Source: a virus
DNA length: 42,876 nt
Virus record (IMG/VR): IMGVR_UViG_3300037882_003687
Span: 1 to 42,876 of that record
Direction: 5' to 3' (one strand)
The notes below the pieces were generated by a model. That model searched no databases. It was given only the letters and a program-made list of their open reading frames with translations, and was not told the origin of the DNA. The stretch's first letter is position 1. The number at the start of each line of letters is the position of its first letter. Shown in pieces: positions 1 to 42,876 of the stretch. A program made the position numbers and the translations under genes.

Positions 1-474
1 GTGAGTAAAAAAGAACAGCGCGTAATGACTAGAAAAATCATTAAAGCCATTCCTGCTGGTGTTGTTATCGACGGCAATCTTTTGTTTTCGCTCGCGCTTC
101 GAAGATTACAATCTTTGCAAGTCTTTTTTGATTTAGTTCCAACTCAACTCAAAAACATAGTCTCAGATATGATTTATGTTTTAAGGAATAAACTTCATTA
201 TGGAGACAAGGAATTTTGCGAAAAAGTTCGCAAAATTGTGAAAAAAGTTAGTTATTATTCAGGATCAAGTTATAGAATTGAAGACGTATATGCAAATTCT
301 CTTGAGTCAATTTTAAATTTTTTTGGCACTAACGATGAGATTGACATAGATCGTTTTAGTATGTCATTTTTGAGTGAAGTAGCATCTTTGTATAGTGATA
401 TAAGTTATATCAATTATTACGAAATAGAGCTTAAGTGGCTTATTGAAGAGTTAAAACGCTTACAAGGAAGTTGA
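1..474 (+). CDS. Hypothetical protein (157 aa as read; may be 5'-truncated)
   Basis: I do not recognise this protein. The frame is open from the first base of the window, where a GTG sits, so either that is the true start or the gene begins upstream; no ribosome binding site can be checked. The product is basic at the N terminus (K-K-E-Q-R) and seems mostly helical, with an acidic, Tyr-rich C-terminal third (residues 105-150). There is no signal peptide or membrane segment. The stop lies three bases before the next ATG, so the two genes are probably co-translated. It belongs to a run of small plus-strand genes of unknown role that ends at the terminator near 1806. Confidence 0.6.
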   Translation: MSKKEQRVMTRKIIKAIPAGVVIDGNLLFSLALRRLQSLQVFFDLVPTQLKNIVSDMIYVLRNKLHYGDKEFCEKVRKIVKKVSYYSGSSYRIEDVYANSLESILNFFGTNDEIDIDRFSMSFLSEVASLYSDISYINYYEIELKWLIEELKRLQGS

Positions 475-477
475 GTT

Positions 478-813
478 ATGGAAAAGCCAACATTCGAAGA
501 ACAAATAGCCATATTAGATCGCGCTCGAGAAAAAATTCTTGCTAATCCCGAGTCATTTAATATGGATGTCTGGCATGGAAAATGCGGGACAGTCCATTGC
601 ATAGCTGGATGGATTCAAATTAATGAAGATCCAGAAGGAGCGAAGAAGGCAATAAATTCAATTATGTCTGGAATGACCGGCTATTCTGACTATTCTGTCA
701 TAGAACTAGCAAGTAGACTTGTTCCTAGCTTCACTGATGTGTTTTATTGGAGAAACAAACAAAGCGCATTAGAATGGTTAAAGAATCGAACTTATGCTGG
801 TCGAAAACATTAG
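478..813 (+). CDS. Conserved phage protein of the CGTxHCxAGW type, unknown function
   Basis: This 111-aa protein carries the signature W-H-G-K-C-G-T-V-H-C-I-A-G-W (about residues 32-45) and ends with a helix A-L-E-W-L-K-N. From memory, small phage and bacterial proteins with the same CGTxHCxAGW core followed by an ALEWL-type C terminus form a recurrent family without an assigned function. The paired Cys/His residues could bind a metal or lie in an active site, but that is inference. It starts three bases after the upstream stop; the Shine-Dalgarno would lie in the 3' end of that gene (acaaggaag). No export signal is visible. Confidence 0.75.
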   Translation: MEKPTFEEQIAILDRAREKILANPESFNMDVWHGKCGTVHCIAGWIQINEDPEGAKKAINSIMSGMTGYSDYSVIELASRLVPSFTDVFYWRNKQSALEWLKNRTYAGRKH

Positions 814-826
814 GATCCTTTTTTAA

Positions 827-931
827 ATGAAACCAATTCCTATTTCTGCCGCAAAGCATTGTGGCGTTGCAGCACGCATCGGAGATTTTCTAAAGTATTC
901 AATCATGAAATGGCGGAGCCCAAATTCATGA
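827..931 (+). CDS. Possible 34-aa small protein overlapping the next gene
   Basis: An ATG at 827 opens 34 codons beginning M-K-P-I-P-I-S-A-A-K-H and ending at a TGA that overlaps the ATG at 928 (ATGA), the coupling seen throughout this genome. The start P-I-P-I-S-A-A-K resembles the N terminus of small phage proteins of the 'PIPVSAAK' kind, but those continue for longer, so this may be a shortened relative. The upstream sequence (ggatccttttttaaatg) has only a weak ribosome binding site. It would have a clean role as a coupling cistron. Confidence is low because the ORF is short. Confidence 0.4.
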   Translation: MKPIPISAAKHCGVAARIGDFLKYSIMKWRSPNS

Positions 932-1401
932 TATCGCCTAAGTTAAACCCAGACCAATGGATTTCTGATATGGCGCATGATAGTTTTTGTTGGGCTATGG
1001 ATCAACTAGAATTAGATGAAAGCGAAAACCAAATGAACAGACCAAATTATCAGGCTTTTGAGCAAATTGGTGCACTCACTAAGCTCCGCAAGGTTGGAGA
1101 ATCCTCTTACTTTAAAATGGTTCAAACTGGAAACATAGGAATTTTTGACTATGTCACAGGGTTTTTATGCGTTGAAGTCTACCTAATTAAAAGTGATGCT
1201 GGCTATTCTCCTACACTTATTATAAGCACAATAGACGATGGCGGAGCCCAAGCTTTCGGCCAGGCTTATAAGGATGAAGAGAAAGCTAAGCAAATAATCG
1301 AAAAGGCTGCTGCTTTGTTACAGAATTTAGTGATTTTTCCTAGTCTTGAAGAAACAAATCAACTTTTTAGGGAACTCGGCTTGTTTATTTGTAGATACTA
1401 G
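928..1401 (+). CDS. Hypothetical protein (157 aa)
   Basis: Unknown function. The frame extends upstream to about 859, but I prefer the ATG at 928: it overlaps the preceding stop as ATGA and has a GGCGGAG Shine-Dalgarno nine bases upstream (912-918). An ATG at 910 is the alternative. The product starts M-I-S-P-K-L-N-P and has mixed alpha/beta character, a hydrophobic stretch around F-L-C-V-E-V-Y-L-I, and a helical region near residues 115-135 (A-K-Q-I-I-E-K-A-A-A). No membrane segment or known motif is seen. It belongs to the left-hand unknown cluster. Confidence 0.6.
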   Translation: MISPKLNPDQWISDMAHDSFCWAMDQLELDESENQMNRPNYQAFEQIGALTKLRKVGESSYFKMVQTGNIGIFDYVTGFLCVEVYLIKSDAGYSPTLIISTIDDGGAQAFGQAYKDEEKAKQIIEKAAALLQNLVIFPSLEETNQLFRELGLFICRY

Positions 1402-1470
1402 TTTACTTTTGATGATTTTTAGAGTACTATCACTTTTACCAACAATGAGTTGGGTTATCGAGAGAGAATT

Positions 1471-1767
1471 ATGTTCAGCGTAGTCGTTAAAGAAAAGGGC
1501 AAACACGGTAAAACAGTTGGCTTTTATAAAGCCGATGATCTTGATTTAGTAGTAACAAAAGAATCAGCTGCTGAATTAGATTTTTATGAGGCAGTGAATA
1601 CGGCTAATCATGTTCAAAAAACTTGGGCTTTGCGCGATAACGAAATGGTTCAAATTTGTTCTTCAGGTCGAGTTAGTGATCTTGTTAAATTTGTTAAATC
1701 TATCGATAATGGCTCATATACCGCAAAAGAATTAGGACGAAAATACTTTTTGCCTATGTTGTGGTGA
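1471..1767 (+). CDS. Hypothetical protein (98 aa)
   Basis: Unknown function. A TTG seven codons further upstream is possible, but the ATG at 1471 has an AGAGAGA ribosome binding site (1461-1467) directly before it and is preferred. The product starts M-F-S-V-V-V-K-E-K-G-K-H-G-K, a beta-strand-like segment followed by a basic turn, and ends in a hydrophobic F-L-P-M-L-W. It is the last gene of the plus-strand cluster; the intrinsic terminator at 1806-1826 follows 38 bases after its stop. Confidence 0.6.
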   Translation: MFSVVVKEKGKHGKTVGFYKADDLDLVVTKESAAELDFYEAVNTANHVQKTWALRDNEMVQICSSGRVSDLVKFVKSIDNGSYTAKELGRKYFLPMLW

Positions 1768-1805
1768 ATGTTCGCAAAATTAAGCATTAGAGCTAGCATA
1801 ACTGT

Positions 1806-1834
1806 AAAGGGCCGCAAGGCCCTTTTCTTGTTTT
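1806..1834 (+). terminator. Rho-independent terminator with GCAA loop
   Basis: AAAGGGCC (1806-1813) pairs with GGCCCTTT (1818-1825) around a GCAA tetraloop, followed by an interrupted T tract to 1834. It ends the plus-strand cluster 1-1767 before the convergent minus-strand tail block. Confidence 0.85.
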
Positions 1835-1838
1835 CAGG

Positions 1839-1886
1839 TCACTTTTCTTGTTGGTTGTGTGTTTAATTGTCAAACAAGAAAAGTGA
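1839..1886. repeat. 14-bp perfect inverted repeat between convergent transcription units
   Basis: tcacttttcttgtt (1839-1852) and aacaagaaaagtga (1873-1886) are exact reverse complements around a 20-base loop. The arm core cttttcttgtt occurs a further time in direct orientation at 1822-1832, inside the tail of the upstream terminator. Neither side has a T tract, so it is not a standard intrinsic terminator; it lies seven bases past the stop of the minus-strand gene at 1894 and could be an end hairpin that protects or processes that mRNA. Confidence 0.7.
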
Positions 1887-1893
1887 TTCCGGT

Positions 1894-2319
1894 TCAATCG
1901 CCTGGATCATAGGTAACGCCTGGACAGCCAGTCTCCCCTAGAATTTCTAAAGCTCTTTTTAATGGAATGTTTAGCACACAAGCATGAATTGGAAGATTTT
2001 CAAGTCTACTTAGAGCAAATCGATGATGACCATCGATCACAAACATATCTTTCGACACGATGATTTTTTGGTCTTCGATATTCAATTTGCCTTTTTTGTA
2101 GGCAGATCTCATTGAATTGACTTTTCTTTGGTTGATTTCGATTTGGCTTGGTGCGATGTCAGTATGTCGTAATTTCAAAAATGCATGAGTGATTCCCATG
2201 ATCATTAAGTGATCAATCAATGATTTCATGTCTGTCACTTGAGGCATAGCTGTTCTTGGTCGAGACATATAGAACTTAGGCAAATAATCCCACCAAGATT
2301 TATTTTTACTTTTTAGCAC
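1894..2319 (-). CDS. ParB/sulfiredoxin-fold protein
   Basis: A 141-aa protein with the ParB N-terminal-like (sulfiredoxin) signature: I-A-P-S-Q-I-E-I-N near residues 55-63 and F-V-I-D-G-H-H-R-F-A-L at 93-103. In ParB proteins the corresponding GxxR region binds a nucleotide (CTP); in other members of the fold it serves nuclease or ATPase roles. There is no helix-turn-helix or dimer domain, so it is not a full partition protein. It starts at a GTG with an AAGGA ribosome binding site that overlaps the stop of the tape-measure gene, so it is coupled to the tail operon. Why a tail operon should carry it is not clear. Confidence 0.7.
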   Translation of the reverse strand: MLKSKNKSWWDYLPKFYMSRPRTAMPQVTDMKSLIDHLMIMGITHAFLKLRHTDIAPSQIEINQRKVNSMRSAYKKGKLNIEDQKIIVSKDMFVIDGHHRFALSRLENLPIHACVLNIPLKRALEILGETGCPGVTYDPGD

Positions 2320-2330
2320 GATATATTTCC

Positions 2331-5111
2331 TTAAGCTAATAATGGCGTCATGAATCTAACGACTGAAGGTTCTTCATTAATCGGTCGACGTTTATTCATA
2401 ACGCTTGTGTTGTTATTGTTTACGACGTTACTTGAGTTGATTTGCTGCGACGAAGAAGTTGATCTAACCGAAGCAGCTGCAGCTTCATTCGCTTGTGTAT
2501 CGGCAGCTCTCATTGCGTCAGCTCTTATACTTTTTTGAGGAGATTCTGTGTCCATCGTTGGAGCTCCAGAAGTTTTGCCTCTGAATTCGTCTAAGCGATT
2601 CATCCAACCAGCATAAAATTCTCTTTGTGTTGGATCTGCAGCAACGATATCGTCATAGAAGGTTTTTCGAGTGTTAACCACATCGTCGTACAAAGCTTGA
2701 CCAGTCAGTCCTTTAGCTTCACCTTCTTTTACCCAACGAGCAGCTCGACCTGGACCATGATTCACGCCTGAATCGATTGCTAATTCTCTAAGAGCTTGAT
2801 CTTCAATTTTATCGAATGGTGTAATGTATTCTTTTCGATAGATTTCTCTTGCCGTTTCTTCGGTCAAATTTCGAACATCATCGACTGTAGCTTGTCGACC
2901 TAACCATCCAGACAACGTGCCTTGAGTGATACCCATATTTGTAGGACCGCCTTTGTCGTTTGGATTGTTGACAAACCCACCTTCTCTTCTTAAAATGTCA
3001 TCGATTACCTGCTCGGTCGATTTAGATTCTGAGGAACTGGTTCGTTTAGACGGTGTTTTTAATGAAGGAGCTGGAGTAGACTGTGTTCGGGTAGAAGCAG
3101 TAGGACTTGGAGTTCTTTGAGGAGCTGACGTCGGTTGATCAACCCCGATTCCTCGACCCATTGGGAACGAAGGAAATGTAGAAGACATGAAAGAAGAATT
3201 AAGCTGAATTCCTCGAGAATCTGTACCACCTCGTGCTGTTTTGATATCTTGGGCGATAGAAGATGGAAATGCCCAAGAAGGAATCCAATCTGGAATCATC
3301 CCTAAGAAAAATTCTTTAATTGACTCATCGACTCCTTTTAGCTTAGAAGCGACAAATCCTTTTGAATTTCCTGACAAGCCTCTGATTCCATCTCCAACAT
3401 TTTCAGCATGTTCGTTTATGGAGTTGATTAGGCCTGGAAGACTATTGTAGGCTTCTTTTGCTTCACGCTTGACTCGATCTACAGATGATGCCTGGAATTC
3501 ACCAGGCACAGCCATGATATCGATAACTCCATTGACAATTTTATTATTGGCTTCTAGTAAAGTTGACTTCAGCACTTTGCTGTTTTCATCTGTACCACTA
3601 AATGATTCAAATATCGAGTCTAAAATTCGAGAATCGCTTAACCAATCTTGAATTCTTTGTAGTTGTCCTAATAAGAAGAAATCAGCAAACCCTTTTAATC
3701 CTTGTAAAGCAGCTTCACTTAACGGAGCTCCTTCAAGATAACTTGAAACTCCATCATAAAGACCTTTAGCTACACCAGCAACAAACATCACTGGAAATGA
3801 AATAAGCTTTCCAAGACCCTTGAACATTAATTTGATGGATTTTGAAGCCATTCCTCCAACAGCACCAAGCATTCCAGCAAGGACACCACCCATTTTACCG
3901 ATACCAGCCGCAGCTTTAGCGACCAATCCAGCTCCTGGAAGTCTCATCATTAATCGACCGACTCCAGTAAAGAATCCACCTAATTTAGCAAGAGGACCTT
4001 TAAGCCAACTGAAACTTTTAAGGAATCCTCCTAATCCAGACTTGACTAAAATTAAATCAAGAAGCCAGTTACCAGTAAAACTCCCATCGCCTTGGCTTTT
4101 TATTTCTTCAGCCATATTTGACTGACCTTCAAGAGCCTTTTCAGAATTATCTGCTAACTTCTCCATAAGAGCAAGTTGCTTTCCTCTGAATGTATCGTTT
4201 TCTCTTTCGACTTCCTCAGATGGCATAGTTGCTTTGATTAGCTTTTCGATTTTCTCGACTGTTGTCATAGTTGCATGACTAGTGCCGAAAATCTCCTTGA
4301 GTATAGGAGCCATCGAGCCATTCATTGCGTCTTCAAGTTCAGCTTCCATGCCTTTAACGGCAGATTCAATGAACTCTTTTTCAACAGAAGATTTCTTAGG
4401 AGATTTTTCTTTTTCTGTGTCTTTAGCTAATTTCTCTTGGTCTTTAAGTTTCTTTTCGTCTTCTTTTTTCTTCTTCTCTTTTCTCTTTTTTCTTTCTTCT
4501 CGTTCTTTTTTCTGCTCTTCAGGAAATTCTTTAAGCGATTCAATTAGATCTTTTGCTAAATTGTCTTTTTCTTCTTGCTTATTTTCTTGATATTTTTGAA
4601 ATCGATTAACACCAAATCCAACTGCAGCGCCAAGCAAAGGATTTCTTGACGCAATACCTGAAGCAACTCCACCTAAAATAGGCAGAGCTCCTCTAAGCAT
4701 TTCAGTAAATCGATTTCCAAATCTTGAATTTTTCGATAATCCTTTCTGAGTTGATCGAATAAAATTCACCAGTTCGACTTTAGCAGCTTTTTGTTGCTTT
4801 GTATTCTCACTGACTAAAGGCAACAATTGTTCCATCGAAGCGATTTGTCTTAACATCGCTTTTTGAGATCGACCATCAGAAGTAATAGCTTTTGCTGCGA
4901 TCTCTTCGATATTCTTAAGGACTTTTTGACCAACTGAATTTAATTTTTCGGTTGTGTCTTTTGCTCCAGAAATTTTGCTAAGCGCTCTAGCAAGATCCTC
5001 ATTTCCAGATTGTTTAGAAACGATAGACAAACGACCCACACCAAGTTTAGATCCACCAAAATTTTGGGCTTTAATGAAATTTAAAACTTGGTCTTCGAAA
5101 TTTACTGCCAT
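2331..5111 (-). CDS. Tape-measure / tail hub protein with C-terminal GH108 muramidase domain
   Basis: At 926 aa this is the second largest protein in the window. It lies directly after the tail chaperone pair, the classical place of a tape-measure gene, and plays the role of T4 gp29 (590 aa). Features in order: helical N terminus; hydrophobic segment about 140-166; a Lys/Glu-rich coiled coil 173-240; Gly/Ala-rich hydrophobic helices about 345-450; a Pro/Ser/Thr linker 655-698; a GH108-type muramidase domain about 700-848; a polar tail. The muramidase is recognised by R-E-G-G-F-V-N-N-P-N-D-K-G-G-P-T with probable catalytic Glu710, N-M-G-I-T, and the helix L-A-I-D-S-G-V-N-H-G-P. It would cut peptidoglycan during DNA entry. 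The start overlaps the end of the frameshift extension by ten bases. Confidence 0.85.
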   Translation of the reverse strand: MAVNFEDQVLNFIKAQNFGGSKLGVGRLSIVSKQSGNEDLARALSKISGAKDTTEKLNSVGQKVLKNIEEIAAKAITSDGRSQKAMLRQIASMEQLLPLVSENTKQQKAAKVELVNFIRSTQKGLSKNSRFGNRFTEMLRGALPILGGVASGIASRNPLLGAAVGFGVNRFQKYQENKQEEKDNLAKDLIESLKEFPEEQKKEREERKKRKEKKKKEDEKKLKDQEKLAKDTEKEKSPKKSSVEKEFIESAVKGMEAELEDAMNGSMAPILKEIFGTSHATMTTVEKIEKLIKATMPSEEVERENDTFRGKQLALMEKLADNSEKALEGQSNMAEEIKSQGDGSFTGNWLLDLILVKSGLGGFLKSFSWLKGPLAKLGGFFTGVGRLMMRLPGAGLVAKAAAGIGKMGGVLAGMLGAVGGMASKSIKLMFKGLGKLISFPVMFVAGVAKGLYDGVSSYLEGAPLSEAALQGLKGFADFFLLGQLQRIQDWLSDSRILDSIFESFSGTDENSKVLKSTLLEANNKIVNGVIDIMAVPGEFQASSVDRVKREAKEAYNSLPGLINSINEHAENVGDGIRGLSGNSKGFVASKLKGVDESIKEFFLGMIPDWIPSWAFPSSIAQDIKTARGGTDSRGIQLNSSFMSSTFPSFPMGRGIGVDQPTSAPQRTPSPTASTRTQSTPAPSLKTPSKRTSSSESKSTEQVIDDILRREGGFVNNPNDKGGPTNMGITQGTLSGWLGRQATVDDVRNLTEETAREIYRKEYITPFDKIEDQALRELAIDSGVNHGPGRAARWVKEGEAKGLTGQALYDDVVNTRKTFYDDIVAADPTQREFYAGWMNRLDEFRGKTSGAPTMDTESPQKSIRADAMRAADTQANEAAAASVRSTSSSQQINSSNVVNNNNTSVMNKRRPINEEPSVVRFMTPLLA

Positions 5112-6048
5112 TGTCTTTGCCTATTTGCTGCTTCTATTTTTCGATTAATTTCTTTTTGAATTAACATCACCCAAAGTTCTCTCTCAAATGGTACCATCGC
5201 CTCGATTTCCGTAAGTGTTAGTCCCCAATTCAGCATTTCAAAATTTGTACTAAAAAAGGACCGGACGCTTTCATCACATACGGTTAGGTGAAAAAATCAG
5301 CAAGTCCTGTAAATTGAATGTCTTCTTTATGATCACACACTGGACAATGAAACTTAATCAAATGCCTTAATTGAGGATATTTTAGCCAGTAATCTTCTAA
5401 AATTGAATCAAATGTAGACCGAGGTAAAGAATCAAAAAATTCATCTAAATTCTCTCGAGTGTAATCATTATAGCTGATACCTTTATCGGTATCCATGATT
5501 GATTCAATAAGATCTTTAAACATTTCGATCACAGAATCCTCTGATTTTGAATTATTCATAGAGGTTAATACATGATCGATATTAGGATTTTTCATTCGAA
5601 TTATTAATGGAGTTGTTCCAATCTTAATATCTCGAGTATATCCTTCAAGTGGCGTAGTCGTAATTACATTTAAGTCGATTGTGTGCCGAACCTTAGTTCC
5701 ACATCTAACAAATTTCTTATCACCTTCAGGAGAATCTTTATCAAGAACCATATTATTGCAGGTGAAATAAACATCTTGAGTTTCACCTTTTGAAATCGTG
5801 CGGGTCTGTAAAAAGATGTATTCTAAATCAGCAATAGGAATTTCTGAACAATTCACTTTTCCCATTGTGCAATTTGTCATTGAATCTAAAATGATTCGAA
5901 GAATTTCTTGTGGACTTGATCCTTCTTTCATCATCAAGAAAAGTTTTTCTTCCTTGACGCTAAAGGCTCTAATCACAATAGAATTCCCTGAAATCGGCAA
6001 TGTGATTTTCTTTGTTGGCAGCCAATCATTGATTTTTGGTAATGACAT
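5102..6048 (-). CDS. Predicted -1 frameshift product: long tail chaperone (gp26 plus 62-aa extension)
   Basis: The gp26-like frame runs from 6048 to a T_TTT_TTC slippery heptamer (minus strand, 5296-5290), one codon before its final ACC and the TAA. A -1 slip there continues with CAC at 5290 and reads 62 more codons to a TAA at 5104-5102, giving 315 aa in all. The extension includes M-L-N-W-G-L-T-L-T-E-I-E-A-M and F-E-R-E-L-W-V-M-L-I-Q-K-E-I, which looks like real coding sequence and like the W/ERE-type second chaperone segment of other tailed phages. Read alone from ATG 5236 (44 aa) it has no ribosome binding site. Overlapping tail chaperones made by frameshift just before the tape measure are a well-established arrangement (for example lambda G/GT). 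Confidence 0.7.
5284..6048 (-). CDS. gp26: Tail assembly chaperone / baseplate hub protein, T4 gp26-like
   Basis: A 254-aa protein of the T4 gp26 type (T4_baseplate family). The N-terminal V-I-R-A-F-S-V-K-E-E-K-L-F-L-M matches the 'RPFxVKEEKLLLMA' segment I recall for the family. Cysteines at 97 and 116 and the C-terminal H-C-P-V-C-D-H (235, 238) suggest a small zinc-binding element. The C terminus G-L-A-D-F-F is also typical, and those Phe codons are themselves the slippery site for the frameshifted longer product. It is somewhat longer than T4 gp26 (208 aa). A TAAATAA box lies upstream (minus strand, about 6071-6077) and ACGGAG serves as ribosome binding site. It is probably needed for assembly and may not be a major virion component. 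Confidence 0.8.
   Translation of the reverse strand: MSLPKINDWLPTKKITLPISGNSIVIRAFSVKEEKLFLMMKEGSSPQEILRIILDSMTNCTMGKVNCSEIPIADLEYIFLQTRTISKGETQDVYFTCNNMVLDKDSPEGDKKFVRCGTKVRHTIDLNVITTTPLEGYTRDIKIGTTPLIIRMKNPNIDHVLTSMNNSKSEDSVIEMFKDLIESIMDTDKGISYNDYTRENLDEFFDSLPRSTFDSILEDYWLKYPQLRHLIKFHCPVCDHKEDIQFTGLADFFT
5290..5296 (-). promoter_or_regulatory. Slippery heptamer T TTT TTC, programmed -1 frameshift candidate
   Basis: On the minus strand the gp26 codons GAT TTT TTC ACC TAA contain the classical X XXY YYZ heptamer T TTT TTC in the right phase. The -1 frame is open for 62 codons beyond it and ends inside the first codons of the tape-measure gene. I see only a weak possible stem 3' of it (ACCG at 5289 region with CGGT about 20 bases later). 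Confidence 0.7.
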
Positions 6049-6076
6049 TCAAAACTCCGTGTAATCGATAAATTAT

Positions 6077-6562
6077 TTAGCCGTCTTCATATCTTTCATA
6101 TGAGAGCATGATAGCGATTTTTTCAATTTGAGATGAATTGTCAAACGATAATTGGACTGGCTCTATAGAAGACGCATATGCATTAATCAATTTTCCGGTA
6201 AGAACTACATTTCCAGCTGTATTCAATTCTTGGATTGTGACGTCTTTTACGTATTCGTCGAAAAAATTGAATCTAAAATCAGAACCTGTGACTTCTTTAT
6301 TCCAGCCTCTTAGCCATTTTGGAACTACACCTTGAGCATCACAATAGAATTCAAGACGAACTTCGTCGAAAATAGTTTCATATGGAATTTTAATCGCAGG
6401 TCCAGCATTTCTCCAAGCAAATGTTCCGTAACTAGCTCCCGGCCATGATACTGAACAACATCGCTCATTAACGACATTAGGAGCTCCAGGAATCATTACT
6501 TTAAACCGATTCCCTCTCAAGAAATCTTGATTAACGATTGCTTGAATCTGGTTTACGTTCAT
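6077..6562 (-). CDS. Tail-tube-fold protein (gp19-like; candidate tube initiator, gp54 role)
   Basis: A 161-aa protein with the outline of T4-type tail-tube proteins: F-L-R-G-N-R-F-K-V-M-I-P near the N terminus, a Cys-containing strand followed by P-G-A-S-Y-G, a central L-E-F-Y-C-D segment, and a final I-M-L-S-Y-E-R-Y-E. The same plan is seen in the true tube protein at 40058 (A-N-R-F-K-V-Q-I, S-L-P-G, V-T-L-A-Y-D-W-Y-E). T4 uses two gp19-related proteins, gp48 and gp54, to start the tube on the baseplate; since a gp48-like gene lies at 8463, this may fill the gp54 role. Its position directly before chaperone and tape measure is that of the tube gene in other long-tailed phages. It overlaps the upstream gene by four bases. 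Confidence 0.65.
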   Translation of the reverse strand: MNVNQIQAIVNQDFLRGNRFKVMIPGAPNVVNERCCSVSWPGASYGTFAWRNAGPAIKIPYETIFDEVRLEFYCDAQGVVPKWLRGWNKEVTGSDFRFNFFDEYVKDVTIQELNTAGNVVLTGKLINAYASSIEPVQLSFDNSSQIEKIAIMLSYERYEDG

Positions 6563-7131
6563 TTTCTTGCTGCTTTCCTTGAATCCGAATAAACCTTAGC
6601 CATCGGAGCACCTTGGAATCTCGCGAGTGGTAAGACTACAGCGGTAAACCATTGGCTTGCTGGAATTTCAAGCAATGGAGACTTTAAATTAGTCGCAAGA
6701 TATCTTTTAATACATGGCCTAAATTCTGGAATACCCGATGCGGCATTTAGAATGCTATATGAAACTTGAAGTCTTTTTGCTTCATTCTTCCCGATTGCTT
6801 TATAACTTTCTTGAAGTCGATCAAGTAATTTTGCTCTAAGATACGGATGCAAATAGTGAAAGTTAATGCCTAAAAATCCATCGTCATAAATGCTGATTGG
6901 CATTGTGACTGGCATTTTGTCCCAATATGGAAGAGTATCCTTAAATTTGGCATCATAAGTAAAATGATAAAGAGCACCGATCCTTGGTGTAGTTCTTTTA
7001 ACCGCTTTCGTTTTAATTTGAGTTAGTAAATCTTGAGCTAATTTAAGAACAGACTGCCGAGATTTGTTACGAAGCCCAGAAAATCCAATTGCTTGTAATT
7101 TAGCTGAATAGCTTGTTGGAGTTAAACTCAT
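6559..7131 (-). CDS. Conserved T4-type myovirus protein, probable virion component (unknown role)
   Basis: A 190-aa protein whose middle reads G-A-L-Y-H-F-T-Y-D, L-P-Y-W-D and D-D-G-F-L-G-I-N-F-H-Y-L-H-P-Y-L-R-A-K-L-L-D (about residues 53-104). I recall closely similar segments in structural-region proteins of many marine and distant T4-type phages, where they are usually left as structural or unnamed; I cannot tie it firmly to a T4 gene. The basic termini (N-K-S-R, S-R-K-A-A-R-K) would suit contact with DNA. It overlaps both neighbours by four bases (ATGA), inside the minus-strand tail operon. Confidence 0.65.
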   Translation of the reverse strand: MSLTPTSYSAKLQAIGFSGLRNKSRQSVLKLAQDLLTQIKTKAVKRTTPRIGALYHFTYDAKFKDTLPYWDKMPVTMPISIYDDGFLGINFHYLHPYLRAKLLDRLQESYKAIGKNEAKRLQVSYSILNAASGIPEFRPCIKRYLATNLKSPLLEIPASQWFTAVVLPLARFQGAPMAKVYSDSRKAARK

Positions 7132-7361
7132 TTTTGTGGTCCTCTTGTTGGATCACTTTTACGTGATTTGCCGAATGTCAAATCGATAAACTGAGGAGCT
7201 CTTGGGATCACTCCAGACTTTTTGATGTTTGAACCTACATCGTCAGATTGATTGTTCAATCCAGCAACAAGCCGTGACACTTCATCGTATGATAAAGTTT
7301 CAAGGACTTCGCTTGATGGAAGTGAAAGCCCAGTTGGAATGCTGCCTGATTTAATTTTCAT
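7128..7361 (-). CDS. Hypothetical protein (77 aa)
   Basis: Unknown small protein starting M-K-I-K-S-G-S-I-P-T-G-L with a likely short helix L-S-Y-D-E-V-S-R-L-V-A-G-L and a basic C terminus (K-S-R-K-S-D-P-T-R). There is no membrane segment. It overlaps the neighbours by one base at its start and four at its end, so it is translated as part of the tail block. The basic, low-complexity tail suggests a small assembly or virion protein, but that is a guess. Confidence 0.55.
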   Translation of the reverse strand: MKIKSGSIPTGLSLPSSEVLETLSYDEVSRLVAGLNNQSDDVGSNIKKSGVIPRAPQFIDLTFGKSRKSDPTRGPQK

Positions 7362-7867
7362 TATCTAGCAAGAACTACATCGATAGTTTCAGAACATTCA
7401 ATCATCCAAGCTGGAGTTTTGACACCTTCTTTAGATCCACCTAATCTAAGATTAGAATTTGGACCATCTGTTGATCTAACAAACTCTTTAAACTTAGACA
7501 TTTTAGCAGGCTTATTATTGTTTAAGCATTCAACAGATTTTGGATTTTTGTCTACACCAATCATCCAATAAATGGTAGCTGAAAAGTTATCTCCTTTACC
7601 ATCTTCAGTTGGTTCTCCTTTGACAAATTTGCCAACTTTAGCATTAAATCCATAATGTTCTATAAATTTGCCTAAAGTTTTCTTAATAGAAATTTCTGCT
7701 GACGCGCCACCTACAAAATCTTTCCAAATTTCATTGACACTAAAGCTTGGGTTTTTAGTTCCAAATTTTAATAATGAAGATTCTAAATTTTTGACAATTT
7801 TACTTTTTGAAGATTTAATTGAAGATTTTGATAAAGATTCATGCTTAAGGTATTTTAGAAAAGACAT
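7361..7867 (-). CDS. Hypothetical protein (168 aa), first gene of the minus-strand tail operon
   Basis: Unknown function. The frame allows an ATG at 7894, but I prefer the ATG at 7867 (M-S-F-L-K-Y-L-K-H-E), because a TATAGATA box lies at about 7895-7902 on the minus strand and a transcript starting just after it would not include the first ATG. The N terminus is Lys/Ser-rich. The body has mixed alpha/beta features with S-A-T-I-Y-W-M-I-G-V near residue 110 and a Cys in the terminal strand M-I-E-C-S-E-T-I-D-V-V-L. No known domain is seen. It opens the operon of tail-assembly genes. Confidence 0.55.
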   Translation of the reverse strand: MSFLKYLKHESLSKSSIKSSKSKIVKNLESSLLKFGTKNPSFSVNEIWKDFVGGASAEISIKKTLGKFIEHYGFNAKVGKFVKGEPTEDGKGDNFSATIYWMIGVDKNPKSVECLNNNKPAKMSKFKEFVRSTDGPNSNLRLGGSKEGVKTPAWMIECSETIDVVLAR

Positions 7868-8025
7868 ATTAATCTCATTAGTAAGGAATAACATTATCTA
7901 TAGGCCCGCCGACATGGTCAAACCGATGTGATAGTTTCTAGGAACCCCTCCCAGTGGTGCCAAAAACACAGTAACCGGTAACCCACCGAGATTACTTGCC
8001 GGTTCTCAAGTCTCATAGATATGCT
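7868..8025. promoter_or_regulatory. Divergent intergenic control region with two hairpins
   Basis: This stretch separates the minus-strand tail block from the plus-strand head/baseplate block. It is visibly richer in G and C than its surroundings. It contains a TATAGATA box for the minus strand (about 7895-7902), a hairpin aaccggtaa/ttgccggtt (7973-7981 with 7996-8004, one G-T pair), and a second one, tctcatag/ctatgaga (8011-8018 with 8024-8031), whose right arm includes the preferred ATG of gp4. No tRNA cloverleaf could be folded on either strand. Confidence 0.55.
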
Positions 8026-8466
8026 ATGAGATCAACCAAAAAATATAAATTTCGACCAAGAAATCCTCAAAAATACCGAGGAGACGTCAACAACATTGTT
8101 TGCAGATCTTCGTGGGAGAAGATCTTCTGTGTATGGTGCGATCGAAATCCTCAGGTAATTAAATGGTCAAGTGAAGAAACCGTCGTTCCATATTATTCTC
8201 CAGTCGACGGACAACAACATCGATATTTTGTAGACTTTTGGATCAGATATGTCGATCAGTCTGGAGCCGAAAGAGAAAAGCTTATTGAAGTAAAACCGAT
8301 GAGTCAATGTATGAAACCGACAGGAAATAAATTTTCAAAAGGTTTTGACGAGAAAATGAGAACTTGGGCGGTTAATCAAGCAAAATGGGAATCAGCGACT
8401 AAATTTGCTGCCGATCAAGGCATGGAATTTCAATTAGTAACTGAAAGAGAATTAGGAATCAAATGA
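8026..8466 (+). CDS. gp4: Head completion protein gp4
   Basis: A 146-aa homologue of T4 gp4 (150 aa), which finishes the DNA-filled head before the tail is joined. Diagnostic segments are K-F-R-P-R-N-P-Q-K-Y-R-G-D, C-R-S-S-W-E, W-C-D-R-N-P-Q-V-I-K-W-S-S-E-E and H-R-Y-F-V-D-F-W-I-R-Y followed by L-I-E-V-K-P. The pattern E, D, E-x-K resembles a TnsA-like nuclease core, a known feature of this family. A TTG at 7996 would add ten residues, but the ATG at 8026 gives the family's usual length. That ATG lies in the arm of a small hairpin. The stop overlaps the next ATG. Confidence 0.9.
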   Translation: MRSTKKYKFRPRNPQKYRGDVNNIVCRSSWEKIFCVWCDRNPQVIKWSSEETVVPYYSPVDGQQHRYFVDFWIRYVDQSGAEREKLIEVKPMSQCMKPTGNKFSKGFDEKMRTWAVNQAKWESATKFAADQGMEFQLVTERELGIK

Positions 8467-9188
8467 GTAGCACATTAGTCACGTTCCAAAAATTGTCTAA
8501 AGGAAATTTAGCAGCACCAGTAGAATTAGCTGAAGTCGGATATAGTTTACCATTTCCTCGTGGTGTCGAGATTTCAAGTGAATATCTTTGGGAACCAGAA
8601 GCTTTGGGAATTCTTGGAGCTGCAGTGTTCAAAGGTTCTCCTGACTTTGGAGGTCTAAAATCAGGATGGGATTCAATTAAAGGAGTCGGTGAAAAAGTTT
8701 ATGCTCAGTCTGCTGGTGTCGCAACAAATGCAGCAGGAGCAGGAGAATCTGGTTCATTTGCTGCCGCTGCTTTAGGAGCAACTGGACGAGCACAGAATCC
8801 AAAAGAAGAAGTTTTGTTTAAAGGTGTTCGACATCGTCGATTTGAATTGACTTTTGATCTTGCTCCATTGACAGCTAAAGACTCAATTGCAGTCATGACA
8901 TTTTTATCTAAATTGCATGAATTCGCTGCTCCAGAACTTGTAGGTGGAGGAGCATTTTTCAAATATCCTGGAACAGTTAATGTCGTAATTCGAGGAGATG
9001 GATCTAGTGGTGGCGCTGTAACAATTAATAGAGGAAATTGTGCGATCATTTCTATTAATTGCAACCTTTCTCCAGAATCTATTTGGGCAAGTTTTAGAAA
9101 CGGTAAACCAGTTCACGTCGTAGTCACTATTGGTTTTATCGAGCTCACTCTTCCGACTAAAGACGTAGACAAAAACCTGTTCACTTAG
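8463..9188 (+). CDS. gp48: Baseplate tail-tube cap protein, gp48-like
   Basis: A 241-aa protein of the gp48/gp54 group that connects the baseplate hub to the tail tube. The core is N-P-K-E-E-V-L-F-K-G-V-R-H-R-R-F-E-L-T-F (about residues 112-131) followed by a helix of the A-V-M-T-F-L-S-K-L-H-E-F type and a beta-rich C-terminal half, which is the gp19-like tube fold. The Gly/Ala-rich stretch about 85-110 precedes it. It is shorter than T4 gp48 (364 aa). gp48 or gp54 is hard to decide from sequence alone; gp48 is my choice. It is coupled to gp4 by ATGA. Confidence 0.75.
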   Translation: MSSTLVTFQKLSKGNLAAPVELAEVGYSLPFPRGVEISSEYLWEPEALGILGAAVFKGSPDFGGLKSGWDSIKGVGEKVYAQSAGVATNAAGAGESGSFAAAALGATGRAQNPKEEVLFKGVRHRRFELTFDLAPLTAKDSIAVMTFLSKLHEFAAPELVGGGAFFKYPGTVNVVIRGDGSSGGAVTINRGNCAIISINCNLSPESIWASFRNGKPVHVVVTIGFIELTLPTKDVDKNLFT

Positions 9189-9205
9189 GAAGAAATCAAA
9201 ATGAC

Positions 9206-9261
9206 GCCTTATAGAACATTCATCATTAGGATTCAAATTCAACCTGAAGCAAACCAGGAAT
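9206..9261 (+). repeat. Intergenic repeat element, copy A
   Basis: These 56 bases before gp53 match 20302-20357 without gaps at 44 positions, including the blocks GCCTTATAG, CATTCATCAT, TTCAACCT and CCAGGAAT. Both copies lie in the only non-coding gaps of the baseplate region, just upstream of a start codon. A 26-codon frame from ATG 9201 covers copy A, but the matching frame in copy B lacks a start and is short, so I treat this as a non-coding element. Unlike copy B, copy A cannot form a long hairpin. Confidence 0.7.
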
Positions 9262-9273
9262 ACGGAGATAGCA

Positions 9274-9777
9274 ATGGCTGAAAAGAAATTCTTTGACTAT
9301 AGCGGAAAAATTCAATATCAAGGTCGGTTAGTTACTGACCTTTCGAGACGTGTAACTTTTGTTCAGGAACTTAAGGATGATTTTGTTCTTGTAGGAGACT
9401 ATATCGTTCGAGATGGCGAAACTGCTTGGTCGCTCGCTCAAGATTTTTACGAAGACCCAGATTATTATTGGATCATCATAGCTCTTAATAATAGCTACGA
9501 TCCATTTTTCCGATGGCCATTATCTGGAGTTGAATTAGACCGATATTCTGAAAATCTTTACGGTGATGCTATAGATGATACTGCCTATTGGTTGTTAGAT
9601 AAAAGACCATGGTCTCAGAATCCAAACCATCCTGAAGCCGTAGCAATAACAAATCGACGAAGCGAAGAAATCAAAAATGAAAAACGAAGAAAGATTAAAA
9701 TTCTTCGGCCTGAATTTTTGAATAAAGCACTTCGCCAATATGAATCTTTATCGGCAAATAGAAGAGAGCCAGTTTAA
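9274..9777 (+). CDS. gp53: Baseplate wedge protein gp53
   Basis: A 167-aa homologue of T4 gp53 (196 aa), which links wedges around the baseplate hub. The diagnostic region is G-D-Y-I-V-R-D-G-E-T-A-W-S-L-A followed by F-Y-E-D-P-D-Y-Y-W-I-I-I-A-L-N-N (about residues 46-77), the LysM-like domain of gp53. The N terminus F-F-D-Y-S-G-K-I-Q-Y-Q-G has the family's usual 'YFxxFPxVxYxG' form. The C-terminal third is basic and helical (R-R-S-E-E-I-K-N-E-K-R-R-K). The start follows a GGAGATAGCA ribosome binding site that lies at the edge of the repeat element. It overlaps the next gene by one base. Confidence 0.85.
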   Translation: MAEKKFFDYSGKIQYQGRLVTDLSRRVTFVQELKDDFVLVGDYIVRDGETAWSLAQDFYEDPDYYWIIIALNNSYDPFFRWPLSGVELDRYSENLYGDAIDDTAYWLLDKRPWSQNPNHPEAVAITNRRSEEIKNEKRRKIKILRPEFLNKALRQYESLSANRREPV

Positions 9778-10040
9778 TGTCTAATCATCAAAAAATAAAA
9801 GAACTTTTAACTGAATTTTTGCAATCAGATAAAATTCTATTTTGTACACAACAAGAAGTAGAAAATAATTTTAATGAATTTTGTACAAAGAATGATGTCA
9901 ATATTCCAGATTTAAAAATTTATGTTAGTGACAAATCAACAATAGAAGGTAAATGTTATTCAAACAAGCACCCAACTATTTTTGTGGAATTCAGCTTAAT
10001 TGCCCACAATGATGGTTCTTTATCATTTTTCGTAATTTAG
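9777..10040 (+). CDS. Hypothetical protein (87 aa) between gp53 and gp27
   Basis: Unknown function. It is coupled to gp53 as TAATG and ends three bases before gp27. It has an N-terminal helix (H-Q-K-I-K-E-L-L-T-E-F-L) and a beta-like C-terminal half (T-I-F-V-E-F-S-L-I-A-H), with two Cys residues. Base composition is even more AT-rich than the baseplate genes on either side and there is no counterpart in T4, so it may be a later insertion. Confidence 0.6.
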   Translation: MSNHQKIKELLTEFLQSDKILFCTQQEVENNFNEFCTKNDVNIPDLKIYVSDKSTIEGKCYSNKHPTIFVEFSLIAHNDGSLSFFVI

Positions 10041-10043
10041 TAA

Positions 10044-11279
10044 ATGGCATTCCAAGAACAGCGCGTATATGGAGGTAGACAAAGATCGATTCAAATCGAT
10101 GATATGACGTTGACTGGGAGAAATGGAACATTAAGACTTTTCGAAGATAATGCTCTAATGCATATGAATATCTTTGAAGACATCTTTTCTAATTTCACGA
10201 CAGGTAATGTGATGATCGTCGATAATGGAGGATTCTTCGAAAAGTTTCCTATATGCGGCGATGAGAAAATTAGTCTTTCGTTTAAGCCAGCTGCCGAATA
10301 TCCAGGTCCTTCATACAATAAAAATTTCGAAGTCTACAAGGCTGATGAATTCACTACAGTAAATGGTTCTCGTTCTCGAGTCTATCAATTACATTTTGCT
10401 ACTTCAGTAATGATGGCTGACCGAAATTTTAGACTTCGTCGACCTTTTAAAGGAATGACAGAAGATCAAATTGTCACATTGATTGCCAAGAATCAGCTAG
10501 GTCTTAAAATTGATGCAGAGAAGTGTCGATATCCAAGAGATATCGTAATTCCAGCATGGAGACCATTAGCGACAATCAATTATATGGCTCGTTCTGCTGT
10601 AAGAGGAAAAGGATATCCTTCATCCAATTACTTATTTTTTGAAGACAGAGATCAACATAGATTTGTTTCAATCGATAAATTGATCGAAGACAAATACAAA
10701 CACGAATTAGATTTTCACGTATCAAGAGCGTCTGAAACAAGAGATATCTCTAAACTGTGGAACTGTAATGAATATTCGATCACAAGAACATTCGATCGAT
10801 TAGAAAATTCTATAGCTGGCCTGTATGGACACAGAGTTTTAGCTCAAGATATCATCAAGAAACAAATCAAAAAATATGACTATCTCTATTCAAGTGAATT
10901 TGATGCTCAGCTTCACGTCGATTCAGGTGGTAAGAAGTTACACGAGGAGTTCTCGGATTCACTTGAACAAAGAGTGTCATTAATACCATTACAGAAAGGT
11001 CAACGATATGAATCTGAGCACGCCGATGATTATCTGAAACGTCGGGCACCTATGTTGCAAGAGTTTTTTAACTATGGCTTAGACTGTGAAACTGAAGGTA
11101 ACACAAATGTTTTGGTTGGTGACAAAGTTAGATTCAATTTGACTTCAAACGAATCTGGATCAGAAGAAGACGATAAAAGATTAGGTGGAGATTATTTGAT
11201 TTCTAAAATTATGTGGACTCTGACAAATAAGGAAGCCGTCATGAAGTGTACGTTACTAAAGGATTGCTTAAGATCATGA
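10044..11279 (+). CDS. gp27: Baseplate hub protein gp27
   Basis: A 411-aa protein in the position and size of T4 gp27 (391 aa), the torus that joins the tail tube to the gp5 spike. Early sequence I-F-E-D-I-F-S-N-F-T-T-G-N-V-M-I-V-D is characteristic of the N-terminal tube-like domain ('iyEdI...tGtv.i.D'), followed by L-R-R-P-F-K-G-M-T-E-D-Q-I-V and Y-L-F-F-E-D-R-D as in hub proteins of the gpD/VgrG N-terminal group. The C-terminal K-V-R-F-N-L and R-L-G-G-D-Y-L-I-S-K-I belong to the second barrel. The gene overlaps gp5 by ATGA, consistent with stoichiometric gp27-gp5 assembly. Confidence 0.85.
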   Translation: MAFQEQRVYGGRQRSIQIDDMTLTGRNGTLRLFEDNALMHMNIFEDIFSNFTTGNVMIVDNGGFFEKFPICGDEKISLSFKPAAEYPGPSYNKNFEVYKADEFTTVNGSRSRVYQLHFATSVMMADRNFRLRRPFKGMTEDQIVTLIAKNQLGLKIDAEKCRYPRDIVIPAWRPLATINYMARSAVRGKGYPSSNYLFFEDRDQHRFVSIDKLIEDKYKHELDFHVSRASETRDISKLWNCNEYSITRTFDRLENSIAGLYGHRVLAQDIIKKQIKKYDYLYSSEFDAQLHVDSGGKKLHEEFSDSLEQRVSLIPLQKGQRYESEHADDYLKRRAPMLQEFFNYGLDCETEGNTNVLVGDKVRFNLTSNESGSEEDDKRLGGDYLISKIMWTLTNKEAVMKCTLLKDCLRS

Positions 11280-12373
11280 ATTTTATGGGATTGACTGGAT
11301 TTCACTGGTTTACTGGTGTCGTAGAGGATCGAATGGATCCTTTGGAGCAAGGTCGAGTTCGAGTTCGAATTTTTGGTCTTCACTCTGAAGAAAAAATCAC
11401 CAATGATTCTACCGGCCAAGGAATTCCAACAAACGATTTGCCTTGGGCATGGCCAATGTCTCCAATTACTTCAGCATCTATGGATGGAATTGGAGCAACT
11501 CCTTTAGGTCCGGTAGAAGGAACTTGGGTTGTTGGATTTGCTCGTGATGGCGAGGTAATGAATGATCTTGTTTATATTGGAACAATTGGTGGAAAACCAG
11601 TTGACCCTCCAGCTGACAAGAAAGGTAAAATTGGATTCGTAGATCCTCGTACTGCTGGTGAAATCGCTGAATCTCCAAGATTCATTAATGAAGAAGAGAA
11701 TTTAGATCCTGGATATCCTCCAAAATCTATTCCTCAAGGTCGATATCCTCAAGAGAAATGGCTTGACGAAAGCCATGTAAATCGTTTGGCTCGTGGAGCC
11801 AAACTAGACGAAACTTTACTAAAACCCAAAAAAGAAAAACGAATTCAAGGAATTCCAACAGGAATTAGCGGTACCTGGTCAGAGAAAGCTTCTCCTTATG
11901 GAGCAAAATATCCTTACAATAAGGTTTTTGAATCAGAAGCCGGCCATGTGGTTGAATTTGATGACACAAAGGGAAAGGAAAGAATTCACATTTGGTTTAA
12001 TGGCAAAGATGGAAAAGGTTCATACGTTGAATTTCATCCTGACGGATCCATTCAAGTTAAAGCTCAAGGCGACTATTACGATATTTCCGTAAAAGACCGT
12101 CGAATTTATGCCAAACAAGATGTATCAATTACCGCAAAAGAAAACGTCAAAGTGTTTTCTGAAAAAGGTGGAGTAGATATTTCAACGGCCATCGGTTCAA
12201 TTAATGTAAAAGCTCTAGTTGGTGGATTTAATGTCACTACAGTCTTGCCGATTAATATGATTTCAGCCACTTCAGTAGGAATTACTTCACCGATTATTAA
12301 TGCAACTGCGCCAATAATCAATCTCAACACCGAATTGCTAACTATAAATGGCATCACTTTTTACACGGCATAA
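11276..12373 (+). CDS. gp5: Central spike protein gp5 without lysozyme domain
   Basis: A 365-aa spike protein. The N-terminal part (F-T-G-V-V-E-D-R-M-D-P-L, G-R-V-R-V-R-I-F-G-L, L-P-W-A-W-P-M) is the OB-fold of gp5/VgrG-type proteins, and V-V-G-F-A-R-D-G and P-V-Y-style strands follow. The C-terminal third is the repetitive beta-helix (V-K-A-Q-G-D-Y-Y-D-I, V-S-I-T-A-K-E-N-V-K-V). T4 gp5 is 575 aa because a lysozyme domain sits between these parts; here only a short Pro/Lys linker (about residues 125-200) is present and no muramidase motif. The ATG at 11276 overlaps the gp27 stop and is preferred over more upstream starts. Confidence 0.85.
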   Translation: MNFMGLTGFHWFTGVVEDRMDPLEQGRVRVRIFGLHSEEKITNDSTGQGIPTNDLPWAWPMSPITSASMDGIGATPLGPVEGTWVVGFARDGEVMNDLVYIGTIGGKPVDPPADKKGKIGFVDPRTAGEIAESPRFINEEENLDPGYPPKSIPQGRYPQEKWLDESHVNRLARGAKLDETLLKPKKEKRIQGIPTGISGTWSEKASPYGAKYPYNKVFESEAGHVVEFDDTKGKERIHIWFNGKDGKGSYVEFHPDGSIQVKAQGDYYDISVKDRRIYAKQDVSITAKENVKVFSEKGGVDISTAIGSINVKALVGGFNVTTVLPINMISATSVGITSPIINATAPIINLNTELLTINGITFYTA

Positions 12374-12376
12374 ACA

Positions 12377-12742
12377 ATGGGATTTCCAGTAATTGAACAA
12401 GCAAAACAAGAAGCGATCATTCAAGCTGTTAATACTGCGAATGCAAACGCTGAAGCGTCAAATAATGCTTTAGCTGCTGAATTAAGAGGTGAAATTGATG
12501 CGGTAGAAATCGATATCGATGGCTTGCAAAACACTTTAAATACTATCGATAGTCGATTGTCTTCTGCTGAATCAACAATATCAACTCACACAGCCCAAAT
12601 AACAACAATCAATTCAGATATTAGCGAATTGTTATTAAGGATTCAAGCTTTAGAGAGTGGGATATTGTTGAAAGCAAATACTATTGATGTTAATAATGCA
12701 ATCGCAAATCTTCAAGAACAAATTGATGCACTAACACCATAA
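12377..12742 (+). CDS. Coiled-coil protein (121 aa) between gp5 and gp25
   Basis: The protein is almost entirely heptad-like: Q-A-K-Q-E-A-I-I-Q-A-V-N, I-D-G-L-Q-N-T-L-N-T-I, A-E-S-T-I-S-T-H-T-A-Q-I and A-N-L-Q-E-Q-I-D-A-L. It has no Cys and no membrane segment. It starts three bases after gp5 and ends seven before gp25. A trimeric coiled coil would suit a baseplate hub or fibre part, but I do not recognise a family. It has no PAAR-type motif, so it is not the spike tip. Confidence 0.65.
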   Translation: MGFPVIEQAKQEAIIQAVNTANANAEASNNALAAELRGEIDAVEIDIDGLQNTLNTIDSRLSSAESTISTHTAQITTINSDISELLLRIQALESGILLKANTIDVNNAIANLQEQIDALTP

Positions 12743-12749
12743 GAAAAGA

Positions 12750-13157
12750 ATGCCAAATTTAGGATTAAGCGCTGTACCAAAAGAGATTTTCTGGGATTTC
12801 GATATGAATCTCACTGTAAATCCTGTGACCGGTGACTTGATGCTTAAGAACACCGAAGATGCAATTAAACAATCAGTAAAAAATTTAGTTCTTACGAATT
12901 TCTATGAGAGACCATTCAAACCTCAATTAGGTTCTCAAGTCACTGGTTCATTATTTGAGAATTACAGTTATGAGATTGAAATTTTCTTAAAAAGAGAAAT
13001 TATTCGTTTGATTCGAACTCATGAGCCAAGAGTTGAACTATTGGAAGTTAAAGTCGGCCACAATGGTGTAGATACTGTTCGAGTCGTTGTATTTTTTGTC
13101 ATAAAGGGAAGATCTCAGAAATCTACCTTAGAATTATTTTTTGAGAGAGTTCGATGA
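12750..13157 (+). CDS. gp25: Baseplate wedge protein gp25
   Basis: A 135-aa protein of the gpW/gp25 family (T4 gp25 132 aa). Key signs are A-I-K-Q-S-V-K-N-L-V-L-T, N-F-Y-E-R-P-F-K-P-Q-L-G-S and the invariant E-P-R in R-T-H-E-P-R-V. gp25 is the most conserved baseplate protein of contractile tails and triggers sheath assembly on the wedge core. The gene overlaps gp6 by ATGA, matching the tight gp25-gp6 association in the wedge. Confidence 0.95.
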   Translation: MPNLGLSAVPKEIFWDFDMNLTVNPVTGDLMLKNTEDAIKQSVKNLVLTNFYERPFKPQLGSQVTGSLFENYSYEIEIFLKREIIRLIRTHEPRVELLEVKVGHNGVDTVRVVVFFVIKGRSQKSTLELFFERVR

Positions 13158-14938
13158 GCAATCTACCTACTAATTTTTCCTCAGCTGATTTCGATAAAAT
13201 CGAACGAGATCTTAAAACTTGGTTGAGTCAGCAGACCGAATTTAGAGATTTTAATTTCGATGGTCCAGCTATTTCTATTTTGATCAGTGCTTTAGCTTAT
13301 ACGACCAATTATATGGCGGTTCAAGCTAATATGTCCCTAACAGAGGCATTTTTGGATAGCTGTCAAATTCGAGGTTCTGCTGTATCAAGAGCAAAAGAAA
13401 TTGGATACTTCCCAAGTCAAGTAAGTTCTTCAAGAGCTGTTATTTCACTTATATGGGATCATCCTACTTCTACATCCGGTTTAACTGATGTGTTTGTGCC
13501 AGAAGGAACAAGATTCTCAAGTGGAGATTCAAATGCTTCGTATGAATTTGTTACCGTAAAATCGTATCAAATGAATGATTCTTTATCTGCTGGTCGTTAT
13601 ATTGCAGAAATTGAAATTCATCAAGGCGAAATTCAAGAAAGAACGTTTGTCTATCCAAACACATCAAGAATTCCAAGTTTCAAACTACCAGATATTGATA
13701 TTGATAGTGACTATTTTAGAGTATTTGTTACTGAGCCTGGTGATATTCAAGCGACCGAATACGAAAAAGCTGAAAATATCGTAGAGATTGGTCCTAATAC
13801 TTTAGCATTCTTCTTACAAGAAGGTATTGATGAGTCAATTGACTTTACTCTTGGTGATGGAGTCATTGGAAAACGACCAAGTCCTGGAGCTACAATTCTT
13901 GTAAAGTATCTCACGACTGTAGGAAAACCTGCAAATGGAGTTTCTTTATTTTCTGCGGTCACCGCAATTGAGCAAGGAAGCAACCTTGTAGATCCAAGAG
14001 ATTTAGATGTAGAAACTATTGAGAAGGCAGCGCACGGAGCTCCTAAGCAATCCATTGAATCGATCAAATTCACAGCGCCTAAGAATTATGCAGCACAAAA
14101 TCGTTGCGTAACATCAGGAGATTATTCAGCTATTCTGCTACGCGAATTTAGTTTCATTGAAACTTTATCTGTATGGGGTGGAGAAGTTAATGATCCTCCT
14201 GCTTATGGCAGAGTTTTCGTTTCAATTAAACCATATGATGGTACTCGATTAAGTCCAAACACTAAACAAGCTATAAGAGAGCAAGTTCTTAATAAATTTT
14301 CTGTAGTAGGTATTATTCCAGAAATCGTGGATCCAGATTATACGTTTGTTAATGTAATTTCTACGGTGAATTTCAATAAAGAATTGTCATCTGTCTCTGA
14401 ATCAGATTTGTTGCTATCAGTACAAGATTCAATCAAAATGTATTTTAGAGAATCGGTTACTAAATTTGAATCTGTGATTAGATTCTCTAAATTAGGACAA
14501 GCAATCGACCAAACTGATCCATCAATTCTTGGTTCAACAACTAAATTAGTGCTTGAGAAAAGATCAATTCCAGTTCCATTTGTTGAACAGCGATTTTCAT
14601 ATCATTTTAAAAATCCGATTGAGGCTGGTTCAGTAAAATCTGATCCAATCTTAACAATTGGTGGAACTTATTTGAGTTTGGTTGAAACTGTTCCTGGTAG
14701 AATTGATGCTTATCAGAATGGGCAAATCCAAGCTCAAGGTATTGGTAGTGTAAATCATAATACCGGAGAAGTGGTTCTCACGTCTTATAGATTCGATGTT
14801 CCTACCAATACAGAAATTCGAATTAGTGCTATACCTAAAACTCAAGACATCTATTCTAAGCAAAACAATCTGCTTGTTGTTGGAGATCTCAAGGTAGCAT
14901 TAAGTAAATACTACAGACCTTCAGTACGAGGAGCATAA
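13154..14938 (+). CDS. gp6: Baseplate wedge protein gp6
   Basis: A 594-aa protein equivalent to T4 gp6 (660 aa), a member of the baseplate J group that forms the inner ring of wedges. The N terminus has L-K-T-W-L-S-Q-Q-T-E-F-R-D-F-N-F-D-G-P-A and I-S-A-L-A-Y-T-T-N-Y, followed by A-F-L-D-S-C-Q-I-R-G-S-A and A-K-E-I-G-Y, all standard for gp6. The middle contains F-T-L-G-D-G-V-I-G-K-R-P (a J-type strand) and the C-terminal half has R-C-V-T-S-G-D-Y and V-W-G-G-E. It directly follows gp25 with four bases overlap. Confidence 0.9.
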   Translation: MSNLPTNFSSADFDKIERDLKTWLSQQTEFRDFNFDGPAISILISALAYTTNYMAVQANMSLTEAFLDSCQIRGSAVSRAKEIGYFPSQVSSSRAVISLIWDHPTSTSGLTDVFVPEGTRFSSGDSNASYEFVTVKSYQMNDSLSAGRYIAEIEIHQGEIQERTFVYPNTSRIPSFKLPDIDIDSDYFRVFVTEPGDIQATEYEKAENIVEIGPNTLAFFLQEGIDESIDFTLGDGVIGKRPSPGATILVKYLTTVGKPANGVSLFSAVTAIEQGSNLVDPRDLDVETIEKAAHGAPKQSIESIKFTAPKNYAAQNRCVTSGDYSAILLREFSFIETLSVWGGEVNDPPAYGRVFVSIKPYDGTRLSPNTKQAIREQVLNKFSVVGIIPEIVDPDYTFVNVISTVNFNKELSSVSESDLLLSVQDSIKMYFRESVTKFESVIRFSKLGQAIDQTDPSILGSTTKLVLEKRSIPVPFVEQRFSYHFKNPIEAGSVKSDPILTIGGTYLSLVETVPGRIDAYQNGQIQAQGIGSVNHNTGEVVLTSYRFDVPTNTEIRISAIPKTQDIYSKQNNLLVVGDLKVALSKYYRPSVRGA

Positions 14939-15343
14939 ATGCTTTCATTTTCCAATTCAGTACTTAATAGCATGCTGAACACAATTACTTCAGCTATTAA
15001 TTCTGGTCCTTCTCCTGGTCGTCTTAAAATTTATAGTGGTCCAAAACCTAGACCTGGTGAAGCAATAACGACTCAGATTTTATTAGCTGATTTTGAATTT
15101 GATTCTCCACCAGCAGAACCAGCTTCTGATGTTTTATTGCAATTTAAGCCTATTGAGCCTGTTTCTGCCGTTGGAGAAGGCTTAGCTGTATGGTGTAGAG
15201 CAACAAATTCGAATAATGTTTACGTCTTTGACGGAAGTATTGGTCGACCAGATTCAAATTCAGATGTACGAATTAACGATACAGATATTTCAATTGGAAA
15301 CACTGTGTCAATTTTAACAATTTCAATTAAGGTAAGTGCATGA
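14939..15343 (+). CDS. Small beta-rich tail-region protein (134 aa), conserved in phages
   Basis: The protein starts with a helix (S-V-L-N-S-M-L-N-T-I) and then reads R-L-K-I-Y-S-G-P-K-P-R-P, V-W-C-R-A-T-N and V-F-D-G-S-I-G-R-P. I recall this plan ('lkIYsG..P', 'WfRa.ds.g..v.DGsvG') in small proteins of unknown function near tail genes of many phages and prophages. It begins right after the gp6 stop and is coupled by ATGA to the next gene. It is the first of a five-gene chain of small tail-region proteins inserted between gp6 and the gp7-position gene. Confidence 0.65.
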   Translation: MLSFSNSVLNSMLNTITSAINSGPSPGRLKIYSGPKPRPGEAITTQILLADFEFDSPPAEPASDVLLQFKPIEPVSAVGEGLAVWCRATNSNNVYVFDGSIGRPDSNSDVRINDTDISIGNTVSILTISIKVSA

Positions 15344-15744
15344 GCATTCAATTATCTGTAGCAACTAGAAATGGTCGATTAGATTCGATCGAATCAACAA
15401 TTGGAACTTCTCCAAAACTTCAAATTCGAACTGGCACTGTTCCAGCAAATTGTGCGGCATCAGACGAAGGAACATTATTAGTAGAAATTACTTGTCCTTC
15501 GAATTGGATGGCTGATGCATCTTCTGGTTCTAAGGTTCTTGCTGGAACTTGGACTGGAACTGCGGTAGCTACAGGTGTAGCAGCTCATTTTAGAATCAAA
15601 AATTCTGGTGGAAGTACTTGCCACATTCAAGGTACTGTGACTGGCCTTGGTGGAGGCGGAGATTTGGTTTTAGATAATCCAAGTATCATTTCTACACAAA
15701 CAGTGAATGTTCTTACATTCACATTAACGGATGCAAATGCATGA
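15340..15744 (+). CDS. Small beta-rich tail-region protein (134 aa), related to its neighbour
   Basis: The reading K-L-Q-I-R-T-G-T-V-P-A-N-C-A-A-S-D, L-V-E-I-T-C-P-S-N-W-M-A and H-F-R-I-K-N-S-G-G-S-T-C-H-I-Q-G-T-V is typical of a phage family of unknown function that I recall from many proteobacterial phages. Its plan (helix or short start, K-x-x-I-x-x-G, strand with R, G-T-V/G-S-I) parallels the preceding gene, so the two may be ancient paralogues. It may be an adapter or a decoration of the tail tip. Both ends overlap neighbours by ATGA. Confidence 0.7.
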   Translation: MSIQLSVATRNGRLDSIESTIGTSPKLQIRTGTVPANCAASDEGTLLVEITCPSNWMADASSGSKVLAGTWTGTAVATGVAAHFRIKNSGGSTCHIQGTVTGLGGGGDLVLDNPSIISTQTVNVLTFTLTDANA

Positions 15745-16709
15745 GTGCAACTCCAATAGTATATTCTTCGCTTGATGCTTCTTCTCCAGCTATTGACGGC
15801 CTAACAACAGCAAACTTAAATGTTTGGGCTAGAGCTGTATTAGTCAATGGATATGGAGCAAAATCTCCAGCTGGGTGGACTGAACCTTTTGCGACAGCTG
15901 GAGGTGTGGCAGCCTTTAGAAATAATTCAGTAGCAGGATCAGGTTCTTATCTTAGAATTGACGATTCTGGTTCAGGAACCGGTGGAACAAGAGAAGCTCT
16001 TGTTCGTGCATATAAAACGATGTCAGATCTTAATACTGGAACTGATCCAACTCCAATGGTTTCTCAATTAACTTCTGGCCTTGTTGTTCGTAAAAGTTCA
16101 GCTCTTTCTAGTTCTGCTAGAAGTTGGTGGGCTATAGCAAACAGAAAATGGTTTTATTTGTTTGTTGATAGCAACGGCGCCGACATATCAGCAGGAAGAA
16201 GTCATGGATTTTGTTTGTTCGCTGGAGATTTACAATCAATTAGACCTGGCGATGCTTATAATTTCTTTGTAGCTGCTGGAGTCACACAAAACGCAACTAC
16301 CAGATGTCCTTTGTTTAACACAGGCGTAGCTGTAAATACAACAACAATTTCCTCAGGTGCATACTTAATGAGAAATTATGCACAGAGTCCTAATGCTTTA
16401 TTAGCTTGGGTAAATTCTTCTTTTGGTGTTGCTTCAGTATTAGGAGGAGCTAGTACTTTTGCTTATCCACATGAAGTAAATAATGGTGCATGGGTTTTAA
16501 GAGTTTTAGTTTCTGAAGGTGGTAACAGACCTCGTGGGTTTATGCCTAATTGCTATGCTCCACATCATGATAAACCATACAATGATTTAACTTCTCTTCC
16601 TGATATTCCTTCAGCTGGTATTACAGGCATCGCAAAAACTATATACCCAACGGAAAATACTTCAGCAAATGCCGGTCAATTGATTTTTGATACTACATCG
16701 GCAGATTAA
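15741..16709 (+). CDS. Tail-region structural protein (322 aa), conserved in phages
   Basis: The N-terminal I-V-Y-S-S-L-D-A-S-S-P-A and V-N-G-Y-G-A-K-S-P-A-G-W-T-E-P-F, then A-F-R-N-N-S, Y-L-R-I-D-D-S-G and A-L-V-R-A-Y-K-T-M-S-D are the hallmarks of a phage protein family ('VNGYGAKxxAGWTxPF') often found next to the short proteins encoded upstream. Later come S-W-W-A-I-A-N-R-K-W-F-Y-L-F-V and G-F-C-L-F-A-G-D. The function is unproven; a tail or receptor-interacting structural role is likely. ATGA at its start and TAATG at its end place it in a coupled chain. Confidence 0.75.
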   Translation: MSATPIVYSSLDASSPAIDGLTTANLNVWARAVLVNGYGAKSPAGWTEPFATAGGVAAFRNNSVAGSGSYLRIDDSGSGTGGTREALVRAYKTMSDLNTGTDPTPMVSQLTSGLVVRKSSALSSSARSWWAIANRKWFYLFVDSNGADISAGRSHGFCLFAGDLQSIRPGDAYNFFVAAGVTQNATTRCPLFNTGVAVNTTTISSGAYLMRNYAQSPNALLAWVNSSFGVASVLGGASTFAYPHEVNNGAWVLRVLVSEGGNRPRGFMPNCYAPHHDKPYNDLTSLPDIPSAGITGIAKTIYPTENTSANAGQLIFDTTSAD

Positions 16710-17032
16710 TGGCAACTGTTTATTTTCAGGTATACCAATATTCGTTTAGTGCGTTTCCTACGCCAAACAATATTAATTTTCCGATGTATCAAATTAGATA
16801 TGATAGAAGCAGAGGAACTAGAGTATTTTCTGGAAATGTGACATTTGGCGGAATACCAGGCGAAAGATTAGTTTTTCTTCTTCATGTGCCTACTATGACA
16901 GTATATGAAACTACTATCTCAATGCCTGACGGAACGTTTACGCTTTCAGGAAGATGGAACACAGATCAATATCTTGTTGGTGTGCATGATCATACTTTAG
17001 AATATCGCCCATTAATGCACGGACCTTTTTAA
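16709..17032 (+). CDS. Small tail-region protein with carboxypeptidase-regulatory-like fold (107 aa)
   Basis: The segment G-E-R-L-V-F-L-L-H-V-P-T-M-T-V-Y-E-T-T followed by D-G-T-F-T-L-S-G-R-W and Y-L-V-G-V-H-D-H-T matches the 'RrVfLlhRptm.lv..t.SdadG.y.F..l....Y.VvayD' pattern of small phage proteins with a transthyretin-like beta sandwich. In other phages it is fused to, or encoded beside, the VNGYGAK protein found immediately upstream. The start overlaps the preceding stop by one base. Confidence 0.6.
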   Translation: MATVYFQVYQYSFSAFPTPNNINFPMYQIRYDRSRGTRVFSGNVTFGGIPGERLVFLLHVPTMTVYETTISMPDGTFTLSGRWNTDQYLVGVHDHTLEYRPLMHGPF

Positions 17033-17188
17033 ATGTATACTGTTCCTCCAATCGATAACATTTCTTTTGCTTTTGGTGCTGAAGCTCCAACTGATATGAT
17101 TGTTGACGGAGTATTAGTCAATGGTCAGCTAAATTCATTAACATGCGAAAGTAATGCCAAAAATATCGTAGGCGGAACATTAACATGA
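17033..17188 (+). CDS. Small protein (51 aa) in the tail-protein chain
   Basis: ATG at 17033 follows the preceding stop without a gap. The 51 codons read M-Y-T-V-P-P-I-D-N-I-S-F-A-F-G and later D-M-I-V-D-G-V-L-V-N-G-Q-L, and end with a TGA that overlaps the next ATG (ATGA at 17185). That exact fit between coupled neighbours, with normal codon use, argues that it is real despite its size. I do not recognise a family. Confidence 0.65.
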   Translation: MYTVPPIDNISFAFGAEAPTDMIVDGVLVNGQLNSLTCESNAKNIVGGTLT

Positions 17189-19275
17189 ATTTAGACCCTA
17201 TTGTTCTTAATGCGACTGCTTCGTCAAATGTTTCAGCTTCTTTAGTTCAAACTCTAGAAGCATTAAGTGCTTCTCAATTTCAACTTTCTGATAGTGATGT
17301 CGGCGAGCAAAGTCTTTTGTTTTTCCTGGACATGGAAATTCAAAATAGACAAAAAGAAACATTTGTTCTAAAATCAATTACTCCTCAATTGATTCCTCAG
17401 TTTGTTTTTGAAGAACATCCGCGATTTGCTCAATTTATCGAAAAATGGTGTGATTTCGTAGAAAGATTTTATGACCCAGATGGAACTAAAAATCCAGGTC
17501 CATATTATGTTCTAAAAAATTTATTACCATTGGTTGATGTTGATACAACTCTTACTGAATTTATTCGGTATCACAAAGCTCAATATGGATCCGATCTTCC
17601 GGATATCAGTGCGGCTGATGCAATCCATATCCTTAAGCGAGTAAAAGAATTCTATCAAACAAAAGGAACTCCTCAATCTTTCGAGTATTTCTTTAGATTT
17701 GTTTTTAATAGTTTCTTACGGATCGAATTACCAAAAGAAAAAATTCTAAGAGCTTCAGGTGGAATTTGGGACAAACCTTATCTTCTTCGCCTGAAACATA
17801 TTGGCAGTGGAGCATTTCTTAATGCGACCGAACAGGCTGCTTTATTAGATCTTGAGATTGTTGGAGAAACTAGTGGAGCTACAGCATTTTTAGGATACCC
17901 AATCCAAGCTGCGGTATCCGGTGGCGGTCCTACTCTATATTACATGATTCCAACTAAAGATCGCCAAGGATTTTTTTCTTTAGGAGAAACTGTAACTCTT
18001 AGCAACAATGGACGATATTATGTCGATTTAAGTACCGGAATTCAAGAACCTCCTGGTTCATGGTTATCGACCGATGGATTCTTGTCTTCTAATATGAGAC
18101 TTCAAGACAGCTATTTTTGGCAAGATTTTTCGTATGTGTTAGTTTCAAGCGAAGGATTAGGCTCTACTGTAAATCCTGTCTTAAAGAATCTGCATCCTGC
18201 CGGATTTAAGCTATTTGCAAGAGTTTCTCCAGAAAGTTCTATAGAAAATTCAGTATGGCCAGAAGATTGGAATCTACGTCGACAATTAATTCTTTATTTG
18301 TTTAATTGGGTTCCATACACTGGAGAACTTGAATCTGGATATGAAGTAGAAATTCCTTTACTTGATTCGAGCTCAATTAATATCGTAATGCAATCTAGAA
18401 TCCAGGCTTTCTATGATGGTTCTCAGTTCCAAAGAAATAAGCAATCTCTTGAATGGAGTCATTGGTCAAGCCTAGAACAAGCCGAAGATAACACGATTAA
18501 TTCTTTGTCTACGAGTGTAAGACAAGAAAAATTATCAATGGTTACTTTTGGTGGAATGAAATTAGCAAATGATTCCACTTATTTGACTGAAACGGCATAT
18601 GATGATTCAATGATTAATTCAGTGGATCCTGGAGTTTTGTCTTATAATGTTGGTTCTACTATATTGTCCACAATTTTAGATGCTCCATTGTCTTCATTGA
18701 GATTTATTTCTTCATATGAATTACCTTCTCACACTGAATCATTTTCTCCAAACGAAGTAAATCGATCAAGCACTACTTTTAGTTGGGTAAGTTCTCAGCC
18801 TTATTCAGTTTCAAACGTATATGCTTTGTTCAGAGAAGGCCATTTAGTTCCTTCTTCCGAATATACTGTTGGATCATCTTCAGGAAAAACAAGCCTTACA
18901 ATTACAAATCCACCAGTAAATGGAATTCGAGAATTATACGAATTTGTTCAATCTCCTGAATGGAAACGATTAGAGTTTACGGTCGTTAATCAAAAATCAG
19001 TCTTAGTTCCAGAAGCTAAATCAATTGAATCTACTTTAGTGTTTGTGAATGGAAAATGTTTTGCAGCTGGAATTCAGTCCTTTGTTCAAGACGGAAAGGT
19101 TGAATTTTCAAATCCAGTTTCTGGATTAGTGGTTGTCCTTTATTCTCAGAATTTAGCTTTATCAATGGCAAGAACAGAAGCTAAATTGGGAGAAACAAAA
19201 ATCAGATCAGGTGATATGGATAAATCATTCTTTGGATTTTCTCCGGATAGAATGATTGTTCATACCTTAAGCTAG
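17185..19275 (+). CDS. Virion structural protein in the gp7 (baseplate wedge) position
   Basis: A 696-aa protein encoded between gp6-associated genes and gp8, where T4 has gene 7 (1032 aa). The N-terminal third has F-V-F-E-E-H-P-R-F-A-Q-F-I-E-K-W (about 71-86), then F-Y-Q-T-K-G-T-P-Q-S-F-E-Y-F-F-R-F-V-F (about 157-175) and L-R-A-S-G-G-I-W-D-K-P-Y. This 'fY..KGTp.SfefFfR.lF' sequence recurs in structural proteins of marine T4-type phages. The C-terminal half is beta-rich. I assign it to the wedge by position and not by a clear match to T4 gp7. It overlaps the 51-aa gene by four bases; a TTAAATAG box follows its stop. Confidence 0.6.
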   Translation: MNLDPIVLNATASSNVSASLVQTLEALSASQFQLSDSDVGEQSLLFFLDMEIQNRQKETFVLKSITPQLIPQFVFEEHPRFAQFIEKWCDFVERFYDPDGTKNPGPYYVLKNLLPLVDVDTTLTEFIRYHKAQYGSDLPDISAADAIHILKRVKEFYQTKGTPQSFEYFFRFVFNSFLRIELPKEKILRASGGIWDKPYLLRLKHIGSGAFLNATEQAALLDLEIVGETSGATAFLGYPIQAAVSGGGPTLYYMIPTKDRQGFFSLGETVTLSNNGRYYVDLSTGIQEPPGSWLSTDGFLSSNMRLQDSYFWQDFSYVLVSSEGLGSTVNPVLKNLHPAGFKLFARVSPESSIENSVWPEDWNLRRQLILYLFNWVPYTGELESGYEVEIPLLDSSSINIVMQSRIQAFYDGSQFQRNKQSLEWSHWSSLEQAEDNTINSLSTSVRQEKLSMVTFGGMKLANDSTYLTETAYDDSMINSVDPGVLSYNVGSTILSTILDAPLSSLRFISSYELPSHTESFSPNEVNRSSTTFSWVSSQPYSVSNVYALFREGHLVPSSEYTVGSSSGKTSLTITNPPVNGIRELYEFVQSPEWKRLEFTVVNQKSVLVPEAKSIESTLVFVNGKCFAAGIQSFVQDGKVEFSNPVSGLVVVLYSQNLALSMARTEAKLGETKIRSGDMDKSFFGFSPDRMIVHTLS

Positions 19276-19283
19276 TTAAATAG
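19276..19283 (+). promoter_or_regulatory. Candidate late-promoter box TTAAATAG before gp8
   Basis: TTAAATAG lies 18 bases before the gp8 ATG, in one of the few gaps of this region. It resembles the T4 late-promoter core TATAAATA, and the same octamer recurs at 31380-31387. Proof would need transcript start mapping. Confidence 0.35.
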
Positions 19284-19300
19284 AAAAAGAGAGAATTTAA

Positions 19301-20290
19301 ATGCCTTCATTTGGAACAGTAAGACCAGAAATTAGATCAGAAAGCGCAGCAAATATGGTTGCTTCTTTGAGAACAGATAATTCTGGAGCAGGAAATACTC
19401 AGCTTGATAATCATCTTTACGTTTTAATCGGACGAGAAGATGATCCACAAGGAACAAATACTGCTGGAGCTTCATATTCAGCGGGCGATGGCTTATGGCC
19501 TGGAGATGACCTTACAATTCCAACGCCAAACGGATCTCTTCAACATATGAGAGAATTCTGGAATATGGCGATTGGTGCACAAAAGATTAATCCAGCTGAT
19601 ATTTCATTAATGATTCCTCGTAGAAATTGGACTACCGGAACCGCTTACGTTGTAAGACCTGAAAATTCAAGCACTTGGTACAATTCAGCATTTTATGTGA
19701 TCACTGACCTTAATGAAGTTTGGGTATGTGTTGTCGCAGGTAGCGGAAATTCTACTGACAAACCAGTTAGATCCGGTGGTCTATCAGCCGATACGACATA
19801 CTTTAAGGATGGAAAGACATCAATTTATGTGTCTGGTATCGATGGATATTCTTGGAAATATCTCTACACATTAACATCATATTTGATCGATAATCTTCTT
19901 GAAACTTCTTGGATGCCTGTGCCATATAAAGATTCTTTATGGTCACCATCATCAGATGCTCAGAGAACTCAAGGTCGAGACGATGCATACTCGATTTTGT
20001 TTGCTCATCATGTTATCGTTCGAGCTTATATGGAAGCTGGAATTAGCGGTTCAGGTAAATTGCCATCTGATTTAAATTTTAGACAGATTGCTATTGTTCA
20101 AAATCCTTTGCTATTTGCTGGATTTACAAGAGCTACCGCTGCAGTTTATTACCAAAAGAATTCAGTAAATGGATCTTCTGCCGATGAACTACGTAAATAC
20201 AGTGGAGAAATGATCATGCTTGAAAACAGAAATCCTATTTTTAGGGAAACTACTCAAGTTGAGGAAATTCGTCATTTGCTCACCTTTTAA
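19301..20290 (+). CDS. gp8: Baseplate wedge protein gp8
   Basis: A 329-aa homologue of T4 gp8 (334 aa), a dimeric wedge protein. The closing segment Y-S-G-E-M-I-M-L-E-N-R-N-P-I, then Q-V-E-E-I-R-H-L-L-T-F, aligns with the T4 end H-S-G-E-M-I-Y-M-E-N-R-P-P-I ... E-E-I-N-I-L-F-T-F as I remember it. Earlier matches are L-M-I-P-R-R-N-W, D-G-Y-S-W-K-Y-L-Y and F-R-Q-I-A-I-V-Q-N-P-L. An AGAGAG ribosome binding site precedes the ATG. The gene ends before the second copy of the intergenic repeat. Confidence 0.92.
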   Translation: MPSFGTVRPEIRSESAANMVASLRTDNSGAGNTQLDNHLYVLIGREDDPQGTNTAGASYSAGDGLWPGDDLTIPTPNGSLQHMREFWNMAIGAQKINPADISLMIPRRNWTTGTAYVVRPENSSTWYNSAFYVITDLNEVWVCVVAGSGNSTDKPVRSGGLSADTTYFKDGKTSIYVSGIDGYSWKYLYTLTSYLIDNLLETSWMPVPYKDSLWSPSSDAQRTQGRDDAYSILFAHHVIVRAYMEAGISGSGKLPSDLNFRQIAIVQNPLLFAGFTRATAAVYYQKNSVNGSSADELRKYSGEMIMLENRNPIFRETTQVEEIRHLLTF

Positions 20291-20301
20291 TCCGAATCAT
20301 A

Positions 20302-20365
20302 GCCTTATAGTTCATTCATCATCGTGATTCCGTTTCAACCTAGTGCAAGCCAGGAATCACGATGA
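20302..20365 (+). repeat. Intergenic repeat element, copy B, with 13-bp hairpin
   Basis: The first 56 bases match copy A at 9206-9261 (44 identities, no gaps). Copy B also forms a perfect stem, tcatcgtgattcc (20319-20331) with ggaatcacgatga (20353-20365), around a 21-base loop that contains the conserved TTCAACCT. There is no T tract after the stem. It lies between gp8 and the 1913-aa gene, 22 bases before the latter's ATG. Confidence 0.75.
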
Positions 20366-20387
20366 CAAACCAGAGAAAAGTTAACAG

Positions 20388-23300
20388 ATGTCTTACCTAG
20401 ATCGAGCTTCAGTTCCACCATATTCAGACGACTTCAATGCAGATTTAAATTTCTTGCGAGTGATGTTCGTTCCTGGGCGTTCAGTGCAGGCAAGAGAGTT
20501 AACTCAAGCCCAAACAATTCTACAAAATCAAATCTCATCGGTTGGTTCTCATTTATTTCGAAACAATTCAACTGTTTTAGGCGCTAAGATTTCAGTAAAT
20601 CCTTCAAAGCCAGCCGTTAAATTGTATAATTTAGCTGTAAGTGATCGAGAAACTGGTGCATTATCTGGAATTTCCATCACTTCAACATATCCAGTGAGTA
20701 ATTTCATTGGACGAACATTTCAAAATACTGACCCAGGCGCAGGAACTCCAACTAATCCAACCAAAAAGCTGAAAGTTACTCATGCTCATGTGTTTGGATC
20801 AGCAGATTCTGAAATTGTTTTGTACTTTACTTTTTCTGGCGCAGCGCCGGTAGCTGATGAATTATTCTTTGATTCTGCTGGTTCTTCAGGAATTGCGATC
20901 AAAGTTAAAGCTGATATGTTCTTGTCTATGGCTGCAATCTCTGAGCCTGGAATTGTTTATCGATCTGGTCACTTTATTCAAGTCGTTGCACAAGAAGTTA
21001 TTGTTGGAAAAGGTTTAGCTTCAGATGATTTGCATGCTTGTGTTGGATATCGATTTGAAGAAGACATCGTAACAGAATCTGATCAATTCATTGGAAATTT
21101 GTTACTTGATCCTTCTGCAGGATTCTACAATTCAGCGGCGCCTGGAGCTCATAGGTATCGAGTAACTCCGGTTCTTGATTCTTATTTGAAAGAAAATGAA
21201 TCTGAATTAGACACTGAATTCGTTGAAAAATTTGCTTCATTCCTTGAAGTTAAATCTCGAAAAGTTATTAGAGATCAGACCGATACTCAATACGGTAAAA
21301 TTCTTGATCTGTTAGCTCGTAGAACATATGATGAAAGCGGAAACTATACCGTTAAGAATTTTGATGGAATTATTTCAGACCATCCGAGTGATGACGACAA
21401 GCTAAACATTTCTTTATCTCCAGGTAAAGCATATGTTCTTGGATATGAAGTGAAAACGTTAACGTCAAGTGTAACTTCAATGGATAAAGCTCGAGAATAT
21501 GCTACATTGAATAGCACATATGCTCTTGCTGGAGACCATTTTTATTTTGTCGTAAGAACATCAAATGCAAATGGTGATGCAGCTGGAACTCCATTGATTT
21601 CTGGTTTAGTTCCATTGTCTTCTGGAAGTTTGCTATATTGTTACGATCAAGGAGTGAATACAGCTGGAACTGTTATTTCGCGAGCAAATTGTACTAAAAT
21701 CGGTGAGGCTAGAGTTCACTCATTAGTAAAGGTTGGATCAGAATGGAGACTATACGTTTCTAATGCAGATTCTTCTTTAGCGAATAACTTTGCTTCAGTA
21801 TCTTCATTTCGTGATCCAACTTCTACACCAGGAACAAATGAACCTTTGGTTGTAGTTTCAGCTGGATTTAGAACAGCATCTTACACTCGGCCTGTAGGAG
21901 GTTCAGATAAGTCAGATACAGATAGAGTCGTTGACGTATTAGAAGAAAGTATTCCTCCTTCATATAGTGGTCAATTAACTACTCCTCTGTTAATGGAAGT
22001 CAATGGAGCTACAGTAGTTAAATCATTAATTCCAAATGAAAGCAGTTTTTCTTATATGCAGACTCGAACTGGAGTATTTTCTGGTTCAACTGTTGTTACA
22101 TTCACAGGTCAATCAAGTACGGTAAAATTCTTCTCTGAATCAGAAGATGGCGTTGCGTTATTGTTAGTTGACACTGTTGGGTCGGATTTACCAGTCAACT
22201 ATACTCGAATTTATCCTTCTGAGTTTGTTACGACTGTAAACAATTCAACAAATCCAGCAACAATTACCATCACTGTATCTGGTGCTCGTGCTGCTGGATT
22301 TGCAGGAAAGAAAGTCACAGCAATTCTAAAACATGAGCAAGCTGAAGCTCCATTCAGACAAAAAACTCTTCAGACTTTTACTCAAACTCTAAGTTCAGTT
22401 GCTCTTACTACTGATCTTCCGGTTTTATTGACTAAAGAAGATGGATATCGGTTAGTTTCTGCTCGTCAATTAACCAATATTAAATCTGGATTAAACAGTC
22501 CGCATATTCTGACTGCTGCTCAATTAGCTTTATTAACGTTTGATTCAGGTCAAAAAGACTGGTGTTATGATCGAGCTTCAGTTAAAGGATTCCGTAAACT
22601 TGGAACCTTTGGGAATCCTTCAACTCCAACCGATTTTGAATTAGTATATGAGTACTTTGAGCATTCATCTGTCGGCGTTAGTTCATATTTCTGTGTGAAC
22701 AGTTATCCGTTTGATGAAGATTCTCTTGAAAACATTCCTTCATACAAGTCAACTTCCGGTCAAACTTATGATTTAGTCAACTGCGTGGATTTTAGATCTA
22801 AATTATCTGAAATTGCAGGTAAATTCTACCCAGTTCCATTGTCTCGGTTCAGAAATGATGCTGAAGTTTATTTGCCTCGTATAGACAAAGTATATGTTGA
22901 TGCTTTAGGTCAATTTGGCGTAATCAAAGGAATTCCTTCCTTTACACCTGAAGCTCCACCAGATGCTGATAATGCGATGACGCTTTATGTGATTAGGCTA
23001 AATCCTTACACATATGATCGTCGTGATCTTTCTATGGTTGCGATCGATAATCGTCGATATACAATGAGAGATATCGGTCGAATTGATACTCGAGTTAGAA
23101 ATCTTGAAACCTTAACTTCATTGACCCTACTAGAACAAAGTGCGGTTAATATGTCAATTGTTGACGCTTTAGGATTTGATCGATTTAAGTCAGGTATTTT
23201 TGCTGATCCTCTTAAAGGTCACAATTTAGCTGATATTGAATCAAATGAATATCGAATTGCTATGGACCAAACAGTTGGTGGAGGTCGGTGTCCATTTGAA

Positions 23301-26129
23301 AGTAAAGGTTATACTTTACTTCCTGTTGCTGGATCCTATGATACTCGGGTCTGGTCAAACTTAGTCACTCTTGAGCCTATTGCTCAAGAAATCATGGCAT
23401 CTAATCTTTACGCATCGAGCTCAGTAAATGTTAATCCTTATTTGTTTTTTGTTTGGAATGGAACGGTTGTTCTCCGACCATCAGTTGACACTTGGTTTGA
23501 AACTGAGTATGCACCAGAAATTAGAAATGATACGGGACAACCACCGATTCCACAACCTTCTGGTGTCTATTGGAATGATTGGCAGAATAATTGGGTAGGT
23601 CAAACTACAATTACGTATAGCAATCCAATTCTCGTAAACGGTGGAACTGGAATTCAGGCTACTGCTACAACTACAACGACCCAAACTGCTACAACTCAGA
23701 CTGCAACTGGTGTTCAAATTGGATACGTTCCAACTACATCAATTACGGTTGGCGAAAGAATTATCGACACGAGTTCAATTCCATATATGCGACCAATTAC
23801 AGTTTCGGTGGCTGCAGATGGAATGAGACAAGGTATGCCAATTAAGGCATATTTTGATGGATTTGAAGTTACTCTTACTGCAGAAGGTTCTAATTGGATA
23901 GACGTTGGATCAGGTCGCCCTAAAATTGATAATTCAGGTCAATTTAGAGGATCATTCAGTATTCCTGCTGGAACAATTACAACCGGAACAAAAGGATTTA
24001 CTCTTGTTGACGATGCTAATACTTCTTCTGGTACGACGACATTCACGTCATCCGGTATTCTTGAAACTCGTCAACAAACAATCACAACAGTCCGAGGAGT
24101 TGAAGAAGTTCGAACAATTGTAAGTCAGACTCAGCCTCTTACAAATCCAATTTCAACGACTACATCTTCTACTGCGACTATTTGGTTAGATCCGATTGCT
24201 CAGTCATTTTTAGTTGATTCTCCAGGCGGAGCTTTCTTATCATCGATTGAAGTATTTTTCCGTAAGAAACCTACTAATCCGACAGATATTGAATATCTTC
24301 CAATCACTCTTTATATTGTTTCAATGGAAAATGGATATCCTACACAGAAAATCATTCCATTCTCTAAAGTAACATTATCTCCAGGTGATGTTTCAGCTTC
24401 TGAAACTCCTTCCGAAGGATCAACAATCTTCCAGTTCTCTGATCCAATTTATGTGGAAGATGGAACAGAATATGCTGTTGTCTTATTTTCAAATTCACGT
24501 GGATATGAAGCATGGACTTCAGTGTTAGGTGAGCAAGATCGATTCAGCGAATCAGTATCTCCAGTGCCTATTCGAAATTCTGGTATTCGCGATTCCGCAA
24601 CAAGAGATTTGTTTAGAGAACAAACTTTTATCACATCTGACGGACAAGTTACAGCTTCCACTTTAGATGAAATTTCTCTTCCAGCTACAGTTAATGTTGA
24701 ATCTGGAATTAGAGGAACGAATATTCCTGGAACTGGTATTGCCGAACAACCATACCTTGGATCATTCTTTAGGTCACAAAATTCATCTACCTGGACTGCA
24801 GATCAGATGACTGACTTGACTTTTAGAATTCGAAAATTCCTGTTCCCGATTTCTTCTGAACAGACTATTGTTTTTAGAGATTCAAAAGTCCATCCAAATG
24901 GTACATCAATCTATGGACCTATTTTTCCAGCGATTCAATCAAACAAAGTTGCTATTTCTATGGCAAACGTTGGTGATTTGATTCTTCCAGGAACATCAAT
25001 CTCTTATGCTCAATCATTCCACGCTGGACCAAGTGCTTCATTTGTTCCTATCGTGAATCGTGAAAATATTCAATTACCAGACGAAGCAATTTTGGATAAT
25101 GCTCTAAATGCTGCAGCAAGAAACAATTATTCTCTTCGAGCTTCAATGAAGACATCGAAAAATACTATCACTCCTGTAATTGATCTTCAGCAATTAAGAA
25201 TGGTTGGTATTCGATATCTTGTTTCTGAAACTGATTTGTCATACGACGAAACTGATCCTTTGTCTGAATTAGATTCTGGAGTATATGATGCTGGTACATA
25301 TGTTTCAAAATCAATTAAGCTTCTTAAGAGAGCTGGTGATCTTCGAGTTATCGTTGATGCTCAATTAGCTGGTGGAGGATTCTTAGAAGTATTTTACAAG
25401 ACGACTGAATCAGCTCCGATTTATTTTGATTCTTTGGCTAACACCGTAGCATCTCAGAGTTTAGTTGGTAAAAATTGTCGATTGCTATATCGTAAAGCTT
25501 CTGATGATTCAGTTGGTGATCCGAACGTATCAGCTCCAGTATTTTCTGGTCAAGATATTCGTTGTTTAGTTACTCGAGTTGATGACGGTCTAAATCCTGA
25601 TAGAGTGTTTATACGATCAGTAACGGAATCATCTAAATTCCTACCATATACACATGGAACATTAGTTGCAGCAATCGATAAAACATTTATTGTTCCAGAG
25701 GCTGCGGCTGAAGAAATTGCAGCTGGAGCTGTTGTTAAAGTTCCTGATTGGGATGTTTCAGAAAACTACACAGACAAAGCGACTAAACCTCAATTTGTTT
25801 TCCATGCTGGTCGATTATGGAAAGTAGGACCTGAATATGGTGGAGCTGGATTTGAGCCTGCTGTCGGTGGAGTAGCTTGGATCGTTGTTCCATCTGCAGT
25901 CCTTGGAACAGCAATCGCAACTAGTGCATCTGAGCAATGGAAGCCGATGAAGTTAGAAGCGGAACCGAATCCTGACTTAAATCCAGAATCTCGGTCTATC
26001 GAATATACTTACCTACCAGAAGGAGTTGCTGAAGAATTCGGTACGTTCTCCGTGAAGGTAGATATGTATAGCAGAAGTAAAGCTTTAGTACCAATCATTC
26101 GTAATTTTAGGACAATCGCAGTAATATGA
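20388..26129 (+). CDS. Giant virion structural protein (1913 aa), DUF4815-type, gp9/gp10 position
   Basis: The N terminus has Y-S-D-D-F-N-A-D-L-N-F, F-V-P-G-R-S-V-Q-A-R-E-L-T-Q-A-Q-T-I-L-Q and G-S-H-L-F-R-N-N-S-T-V-L-G-A, the signature of DUF4815 structural proteins of T4-type marine phages. Towards residues 1260-1390 comes the second hallmark: L-D-P-I-A-Q-S-F-L-V-D, E-V-F-F-R-K-K-P, M-E-N-G-Y-P-T-Q and the stretch ending V-V-L-F-S-N-S-R-G-Y. A Thr/Gln-rich linker lies at about 1087-1107. Near residues 1795-1830 a W-K-V-G-P/P-A-V-G-G-V-A-W segment resembles the modules in the tail sheath. It probably forms the outer baseplate or fibre attachment in place of gp9-gp12, by position. No fibre chaperone follows it. 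Confidence 0.8.
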   Translation: MSYLDRASVPPYSDDFNADLNFLRVMFVPGRSVQARELTQAQTILQNQISSVGSHLFRNNSTVLGAKISVNPSKPAVKLYNLAVSDRETGALSGISITSTYPVSNFIGRTFQNTDPGAGTPTNPTKKLKVTHAHVFGSADSEIVLYFTFSGAAPVADELFFDSAGSSGIAIKVKADMFLSMAAISEPGIVYRSGHFIQVVAQEVIVGKGLASDDLHACVGYRFEEDIVTESDQFIGNLLLDPSAGFYNSAAPGAHRYRVTPVLDSYLKENESELDTEFVEKFASFLEVKSRKVIRDQTDTQYGKILDLLARRTYDESGNYTVKNFDGIISDHPSDDDKLNISLSPGKAYVLGYEVKTLTSSVTSMDKAREYATLNSTYALAGDHFYFVVRTSNANGDAAGTPLISGLVPLSSGSLLYCYDQGVNTAGTVISRANCTKIGEARVHSLVKVGSEWRLYVSNADSSLANNFASVSSFRDPTSTPGTNEPLVVVSAGFRTASYTRPVGGSDKSDTDRVVDVLEESIPPSYSGQLTTPLLMEVNGATVVKSLIPNESSFSYMQTRTGVFSGSTVVTFTGQSSTVKFFSESEDGVALLLVDTVGSDLPVNYTRIYPSEFVTTVNNSTNPATITITVSGARAAGFAGKKVTAILKHEQAEAPFRQKTLQTFTQTLSSVALTTDLPVLLTKEDGYRLVSARQLTNIKSGLNSPHILTAAQLALLTFDSGQKDWCYDRASVKGFRKLGTFGNPSTPTDFELVYEYFEHSSVGVSSYFCVNSYPFDEDSLENIPSYKSTSGQTYDLVNCVDFRSKLSEIAGKFYPVPLSRFRNDAEVYLPRIDKVYVDALGQFGVIKGIPSFTPEAPPDADNAMTLYVIRLNPYTYDRRDLSMVAIDNRRYTMRDIGRIDTRVRNLETLTSLTLLEQSAVNMSIVDALGFDRFKSGIFADPLKGHNLADIESNEYRIAMDQTVGGGRCPFESKGYTLLPVAGSYDTRVWSNLVTLEPIAQEIMASNLYASSSVNVNPYLFFVWNGTVVLRPSVDTWFETEYAPEIRNDTGQPPIPQPSGVYWNDWQNNWVGQTTITYSNPILVNGGTGIQATATTTTTQTATTQTATGVQIGYVPTTSITVGERIIDTSSIPYMRPITVSVAADGMRQGMPIKAYFDGFEVTLTAEGSNWIDVGSGRPKIDNSGQFRGSFSIPAGTITTGTKGFTLVDDANTSSGTTTFTSSGILETRQQTITTVRGVEEVRTIVSQTQPLTNPISTTTSSTATIWLDPIAQSFLVDSPGGAFLSSIEVFFRKKPTNPTDIEYLPITLYIVSMENGYPTQKIIPFSKVTLSPGDVSASETPSEGSTIFQFSDPIYVEDGTEYAVVLFSNSRGYEAWTSVLGEQDRFSESVSPVPIRNSGIRDSATRDLFREQTFITSDGQVTASTLDEISLPATVNVESGIRGTNIPGTGIAEQPYLGSFFRSQNSSTWTADQMTDLTFRIRKFLFPISSEQTIVFRDSKVHPNGTSIYGPIFPAIQSNKVAISMANVGDLILPGTSISYAQSFHAGPSASFVPIVNRENIQLPDEAILDNALNAAARNNYSLRASMKTSKNTITPVIDLQQLRMVGIRYLVSETDLSYDETDPLSELDSGVYDAGTYVSKSIKLLKRAGDLRVIVDAQLAGGGFLEVFYKTTESAPIYFDSLANTVASQSLVGKNCRLLYRKASDDSVGDPNVSAPVFSGQDIRCLVTRVDDGLNPDRVFIRSVTESSKFLPYTHGTLVAAIDKTFIVPEAAAEEIAAGAVVKVPDWDVSENYTDKATKPQFVFHAGRLWKVGPEYGGAGFEPAVGGVAWIVVPSAVLGTAIATSASEQWKPMKLEAEPNPDLNPESRSIEYTYLPEGVAEEFGTFSVKVDMYSRSKALVPIIRNFRTIAVI

Positions 26130-26338
26130 GAAAATTAGTCAATGTAGATGGAGATGCTAACAAGGTTCGAGATTTTCAGACAAAAGCTATTTTGAATTCA
26201 AATTCAGGAGAAGCTCAAATCGCCGAAAAGCGAAAGAAAATGATCGCATCACTTGAATATCTCGCTGAACTACCAAATGCTTTAGAAACCATCGAATCCC
26301 GTTTAGCGCAACTTGAAAAAACTATCAAAGGAAAATAA
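26126..26338 (+). CDS. Small coiled-coil protein (70 aa)
   Basis: The ATG overlaps the stop of the 1913-aa gene (ATGA). The C-terminal half is a clear coiled coil (L-E-Y-L-A-E-L, A-L-E-T-I-E-S-R-L-A-Q-L-E-K-T-I). The N-terminal part is charged and polar. It could be a small partner or trimerisation element of the large structural protein; I know no specific family. Confidence 0.65.
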   Translation: MRKLVNVDGDANKVRDFQTKAILNSNSGEAQIAEKRKKMIASLEYLAELPNALETIESRLAQLEKTIKGK

Positions 26339-26340
26339 AA

Positions 26341-26883
26341 ATGTCATTTACAGATCCAGTAACCTCAGAAGATTCACTTGACCATATGAGAGAAACCATT
26401 AATAGACTTCAAAGTCTCACTGAAAATAAAAGCGATCGAGTAACATTCGCAAGCAATACCAACCTGTCAATTATCGATGCTGACGTTGAAGTTCCGTTAT
26501 TCATGGGAGTATTAGAAGGGGCAGCTCCTGCCACTGATTTTAGTTCTCCTACCGATCGTGTAACTTGGGCGACTGCTCTGACTGGAGATCATCGTCGAAT
26601 GGAAATTTTAGTTAATATCACTATTGGTAGTTCTGCTACTTTAGGTCCTGACAATACATTCCTTAAATTAGAAATGTTAGACTCAGCAGATGATTTAGTG
26701 TGGGAAGGTAGAATTCATAATCCAAGTGGTACTGCCGTGGCTGGTACCTATTGTTTGAGATACTATGGCAATTACTTTCCTTTGACTGATATTTGGTTTC
26801 GGTTTACTTGTAGCGGTGACGCTCAATTTAATGATGTGACACTAAATTCAGTTGCCATAGAAGTACGTAACGGCACTACCTAA
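26341..26883 (+). CDS. Probable accessory virion protein (180 aa)
   Basis: A short helical start (S-L-D-H-M-R-E-T-I-N-R-L-Q-S-L) is followed by an all-beta domain (V-P-L-F-M-G-V-L, M-E-I-L-V-N-I-T-I, L-V-W-E-G-R-I-H, I-W-F-R-F-T-C-S). A helical N terminus with a beta-sandwich end is common in baseplate-attached or host-binding proteins, but I cannot assign a family. It starts two bases after the preceding gene, within the baseplate operon. Confidence 0.6.
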   Translation: MSFTDPVTSEDSLDHMRETINRLQSLTENKSDRVTFASNTNLSIIDADVEVPLFMGVLEGAAPATDFSSPTDRVTWATALTGDHRRMEILVNITIGSSATLGPDNTFLKLEMLDSADDLVWEGRIHNPSGTAVAGTYCLRYYGNYFPLTDIWFRFTCSGDAQFNDVTLNSVAIEVRNGTT

Positions 26884-26900
26884 TAATTTGGAGATTCTTT

Positions 26901-27767
26901 ATGCTTCGTACTAAACTTTCTTTTTTAATTTCATTTGCTTTATGTGGGTGCTTCGCATCAAAGCAAGAAAGACAAGATCAAAATGATTATGACCGTGAAA
27001 GATTACGAATTTTTGAAGAATCTTTAAAAAATACGGTCCAATTAAAAATCCAGCAGCAAACAGCTCGATCCGAAGAGAACAAAATTGCCTTTAAGATTTG
27101 TGAACGTGATTCAAATCCTGGTCTTTGTGCTCAATCAATTAAGCTAGCTGACGTAATTGTCGATGTTGCATCAGTTTCAGCGAAGACTGAAACTCCTCAG
27201 ATGCCGAATAAAACTCAAAAAATCTATCATCCAGCTTGGGGAATATTCGGCACCGTCTTTAATAAGACTTTAGATGTTGGATTAGCTGCTTATGGAATAA
27301 GTCAATCTAACAAAACAGCTCAAATTGGTATTGCAGCAAATCGTGATACTTTAATTGGAATTACGAGTCTGGTTGGACAAAGCGCGGGTACCCACGTAGG
27401 AGATGGATCAATTTACGCTGGCCAAGACTACAGCTATTTTGAAGACAATTCAATCGATAATTCAGTTGATGTCGGCGGAGATCAGAATCAAGCTGGTAGA
27501 GATTTAATTTCAGGACAAGTTGGAGACAACACCGATACTGATATTGGACGTGATCAAAATATCGCCGGAAATGATCAAATTGTTGGTGATGAAAACTACA
27601 ACGAAGGTCGAATTAATTCAGCTTCTAATGAAGAAACAGATTGCGTATCTGGCTCTACAGGAAATGGTGCTCCTGGCGGAAATGGATCAGGAACTTCATC
27701 TCCTGGCGCTCAATCAACAACAAATAATTCTACCGGTTCAGTGACTTGTACAAAGACTGGTGATTAA
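26901..27767 (+). CDS. Predicted phage-encoded lipoprotein with G-D-x-AG-x-D repeats
   Basis: The N terminus M-L-R-T-K-L-S-F-L-I-S-F-A-L-C-G-C is a lipoprotein signal peptide; Cys17 is the likely lipidated residue although Cys at -2 is unusual. A helical, charged stretch (about 22-65) follows, then a weakly hydrophobic segment G-I-F-G-T-V-F-N-K-T-L-D-V-G-L-A-A-Y-G (114-132). Residues 166-230 contain related units, D-G-S-I-Y-A-G-Q-D, G-G-D-Q-N-Q-A-G-R-D and G-R-D-Q-N-I-A-G-N-D, like a short beta solenoid. The C terminus is Gly/Ser/Asn-rich. It has a good GGAG site. It is probably exported to the host envelope; superinfection exclusion or host alteration are guesses. Confidence 0.65.
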   Translation: MLRTKLSFLISFALCGCFASKQERQDQNDYDRERLRIFEESLKNTVQLKIQQQTARSEENKIAFKICERDSNPGLCAQSIKLADVIVDVASVSAKTETPQMPNKTQKIYHPAWGIFGTVFNKTLDVGLAAYGISQSNKTAQIGIAANRDTLIGITSLVGQSAGTHVGDGSIYAGQDYSYFEDNSIDNSVDVGGDQNQAGRDLISGQVGDNTDTDIGRDQNIAGNDQIVGDENYNEGRINSASNEETDCVSGSTGNGAPGGNGSGTSSPGAQSTTNNSTGSVTCTKTGD

Positions 27768-27772
27768 AGCGA

Positions 27773-27979
27773 ATGAATGAATTAATTGTGTCTAAAACCA
27801 TAGATGATGTTTTCTATAAAGAGCAGAAAATGATTGAACATTTTCTGCTTCAAAACCACGAATCTCTGTCAGATGGCGATGAAGTCAAAATCGAAAAAAC
27901 GATATATGTTGTTCTTTCGATTCATACTCGTTCAACCGAAGGTAGAGATACTAAAGTTGTTGCTTTAATGAGAAATTAG
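27773..27979 (+). CDS. Hypothetical protein (68 aa)
   Basis: Unknown small protein with a helical first half (Y-K-E-Q-K-M-I-E-H-F-L-L-Q-N-H) and a beta-like second half (I-Y-V-V-L-S-I-H-T-R-S). It ends M-R-N at a TAG just before the frameshifted frame at 27981. The ribosome binding site is weak, and it starts five bases after the lipoprotein gene, so it may rely on coupling. There is no known domain. Confidence 0.55.
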   Translation: MNELIVSKTIDDVFYKEQKMIEHFLLQNHESLSDGDEVKIEKTIYVVLSIHTRSTEGRDTKVVALMRN

Positions 27980-27980
27980 C

Positions 27981-28215
27981 ATGGGAAATCACAATTGAAA
28001 CTATTCCAGCTACATTTGAAGAACTTATTCCAGATTTTTCTGAGCCCGAAAAGGTTGATTTTGGTGACATAAAGGAGAAAGTCAAAAAAGATGAGGCAAT
28101 TTTTGAAAGAACCGTATTCCCACCAAACAAACAAGTTCCATTGTTTAAAGGAATTCGTGATAGTTTTTGGGCTTTTTGGTGCAGTTTAATCTCAAAGGAG
28201 AATAAAAGTGTTTAA
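27981..28215 (+). pseudogene. Frameshifted or start-disrupted ORF (about 77 aa if restored)
   Basis: From 27985 a frame reads E-I-T-I-E-T-I-P-A-T-F-E-E-L and later E-R-T-V-F-P-P-N-K-Q-V-P-L-F, with W-A-F-W near its end, and stops at 28213-28215. It looks like normal coding sequence but has no usable start codon. One base before the stop-spaced position is ATGGGAAATC (27981): with two Gs instead of three the ATG would be in frame and the product would begin M-E-I-T-I-E. A single-base insertion, real or an assembly error, is the simplest reading. Confidence 0.55.
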
Positions 28216-28243
28216 GTGTAAAGGTATTGAAGGGTACGTATGA
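28208..28243 (+). CDS. Possible 11-aa leader peptide
   Basis: GTG at 28208 has a very strong AAAGGAG site seven bases upstream (28194-28200) but opens only eleven codons, M-F-K-C-K-G-I-E-G-Y-V. Its end overlaps a small hairpin, attgaag/cttcaat (28226-28232 with 28245-28251), and a strong terminator follows. It could be a leader peptide in an attenuator, or the stump of a deleted gene. Confidence 0.3.
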   Translation: MFKCKGIEGYV

Positions 28244-28269
28244 TCTTCAATGATGGTTATGATGAATAG

Positions 28270-28297
28270 AAAGAGGGACTTCGGTCCCTCTTTTATT
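28270..28297 (+). terminator. Rho-independent terminator with TTCG loop
   Basis: AAAGAGGGAC (28270-28279) pairs with GTCCCTCTTT (28284-28293) around a TTCG tetraloop, and the run of T continues briefly. It separates the baseplate operon from the nucleotide-modification genes; a hydroxymethylase-like gene starts 41 bases later. Confidence 0.9.
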
Positions 28298-28337
28298 GTC
28301 GGAGTGATAAAATAATTCTTTTAAAAGGAAATGTTGA

Positions 28338-29204
28338 ATGCATCCAAATCCTGAATTGTATATCCGACCAGGTTTAATTGGTTATCATGCTACTCCATTT
28401 ATTAACATTTTTGATAATTTATTGAAACATGGATCAGAAGTTGCACCAAGGAATCAATTAGTACGTGAATGCCAAAATTTCTCTTATGTATTGCCTCCAT
28501 ATGTCAGATTCTGCAATTTCAAACACAGAAAGCTGAGTCTCAAGTACATTAAAGCTGAATTGCTTTGGTATCTCAGAGGAGATAAATTCGATTTGAGTAT
28601 TCTTGATCATGCTTCTTTGTGGTCAGAGTTAGTGAATAAAGACAATTCAATAAATTCGAACTATGGTCAATACATCTTCGGAGATATGAATCAATTCGAC
28701 AGAGTTGTCGATATTCTTAAGGAAGATAAAGATTCTCGTAGAGCAAGCATCTTAATTCTTTCTGAACATCACACACGAATGGAGACCAAAGATGTTCCGT
28801 GTACTTATTCGTTGAATTTCAGAATTAGAAAAGAAAGACTTGAAATGTCGGTACACATGAGATCTCAAGACGGTATTTTTGGGATGGGTAATGATGCTCC
28901 AGCTTTTAGTGTTGTTCACGAAATGCTGTATAATGTTCTATTAGACAAATATCCAGATCTAAAATACGGCGAATATTTCCATATTGCTGATTCTTTCCAT
29001 GTATACGAAAAACATTTTTCTATGATTGATCGATTTACTGCTAATGAATATGAATTAGTTCATTGTCCTAAAATCAATGGATCTGCTGAAGTGGCATTTT
29101 TAAGAAAAGGCGATTTCAAAGAAATTCCGCCTGAATTTAAATTTTCTGTATGGCTACAGCCTTCTGCAGTGGACGATCCAAAACAAAAATTGTGTGCGTT
29201 CTAA
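28338..29204 (+). CDS. Thymidylate-synthase-family enzyme, dCMP hydroxymethylase-like (T4 gp42 type)
   Basis: A 288-aa TS-family enzyme. Family elements: A-E-L-L-W-Y-L-R-G-D (73-82), S-N-Y-G (107-110), D-S-R-R (132-135), catalytic Cys155 in V-P-C-T, M-R-S-Q-D-G-I-F-G-M-G-N-D (174-186) and S-F-H-V-Y-E-K-H-F (219-227). Two positions separate it from thymidylate synthase: P-C-T in place of P-C-H, and Asp186 where TS has the Asn that reads dUMP. T4 dCMP hydroxymethylase shows the same changes (C-T, and F-R-N-D), along with I-N-S-N-Y-G. It should add a hydroxymethyl group to C5 of dCMP with methylene-tetrahydrofolate. A dUMP-acting relative is less likely because of the Asp. The AAAGGA site is good and a possible TAAAATAA box precedes it. 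Confidence 0.75.
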   Translation: MHPNPELYIRPGLIGYHATPFINIFDNLLKHGSEVAPRNQLVRECQNFSYVLPPYVRFCNFKHRKLSLKYIKAELLWYLRGDKFDLSILDHASLWSELVNKDNSINSNYGQYIFGDMNQFDRVVDILKEDKDSRRASILILSEHHTRMETKDVPCTYSLNFRIRKERLEMSVHMRSQDGIFGMGNDAPAFSVVHEMLYNVLLDKYPDLKYGEYFHIADSFHVYEKHFSMIDRFTANEYELVHCPKINGSAEVAFLRKGDFKEIPPEFKFSVWLQPSAVDDPKQKLCAF

Positions 29205-29222
29205 TCACAAGGAATCTAAACC

Positions 29223-29831
29223 ATGTTAGTTAAATTGCCAGCGCGACCTCAACCTCTTACAGCACCAATAGGATTCAATGTTAGTTATTATTTCTATGAT
29301 CCCGTTATGGACATAGTTAAATCTTCGTTATGGGATAATGACGCAGAAGATAAAAAATTACTAAAGAACGGCATGATTTATCTGGAAAGAGATCAAGCTG
29401 AAGCTCGAAGAAATTACGAAAAAGTTGTTAATGATGCTTGTACTATGCCGCAATGGCTAAAAGAATTGATTGATAATGAAAATGGACTAGAATATTGGCA
29501 TAATGGTTGTTGGGCTAAAATTAGCGGAAATGAATTTTATGGTCAATATAATTCAATTCTAAAACACAATTTTCGCACTATTAGACCATGGGTTGTGGAA
29601 GTAGTTGATGGAAAAACATTCACTTGGCCTGCTACAGTTGATGAACATACAGCAGAAAACGTTAAAGTCTATTTTGTTGATGCACTCGTTAAAGACATTC
29701 AACTCGTAAATTACAGTGAATATGTTAAGTATAAAGGGAATATGGAATATCTTCACTATACAAAAGAAGGAGCCATCGCTCAACTTGAATGCTTGTTTGC
29801 CAAAAGAATTCAAAAAATAAGAATGCGATAA
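29223..29831 (+). CDS. Hypothetical protein (202 aa) in the nucleotide-modification cluster
   Basis: Unknown. The N-terminal region contains L-K-N-G-M-I-Y-L-E-R-D-Q-A-E-A-R-R (about 47-63), a pattern ('GxxYxxxxxAExxx') common in small phage proteins of unknown role. Later there is W-H-N-G-C-W-A-K-I-S-G and W-V-V-E-V-V-D-G-K-T-F-T-W-P. No catalytic signature can be named. It lies between the hydroxymethylase-like and kinase-like genes with an AAGGA site, so it may be expressed with them. Confidence 0.6.
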   Translation: MLVKLPARPQPLTAPIGFNVSYYFYDPVMDIVKSSLWDNDAEDKKLLKNGMIYLERDQAEARRNYEKVVNDACTMPQWLKELIDNENGLEYWHNGCWAKISGNEFYGQYNSILKHNFRTIRPWVVEVVDGKTFTWPATVDEHTAENVKVYFVDALVKDIQLVNYSEYVKYKGNMEYLHYTKEGAIAQLECLFAKRIQKIRMR

Positions 29832-29894
29832 GCTAGTTTACTTTCTTCTGTGGTTAGGTTAGAATCACTCTGCCTAACCCATTATGGATTCACT

Positions 29895-30560
29895 ATGACA
29901 GAACTTGCGATTAATGAAATTCAACCTGAACTTGCGGCAAACCAAGAAGTAAGAACTTCTTCGCGAGTGTCAATTCCTCCTTGTTGGATCATTGAAGGAA
30001 TTGATCGAATCGGCAAGGGAACTCTGATCAACCAGATTCAACAAAATCTCGGGTTTCATCAGGTGATCAAATTTGCCAAACCTGAAAAATTAGCTCACTA
30101 TAATAACGACCTAAAATCATATCAAGTAGATTCATATCAAACTGGATTTAGTATTTTAGGTCGTTCAATCAATACAAATTCGTATTTTATTCCAAAGCTT
30201 ATTTTTGATCGATTTCACCTTGGCGAAGCGGTGTATTCACCGATGTATCGTGGATATTCAGGTGAATATGTCTTTGAGATGGAAAAGAAATTCATTGCAG
30301 ATTTCGGTGGACCAGCTTCAGGGCTATTTGCTAAACGCGTTTGTATGGTTCTATTAGCCGTTAACGATTTTAAACATTTAGCTCCAGATGATGGGCTGTC
30401 TCACGATTATTCAAAGAAAGAGCTTGAACAAAGTATGTTTCTTGATTGTTTTCATCGATCTAAAGTGCCAAATAAAGTATTGATTTGGATCGACGATCTA
30501 AATGGTCTGAAAACTCCAGAGCAAATTTATTCTGAGTTGATCGCGAAAGCATCAAAATAA
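29895..30560 (+). CDS. Thymidylate-kinase-like P-loop nucleotide kinase
   Basis: A 221-aa P-loop kinase. W-I-I-E-G-I-D-R-I-G-K-G-T (31-43) is the phosphate-binding loop, here in the thymidylate-kinase form, and I-F-D-R-F-H-L-G-E-A-V-Y (103-114) is the DR(W/F)HLGE segment of phage dNMP kinases. Its neighbour is dCMP-hydroxymethylase-like, so a role in phosphorylating the modified monophosphate on its way to the triphosphate is attractive; plain dTMP kinase is the alternative. It is not related to T4 gp1. The frame extends upstream to a GTG at 29850, but the ATG at 29895 is preferred. A small inverted repeat (ggttagg/cctaacc, about 29854-29880) lies just upstream. Confidence 0.75.
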   Translation: MTELAINEIQPELAANQEVRTSSRVSIPPCWIIEGIDRIGKGTLINQIQQNLGFHQVIKFAKPEKLAHYNNDLKSYQVDSYQTGFSILGRSINTNSYFIPKLIFDRFHLGEAVYSPMYRGYSGEYVFEMEKKFIADFGGPASGLFAKRVCMVLLAVNDFKHLAPDDGLSHDYSKKELEQSMFLDCFHRSKVPNKVLIWIDDLNGLKTPEQIYSELIAKASK

Positions 30561-30585
30561 TCTACCTCAATTAAGGAAAATTGTA

Positions 30586-30795
30586 ATGGCTGACGAAAAT
30601 TCACCAAAAGCTGAAGTTGGAGAAGACTTTATACTTCAAATTATTAATTGGGTAGAATCTGGAGTTATGATTGAAAGAACAAATGAACAAACTCAAGATT
30701 ATTTGACAAATGCGCGAGCTTCTATACGAAGCACAGTACAAATGATAGCTAATCGTTCTTTTGAACAAGGTCGAAAATTCGAACGAAAAGTGTAG
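30586..30795 (+). CDS. Hypothetical protein (69 aa)
   Basis: Unknown, mostly helical and polar, starting M-A-D-E-N-S-P-K-A-E-V and ending with a basic E-Q-G-R-K-F-E-R-K-V. It has a good TAAGGA site. The gene ends 12 bases before the terminator stem and closes the nucleotide-modification unit. Confidence 0.6.
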   Translation: MADENSPKAEVGEDFILQIINWVESGVMIERTNEQTQDYLTNARASIRSTVQMIANRSFEQGRKFERKV

Positions 30796-30807
30796 AGTAA
30801 TGTCTGG

Positions 30808-30837
30808 AATGGAGGATTCATTGAATCCTCCATTTTT
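30808..30837 (+). terminator. Intrinsic terminator between convergent genes
   Basis: aatggaggattc (30808-30819) pairs perfectly with gaatcctccatt (30823-30834) around an ATT loop, followed by TTT and TATT. It ends the plus-strand unit. The minus-strand gene at 30844 stops immediately beyond and its transcript would fold the same stem, but without a good T tract. Confidence 0.85.
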
Positions 30838-30843
30838 ATTGAA

Positions 30844-31353
30844 TTAAATTTTCATTCCTAAACTAGAAAGTTCAGCTAAAACACCTGCCGTCAAATCTTT
30901 CTTCAACCATTCTACTAAAAATTTGGCTTTAGCCACAATTCTAACCGTATCCTTTTCGATTTCTTCAGGGGATAGGTTTCCAGAGGTGAATCCCATAATT
31001 GGTCGATCAATTTTTTCGATCGCAATTAAAGGCTGTTGTGTTTGCCATGCTAGTCTTGCACACCTATTTCCTACTTCAAGCATTAATTTTCTAATAGGTA
31101 GATTTTCAGCATCTTCTGCTAAAACACAAAGAGATAAAAATAATAAGCGATCCTCTAATCCTTTAAATTCTATGTCAGAATTATCTTTTCCTTCTAAAAA
31201 TAAAGCAACAACCGCATAAATTGAACAAACGCTTAATGCAGCTTTGTTCAAATCAGTAACAGGTTCAGGTTTTCCGTCACTGGCTACAGCCAACATAAAT
31301 TCTCGTGATTGGAATAACTTACCAACCTTTTCTCTAAATTCTTTATTATTCAT
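30844..31353 (-). CDS. Isolated minus-strand hypothetical protein (169 aa)
   Basis: Unknown. It is the only minus-strand gene to the right of the tail block and stands alone, with its own AAAGGAG site and bounded by a terminator on one side and a divergent promoter region on the other. The product has a helical hydrophobic patch A-A-L-S-V-C-S-I-Y-A-V-V-A-L-F-L (about 38-53) that could be a membrane helix or a core helix, then Leu-rich helices (L-L-F-L-S-L-C-V-L-A-E-D-A). The pattern fits an independently regulated accessory ('moron') gene. No family is recognised. Confidence 0.6.
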   Translation of the reverse strand: MNNKEFREKVGKLFQSREFMLAVASDGKPEPVTDLNKAALSVCSIYAVVALFLEGKDNSDIEFKGLEDRLLFLSLCVLAEDAENLPIRKLMLEVGNRCARLAWQTQQPLIAIEKIDRPIMGFTSGNLSPEEIEKDTVRIVAKAKFLVEWLKKDLTAGVLAELSSLGMKI

Positions 31354-31379
31354 TCTTTGACTCCTTTGTTATGGTCGGA

Positions 31380-31387
31380 TTAAATAG
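31380..31387 (+). promoter_or_regulatory. Candidate late-promoter box TTAAATAG
   Basis: TTAAATAG lies 24 bases before the ATG at 31411 and is identical to the octamer before gp8. It resembles the T4 late core TATAAATA. The leader after it contains AAGGGCC(N)ATTATG, which recurs before gp19 at about 40047-40060. Confidence 0.4.
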
Positions 31388-31410
31388 TCATTAAGACTTA
31401 AGGGCCGATT

Positions 31411-31842
31411 ATGATTTCAAATTTTTATCGAGGTGATACTCATCTTGTTCCTCTGATTTTTGTCAATTCGGCAAGCGATCCAATTGATATTGAAAATTGG
31501 ATTTTTTATCTTACATTGAAACTAAGTCCAGAACTGTCAGACACAGATCCAAGCTGCGTTCAAGTGAAAGTAAATCTTTCGCAATCTGATCCTCTTGGTT
31601 TAATTTATCGAGATTTGAATGCTGAACTTGGTCGAGTTACGGTTCGATTAGGACCTGAATTAACTTCAAAACTTTATCCAGATGAAGTCTATTTCTGGGA
31701 TGTCCAGAGATCTATTCCAATCTACAATACTGACGATGAACTCATCGATCATGATGTGAAAACCTATTTCACAGGTACTGTCAAAATTCTTCCAGATATC
31801 ACAAGAACATTCCGCCAAGGCGAACTTGTTGTTCCTGATTAG
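31411..31842 (+). CDS. Small beta-rich phage structural protein (143 aa)
   Basis: The start I-S-N-F-Y-R-G-D-T-H-L-V-P-L-I-F, then I-D-I-E-N-W-I-F-Y-L-T-L-K and Y-F-W-D-V-Q-R-S, and the end V-K-I-L-P-D-I-T-R match a phage family with a BppU-N-terminus-like beta sandwich ('fyRGDt..l.f...PiDltg', 'yyWDiQr', 'DiTR'). Such proteins are found with baseplates, capsids or fibres; the exact role here is open. It opens the transcription unit that leads through the lysis genes to the neck genes. Confidence 0.65.
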   Translation: MISNFYRGDTHLVPLIFVNSASDPIDIENWIFYLTLKLSPELSDTDPSCVQVKVNLSQSDPLGLIYRDLNAELGRVTVRLGPELTSKLYPDEVYFWDVQRSIPIYNTDDELIDHDVKTYFTGTVKILPDITRTFRQGELVVPD

Positions 31843-31844
31843 CG

Positions 31845-31852
31845 TTTAAATA
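31845..31852 (+). promoter_or_regulatory. Candidate promoter box TTTAAATA within a short palindrome
   Basis: cgtttaaataaacg (31843-31856) is a palindrome containing TTTAAATA, 34 bases before the holin-like gene. It resembles the TAAATA boxes elsewhere in the window. It might instead be a weak terminator-like dyad after the preceding gene. Confidence 0.3.
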
Positions 31853-31885
31853 AACGTGAACCTCTCCCTTATTTAGGATTTTAAT

Positions 31886-32113
31886 ATGCAAGAAAATGAT
31901 TTTGGTATTCTGTTTGTTTCTATGTTGTTCAAGTTGGTTGTCGCTTCAATGGCCTTCGTTGGTGTAAGAATTGCGATTTCAAACATGGATAAAGCTTTTG
32001 AGATTTCTGTCAAAGGTTGGCTAAATTCAGCAAACGATAATGCTCGAGCTTTGTATTTTGGGTTAAGACTATGTGCAGTATGTTTGCTGTTCGGTATGGT
32101 CTTTAGTTACTAA
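31886..32113 (+). CDS. Two-helix membrane protein, candidate holin
   Basis: A 75-aa protein with two hydrophobic helices, about residues 8-31 (I-L-F-V-S-M-L-F-K-L-V-V-A) and 55-74 (A-L-Y-F-G-L-R-L-C-A-V-C-L-L-F-G), separated by a short polar loop. Size, topology and position directly before an exported lytic transglycosylase and a spanin pair suggest a holin. No family motif confirms this, and another small membrane protein cannot be ruled out. It is not related to T4 holin gp t, which has one membrane helix and a periplasmic domain. Confidence 0.55.
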   Translation: MQENDFGILFVSMLFKLVVASMAFVGVRIAISNMDKAFEISVKGWLNSANDNARALYFGLRLCAVCLLFGMVFSY

Positions 32114-32122
32114 GGATTTGAG

Positions 32123-32695
32123 ATGAGAAAATTGAAGCAAAGTATTCTTACGCTGATATTGATTTGTCTGACAAGTTGCATTGCTTCAAATCCAGCGTTT
32201 GCAGCAGCTCCGATTCCAAATCATCAAGATCGAGCCTTTAGGGCTTGGTCTGCGGTTTATATGCCAGGACGAGACTGGAAACTCCTTAAAGCTCAATGTT
32301 GGCAAGAAAGCCGATTTAAAGAAAATGCTGTAAGTCCTGTAGGAGCCCAAGGCATTTGTCAATTTATGCCTGGGACTTGGAGAGACACTGAAAATCAGTT
32401 AAAGATCAAAGGATCTCCGTTTACCGCTTCTCTAAACATTCAGTTTGCTGCATATTACATGAGTCGTCAACGCAGATTTTGGTCTAAAGTTCCAGTGACT
32501 CTTGAAATGGAAAAATTTGCTGTCGCTTCATATAATGCCGGAGCAGGCAACATCAATAAGGCATGGAAATTATGTGAACAGAAGCCTGTATGGAATCAAG
32601 TAACTCCATGTCTTCCACGAGTAACTGGAAAGCATTCAAAAGAAACTATTGACTATGTTCAGAAAATTTGGTTCTATTATGGAGGAATGTTATGA
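32123..32695 (+). CDS. Exported lytic transglycosylase (endolysin), SLT/GH23 type
   Basis: A 190-aa protein with an N-terminal export signal and an SLT domain. Catalytic Glu62 lies in W-Q-E-S-R-F, followed by V-S-P-V-G-A-Q-G-I-C-Q-F-M-P-G-T-W (70-86) and A-S-Y-N-A-G-A-G-N-I (135-144), all diagnostic of GH23 transglycosylases. The signal includes a possible lipobox L-T-S-C19 and also an A-F-A-A signal-peptidase site near 26-28, so it may be lipid-anchored or secreted. An exported enzyme would not depend wholly on the holin for release. Six Cys residues suggest folding in the periplasm. It overlaps the inner-spanin gene by ATGA. Confidence 0.88.
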   Translation: MRKLKQSILTLILICLTSCIASNPAFAAAPIPNHQDRAFRAWSAVYMPGRDWKLLKAQCWQESRFKENAVSPVGAQGICQFMPGTWRDTENQLKIKGSPFTASLNIQFAAYYMSRQRRFWSKVPVTLEMEKFAVASYNAGAGNINKAWKLCEQKPVWNQVTPCLPRVTGKHSKETIDYVQKIWFYYGGML

Positions 32696-33111
32696 GTGTA
32701 TTAGGCGTTAAAGATATAATTGTCGGAAAAATTCAATACCAACTGATTCTTGCCGCTGCGATTTTATTTCTTGGTTTATCCATTTTTCTTGGATTCAAAT
32801 GGATCTGGACTCGAGAAGCTTTAACCATCGCAAACGATAAGGTCAACAAAACTGCTCTTGCTTTGACCACATGCGAAGGTAATTACACTGGCCTTAGTGA
32901 TGAATTAGTTGTTCTAAAGGAATCAGTCAAAAAAATTCAGGAAGAAAATACGGCTCTTAGAGATGCCATCGTATTATCTTCAGCTACATCAAGCAGAATT
33001 TCTAAAGAACTAAATTCTAGACTTCAAATACTTAAAAGCCAAAATGCTGGATCAACATGTGAAGAGCGATTCCAGTGGCTCAGGGATAAGGCCAGGGAGA
33101 ATCAGAAATGA
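32692..33111 (+). CDS. Inner-membrane spanin subunit (Rz-like)
   Basis: A 139-aa protein with one N-terminal membrane helix (about 18-40, L-I-L-A-A-A-I-L-F-L-G-L) and a long periplasmic coiled coil (L-S-D-E-L-V-V-L-K-E-S-V-K-K-I-Q-E-E) ending in a basic tail. This is the plan of Rz-type inner spanins, which fuse inner and outer membranes at the end of lysis. The ATG at 32692 follows a GGAGGA site and overlaps the transglycosylase stop. An upstream TTG in frame is less likely. Confidence 0.8.
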   Translation: MSVLGVKDIIVGKIQYQLILAAAILFLGLSIFLGFKWIWTREALTIANDKVNKTALALTTCEGNYTGLSDELVVLKESVKKIQEENTALRDAIVLSSATSSRISKELNSRLQILKSQNAGSTCEERFQWLRDKARENQK

Positions 33112-33413
33112 AGACATATGTAACTATAGCTTTCTTGGTTCTAATTGTTCTGGTGACAACTGGGTGCAAAGAGGTTGTATACAAAGATCGAGTTGTCAAA
33201 GTGCCAGTTATGGTGTTCACACGACCACCAAAGCCTGCTTATGTTGAGCCTCCTAAAGAATTACCTGTCGATAAGCTAGTTGAGAATTCTGGAGATGAAG
33301 AAACAGCAAAAGCTTATGCAGAAACTGTCGAAATTCTTAAGGCTTATTCTAAACAATTAGAGACCGTGATAGAACCTTTTTGGAATCCAAATGCAAGTAC
33401 AGACCCGAAGTGA
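33108..33413 (+). CDS. Outer-membrane spanin lipoprotein (Rz1-like)
   Basis: A 101-aa lipoprotein: the signal peptide ends V-T-T-G-C20, a good lipobox, followed by a Pro-rich segment (R-P-P-K-P-A-Y-V-E-P-P-K-E-L-P) and a helix. This is the typical look of an outer spanin, which pairs with the inner spanin encoded just before it. It overlaps that gene by ATGA and its 3' end overlaps the gp13 start by 23 bases, so the lysis cassette is tightly joined to the neck operon. Confidence 0.8.
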   Translation: MKTYVTIAFLVLIVLVTTGCKEVVYKDRVVKVPVMVFTRPPKPAYVEPPKELPVDKLVENSGDEETAKAYAETVEILKAYSKQLETVIEPFWNPNASTDPK

Positions 33414-34146
33414 TCTAAAAGAATATTGTTATCGGAGACTCGGAAAACCGGTAATCAACATTGAAGTCGAAGATTCTCAAGCTGAAGATCGAATTGATGA
33501 CGCTCTCCAACATTTTATGGAGCGTCATTATGCTGGTAGTGTAGAGACTATTATCAAACTTGTGTTTACTTCTCGAGATGAGCTGAATCAAACAATTCGA
33601 ATTCCTCCAGGCATTTTAGCAATCTTGGAAATCTTTGAACCAAACAAAGGAAATACTGGTGGATCGGCAGAAGAATTTGAGAGGTTGAATTATTTGCTTT
33701 CTCAAGGCGATCTATGGGAAATGGCTCGACCTTATGGTTCTAATCATGATTTAGCAAATTATGAAACAACTCTTCAGTATATTTCTCTATTAAGACGATA
33801 TTTTAGTCCAAGCCGAAGTTTCAATTATTCAATGGCTTCTTCTGAACTTCGAGTTAATAGTGGCCGAATTGTCGCTGGAAATATGATTTTGGCTCGAGTA
33901 TATCGAACAATTGATCCAGTCAAGGCAGTAAATGTCTACAATGATCAATGGATTAAAGACTATACAACAGCTTTATTCAAACGTCAATGGGGCTCTAATT
34001 TAAAGAAATACGATGGCGTTCAAATGATTGGTGGAGTTACAGTCAATGGACAACAGATTTTTGATGAAGGTCAAACTGATTTAACTGCATTGACTGAAGC
34101 ATTTAAGACTAGATATGAACTCCCAATTGATTTGTTCTGGGGATAA
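33391..34146 (+). CDS. gp13: Neck protein gp13
   Basis: A 251-aa homologue of T4 gp13 (309 aa), part of the neck under the portal. It begins with R-S-D-L-K-E-Y-C-Y-R-R-L-G-K-P-V-I-N, then E-D-R-I-D-D-A-L-Q-H-F, and closes with F-K-R-Q-W-G-S-N-L-K-K-Y-D-G-V-Q and V-T-V-N-G-Q-Q-I-F-D-E-G, all classical for gp13. The ATG at 33391 lies within the outer-spanin gene. gp14 follows three bases after the stop. Confidence 0.92.
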   Translation: MQVQTRSDLKEYCYRRLGKPVINIEVEDSQAEDRIDDALQHFMERHYAGSVETIIKLVFTSRDELNQTIRIPPGILAILEIFEPNKGNTGGSAEEFERLNYLLSQGDLWEMARPYGSNHDLANYETTLQYISLLRRYFSPSRSFNYSMASSELRVNSGRIVAGNMILARVYRTIDPVKAVNVYNDQWIKDYTTALFKRQWGSNLKKYDGVQMIGGVTVNGQQIFDEGQTDLTALTEAFKTRYELPIDLFWG

Positions 34147-34149
34147 CCA

Positions 34150-34800
34150 GTGCCTTTAAATCCGTATTTTTCATTCAATAATCAGAATTGGTCAAATCAA
34201 AATGAGCGTGATTTAATTCAACGTCTTCATCAAGAGTGTATTCAAATTCATGGATACTTATTTGTCTATGTGCCAAGAGATTTTGTTAAATTGGATTTGA
34301 TTTTTGGTGAAGATGTTTCTTCAGCCTTTACTAAATCCTATGAGATAGAAGCTTGGGTTGAGAATTTTGAAGGATATGGACCTGGTGGCCCAGATGTAAT
34401 CACTAAATTCGGTATGCAGGTTAGAGATGAACTCTATCTCAGAATTTCAGGAAAAGCTTGGAGAGAAATTATCGGAGCTGATTATCCTGAACCTAGAGAA
34501 GGCGATCTAGTTTATTCTCCAGTTAATAAAGATTTACTTGAAGTCAAATGGGTCGAAGACGAAGAACAATTTTATCCACTAGGTCAACAAATGACCTGGA
34601 AATTAAGACTTGAATCCTTCAACTATGCTGGTGAAAAAGTAAGAACAGGAAGAGAAGAAATCGATGTAGTTGAGTCTTCTAAACGAATCACAGGAATAAT
34701 TGATTCAATTCCTCGTACTGTAGGCGATAATGTCCAATTGAACAAAGAAAAGGTAGGTCTTATTGACAATTCAGAAAAATCACCATTCGGAGAATACTAA
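34150..34800 (+). CDS. gp14: Neck protein gp14
   Basis: A 216-aa homologue of T4 gp14 (256 aa), which with gp13 completes the neck and meets the tail terminator. Characteristic reading: L-N-P-Y-F-S near the start, I-Q-I-H-G-Y-L-F-V-Y-V-P-R, I-F-G-E-D, Y-E-I-E-A-W-V-E-N-F and R-E-G-D-L-V-Y-S-P. It starts with GTG after a GGGGATAA site and overlaps the next gene as TAATG. Confidence 0.9.
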   Translation: MPLNPYFSFNNQNWSNQNERDLIQRLHQECIQIHGYLFVYVPRDFVKLDLIFGEDVSSAFTKSYEIEAWVENFEGYGPGGPDVITKFGMQVRDELYLRISGKAWREIIGADYPEPREGDLVYSPVNKDLLEVKWVEDEEQFYPLGQQMTWKLRLESFNYAGEKVRTGREEIDVVESSKRITGIIDSIPRTVGDNVQLNKEKVGLIDNSEKSPFGEY

Positions 34801-35576
34801 TGGCTCTGATTAATGAGAGACCTTTTTACTTTTCTACTATTCGTAGAATTACAGCGGCCGTCGGAACAGTCTTCGATAATATCTCAATTGTGAGAAAGGA
34901 TACTCCGACTTCTAAAGAAGTTATTCGAAAAGTTCCAATTGGATATGGTTCAAAGCAGCATTATTTCATGCGAATGGATTCAGGGATTTCTACGAAACCT
35001 GGAGATATTCAAGTGAATACTGTCAGTCCATTAATTGGATATGTGATGACTGGTATTTCTAGGGATCCTTCTCGATCTCTTAATAGATTGAATCTTCGAA
35101 AAAAAGAAATTCATATTGGGCCGAATAATGAGAAGCTTCGTTACAATCAGCTTATGAGCGTTCCATTCAATTTAGAGTATTCTTTGTCGGTTTTTGCAAA
35201 GAATATGGATGATGGTCTTCAAATCATCGAACAATTTGTTCCATATTTTTCTCCAAGCATTAACTTACGAGTAAAAGAAATTCCTGAAATGGATATTTGG
35301 AATGACGTTCAATTGACAATGGCCGATTCTATTGGAGTGAATGATTCATTTGAAACAGGATTTACTGACAGAAGAGAATTAACCTGGGATTTTACGATCA
35401 CAGCAAAGACCAATTTGTATATGCCGATCACTGAGCAGAAAGTGATCATGAAATCAATTGTGGACATCGATAATTTTAATCCTCTCTACAATCTTGAAAT
35501 TATGACCGTTACTCCTCTTCCAGGTGAATTCGTAAATAAAAATAATTCTACAGTGGAAATCGAATTAAATGGCTAA
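34800..35576 (+). CDS. gp15: Tail terminator / sheath stabiliser gp15
   Basis: A 258-aa homologue of T4 gp15 (272 aa), which caps the finished tail tube and sheath and docks to the neck. The hallmark is R-P-F-Y-F-S-T-I-R-R-I-T-A-A-V-G-T-V-F-D at residues 7-26, followed by V-P-I-G-Y-G-S-K and later R-R-E-L-T-W-D-F-T-I. No gp3-like second tail completion protein is seen in the window. It overlaps gp16 by eight bases. Confidence 0.92.
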   Translation: MALINERPFYFSTIRRITAAVGTVFDNISIVRKDTPTSKEVIRKVPIGYGSKQHYFMRMDSGISTKPGDIQVNTVSPLIGYVMTGISRDPSRSLNRLNLRKKEIHIGPNNEKLRYNQLMSVPFNLEYSLSVFAKNMDDGLQIIEQFVPYFSPSINLRVKEIPEMDIWNDVQLTMADSIGVNDSFETGFTDRRELTWDFTITAKTNLYMPITEQKVIMKSIVDIDNFNPLYNLEIMTVTPLPGEFVNKNNSTVEIELNG

Positions 35577-36066
35577 TCCACGTCAACAATTCAATGACAT
35601 CTCATATTTTATTGGAGCAGCACCAGTAGAAGAAACTGATAAACCAATGACAGTTTCGACTTATGATGTAAAACCAATTGTTAAGATTGATGAAATTAAA
35701 ATTGATTCTCCTTCTGAAAAAGTAGAAGAAGACCATGAGTTTTCTCGAAAATCAATTCAACAAGTAGTCGAGTCTGGTCAAGAAGCACTGCAATCAGCAA
35801 TTGAAGGAGCTATTTCAAGCGGAAATCCTGAAATGTTTGCTGCTGTTTCTAGTTTGATGAAAGAAATCACTGAATCTGCTGCTAAACTTCTAGAAATTCA
35901 GCAAAAGACTCGTAAAATCCAATTGGATGAACAGAAACTCAAAGGAGCAACTTCTAAAAAAGATGAAACTCCTACGACTACGACAAATCACATTTATTTG
36001 GGTTCAACGAATGATCTTCTAAAAATCATGGAAAATGCATCAAAGAGAGTAGTAAGTGAACAATGA
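35569..36066 (+). CDS. gp16: Small terminase subunit gp16
   Basis: A 165-aa protein, close in length to T4 gp16 (164 aa), encoded directly before the large terminase. The centre is a long coiled coil with A-A-V-S-S-L-M-K-E-I-T-E-S-A-A-K-L-L and I-Q-Q-K-T-R, the oligomerisation helices of the family. It regulates the packaging ATPase and recognises the viral DNA. The 3' end overlaps the GTG of gp17 by eleven bases. Confidence 0.88.
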   Translation: MANPRQQFNDISYFIGAAPVEETDKPMTVSTYDVKPIVKIDEIKIDSPSEKVEEDHEFSRKSIQQVVESGQEALQSAIEGAISSGNPEMFAAVSSLMKEITESAAKLLEIQQKTRKIQLDEQKLKGATSKKDETPTTTTNHIYLGSTNDLLKIMENASKRVVSEQ

Positions 36067-37747
36067 TTTAAAGTTTGAAATGGATGTCGAGCAGTATAGT
36101 TTTCGACATAATAAAAATCTCAAAAAACCTGGCGTTAATATCCCATTTACTGAGTCTCAAGCTAAAGAATTAGCTCGGTGTAAGGTTGACCCAGAGTATT
36201 TTATTCGAACATATGTAAAAGCTACACACCCAGATAAAGGAATAATTCCTTTCGAGCCTTATGAATATCAAGATCGATTCATTAAGGCAATGATTGAGAA
36301 TCGATTTGTTTGCGCGTGTATGGCTCGACAGATGGGCAAAAGTACAACCACGGCTGCCTATATTTGTTGGTACATGATTTTTCATGAAACAAAAACGATC
36401 GCAATTCTAGCAAATAAAACTGACACCGCAAAAGAAACTTTAATGCGTGTTCAGACTGCATACGAAAATTTACCAATCTGGCTTCAGCAAGGTATCACTG
36501 GGTGGAATAAGAAAAGCTTTAGTTTAGAAAACGGTTCTCGAATCATTGCTTGTTCTACGTCTTCAACTGCTATTCGTGGTATGACGATTTCGTTTTTGTT
36601 TATCGATGAGGTCGCCTTCATCGATAACAGAAAATGGGAAGCTTTCTACGATTCAGTATATCCGACTGTTATTGCTGGTACTGAAACAAAAATCATTTTG
36701 ATTTCGACACCAAACGGCTTGAACCATTTTTATGATATGCATAGCAAAGCCAGAGCAAGAAAGTCAAATTTCTTTCCTATTGATGTGCGATGGGATGAGC
36801 ATCCAGACCGAGATGAAAAATGGAAGCTCGAAACTAAAGCAAATATGCAAGGTGACGTCGAAAGAAAGTTTGCTCAAGAATTTGAAATCGACTTTCTTGG
36901 TTCATCCAAAACTTTAATCACTCCAGCAACCATTGATCGTTTAGTTGCTCTTGATCCAATCAGTTTTACGGGAACCTCTAAGATTCTGGAAGCACCAATT
37001 GCAGGTGAAACCTACGTGATCACGGTTGACGTCGGAGAAGGGATTGAGAAAGACTATTCAACTGCATCTGTGATTAAAGTCTCTTCAACGCCGTTTAAAC
37101 AGGTTGCCGTTTGGCGAGACAACAAGATTTCTCCAAGAGCTATGACACCAATTTTGATCGCTCTTGGCAAATCCTACAATACAGCTCACGTATTAGTTGA
37201 ATTGAATGGTCTGGGTCGAGAAATTTTAAGAGAAATGTGGCATGATCTTGAATATCCAAATGTCGTTATGCTTCGAGATGACGATGAAAAATTAAGAGAG
37301 ACAGGTAAATCAAAACTTGGAATTTACACCAGCGCTAAAACCAAACGAATTGGATGTTCTACTCTAAAAGCTTTAGTCGAAAATGATCAATTGACCTTAA
37401 CAGATTCCGATACTCTAGTTGAATTGAAGTACTTTATTCGAAAAGAAGGCCGAGACACTTATGCAGCAGATACTGGACATAATGATGACTTGGTGATGGG
37501 TTTAGTCAACTTTGCTTATTTTACGACCAGACCTTCATTTGCGTTGATTATTGAACTACTTAAAAATCCTCAAGCTAAATTAATCGAAATTGGTCTTCAA
37601 ATGGCTATGGATCTTACATTGCCGCCTCCTATCATCGTAGAGCCAATTCATCCAGATAAGATAAGAGATATCGATAGAATGTTTTACGTCAATGGATCAT
37701 TAAGCGATTTGGATGAACTTGAATTGTTGGAATTTCTTTCAGATTGA
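36056..37747 (+). CDS. gp17: Large terminase subunit gp17 (packaging ATPase and nuclease)
   Basis: A 563-aa terminase (T4 gp17 610 aa). ATPase: Walker A A-R-Q-M-G-K-S-T (90-97), Walker B F-L-F-I-D-E (180-185), coupling motif S-T-P-N-G (217-221). Nuclease (RNase H fold): Asp325 in T-V-D-V-G-E-G, Glu383 in V-E-L-N-G, and the Asp pair 477-478 in G-H-N-D-D-L-V-M-G. It drives DNA into the prohead and cuts at the end. I take the GTG at 36056 because AGAGAG lies just upstream; an ATG at 36080 is an alternative. Confidence 0.96.
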   Translation: MNNDLKFEMDVEQYSFRHNKNLKKPGVNIPFTESQAKELARCKVDPEYFIRTYVKATHPDKGIIPFEPYEYQDRFIKAMIENRFVCACMARQMGKSTTTAAYICWYMIFHETKTIAILANKTDTAKETLMRVQTAYENLPIWLQQGITGWNKKSFSLENGSRIIACSTSSTAIRGMTISFLFIDEVAFIDNRKWEAFYDSVYPTVIAGTETKIILISTPNGLNHFYDMHSKARARKSNFFPIDVRWDEHPDRDEKWKLETKANMQGDVERKFAQEFEIDFLGSSKTLITPATIDRLVALDPISFTGTSKILEAPIAGETYVITVDVGEGIEKDYSTASVIKVSSTPFKQVAVWRDNKISPRAMTPILIALGKSYNTAHVLVELNGLGREILREMWHDLEYPNVVMLRDDDEKLRETGKSKLGIYTSAKTKRIGCSTLKALVENDQLTLTDSDTLVELKYFIRKEGRDTYAADTGHNDDLVMGLVNFAYFTTRPSFALIIELLKNPQAKLIEIGLQMAMDLTLPPPIIVEPIHPDKIRDIDRMFYVNGSLSDLDELELLEFLSD

Positions 37748-37807
37748 TCATTTTTTCTCCGGTTGAGTAGATAGACTAAACGATCATTGATCAACACGGA
37801 GAAATTA

Positions 37808-39958
37808 ATGCCTTTTTACCTTTCGCCTCTCGTAAAAGTTATCGAGAAAGACCTATCTTTATTTGTTCCAGCAGTATCCACTTCTATTGGATCTGTTGCG
37901 GCAGATTTACAGTGGGGTCCTATTGGTGAAGTTTTACTTGTTAGCTCAACAGAAGAGCTAGAATTAAATCATGGAATTCCAACCGATCGAAATTATAAAG
38001 ATTGGTTCACTATTTGGAATTTCTTAAATTATGCTGATGCTTGTCGAGTATCCAGAGTAGCGAATATTGCGGGCAATGGAATCGTTGTATCAGCATGGGA
38101 AGATGCTACAGACAAACCAAGCGGATATAATATTGGTGATATTGTAGTTCCAACTGACACTGAAGAAAGTCCATTTAGATTCAGAGTTAAGTCGGTTACA
38201 ACTACTGCTCCTTACGTTTCAGGATCTTCAGAACCAACTTGGCCAACAGCATATCTGGATACAGTAGTTGATGGTGATGTTACTTGGGAAAACATTGGAC
38301 CTTATAACGGTCGTCCAACCAATGCTGCGGACACTGACAATAACGCTGATTTAGAAGCGTTTAAAGTTGTTAAGAATTCAGTGGATTGGGAAGTATTAGC
38401 TGGAACAGTAGGAACTGGTTCTTCAGCTACATTCTTAGCAAAATATCCAGGCAAATTTGGTAATCGAATTTCTGTTGCTTATCGTGATGGAAAAACTTAT
38501 ACTGCGACTACATGGGCAAGCTCAGCAGTCAAAGCAAAAGACGCTGTCGTAATTCCAACTTCTACTCCATTAGCAACTAAACCATATCGTTATATTGCTT
38601 TAACAGCTGGAACAACTTCTGGTTCTGAGCCAACTTGGCCAACAACTTTTGGAGCAACTGTTGTTGATGGTGGCGTAACTTGGAAAAATGTTGGACCTTC
38701 AACAGTCACTTGGGACACATGGACATACAAAGGTTTATTCCCATTTAAACCTGCTACATCAACTGGTGTTTCAGATGAATTTGCTGTTGTTGTGTTACTT
38801 GATGGTGTTGTGGTTGAAACTTTCATTGTTGATGCTGTAGCTGGTCGAGTAGATTCAAACAACAATCCAAATTATGCTGGAAATGCTTTAAACCGAATGA
38901 GCAAATACGTTTGGTTTAATGATGAGCGGAAACTAAATGGATTTGTGACTGGAACAACTAATCTTTACAGCGTTAACTATGGAGATAAAGTTGATTTTGC
39001 TTATGGTTTAGATGGTGATCAGCCGACTGCTGATGATTACATCGAAGCTTTAACTGTATTTGAAGATGCTGAATCAGTAGACATTAACTTCTGTATGCAA
39101 GGTGGAGCAACAGGTACAGTTGGAAAATATATTGTTGAAACTCTAGGCGAAGGAAGAAAGGATATTGTTGCTTTCGTTTCTCCTCATGAATCAGACGTTG
39201 TTCGAAACATTAATCCTTTAGCGGCAATTACATCTCGCCGAACTGGATCTGGAAACGACAATTTGAATGTTTCATCTTCTTATGGTTTTATGGATGGAAA
39301 CTACAAATATCAATTTGACCGTTGGAATGACAAATATCGATGGGTTCCTTTAAATGGTGATATGGCTGGTTTGGCTGCGGCTACCGACAATATCGCTGAT
39401 CCATGGTGGTCATTTGGTGGTTACAATCGTGGTCTGATTAAGAATTGCGTTAAATTGGCATGGAATCCAACCCTTGCTCAACGTAATGATTTGTATCAGA
39501 TGTCAGTGAATCCGGTAATCATGAGTCGAGGAGAAGGTCCTGTTCTTCTTGGTGATCGAACAATGTTGATCAAGCCTTCAGCATTCCGAGCAGTAAACGT
39601 TCGTCGTCTGTTCATTGTTTGCGAAAAAGCAATTGCGACAGCAGCGAAATACATGCTATTCGAATTCAATGACGAAATCACTCAAAACTTATTCGTTTCA
39701 TTGGTAACGCCTTTCCTTCGAGATGTCCAAGGAAGACGTGGTATCCAAGAAGATCGACCAGGTAAAAGAGGTTTCTTAGTTGTTGCTGATAATCGAATCA
39801 ATACAGATGAAGTAAAAGATCGTCAAGAGTTCAAGGCATCTATCTTCATTCGTCCAAATCGATCAATCAATTTCATCGAATTAACTTTCGTCGCTACAAA
39901 ATCAGGTGCAGTATTTGAAGAATTGATTCCACAAGTCACTTCAGATAATTCATTCTAA
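37808..39958 (+). CDS. gp18: Tail sheath protein gp18 with two inserted surface modules
   Basis: A 716-aa sheath protein (T4 gp18 659 aa). The N terminus Y-L-S-P-L-V-K-V-I-E-K-D and S-I-G-S-V-A-A-D-L-Q-W-G-P and the C-terminal half (R-G-E-G-P-V-L-L-G-D-R-T, A-F-R-A-V-N-V-R-R-L-F, F-I-R-P-N-R-S-I-N-F) are standard. Unusual are two related insertions, about 97-166 and 236-299, each with S-E-P-T-W-P-T and D-G-x-V-T-W-x-N-x-G-P. This module type is common in phage tail and fibre proteins but not in T4 gp18. They should sit on the outside of the sheath. The ATG at 37808 has a CGGAGA site and is preferred to the upstream TTG. Confidence 0.93.
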   Translation: MPFYLSPLVKVIEKDLSLFVPAVSTSIGSVAADLQWGPIGEVLLVSSTEELELNHGIPTDRNYKDWFTIWNFLNYADACRVSRVANIAGNGIVVSAWEDATDKPSGYNIGDIVVPTDTEESPFRFRVKSVTTTAPYVSGSSEPTWPTAYLDTVVDGDVTWENIGPYNGRPTNAADTDNNADLEAFKVVKNSVDWEVLAGTVGTGSSATFLAKYPGKFGNRISVAYRDGKTYTATTWASSAVKAKDAVVIPTSTPLATKPYRYIALTAGTTSGSEPTWPTTFGATVVDGGVTWKNVGPSTVTWDTWTYKGLFPFKPATSTGVSDEFAVVVLLDGVVVETFIVDAVAGRVDSNNNPNYAGNALNRMSKYVWFNDERKLNGFVTGTTNLYSVNYGDKVDFAYGLDGDQPTADDYIEALTVFEDAESVDINFCMQGGATGTVGKYIVETLGEGRKDIVAFVSPHESDVVRNINPLAAITSRRTGSGNDNLNVSSSYGFMDGNYKYQFDRWNDKYRWVPLNGDMAGLAAATDNIADPWWSFGGYNRGLIKNCVKLAWNPTLAQRNDLYQMSVNPVIMSRGEGPVLLGDRTMLIKPSAFRAVNVRRLFIVCEKAIATAAKYMLFEFNDEITQNLFVSLVTPFLRDVQGRRGIQEDRPGKRGFLVVADNRINTDEVKDRQEFKASIFIRPNRSINFIELTFVATKSGAVFEELIPQVTSDNSF

Positions 39959-39963
39959 TTGAT

Positions 39964-39992
39964 CGAGGGAGGATCTAAATGGTCCTCCCTCG
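39964..39992 (+). other. Strong hairpin after gp18, no T tract
   Basis: cgagggaggatc (39964-39975) pairs with ggtcctccctcg (39981-39992) with one G-T pair and a TAAAT loop. No U-run follows, so it is a poor intrinsic terminator; it could set the ratio of sheath to tube message or protect the gp18 3' end. Confidence 0.6.
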
Positions 39993-40057
39993 CTAAAGCT
40001 CCAGTTGAGTTTCCTTAAAAATACATAGTTAAAGGAAATTTCAACAAAGGGCCTATT

Positions 40058-40549
40058 ATGCAGGTTAATGCTTTCAAAGGTAGTTTCGCCGATTTTGGTC
40101 GAGCTAACCGATTCAAAGTTCAGATTTCACGTCTGGACGGTAGTAAAATGCAATTCCATTGCAAATCAGCTTCTCTGCCTGGTTCTGTAATTGAAGCAAT
40201 TGCAGTTCCTTATATGGGACGCCAAATCAAAATCGCTGGCGACAGAACATTTGAAGATTGGAGCATTACAGTTATGCTCGATAAGACATACAAACTTCGA
40301 CAAGATTTGTATGACTGGCATGAACAAATCAACGCAACGATCGGAAATAATGGTCCTGGGTCAGTAAGTGCGTATAAGTCTGACGCAACAGTTCAAGCTC
40401 TCAATATTGATGGATCGGTAGCTGGTTCATATAAATTTGTTGGTATGTTTCCGACAAACGTTGGAGCTGTTGAATTTTCTGCTGATTCTAACAATGCTAT
40501 TTCAGAATGTGCTGTTACATTAGCATATGATTGGTACGAGCCAGGTTAA
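40058..40549 (+). CDS. gp19: Tail tube protein gp19
   Basis: A 163-aa tube protein, the same length as T4 gp19. It has A-N-R-F-K-V-Q-I-S, F-H-C-K-S-A-S-L-P-G, V-P-Y-M-G-R-Q-I-K-I-A-G-D-R-T-F, D-W-S-I-T-V-M and the closing F-P-T-N-V-G and L-A-Y-D-W-Y-E, all matching T4 gp19 closely. It polymerises into the tube inside the sheath. The gene has its own leader with AAGGGCC(T)ATTATG, shared with the gene at 31411, suggesting a separate late transcript. Confidence 0.95.
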   Translation: MQVNAFKGSFADFGRANRFKVQISRLDGSKMQFHCKSASLPGSVIEAIAVPYMGRQIKIAGDRTFEDWSITVMLDKTYKLRQDLYDWHEQINATIGNNGPGSVSAYKSDATVQALNIDGSVAGSYKFVGMFPTNVGAVEFSADSNNAISECAVTLAYDWYEPG

Positions 40550-40552
40550 TAG

Positions 40553-40726
40553 ATGACAAATCCATTTTTAGCAAGAGTCGTGATGAATAGCGACTCTTAT
40601 GGAGCCAAAAAGGGCGATATATTGGATATAGACGCCGATGATGCTCTTGAATTAGAAGGATTAGGAGTAGTGACAATTCTAGGCGAAGATGCATTTTCTC
40701 CTGAAGAATTGTCAAGTGAAATCTGA
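40553..40726 (+). CDS. Small acidic protein (57 aa) between tube and portal genes
   Basis: An ATG four bases after the gp19 stop opens 57 codons: M-T-N-P-F-L-A-R-V-V-M-N, K-K-G-D-I-L-D-I-D-A-D-D-A and a tail rich in Glu. Codon use is normal and it fills the gap before gp20. It is similar in style ('kGdi.di...da..L...G.v') to short head- or connector-associated proteins in other phages. There is no counterpart in T4. The ribosome binding site is unclear, so coupling to gp19 is likely. Confidence 0.65.
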   Translation: MTNPFLARVVMNSDSYGAKKGDILDIDADDALELEGLGVVTILGEDAFSPEELSSEI

Positions 40727-40732
40727 CCAAGG

Positions 40733-40744
40733 CTCTATATAGAG
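40733..40744. promoter_or_regulatory. 12-bp palindrome just before gp20
   Basis: ctctatatagag is its own reverse complement and lies two bases before the ATG at 40746. It contains a TATATAG box. It could be a promoter core, an operator, or a small mRNA fold over the ribosome binding region; no clear Shine-Dalgarno is otherwise present. Confidence 0.4.
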
Positions 40745-40745
40745 T

Positions 40746-42485
40746 ATGAAAAGTCTAGGTTTTAATTTCTCCACACGCTCAAGTCAAATTCGACCTGAGG
40801 ATATTGTTCGTACCCAACCGGCTGGCGAAGCGATTGTTGTTCATGCCAGCGGAGGTACGATTAACCATAACGCCAATTTTGAAATGGCGTTTCAAACCGA
40901 TAAAGAAAAAATCGACATTTATCGAAAAATAGCAAGTACCACTTATGTGGATGCAGCTATCGATGATATCGTCGATGAAGCTATCGATACCGACAAATAT
41001 ACCGGAAAAATTGTTCGTCTTAATGCGATGAATACTAGTTTTTCTGCTAAAATTCGAAAACAAATCGAATTCGAATTCAATAATCTTTTAGAGATTATGA
41101 ATTTTGGAAATCGAGCTCATGAATTGTTTAGATCATGGTATGTTGATGGTCGACAAATGCACTTTATTATTCCAGATGGTAGAAGAGGAATAAAAGAAGT
41201 TCGATGGCTAGATTCTCGATACGTCAAGAAAATTCGAAAAATTTCATTTGATTCTACTCGCACTTTTGAAGATAATCTACGAATCCCAAAAGTCGAAAAT
41301 TCTTATATCTTCATTGTTCCAGATTATGACGATCATGATCTTAGTTGGATTGGTTCATTTTCTTCTTTTAATTCAGGAGCGAATGCAATCGAATTAACCG
41401 AAGAATCTATTGCATATAGCGATTCAGGTCTAATAGATCCAGAAGGTCAGATTATTTCTCATCTTCAAAAAGCATTAAAGCCTCAAAATCAATTATCAAT
41501 GATGGAAGATGCTGCAGTTATTCAAAAATTGGTAAGAGCTCCTCAGCGTCGTCTTTGGTATATCGATGTTGGTAATCTTCAAAAGGGTACAGCTGAAACT
41601 TATATTCAAAATTTGATCAAAAAGCATAGAAACAAAATGACATACAATGTTTCTACGGGCGGTATGGATGAATCATACAATGTCCAAAATATGCTTGAAG
41701 ATATTTGGCTTCCTCGATCTGAGGGTAGAAACACTGAAGTGACTACATTAGACGGAAACGCTGATTGGTCAAATATGGAAGAACTTAATTGGTACAGACA
41801 GAAACTGTACAAAGCAATGAAGATTCCTATTTCTAGATTACAACAAGAATCTTCGTTTAATATGGGTCGCTCAAGCGAAATTACTCGAGACGAAGCTAAA
41901 TTTTCTAAGTTTATCGATCGTTTATGTTTTGATTTCGGTAAAGTATTAATTGAACTTCTTAAAAGACAATTAATTCTCAAAAAAGTAATTACTCCTCAAG
42001 AATGGATCGAAAATCGAGATCGCATTCAAGTTCAATTTACCAAAAATTCATATTTTAGTGAATTGAAGCAGATGGAATTAATGAACGAAAAATTAACACT
42101 TCTCGAAAAGATTGATACTTACGTCGGTAAATACTTCACGCAAAAATTTGTCGAAGAGCATATTCTTGGTCGAACTGAACAAGAAATTGATGACAATAAA
42201 GAACAATTAAAGAAAGAACGAGAAGCTAATGAGATTCCATCTAAAGAAGTTGTTGATTCTAGATTATTTGAAGATGATCCAGGCGAAGTAGTTGATGGTG
42301 AATTAGCCGATCCTGCTGACTTATTAGAAACCGAGGCTGAGTCTGATATCGATGAGGAAGATGAAGACGATTCTGTCGATTCTGTCGATGAGGAAGATGA
42401 AGACGATTCTGTCGATGAGGAAGATGAAGACGACGAGGAAGAAAATGAGGAATTTCAAGAAGACAACGATGAAACTGAAAATTAA
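40746..42485 (+). CDS. gp20: Portal protein gp20 with repetitive acidic C terminus
   Basis: A 579-aa portal (T4 gp20 524 aa), the dodecamer through which DNA is packed and on which the head assembles. Typical segments are Y-R-K-I-A-S-T-T-Y-V-D-A-A-I-D-D-I-V, D-G-R-Q-M-H-F-I-I-P, R-A-P-Q-R-R-L-W-Y-I-D-V-G and F-N-M-G-R-S-S-E-I-T-R-D-E-A-K-F. About the last 50 residues are nearly all Asp/Glu with a repeated D-S-V-D-E-E-D-E-D unit, which T4 gp20 lacks. The extra length is mostly this tail. Confidence 0.94.
   Translation: MKSLGFNFSTRSSQIRPEDIVRTQPAGEAIVVHASGGTINHNANFEMAFQTDKEKIDIYRKIASTTYVDAAIDDIVDEAIDTDKYTGKIVRLNAMNTSFSAKIRKQIEFEFNNLLEIMNFGNRAHELFRSWYVDGRQMHFIIPDGRRGIKEVRWLDSRYVKKIRKISFDSTRTFEDNLRIPKVENSYIFIVPDYDDHDLSWIGSFSSFNSGANAIELTEESIAYSDSGLIDPEGQIISHLQKALKPQNQLSMMEDAAVIQKLVRAPQRRLWYIDVGNLQKGTAETYIQNLIKKHRNKMTYNVSTGGMDESYNVQNMLEDIWLPRSEGRNTEVTTLDGNADWSNMEELNWYRQKLYKAMKIPISRLQQESSFNMGRSSEITRDEAKFSKFIDRLCFDFGKVLIELLKRQLILKKVITPQEWIENRDRIQVQFTKNSYFSELKQMELMNEKLTLLEKIDTYVGKYFTQKFVEEHILGRTEQEIDDNKEQLKKEREANEIPSKEVVDSRLFEDDPGEVVDGELADPADLLETEAESDIDEEDEDDSVDSVDEEDEDDSVDEEDEDDEEENEEFQEDNDETEN
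42352..42435 (+). repeat. 27-bp tandem repeat in the gp20 3' end
   Basis: Nine-codon units (Asp-Glu-Glu-Asp-Glu-Asp-Asp-Ser-Val) begin at 42352 and 42388, with an extra three-codon piece at 42379-42387 and a partial third copy at 42415-42435. The copies are identical at the DNA level, which suggests recent slippage or strong homogenisation. Confidence 0.9.
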
Positions 42486-42523
42486 CCTCTAATTTGCATA
42501 CATATTCAATCAAGGAGAACACA

Positions 42524-42876
42524 ATGAAAATCAAAACCACACCAAAAGGAATCGCTGAGAAATTAACAGCTATTCTAGAAGCGAAAACTAATAAGGTTCT
42601 TCGTAGAATCGCTGAAGGATCATCTAAGCGTCCTGCTGATGATGGTGATCCTGCAGAATTGGACGTCAAAAATTTATCTGAAGAAGATCAAGGAATTGAC
42701 GACTTAATGAATGAATCTGATGACGCCGACGCCGAAATGACCGAAGACGAACTTGAAGATTTAATGAATGAGGAAGATGAAGATGATTCTGTCGACGAGG
42801 AAGACGACGAAGAAGAAATGACTGAAGAGGAAGAAGAAGACTCTGAAGATGATTCTGTCGACGAGGAAGACGACGA
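42524..42876 (+). CDS. Acidic prohead core protein, gp67 position (3' end beyond window)
   Basis: The frame is open from an ATG at 42524, with an AAGGAG site, to the right edge. In T4 the gene after 20 is 67, a small acidic core protein needed for prohead assembly, and the location and composition agree. The N terminus is basic and helical (M-K-I-K-T-T-P-K-G-I-A-E-K-L), then the sequence becomes almost purely acidic (E-D-E-L-E-D-L-M-N-E-E-D-E-D-D). It shares the D-D-S-V-D-E-E-D unit with the gp20 tail. At 117 residues and still open it is longer than T4 gp67 (80 aa). Confidence 0.75.
   Translation, partial: MKIKTTPKGIAEKLTAILEAKTNKVLRRIAEGSSKRPADDGDPAELDVKNLSEEDQGIDDLMNESDDADAEMTEDELEDLMNEEDEDDSVDEEDDEEEMTEEEEEDSEDDSVDEEDD
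42779..42876 (+). repeat. 32-bp direct repeat in the core-protein gene
   Basis: The 32 bases at 42779-42810 recur exactly at 42845-42876, the last base of the window. They encode E-D-D-S-V-D-E-E-D-D, as in the gp20 tail repeat but with different codons at some positions (GAC for GAT). The array may continue past the window. Confidence 0.9.

Follow-up and report, generated by a model that had tools for sequence, protein, structure and literature searches.

Tail assembly chaperones of long-tailed phages

In phage lambda, ribosomes shift by -1 close to the end of the gene for the short tail assembly chaperone, which immediately precedes the tape-measure gene. The slippery site is G GGA AAG. This G/T frameshift gives a short and a long form of the chaperone, gpG and gpGT, and is described as widely conserved in long-tailed phages except T4 (2016 review). 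A likewise placed junction is present in the viral DNA analysed here, all 42,876 nucleotides of IMG/VR record IMGVR_UViG_3300037882_003687 (the window). Lambda differs in the site itself: the window would slip at T TTT TTC, and the two sequences are not comparable.

T4-like phages provide the closest systems. Their tail assembly chaperones were reportedly identified by Vladimirov, Gautam and Davidson (Virology, 2022), whose abstract is said to describe frameshifting as conserved in several T4-like groups and T4 as using genes 26 and 51. Two passages citing Vladimirov et al. 2022 touch on the same subject: one in the Adele paper (PMC12846349) mentions polyT -1 signals in the TAC-N genes of T4-like phages, and one in the PRFect paper mentions T4-like phages in which a short gene is accompanied by a long, fused one. 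Set against the gp26/gp51 chaperones as these passages present them, the window has the same two proteins in the same order before a tape-measure gene. Its lineage is divergent: the best gp26 identity is about 33%, and the phage collection contains no close relative by DNA. Searches with gp26 peptides found no close relative in viral contigs or in genome contigs. The device is not new in kind, because the T4-like chaperones have reportedly been identified already by Vladimirov et al. 2022. The window is a divergent new case of a frameshifted chaperone already reported for T4 relatives.

The gp26–gp51 junction of the window

The gp26-type gene occupies positions 5284–6048 on the minus strand and encodes 254 residues. 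It matches PF12322 with E 1e-47 and 163 bits (cut-off 24.5) and phrog_150 with E 3e-47. Read directly on the minus strand, its 3' end is GGA CTT GCT GAT TTT TTC ACC TAA, encoding G-L-A-D-F-F-T, with the stop codon TAA at 5286–5284. The in-phase heptamer T TTT TTC lies at 5296–5290. Its TTT and TTC are zero-frame gp26 codons, followed by one sense codon (ACC) and then the stop. From the heptamer on, the -1 frame (5102–5296, minus strand) translates as FFHLTVCDESVRSFFSTNFEMLNWGLTLTEIEAMVPFERELWVMLIQKEINRKIEAANRQRQWQ, two phenylalanines and 62 further codons, and terminates at TAA 5104–5102. Directly downstream is a tape-measure type gene (2331–5111, minus strand), whose first 10 bases also belong to the -1 frame. 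Its ATG is at 5111–5109, so that the -1 frame stop falls among its first codons. A tape-measure role of the product is suggested by gene order, position and size. This 926-residue open reading frame also carries a lysozyme-like domain (PF05838, residues 704–786, E 1e-21).

Profile searches identify the hidden frame as the gp51 of T4-type phages, and thus as no new protein. With a 63-residue query, hmmscan against PHROGs matches the extension to phrog_634, the 'baseplate hub assembly catalyst' (gp51), at E 5e-11 over profile positions 56–116 of 121. The extension also matches positions 232–280 of the gp26 family phrog_150 (E 1e-4). Since these are the last 50 or so positions of that profile, the match suggests that some phrog_150 members are already joined with the extension. 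A sequence search of the PDB gave chance matches only. It is very probable that gp26 is the short chaperone (TAC-N) and gp26–gp51 the frameshifted long form (TAC-NC).

A preliminary description of this locus had placed the heptamer in the correct phase near the end of gp26, and had noted a -1 frame open for 62 codons with its stop inside the first tape-measure codons. Direct reading confirms both. The same description took the frame for a second chaperone. A real coding extension it is; as gp51, it is the C-terminal part (TAC-C) of the long chaperone form.

Structure prediction adds a likeness at the level of fold. The AlphaFold2 model of gp26 (61 sequences) has a pLDDT of 93. For this model, VIA-align ranks the HK97 tail assembly chaperone first (PDB 2ob9; Z 8.1, 85 residues, 4.5 Å), clear of the rows below, and B. 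subtilis YqbN (3klu) second. The HK97-like part comprises gp26 residues 1–87, with 12% identity; the second gp26 domain (90–254) is absent from the HK97 protein. Foldseek alone finds nothing significant for the model in the PDB, so the predicted resemblance of the N-terminal fold to the HK97 chaperone supports the assignment but does not prove it. For the gp51 part, a helical hairpin is predicted (pLDDT 86). Its Foldseek matches among viral models are weak; gp51 of phage ZZ1 comes first, at E 0.29 with an rmsd of 1.0 across 44 residues.

Conservation of the slippery site

Viral contigs were scanned with the gp26 proteins of S-SM1, Melnitz, SFP10, nt-1 and phiM7. Together with phage records, these scans gave 187 distinct complete junctions, which are related sequences, so that the counts are not independent events. 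T TTT TTN is present in phase in 173 of them. The remaining 14 comprise 13 junctions of Ackermannviridae type and that of Vibrio phage K362. Outside these types the heptamer is therefore found in 173 of 173 junctions, which is the outcome of the comparison with related phages that the preliminary description had proposed. The seventh base is C in 128 junctions, T in 23, A in 21 and G in one. Between heptamer and stop lie zero or one sense codon in 164 of the 173, and zero to eight codons across all. Additional junctions with the heptamer come from Rhizobium IC12, DSL-LC02 and Aswh_1. All five loci found via the neighbouring gp53 gene, and hence not picked by gp26, have T TTT TTC.

Selection evidently acts on the nucleotides of the heptamer, because the preceding codon always ends in T, leucine is tolerated and the Phe-Phe context is rare elsewhere. 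(i) The pair is preceded by S, N, A, D, T or H, and the codon of this residue ends in T in 173 of 173 junctions; elsewhere in the same genes, T-ending codons make up 28–77% for those residues. (ii) The last residue of the pair is leucine (T TTT TTA) rather than phenylalanine in 21 junctions. (iii) Elsewhere in the same genes, Phe-Phe stands in a T TTT TTN context in only five of 204 cases, and in-phase TTTTTTN occurs at nine of 40,693 codon sites.

Genes 26 and 51 of T4

In T4, genes 26 and 51 are encoded on opposite strands. Residues 1–201 of T4 gp51 match PF12322 (E 4e-52), and hhalign aligns residues 200–245 with the profile of the hidden frame (E 5e-6). This second segment is 28% identical to the window's own extension, in register with the junction phenylalanine. 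T4 gp26 has no match to the hidden-frame profile. On these alignments, T4 gp51 is a gp26-like domain plus the extension: the window's fusion in one frame. With both parts in gp51 and no extension match in gp26, each of the two forms, short and long, has its own gene in T4. The window has one gene and a slippery site; T4 differs, with two separate genes and no frameshift. T4 gp26 ends R-G-L-K-E-F-F-E-L-L, in which GAG TTC TTT is not slippery. A place covering at least 80% of T4 gp51 is present in 1,334 phage records. Most T4-type phages outside T4's own group would then keep the orthodox frameshift, with T4 having the fusion as one gene. This agrees with what the 2022 report on T4-like chaperones is said to contain.

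Selection on the -1 frame and competing explanations

Substitutions in relatives show that selection at the protein level acts on their -1 frame immediately past the heptamer. Among the related sequences compared, codons 3–19 past the heptamer have 786, 566 and 1701 substitutions at -1-frame positions 1, 2 and 3, respectively; upstream of the heptamer, the pattern fits the zero frame. The eighth residue of the -1 frame is histidine in 164 of 173 junctions, and residues 18–19 are nearly always Asn-Phe. For the 62 loci whose first 19 codons contain neither ATG nor GTG nor TTG, the corresponding numbers are 659, 518 and 1602. With no start codon of its own, a frame selected at the protein level can only be reached from gp26. 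The explanation that we consider very likely, and by far the best reading of the junction, is the one advanced in the preliminary description: a programmed -1 ribosomal frameshift joins gp26 to the hidden frame, giving gp26 and a gp26-extension fusion.

Public annotation implies something else, namely that gp51 is a separate protein with its own ribosome binding site or with termination–reinitiation at the gp26 stop. A separate gp51 gene is annotated in S-SM1, where it starts six bases past the gp26 stop in the -1 frame, and also in phiM7, nt-1 and others. An ATG does overlap or closely follow the gp26 stop in some relatives, and in nt-1, Moby, phiM7 and K362 it overlaps the stop in the -1 frame. 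Separate initiation is nevertheless improbable, as it leaves the 62 loci without an early start codon unexplained. In the window itself, no GTG or TTG precedes the first in-frame ATG, which comes 20 codons after the first heptamer codon and sits inside the conserved part of gp51. Moreover, a separately started gp51 would have no need of an in-phase heptamer, and in T4 the gp51 protein includes a gp26-like domain. In other records, gp51 is given a late start or is missed entirely (SFP10, ACG-2014b). If the frameshift is accepted, the gp51 start is wrong or the gene missing in many public records, and it should be annotated as a joined CDS.

Slippage of RNA polymerase, yielding mRNAs that join both frames, would also act on a run of T, and a few relatives have eight (Melnitz). 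The window and most of its relatives have only six (the heptamer ends in C in 128 of 173), and bacterial transcriptional slippage takes place at longer runs, of about nine A or T (frameshifting review). Polymerase slippage is also indifferent to codon phase, yet the site is in phase in every one of the 173 junctions with a stop zero to eight codons on. We regard it as very unlikely, more so than separate initiation. Least credible, to the point of being negligible, is that the frame is open by chance or that one gene was split by a sequencing or assembly error. Dinucleotide shuffles of this stretch contain a 62-codon open frame in 0.9% of cases, and in-phase X XXY YYZ heptamers number 46 per 12,014 codon sites in the window's reading frames, about 0.4% per site. 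Either one alone could be luck; homology to gp51 could not. The identical split with the heptamer recurs, furthermore, across many isolates and metagenomes, in 173 distinct junctions, and this conservation in relatives refutes a chance frame or sequencing error.

Proposed mechanism

Programmed -1 frameshifting at this site would proceed as follows. (i) Most ribosomes would terminate at the TAA at 5286–5284 and release gp26, the short tail assembly chaperone. (ii) A minority, with Phe-tRNAs on TTT TTC, would slip back one base onto TTT TTT. (iii) These ribosomes would read 62 more codons to give gp26–gp51, the long chaperone. (iv) By analogy with lambda gpG and gpGT, the product of the adjacent tape-measure gene would be coated by many short and few long copies, and tail tube subunits would be brought in by the gp51 part. 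Sequence and comparison show the heptamer and its phase, a -1 coding frame that is conserved, homology with gp51 and a gp26 fold resembling a chaperone; we infer that slippage takes place in this phage and at what rate, and that the products act as chaperones. The action of gp26 and gp26–gp51 in tail assembly would follow that of the lambda proteins, and the gp26-extension fusion would be made in a fixed ratio to gp26. A tail assembly chaperone would bind the tape measure and be missing from the mature particle; the record of the Ackermannviridae phage LIMEstone1 notes its gp26 as a confirmed structural protein.

Possible stimulators

The region around the junction has further features that may promote slippage. 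When 8-mers along the junction region of relatives are scored against the anti-Shine–Dalgarno sequence, the strongest pairing is found just before the slip site: the 8-mer that ends 7 nt upstream averages -6.1 kcal/mol, compared with about +2 to -3 kcal/mol across the preceding 80 nt. In most relatives, a Shine–Dalgarno-like GAGG(A/G) lies 9–14 nt upstream of the heptamer. This motif is GAR GGN, coding for Glu-Gly. GAG is used 43 times in 73, compared with the 20 that the codon usage of each gene predicts (z 6.2); GGA and GGG are likewise enriched. The window retains only AGGA (5305–5308, minus strand), 9–12 nt before the heptamer, a weak element with an anti-Shine–Dalgarno duplex of -4.0 kcal/mol.

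Downstream, a weak hairpin just past the gp26 stop (5260–5284, minus strand; -7.1 kcal/mol, z -1.5) is a possible 3' stimulator in the window. In relatives, structure at 12–72 nt is on average more stable than in shuffles (mean z -1.7), with strong hairpins only in some cyanophage groups. No consensus RNA structure common to all relatives was found with a model that does not cover pseudoknots. Both the upstream and the downstream elements are possible stimulators.

The arrangement recalls dnaX of E. coli, which has an upstream Shine–Dalgarno-like stimulator at such spacing. The window has the in-phase X XXY YYZ heptamer of a dnaX-type cassette (T TTT TTC, 5296–5290). The relatives share the Shine–Dalgarno-like motif about 10 nt upstream of the heptamer, and some also have a hairpin a few nt downstream. 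The frameshift product differs in being the longer one here, and the window's own stimulators are weak. The conserved Shine–Dalgarno-like element offers a way to test what sets the ratio of short to long form.

The end of gp26 and the Ackermannviridae junctions

The preliminary description suggested that the end motif of gp26 may be kept because of the frameshift, an idea that finds partial support. In favour of this are the leucine of 21 relatives, the invariably T-ending codon before the pair, and the preference of the upstream Glu and Gly codons for Shine–Dalgarno-like spellings. Against it, T4 gp26 retains R-G-L-K-E-F-F without a slippery site. A stronger version, to which we give somewhat less than an even chance, is that the C-terminal E-G-L-x-x-F-F is kept largely by the RNA as a frameshift cassette and that the Ackermannviridae have replaced the site. 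The Glu-Gly would then spell the Shine–Dalgarno-like GAGGGA and the Phe-Phe the slip site, and the replacement would be G GTT TTC in phiMAM1 or ATT TTC in other Ackermannviridae.

Instead of the heptamer, SFP10, LIMEstone1, phiEa2809, phiMAM1 and relatives have RTT TTC ATY TRA; the LIMEstone1, phiEa2809 and phiMAM1 junctions were additional ones. The phiMAM1 site reads G GTT TTC, which we take to be the frameshift site of T7 gene 10, and ATT TTC stands in the others. Across the gp26 stop of these Ackermannviridae, the -1 peptide FHL[IM]FE[IVT]DL is conserved. In the literature searched, neither this atypical site nor the Shine–Dalgarno-like element with its codon bias was found; both may be in the 2022 work of Vladimirov et al. 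The junction of K362 is CTT TTC AAG TAATGG, and this phage may use the ATG that overlaps the gp26 stop.

Junctions in related phages

The T6 heptamer is absent from the Ackermannviridae gp26/gp51 junctions (positions 3200-3440 of L003, the SFP10 record, and 1900-2100, 1890-2100 and 1900-2150 of the related records L266, L267 and L268, respectively), where the -1 frame running over the gp26 stop is still conserved and the junction reads RTT TTC ATY TRA. In phiMAM1 the site is G GTT TTC, of the type known from T7 gene 10; LIMEstone1 has in its place TAATG, a start overlapping the stop.

In one group of cyanophages (L163:2205-2260, L151:2211-2260 and L144), a strong hairpin, GTATGGCTCATAC...GAGTCATAC, with a folding energy as low as -21 kcal/mol, begins about 5 nt 3' of the heptamer. 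This hairpin is likely to be a 3' frameshift stimulator.

Annotation and associated proteins

Public records omit gp51 or give it an internal ATG start: ACG-2014b (L273:1611-1792), S-RIM8 (L272:1662) and SFP10 (L003:3244-3763). No joined gp26-gp51 CDS occurs in the public records examined, these three among them.

A glycosyl hydrolase 108 lysozyme-like domain lies at residues 704-786, close to the C terminus of the tape-measure type protein (window 2331-5111).

A further but weak structural match of the gp26 model (window 5284-6048), at Z 5.1, is 5ir0, the ORF19 protein from a PICI-like element of Vibrio cholerae; it is possible that a satellite encodes a chaperone-like protein.
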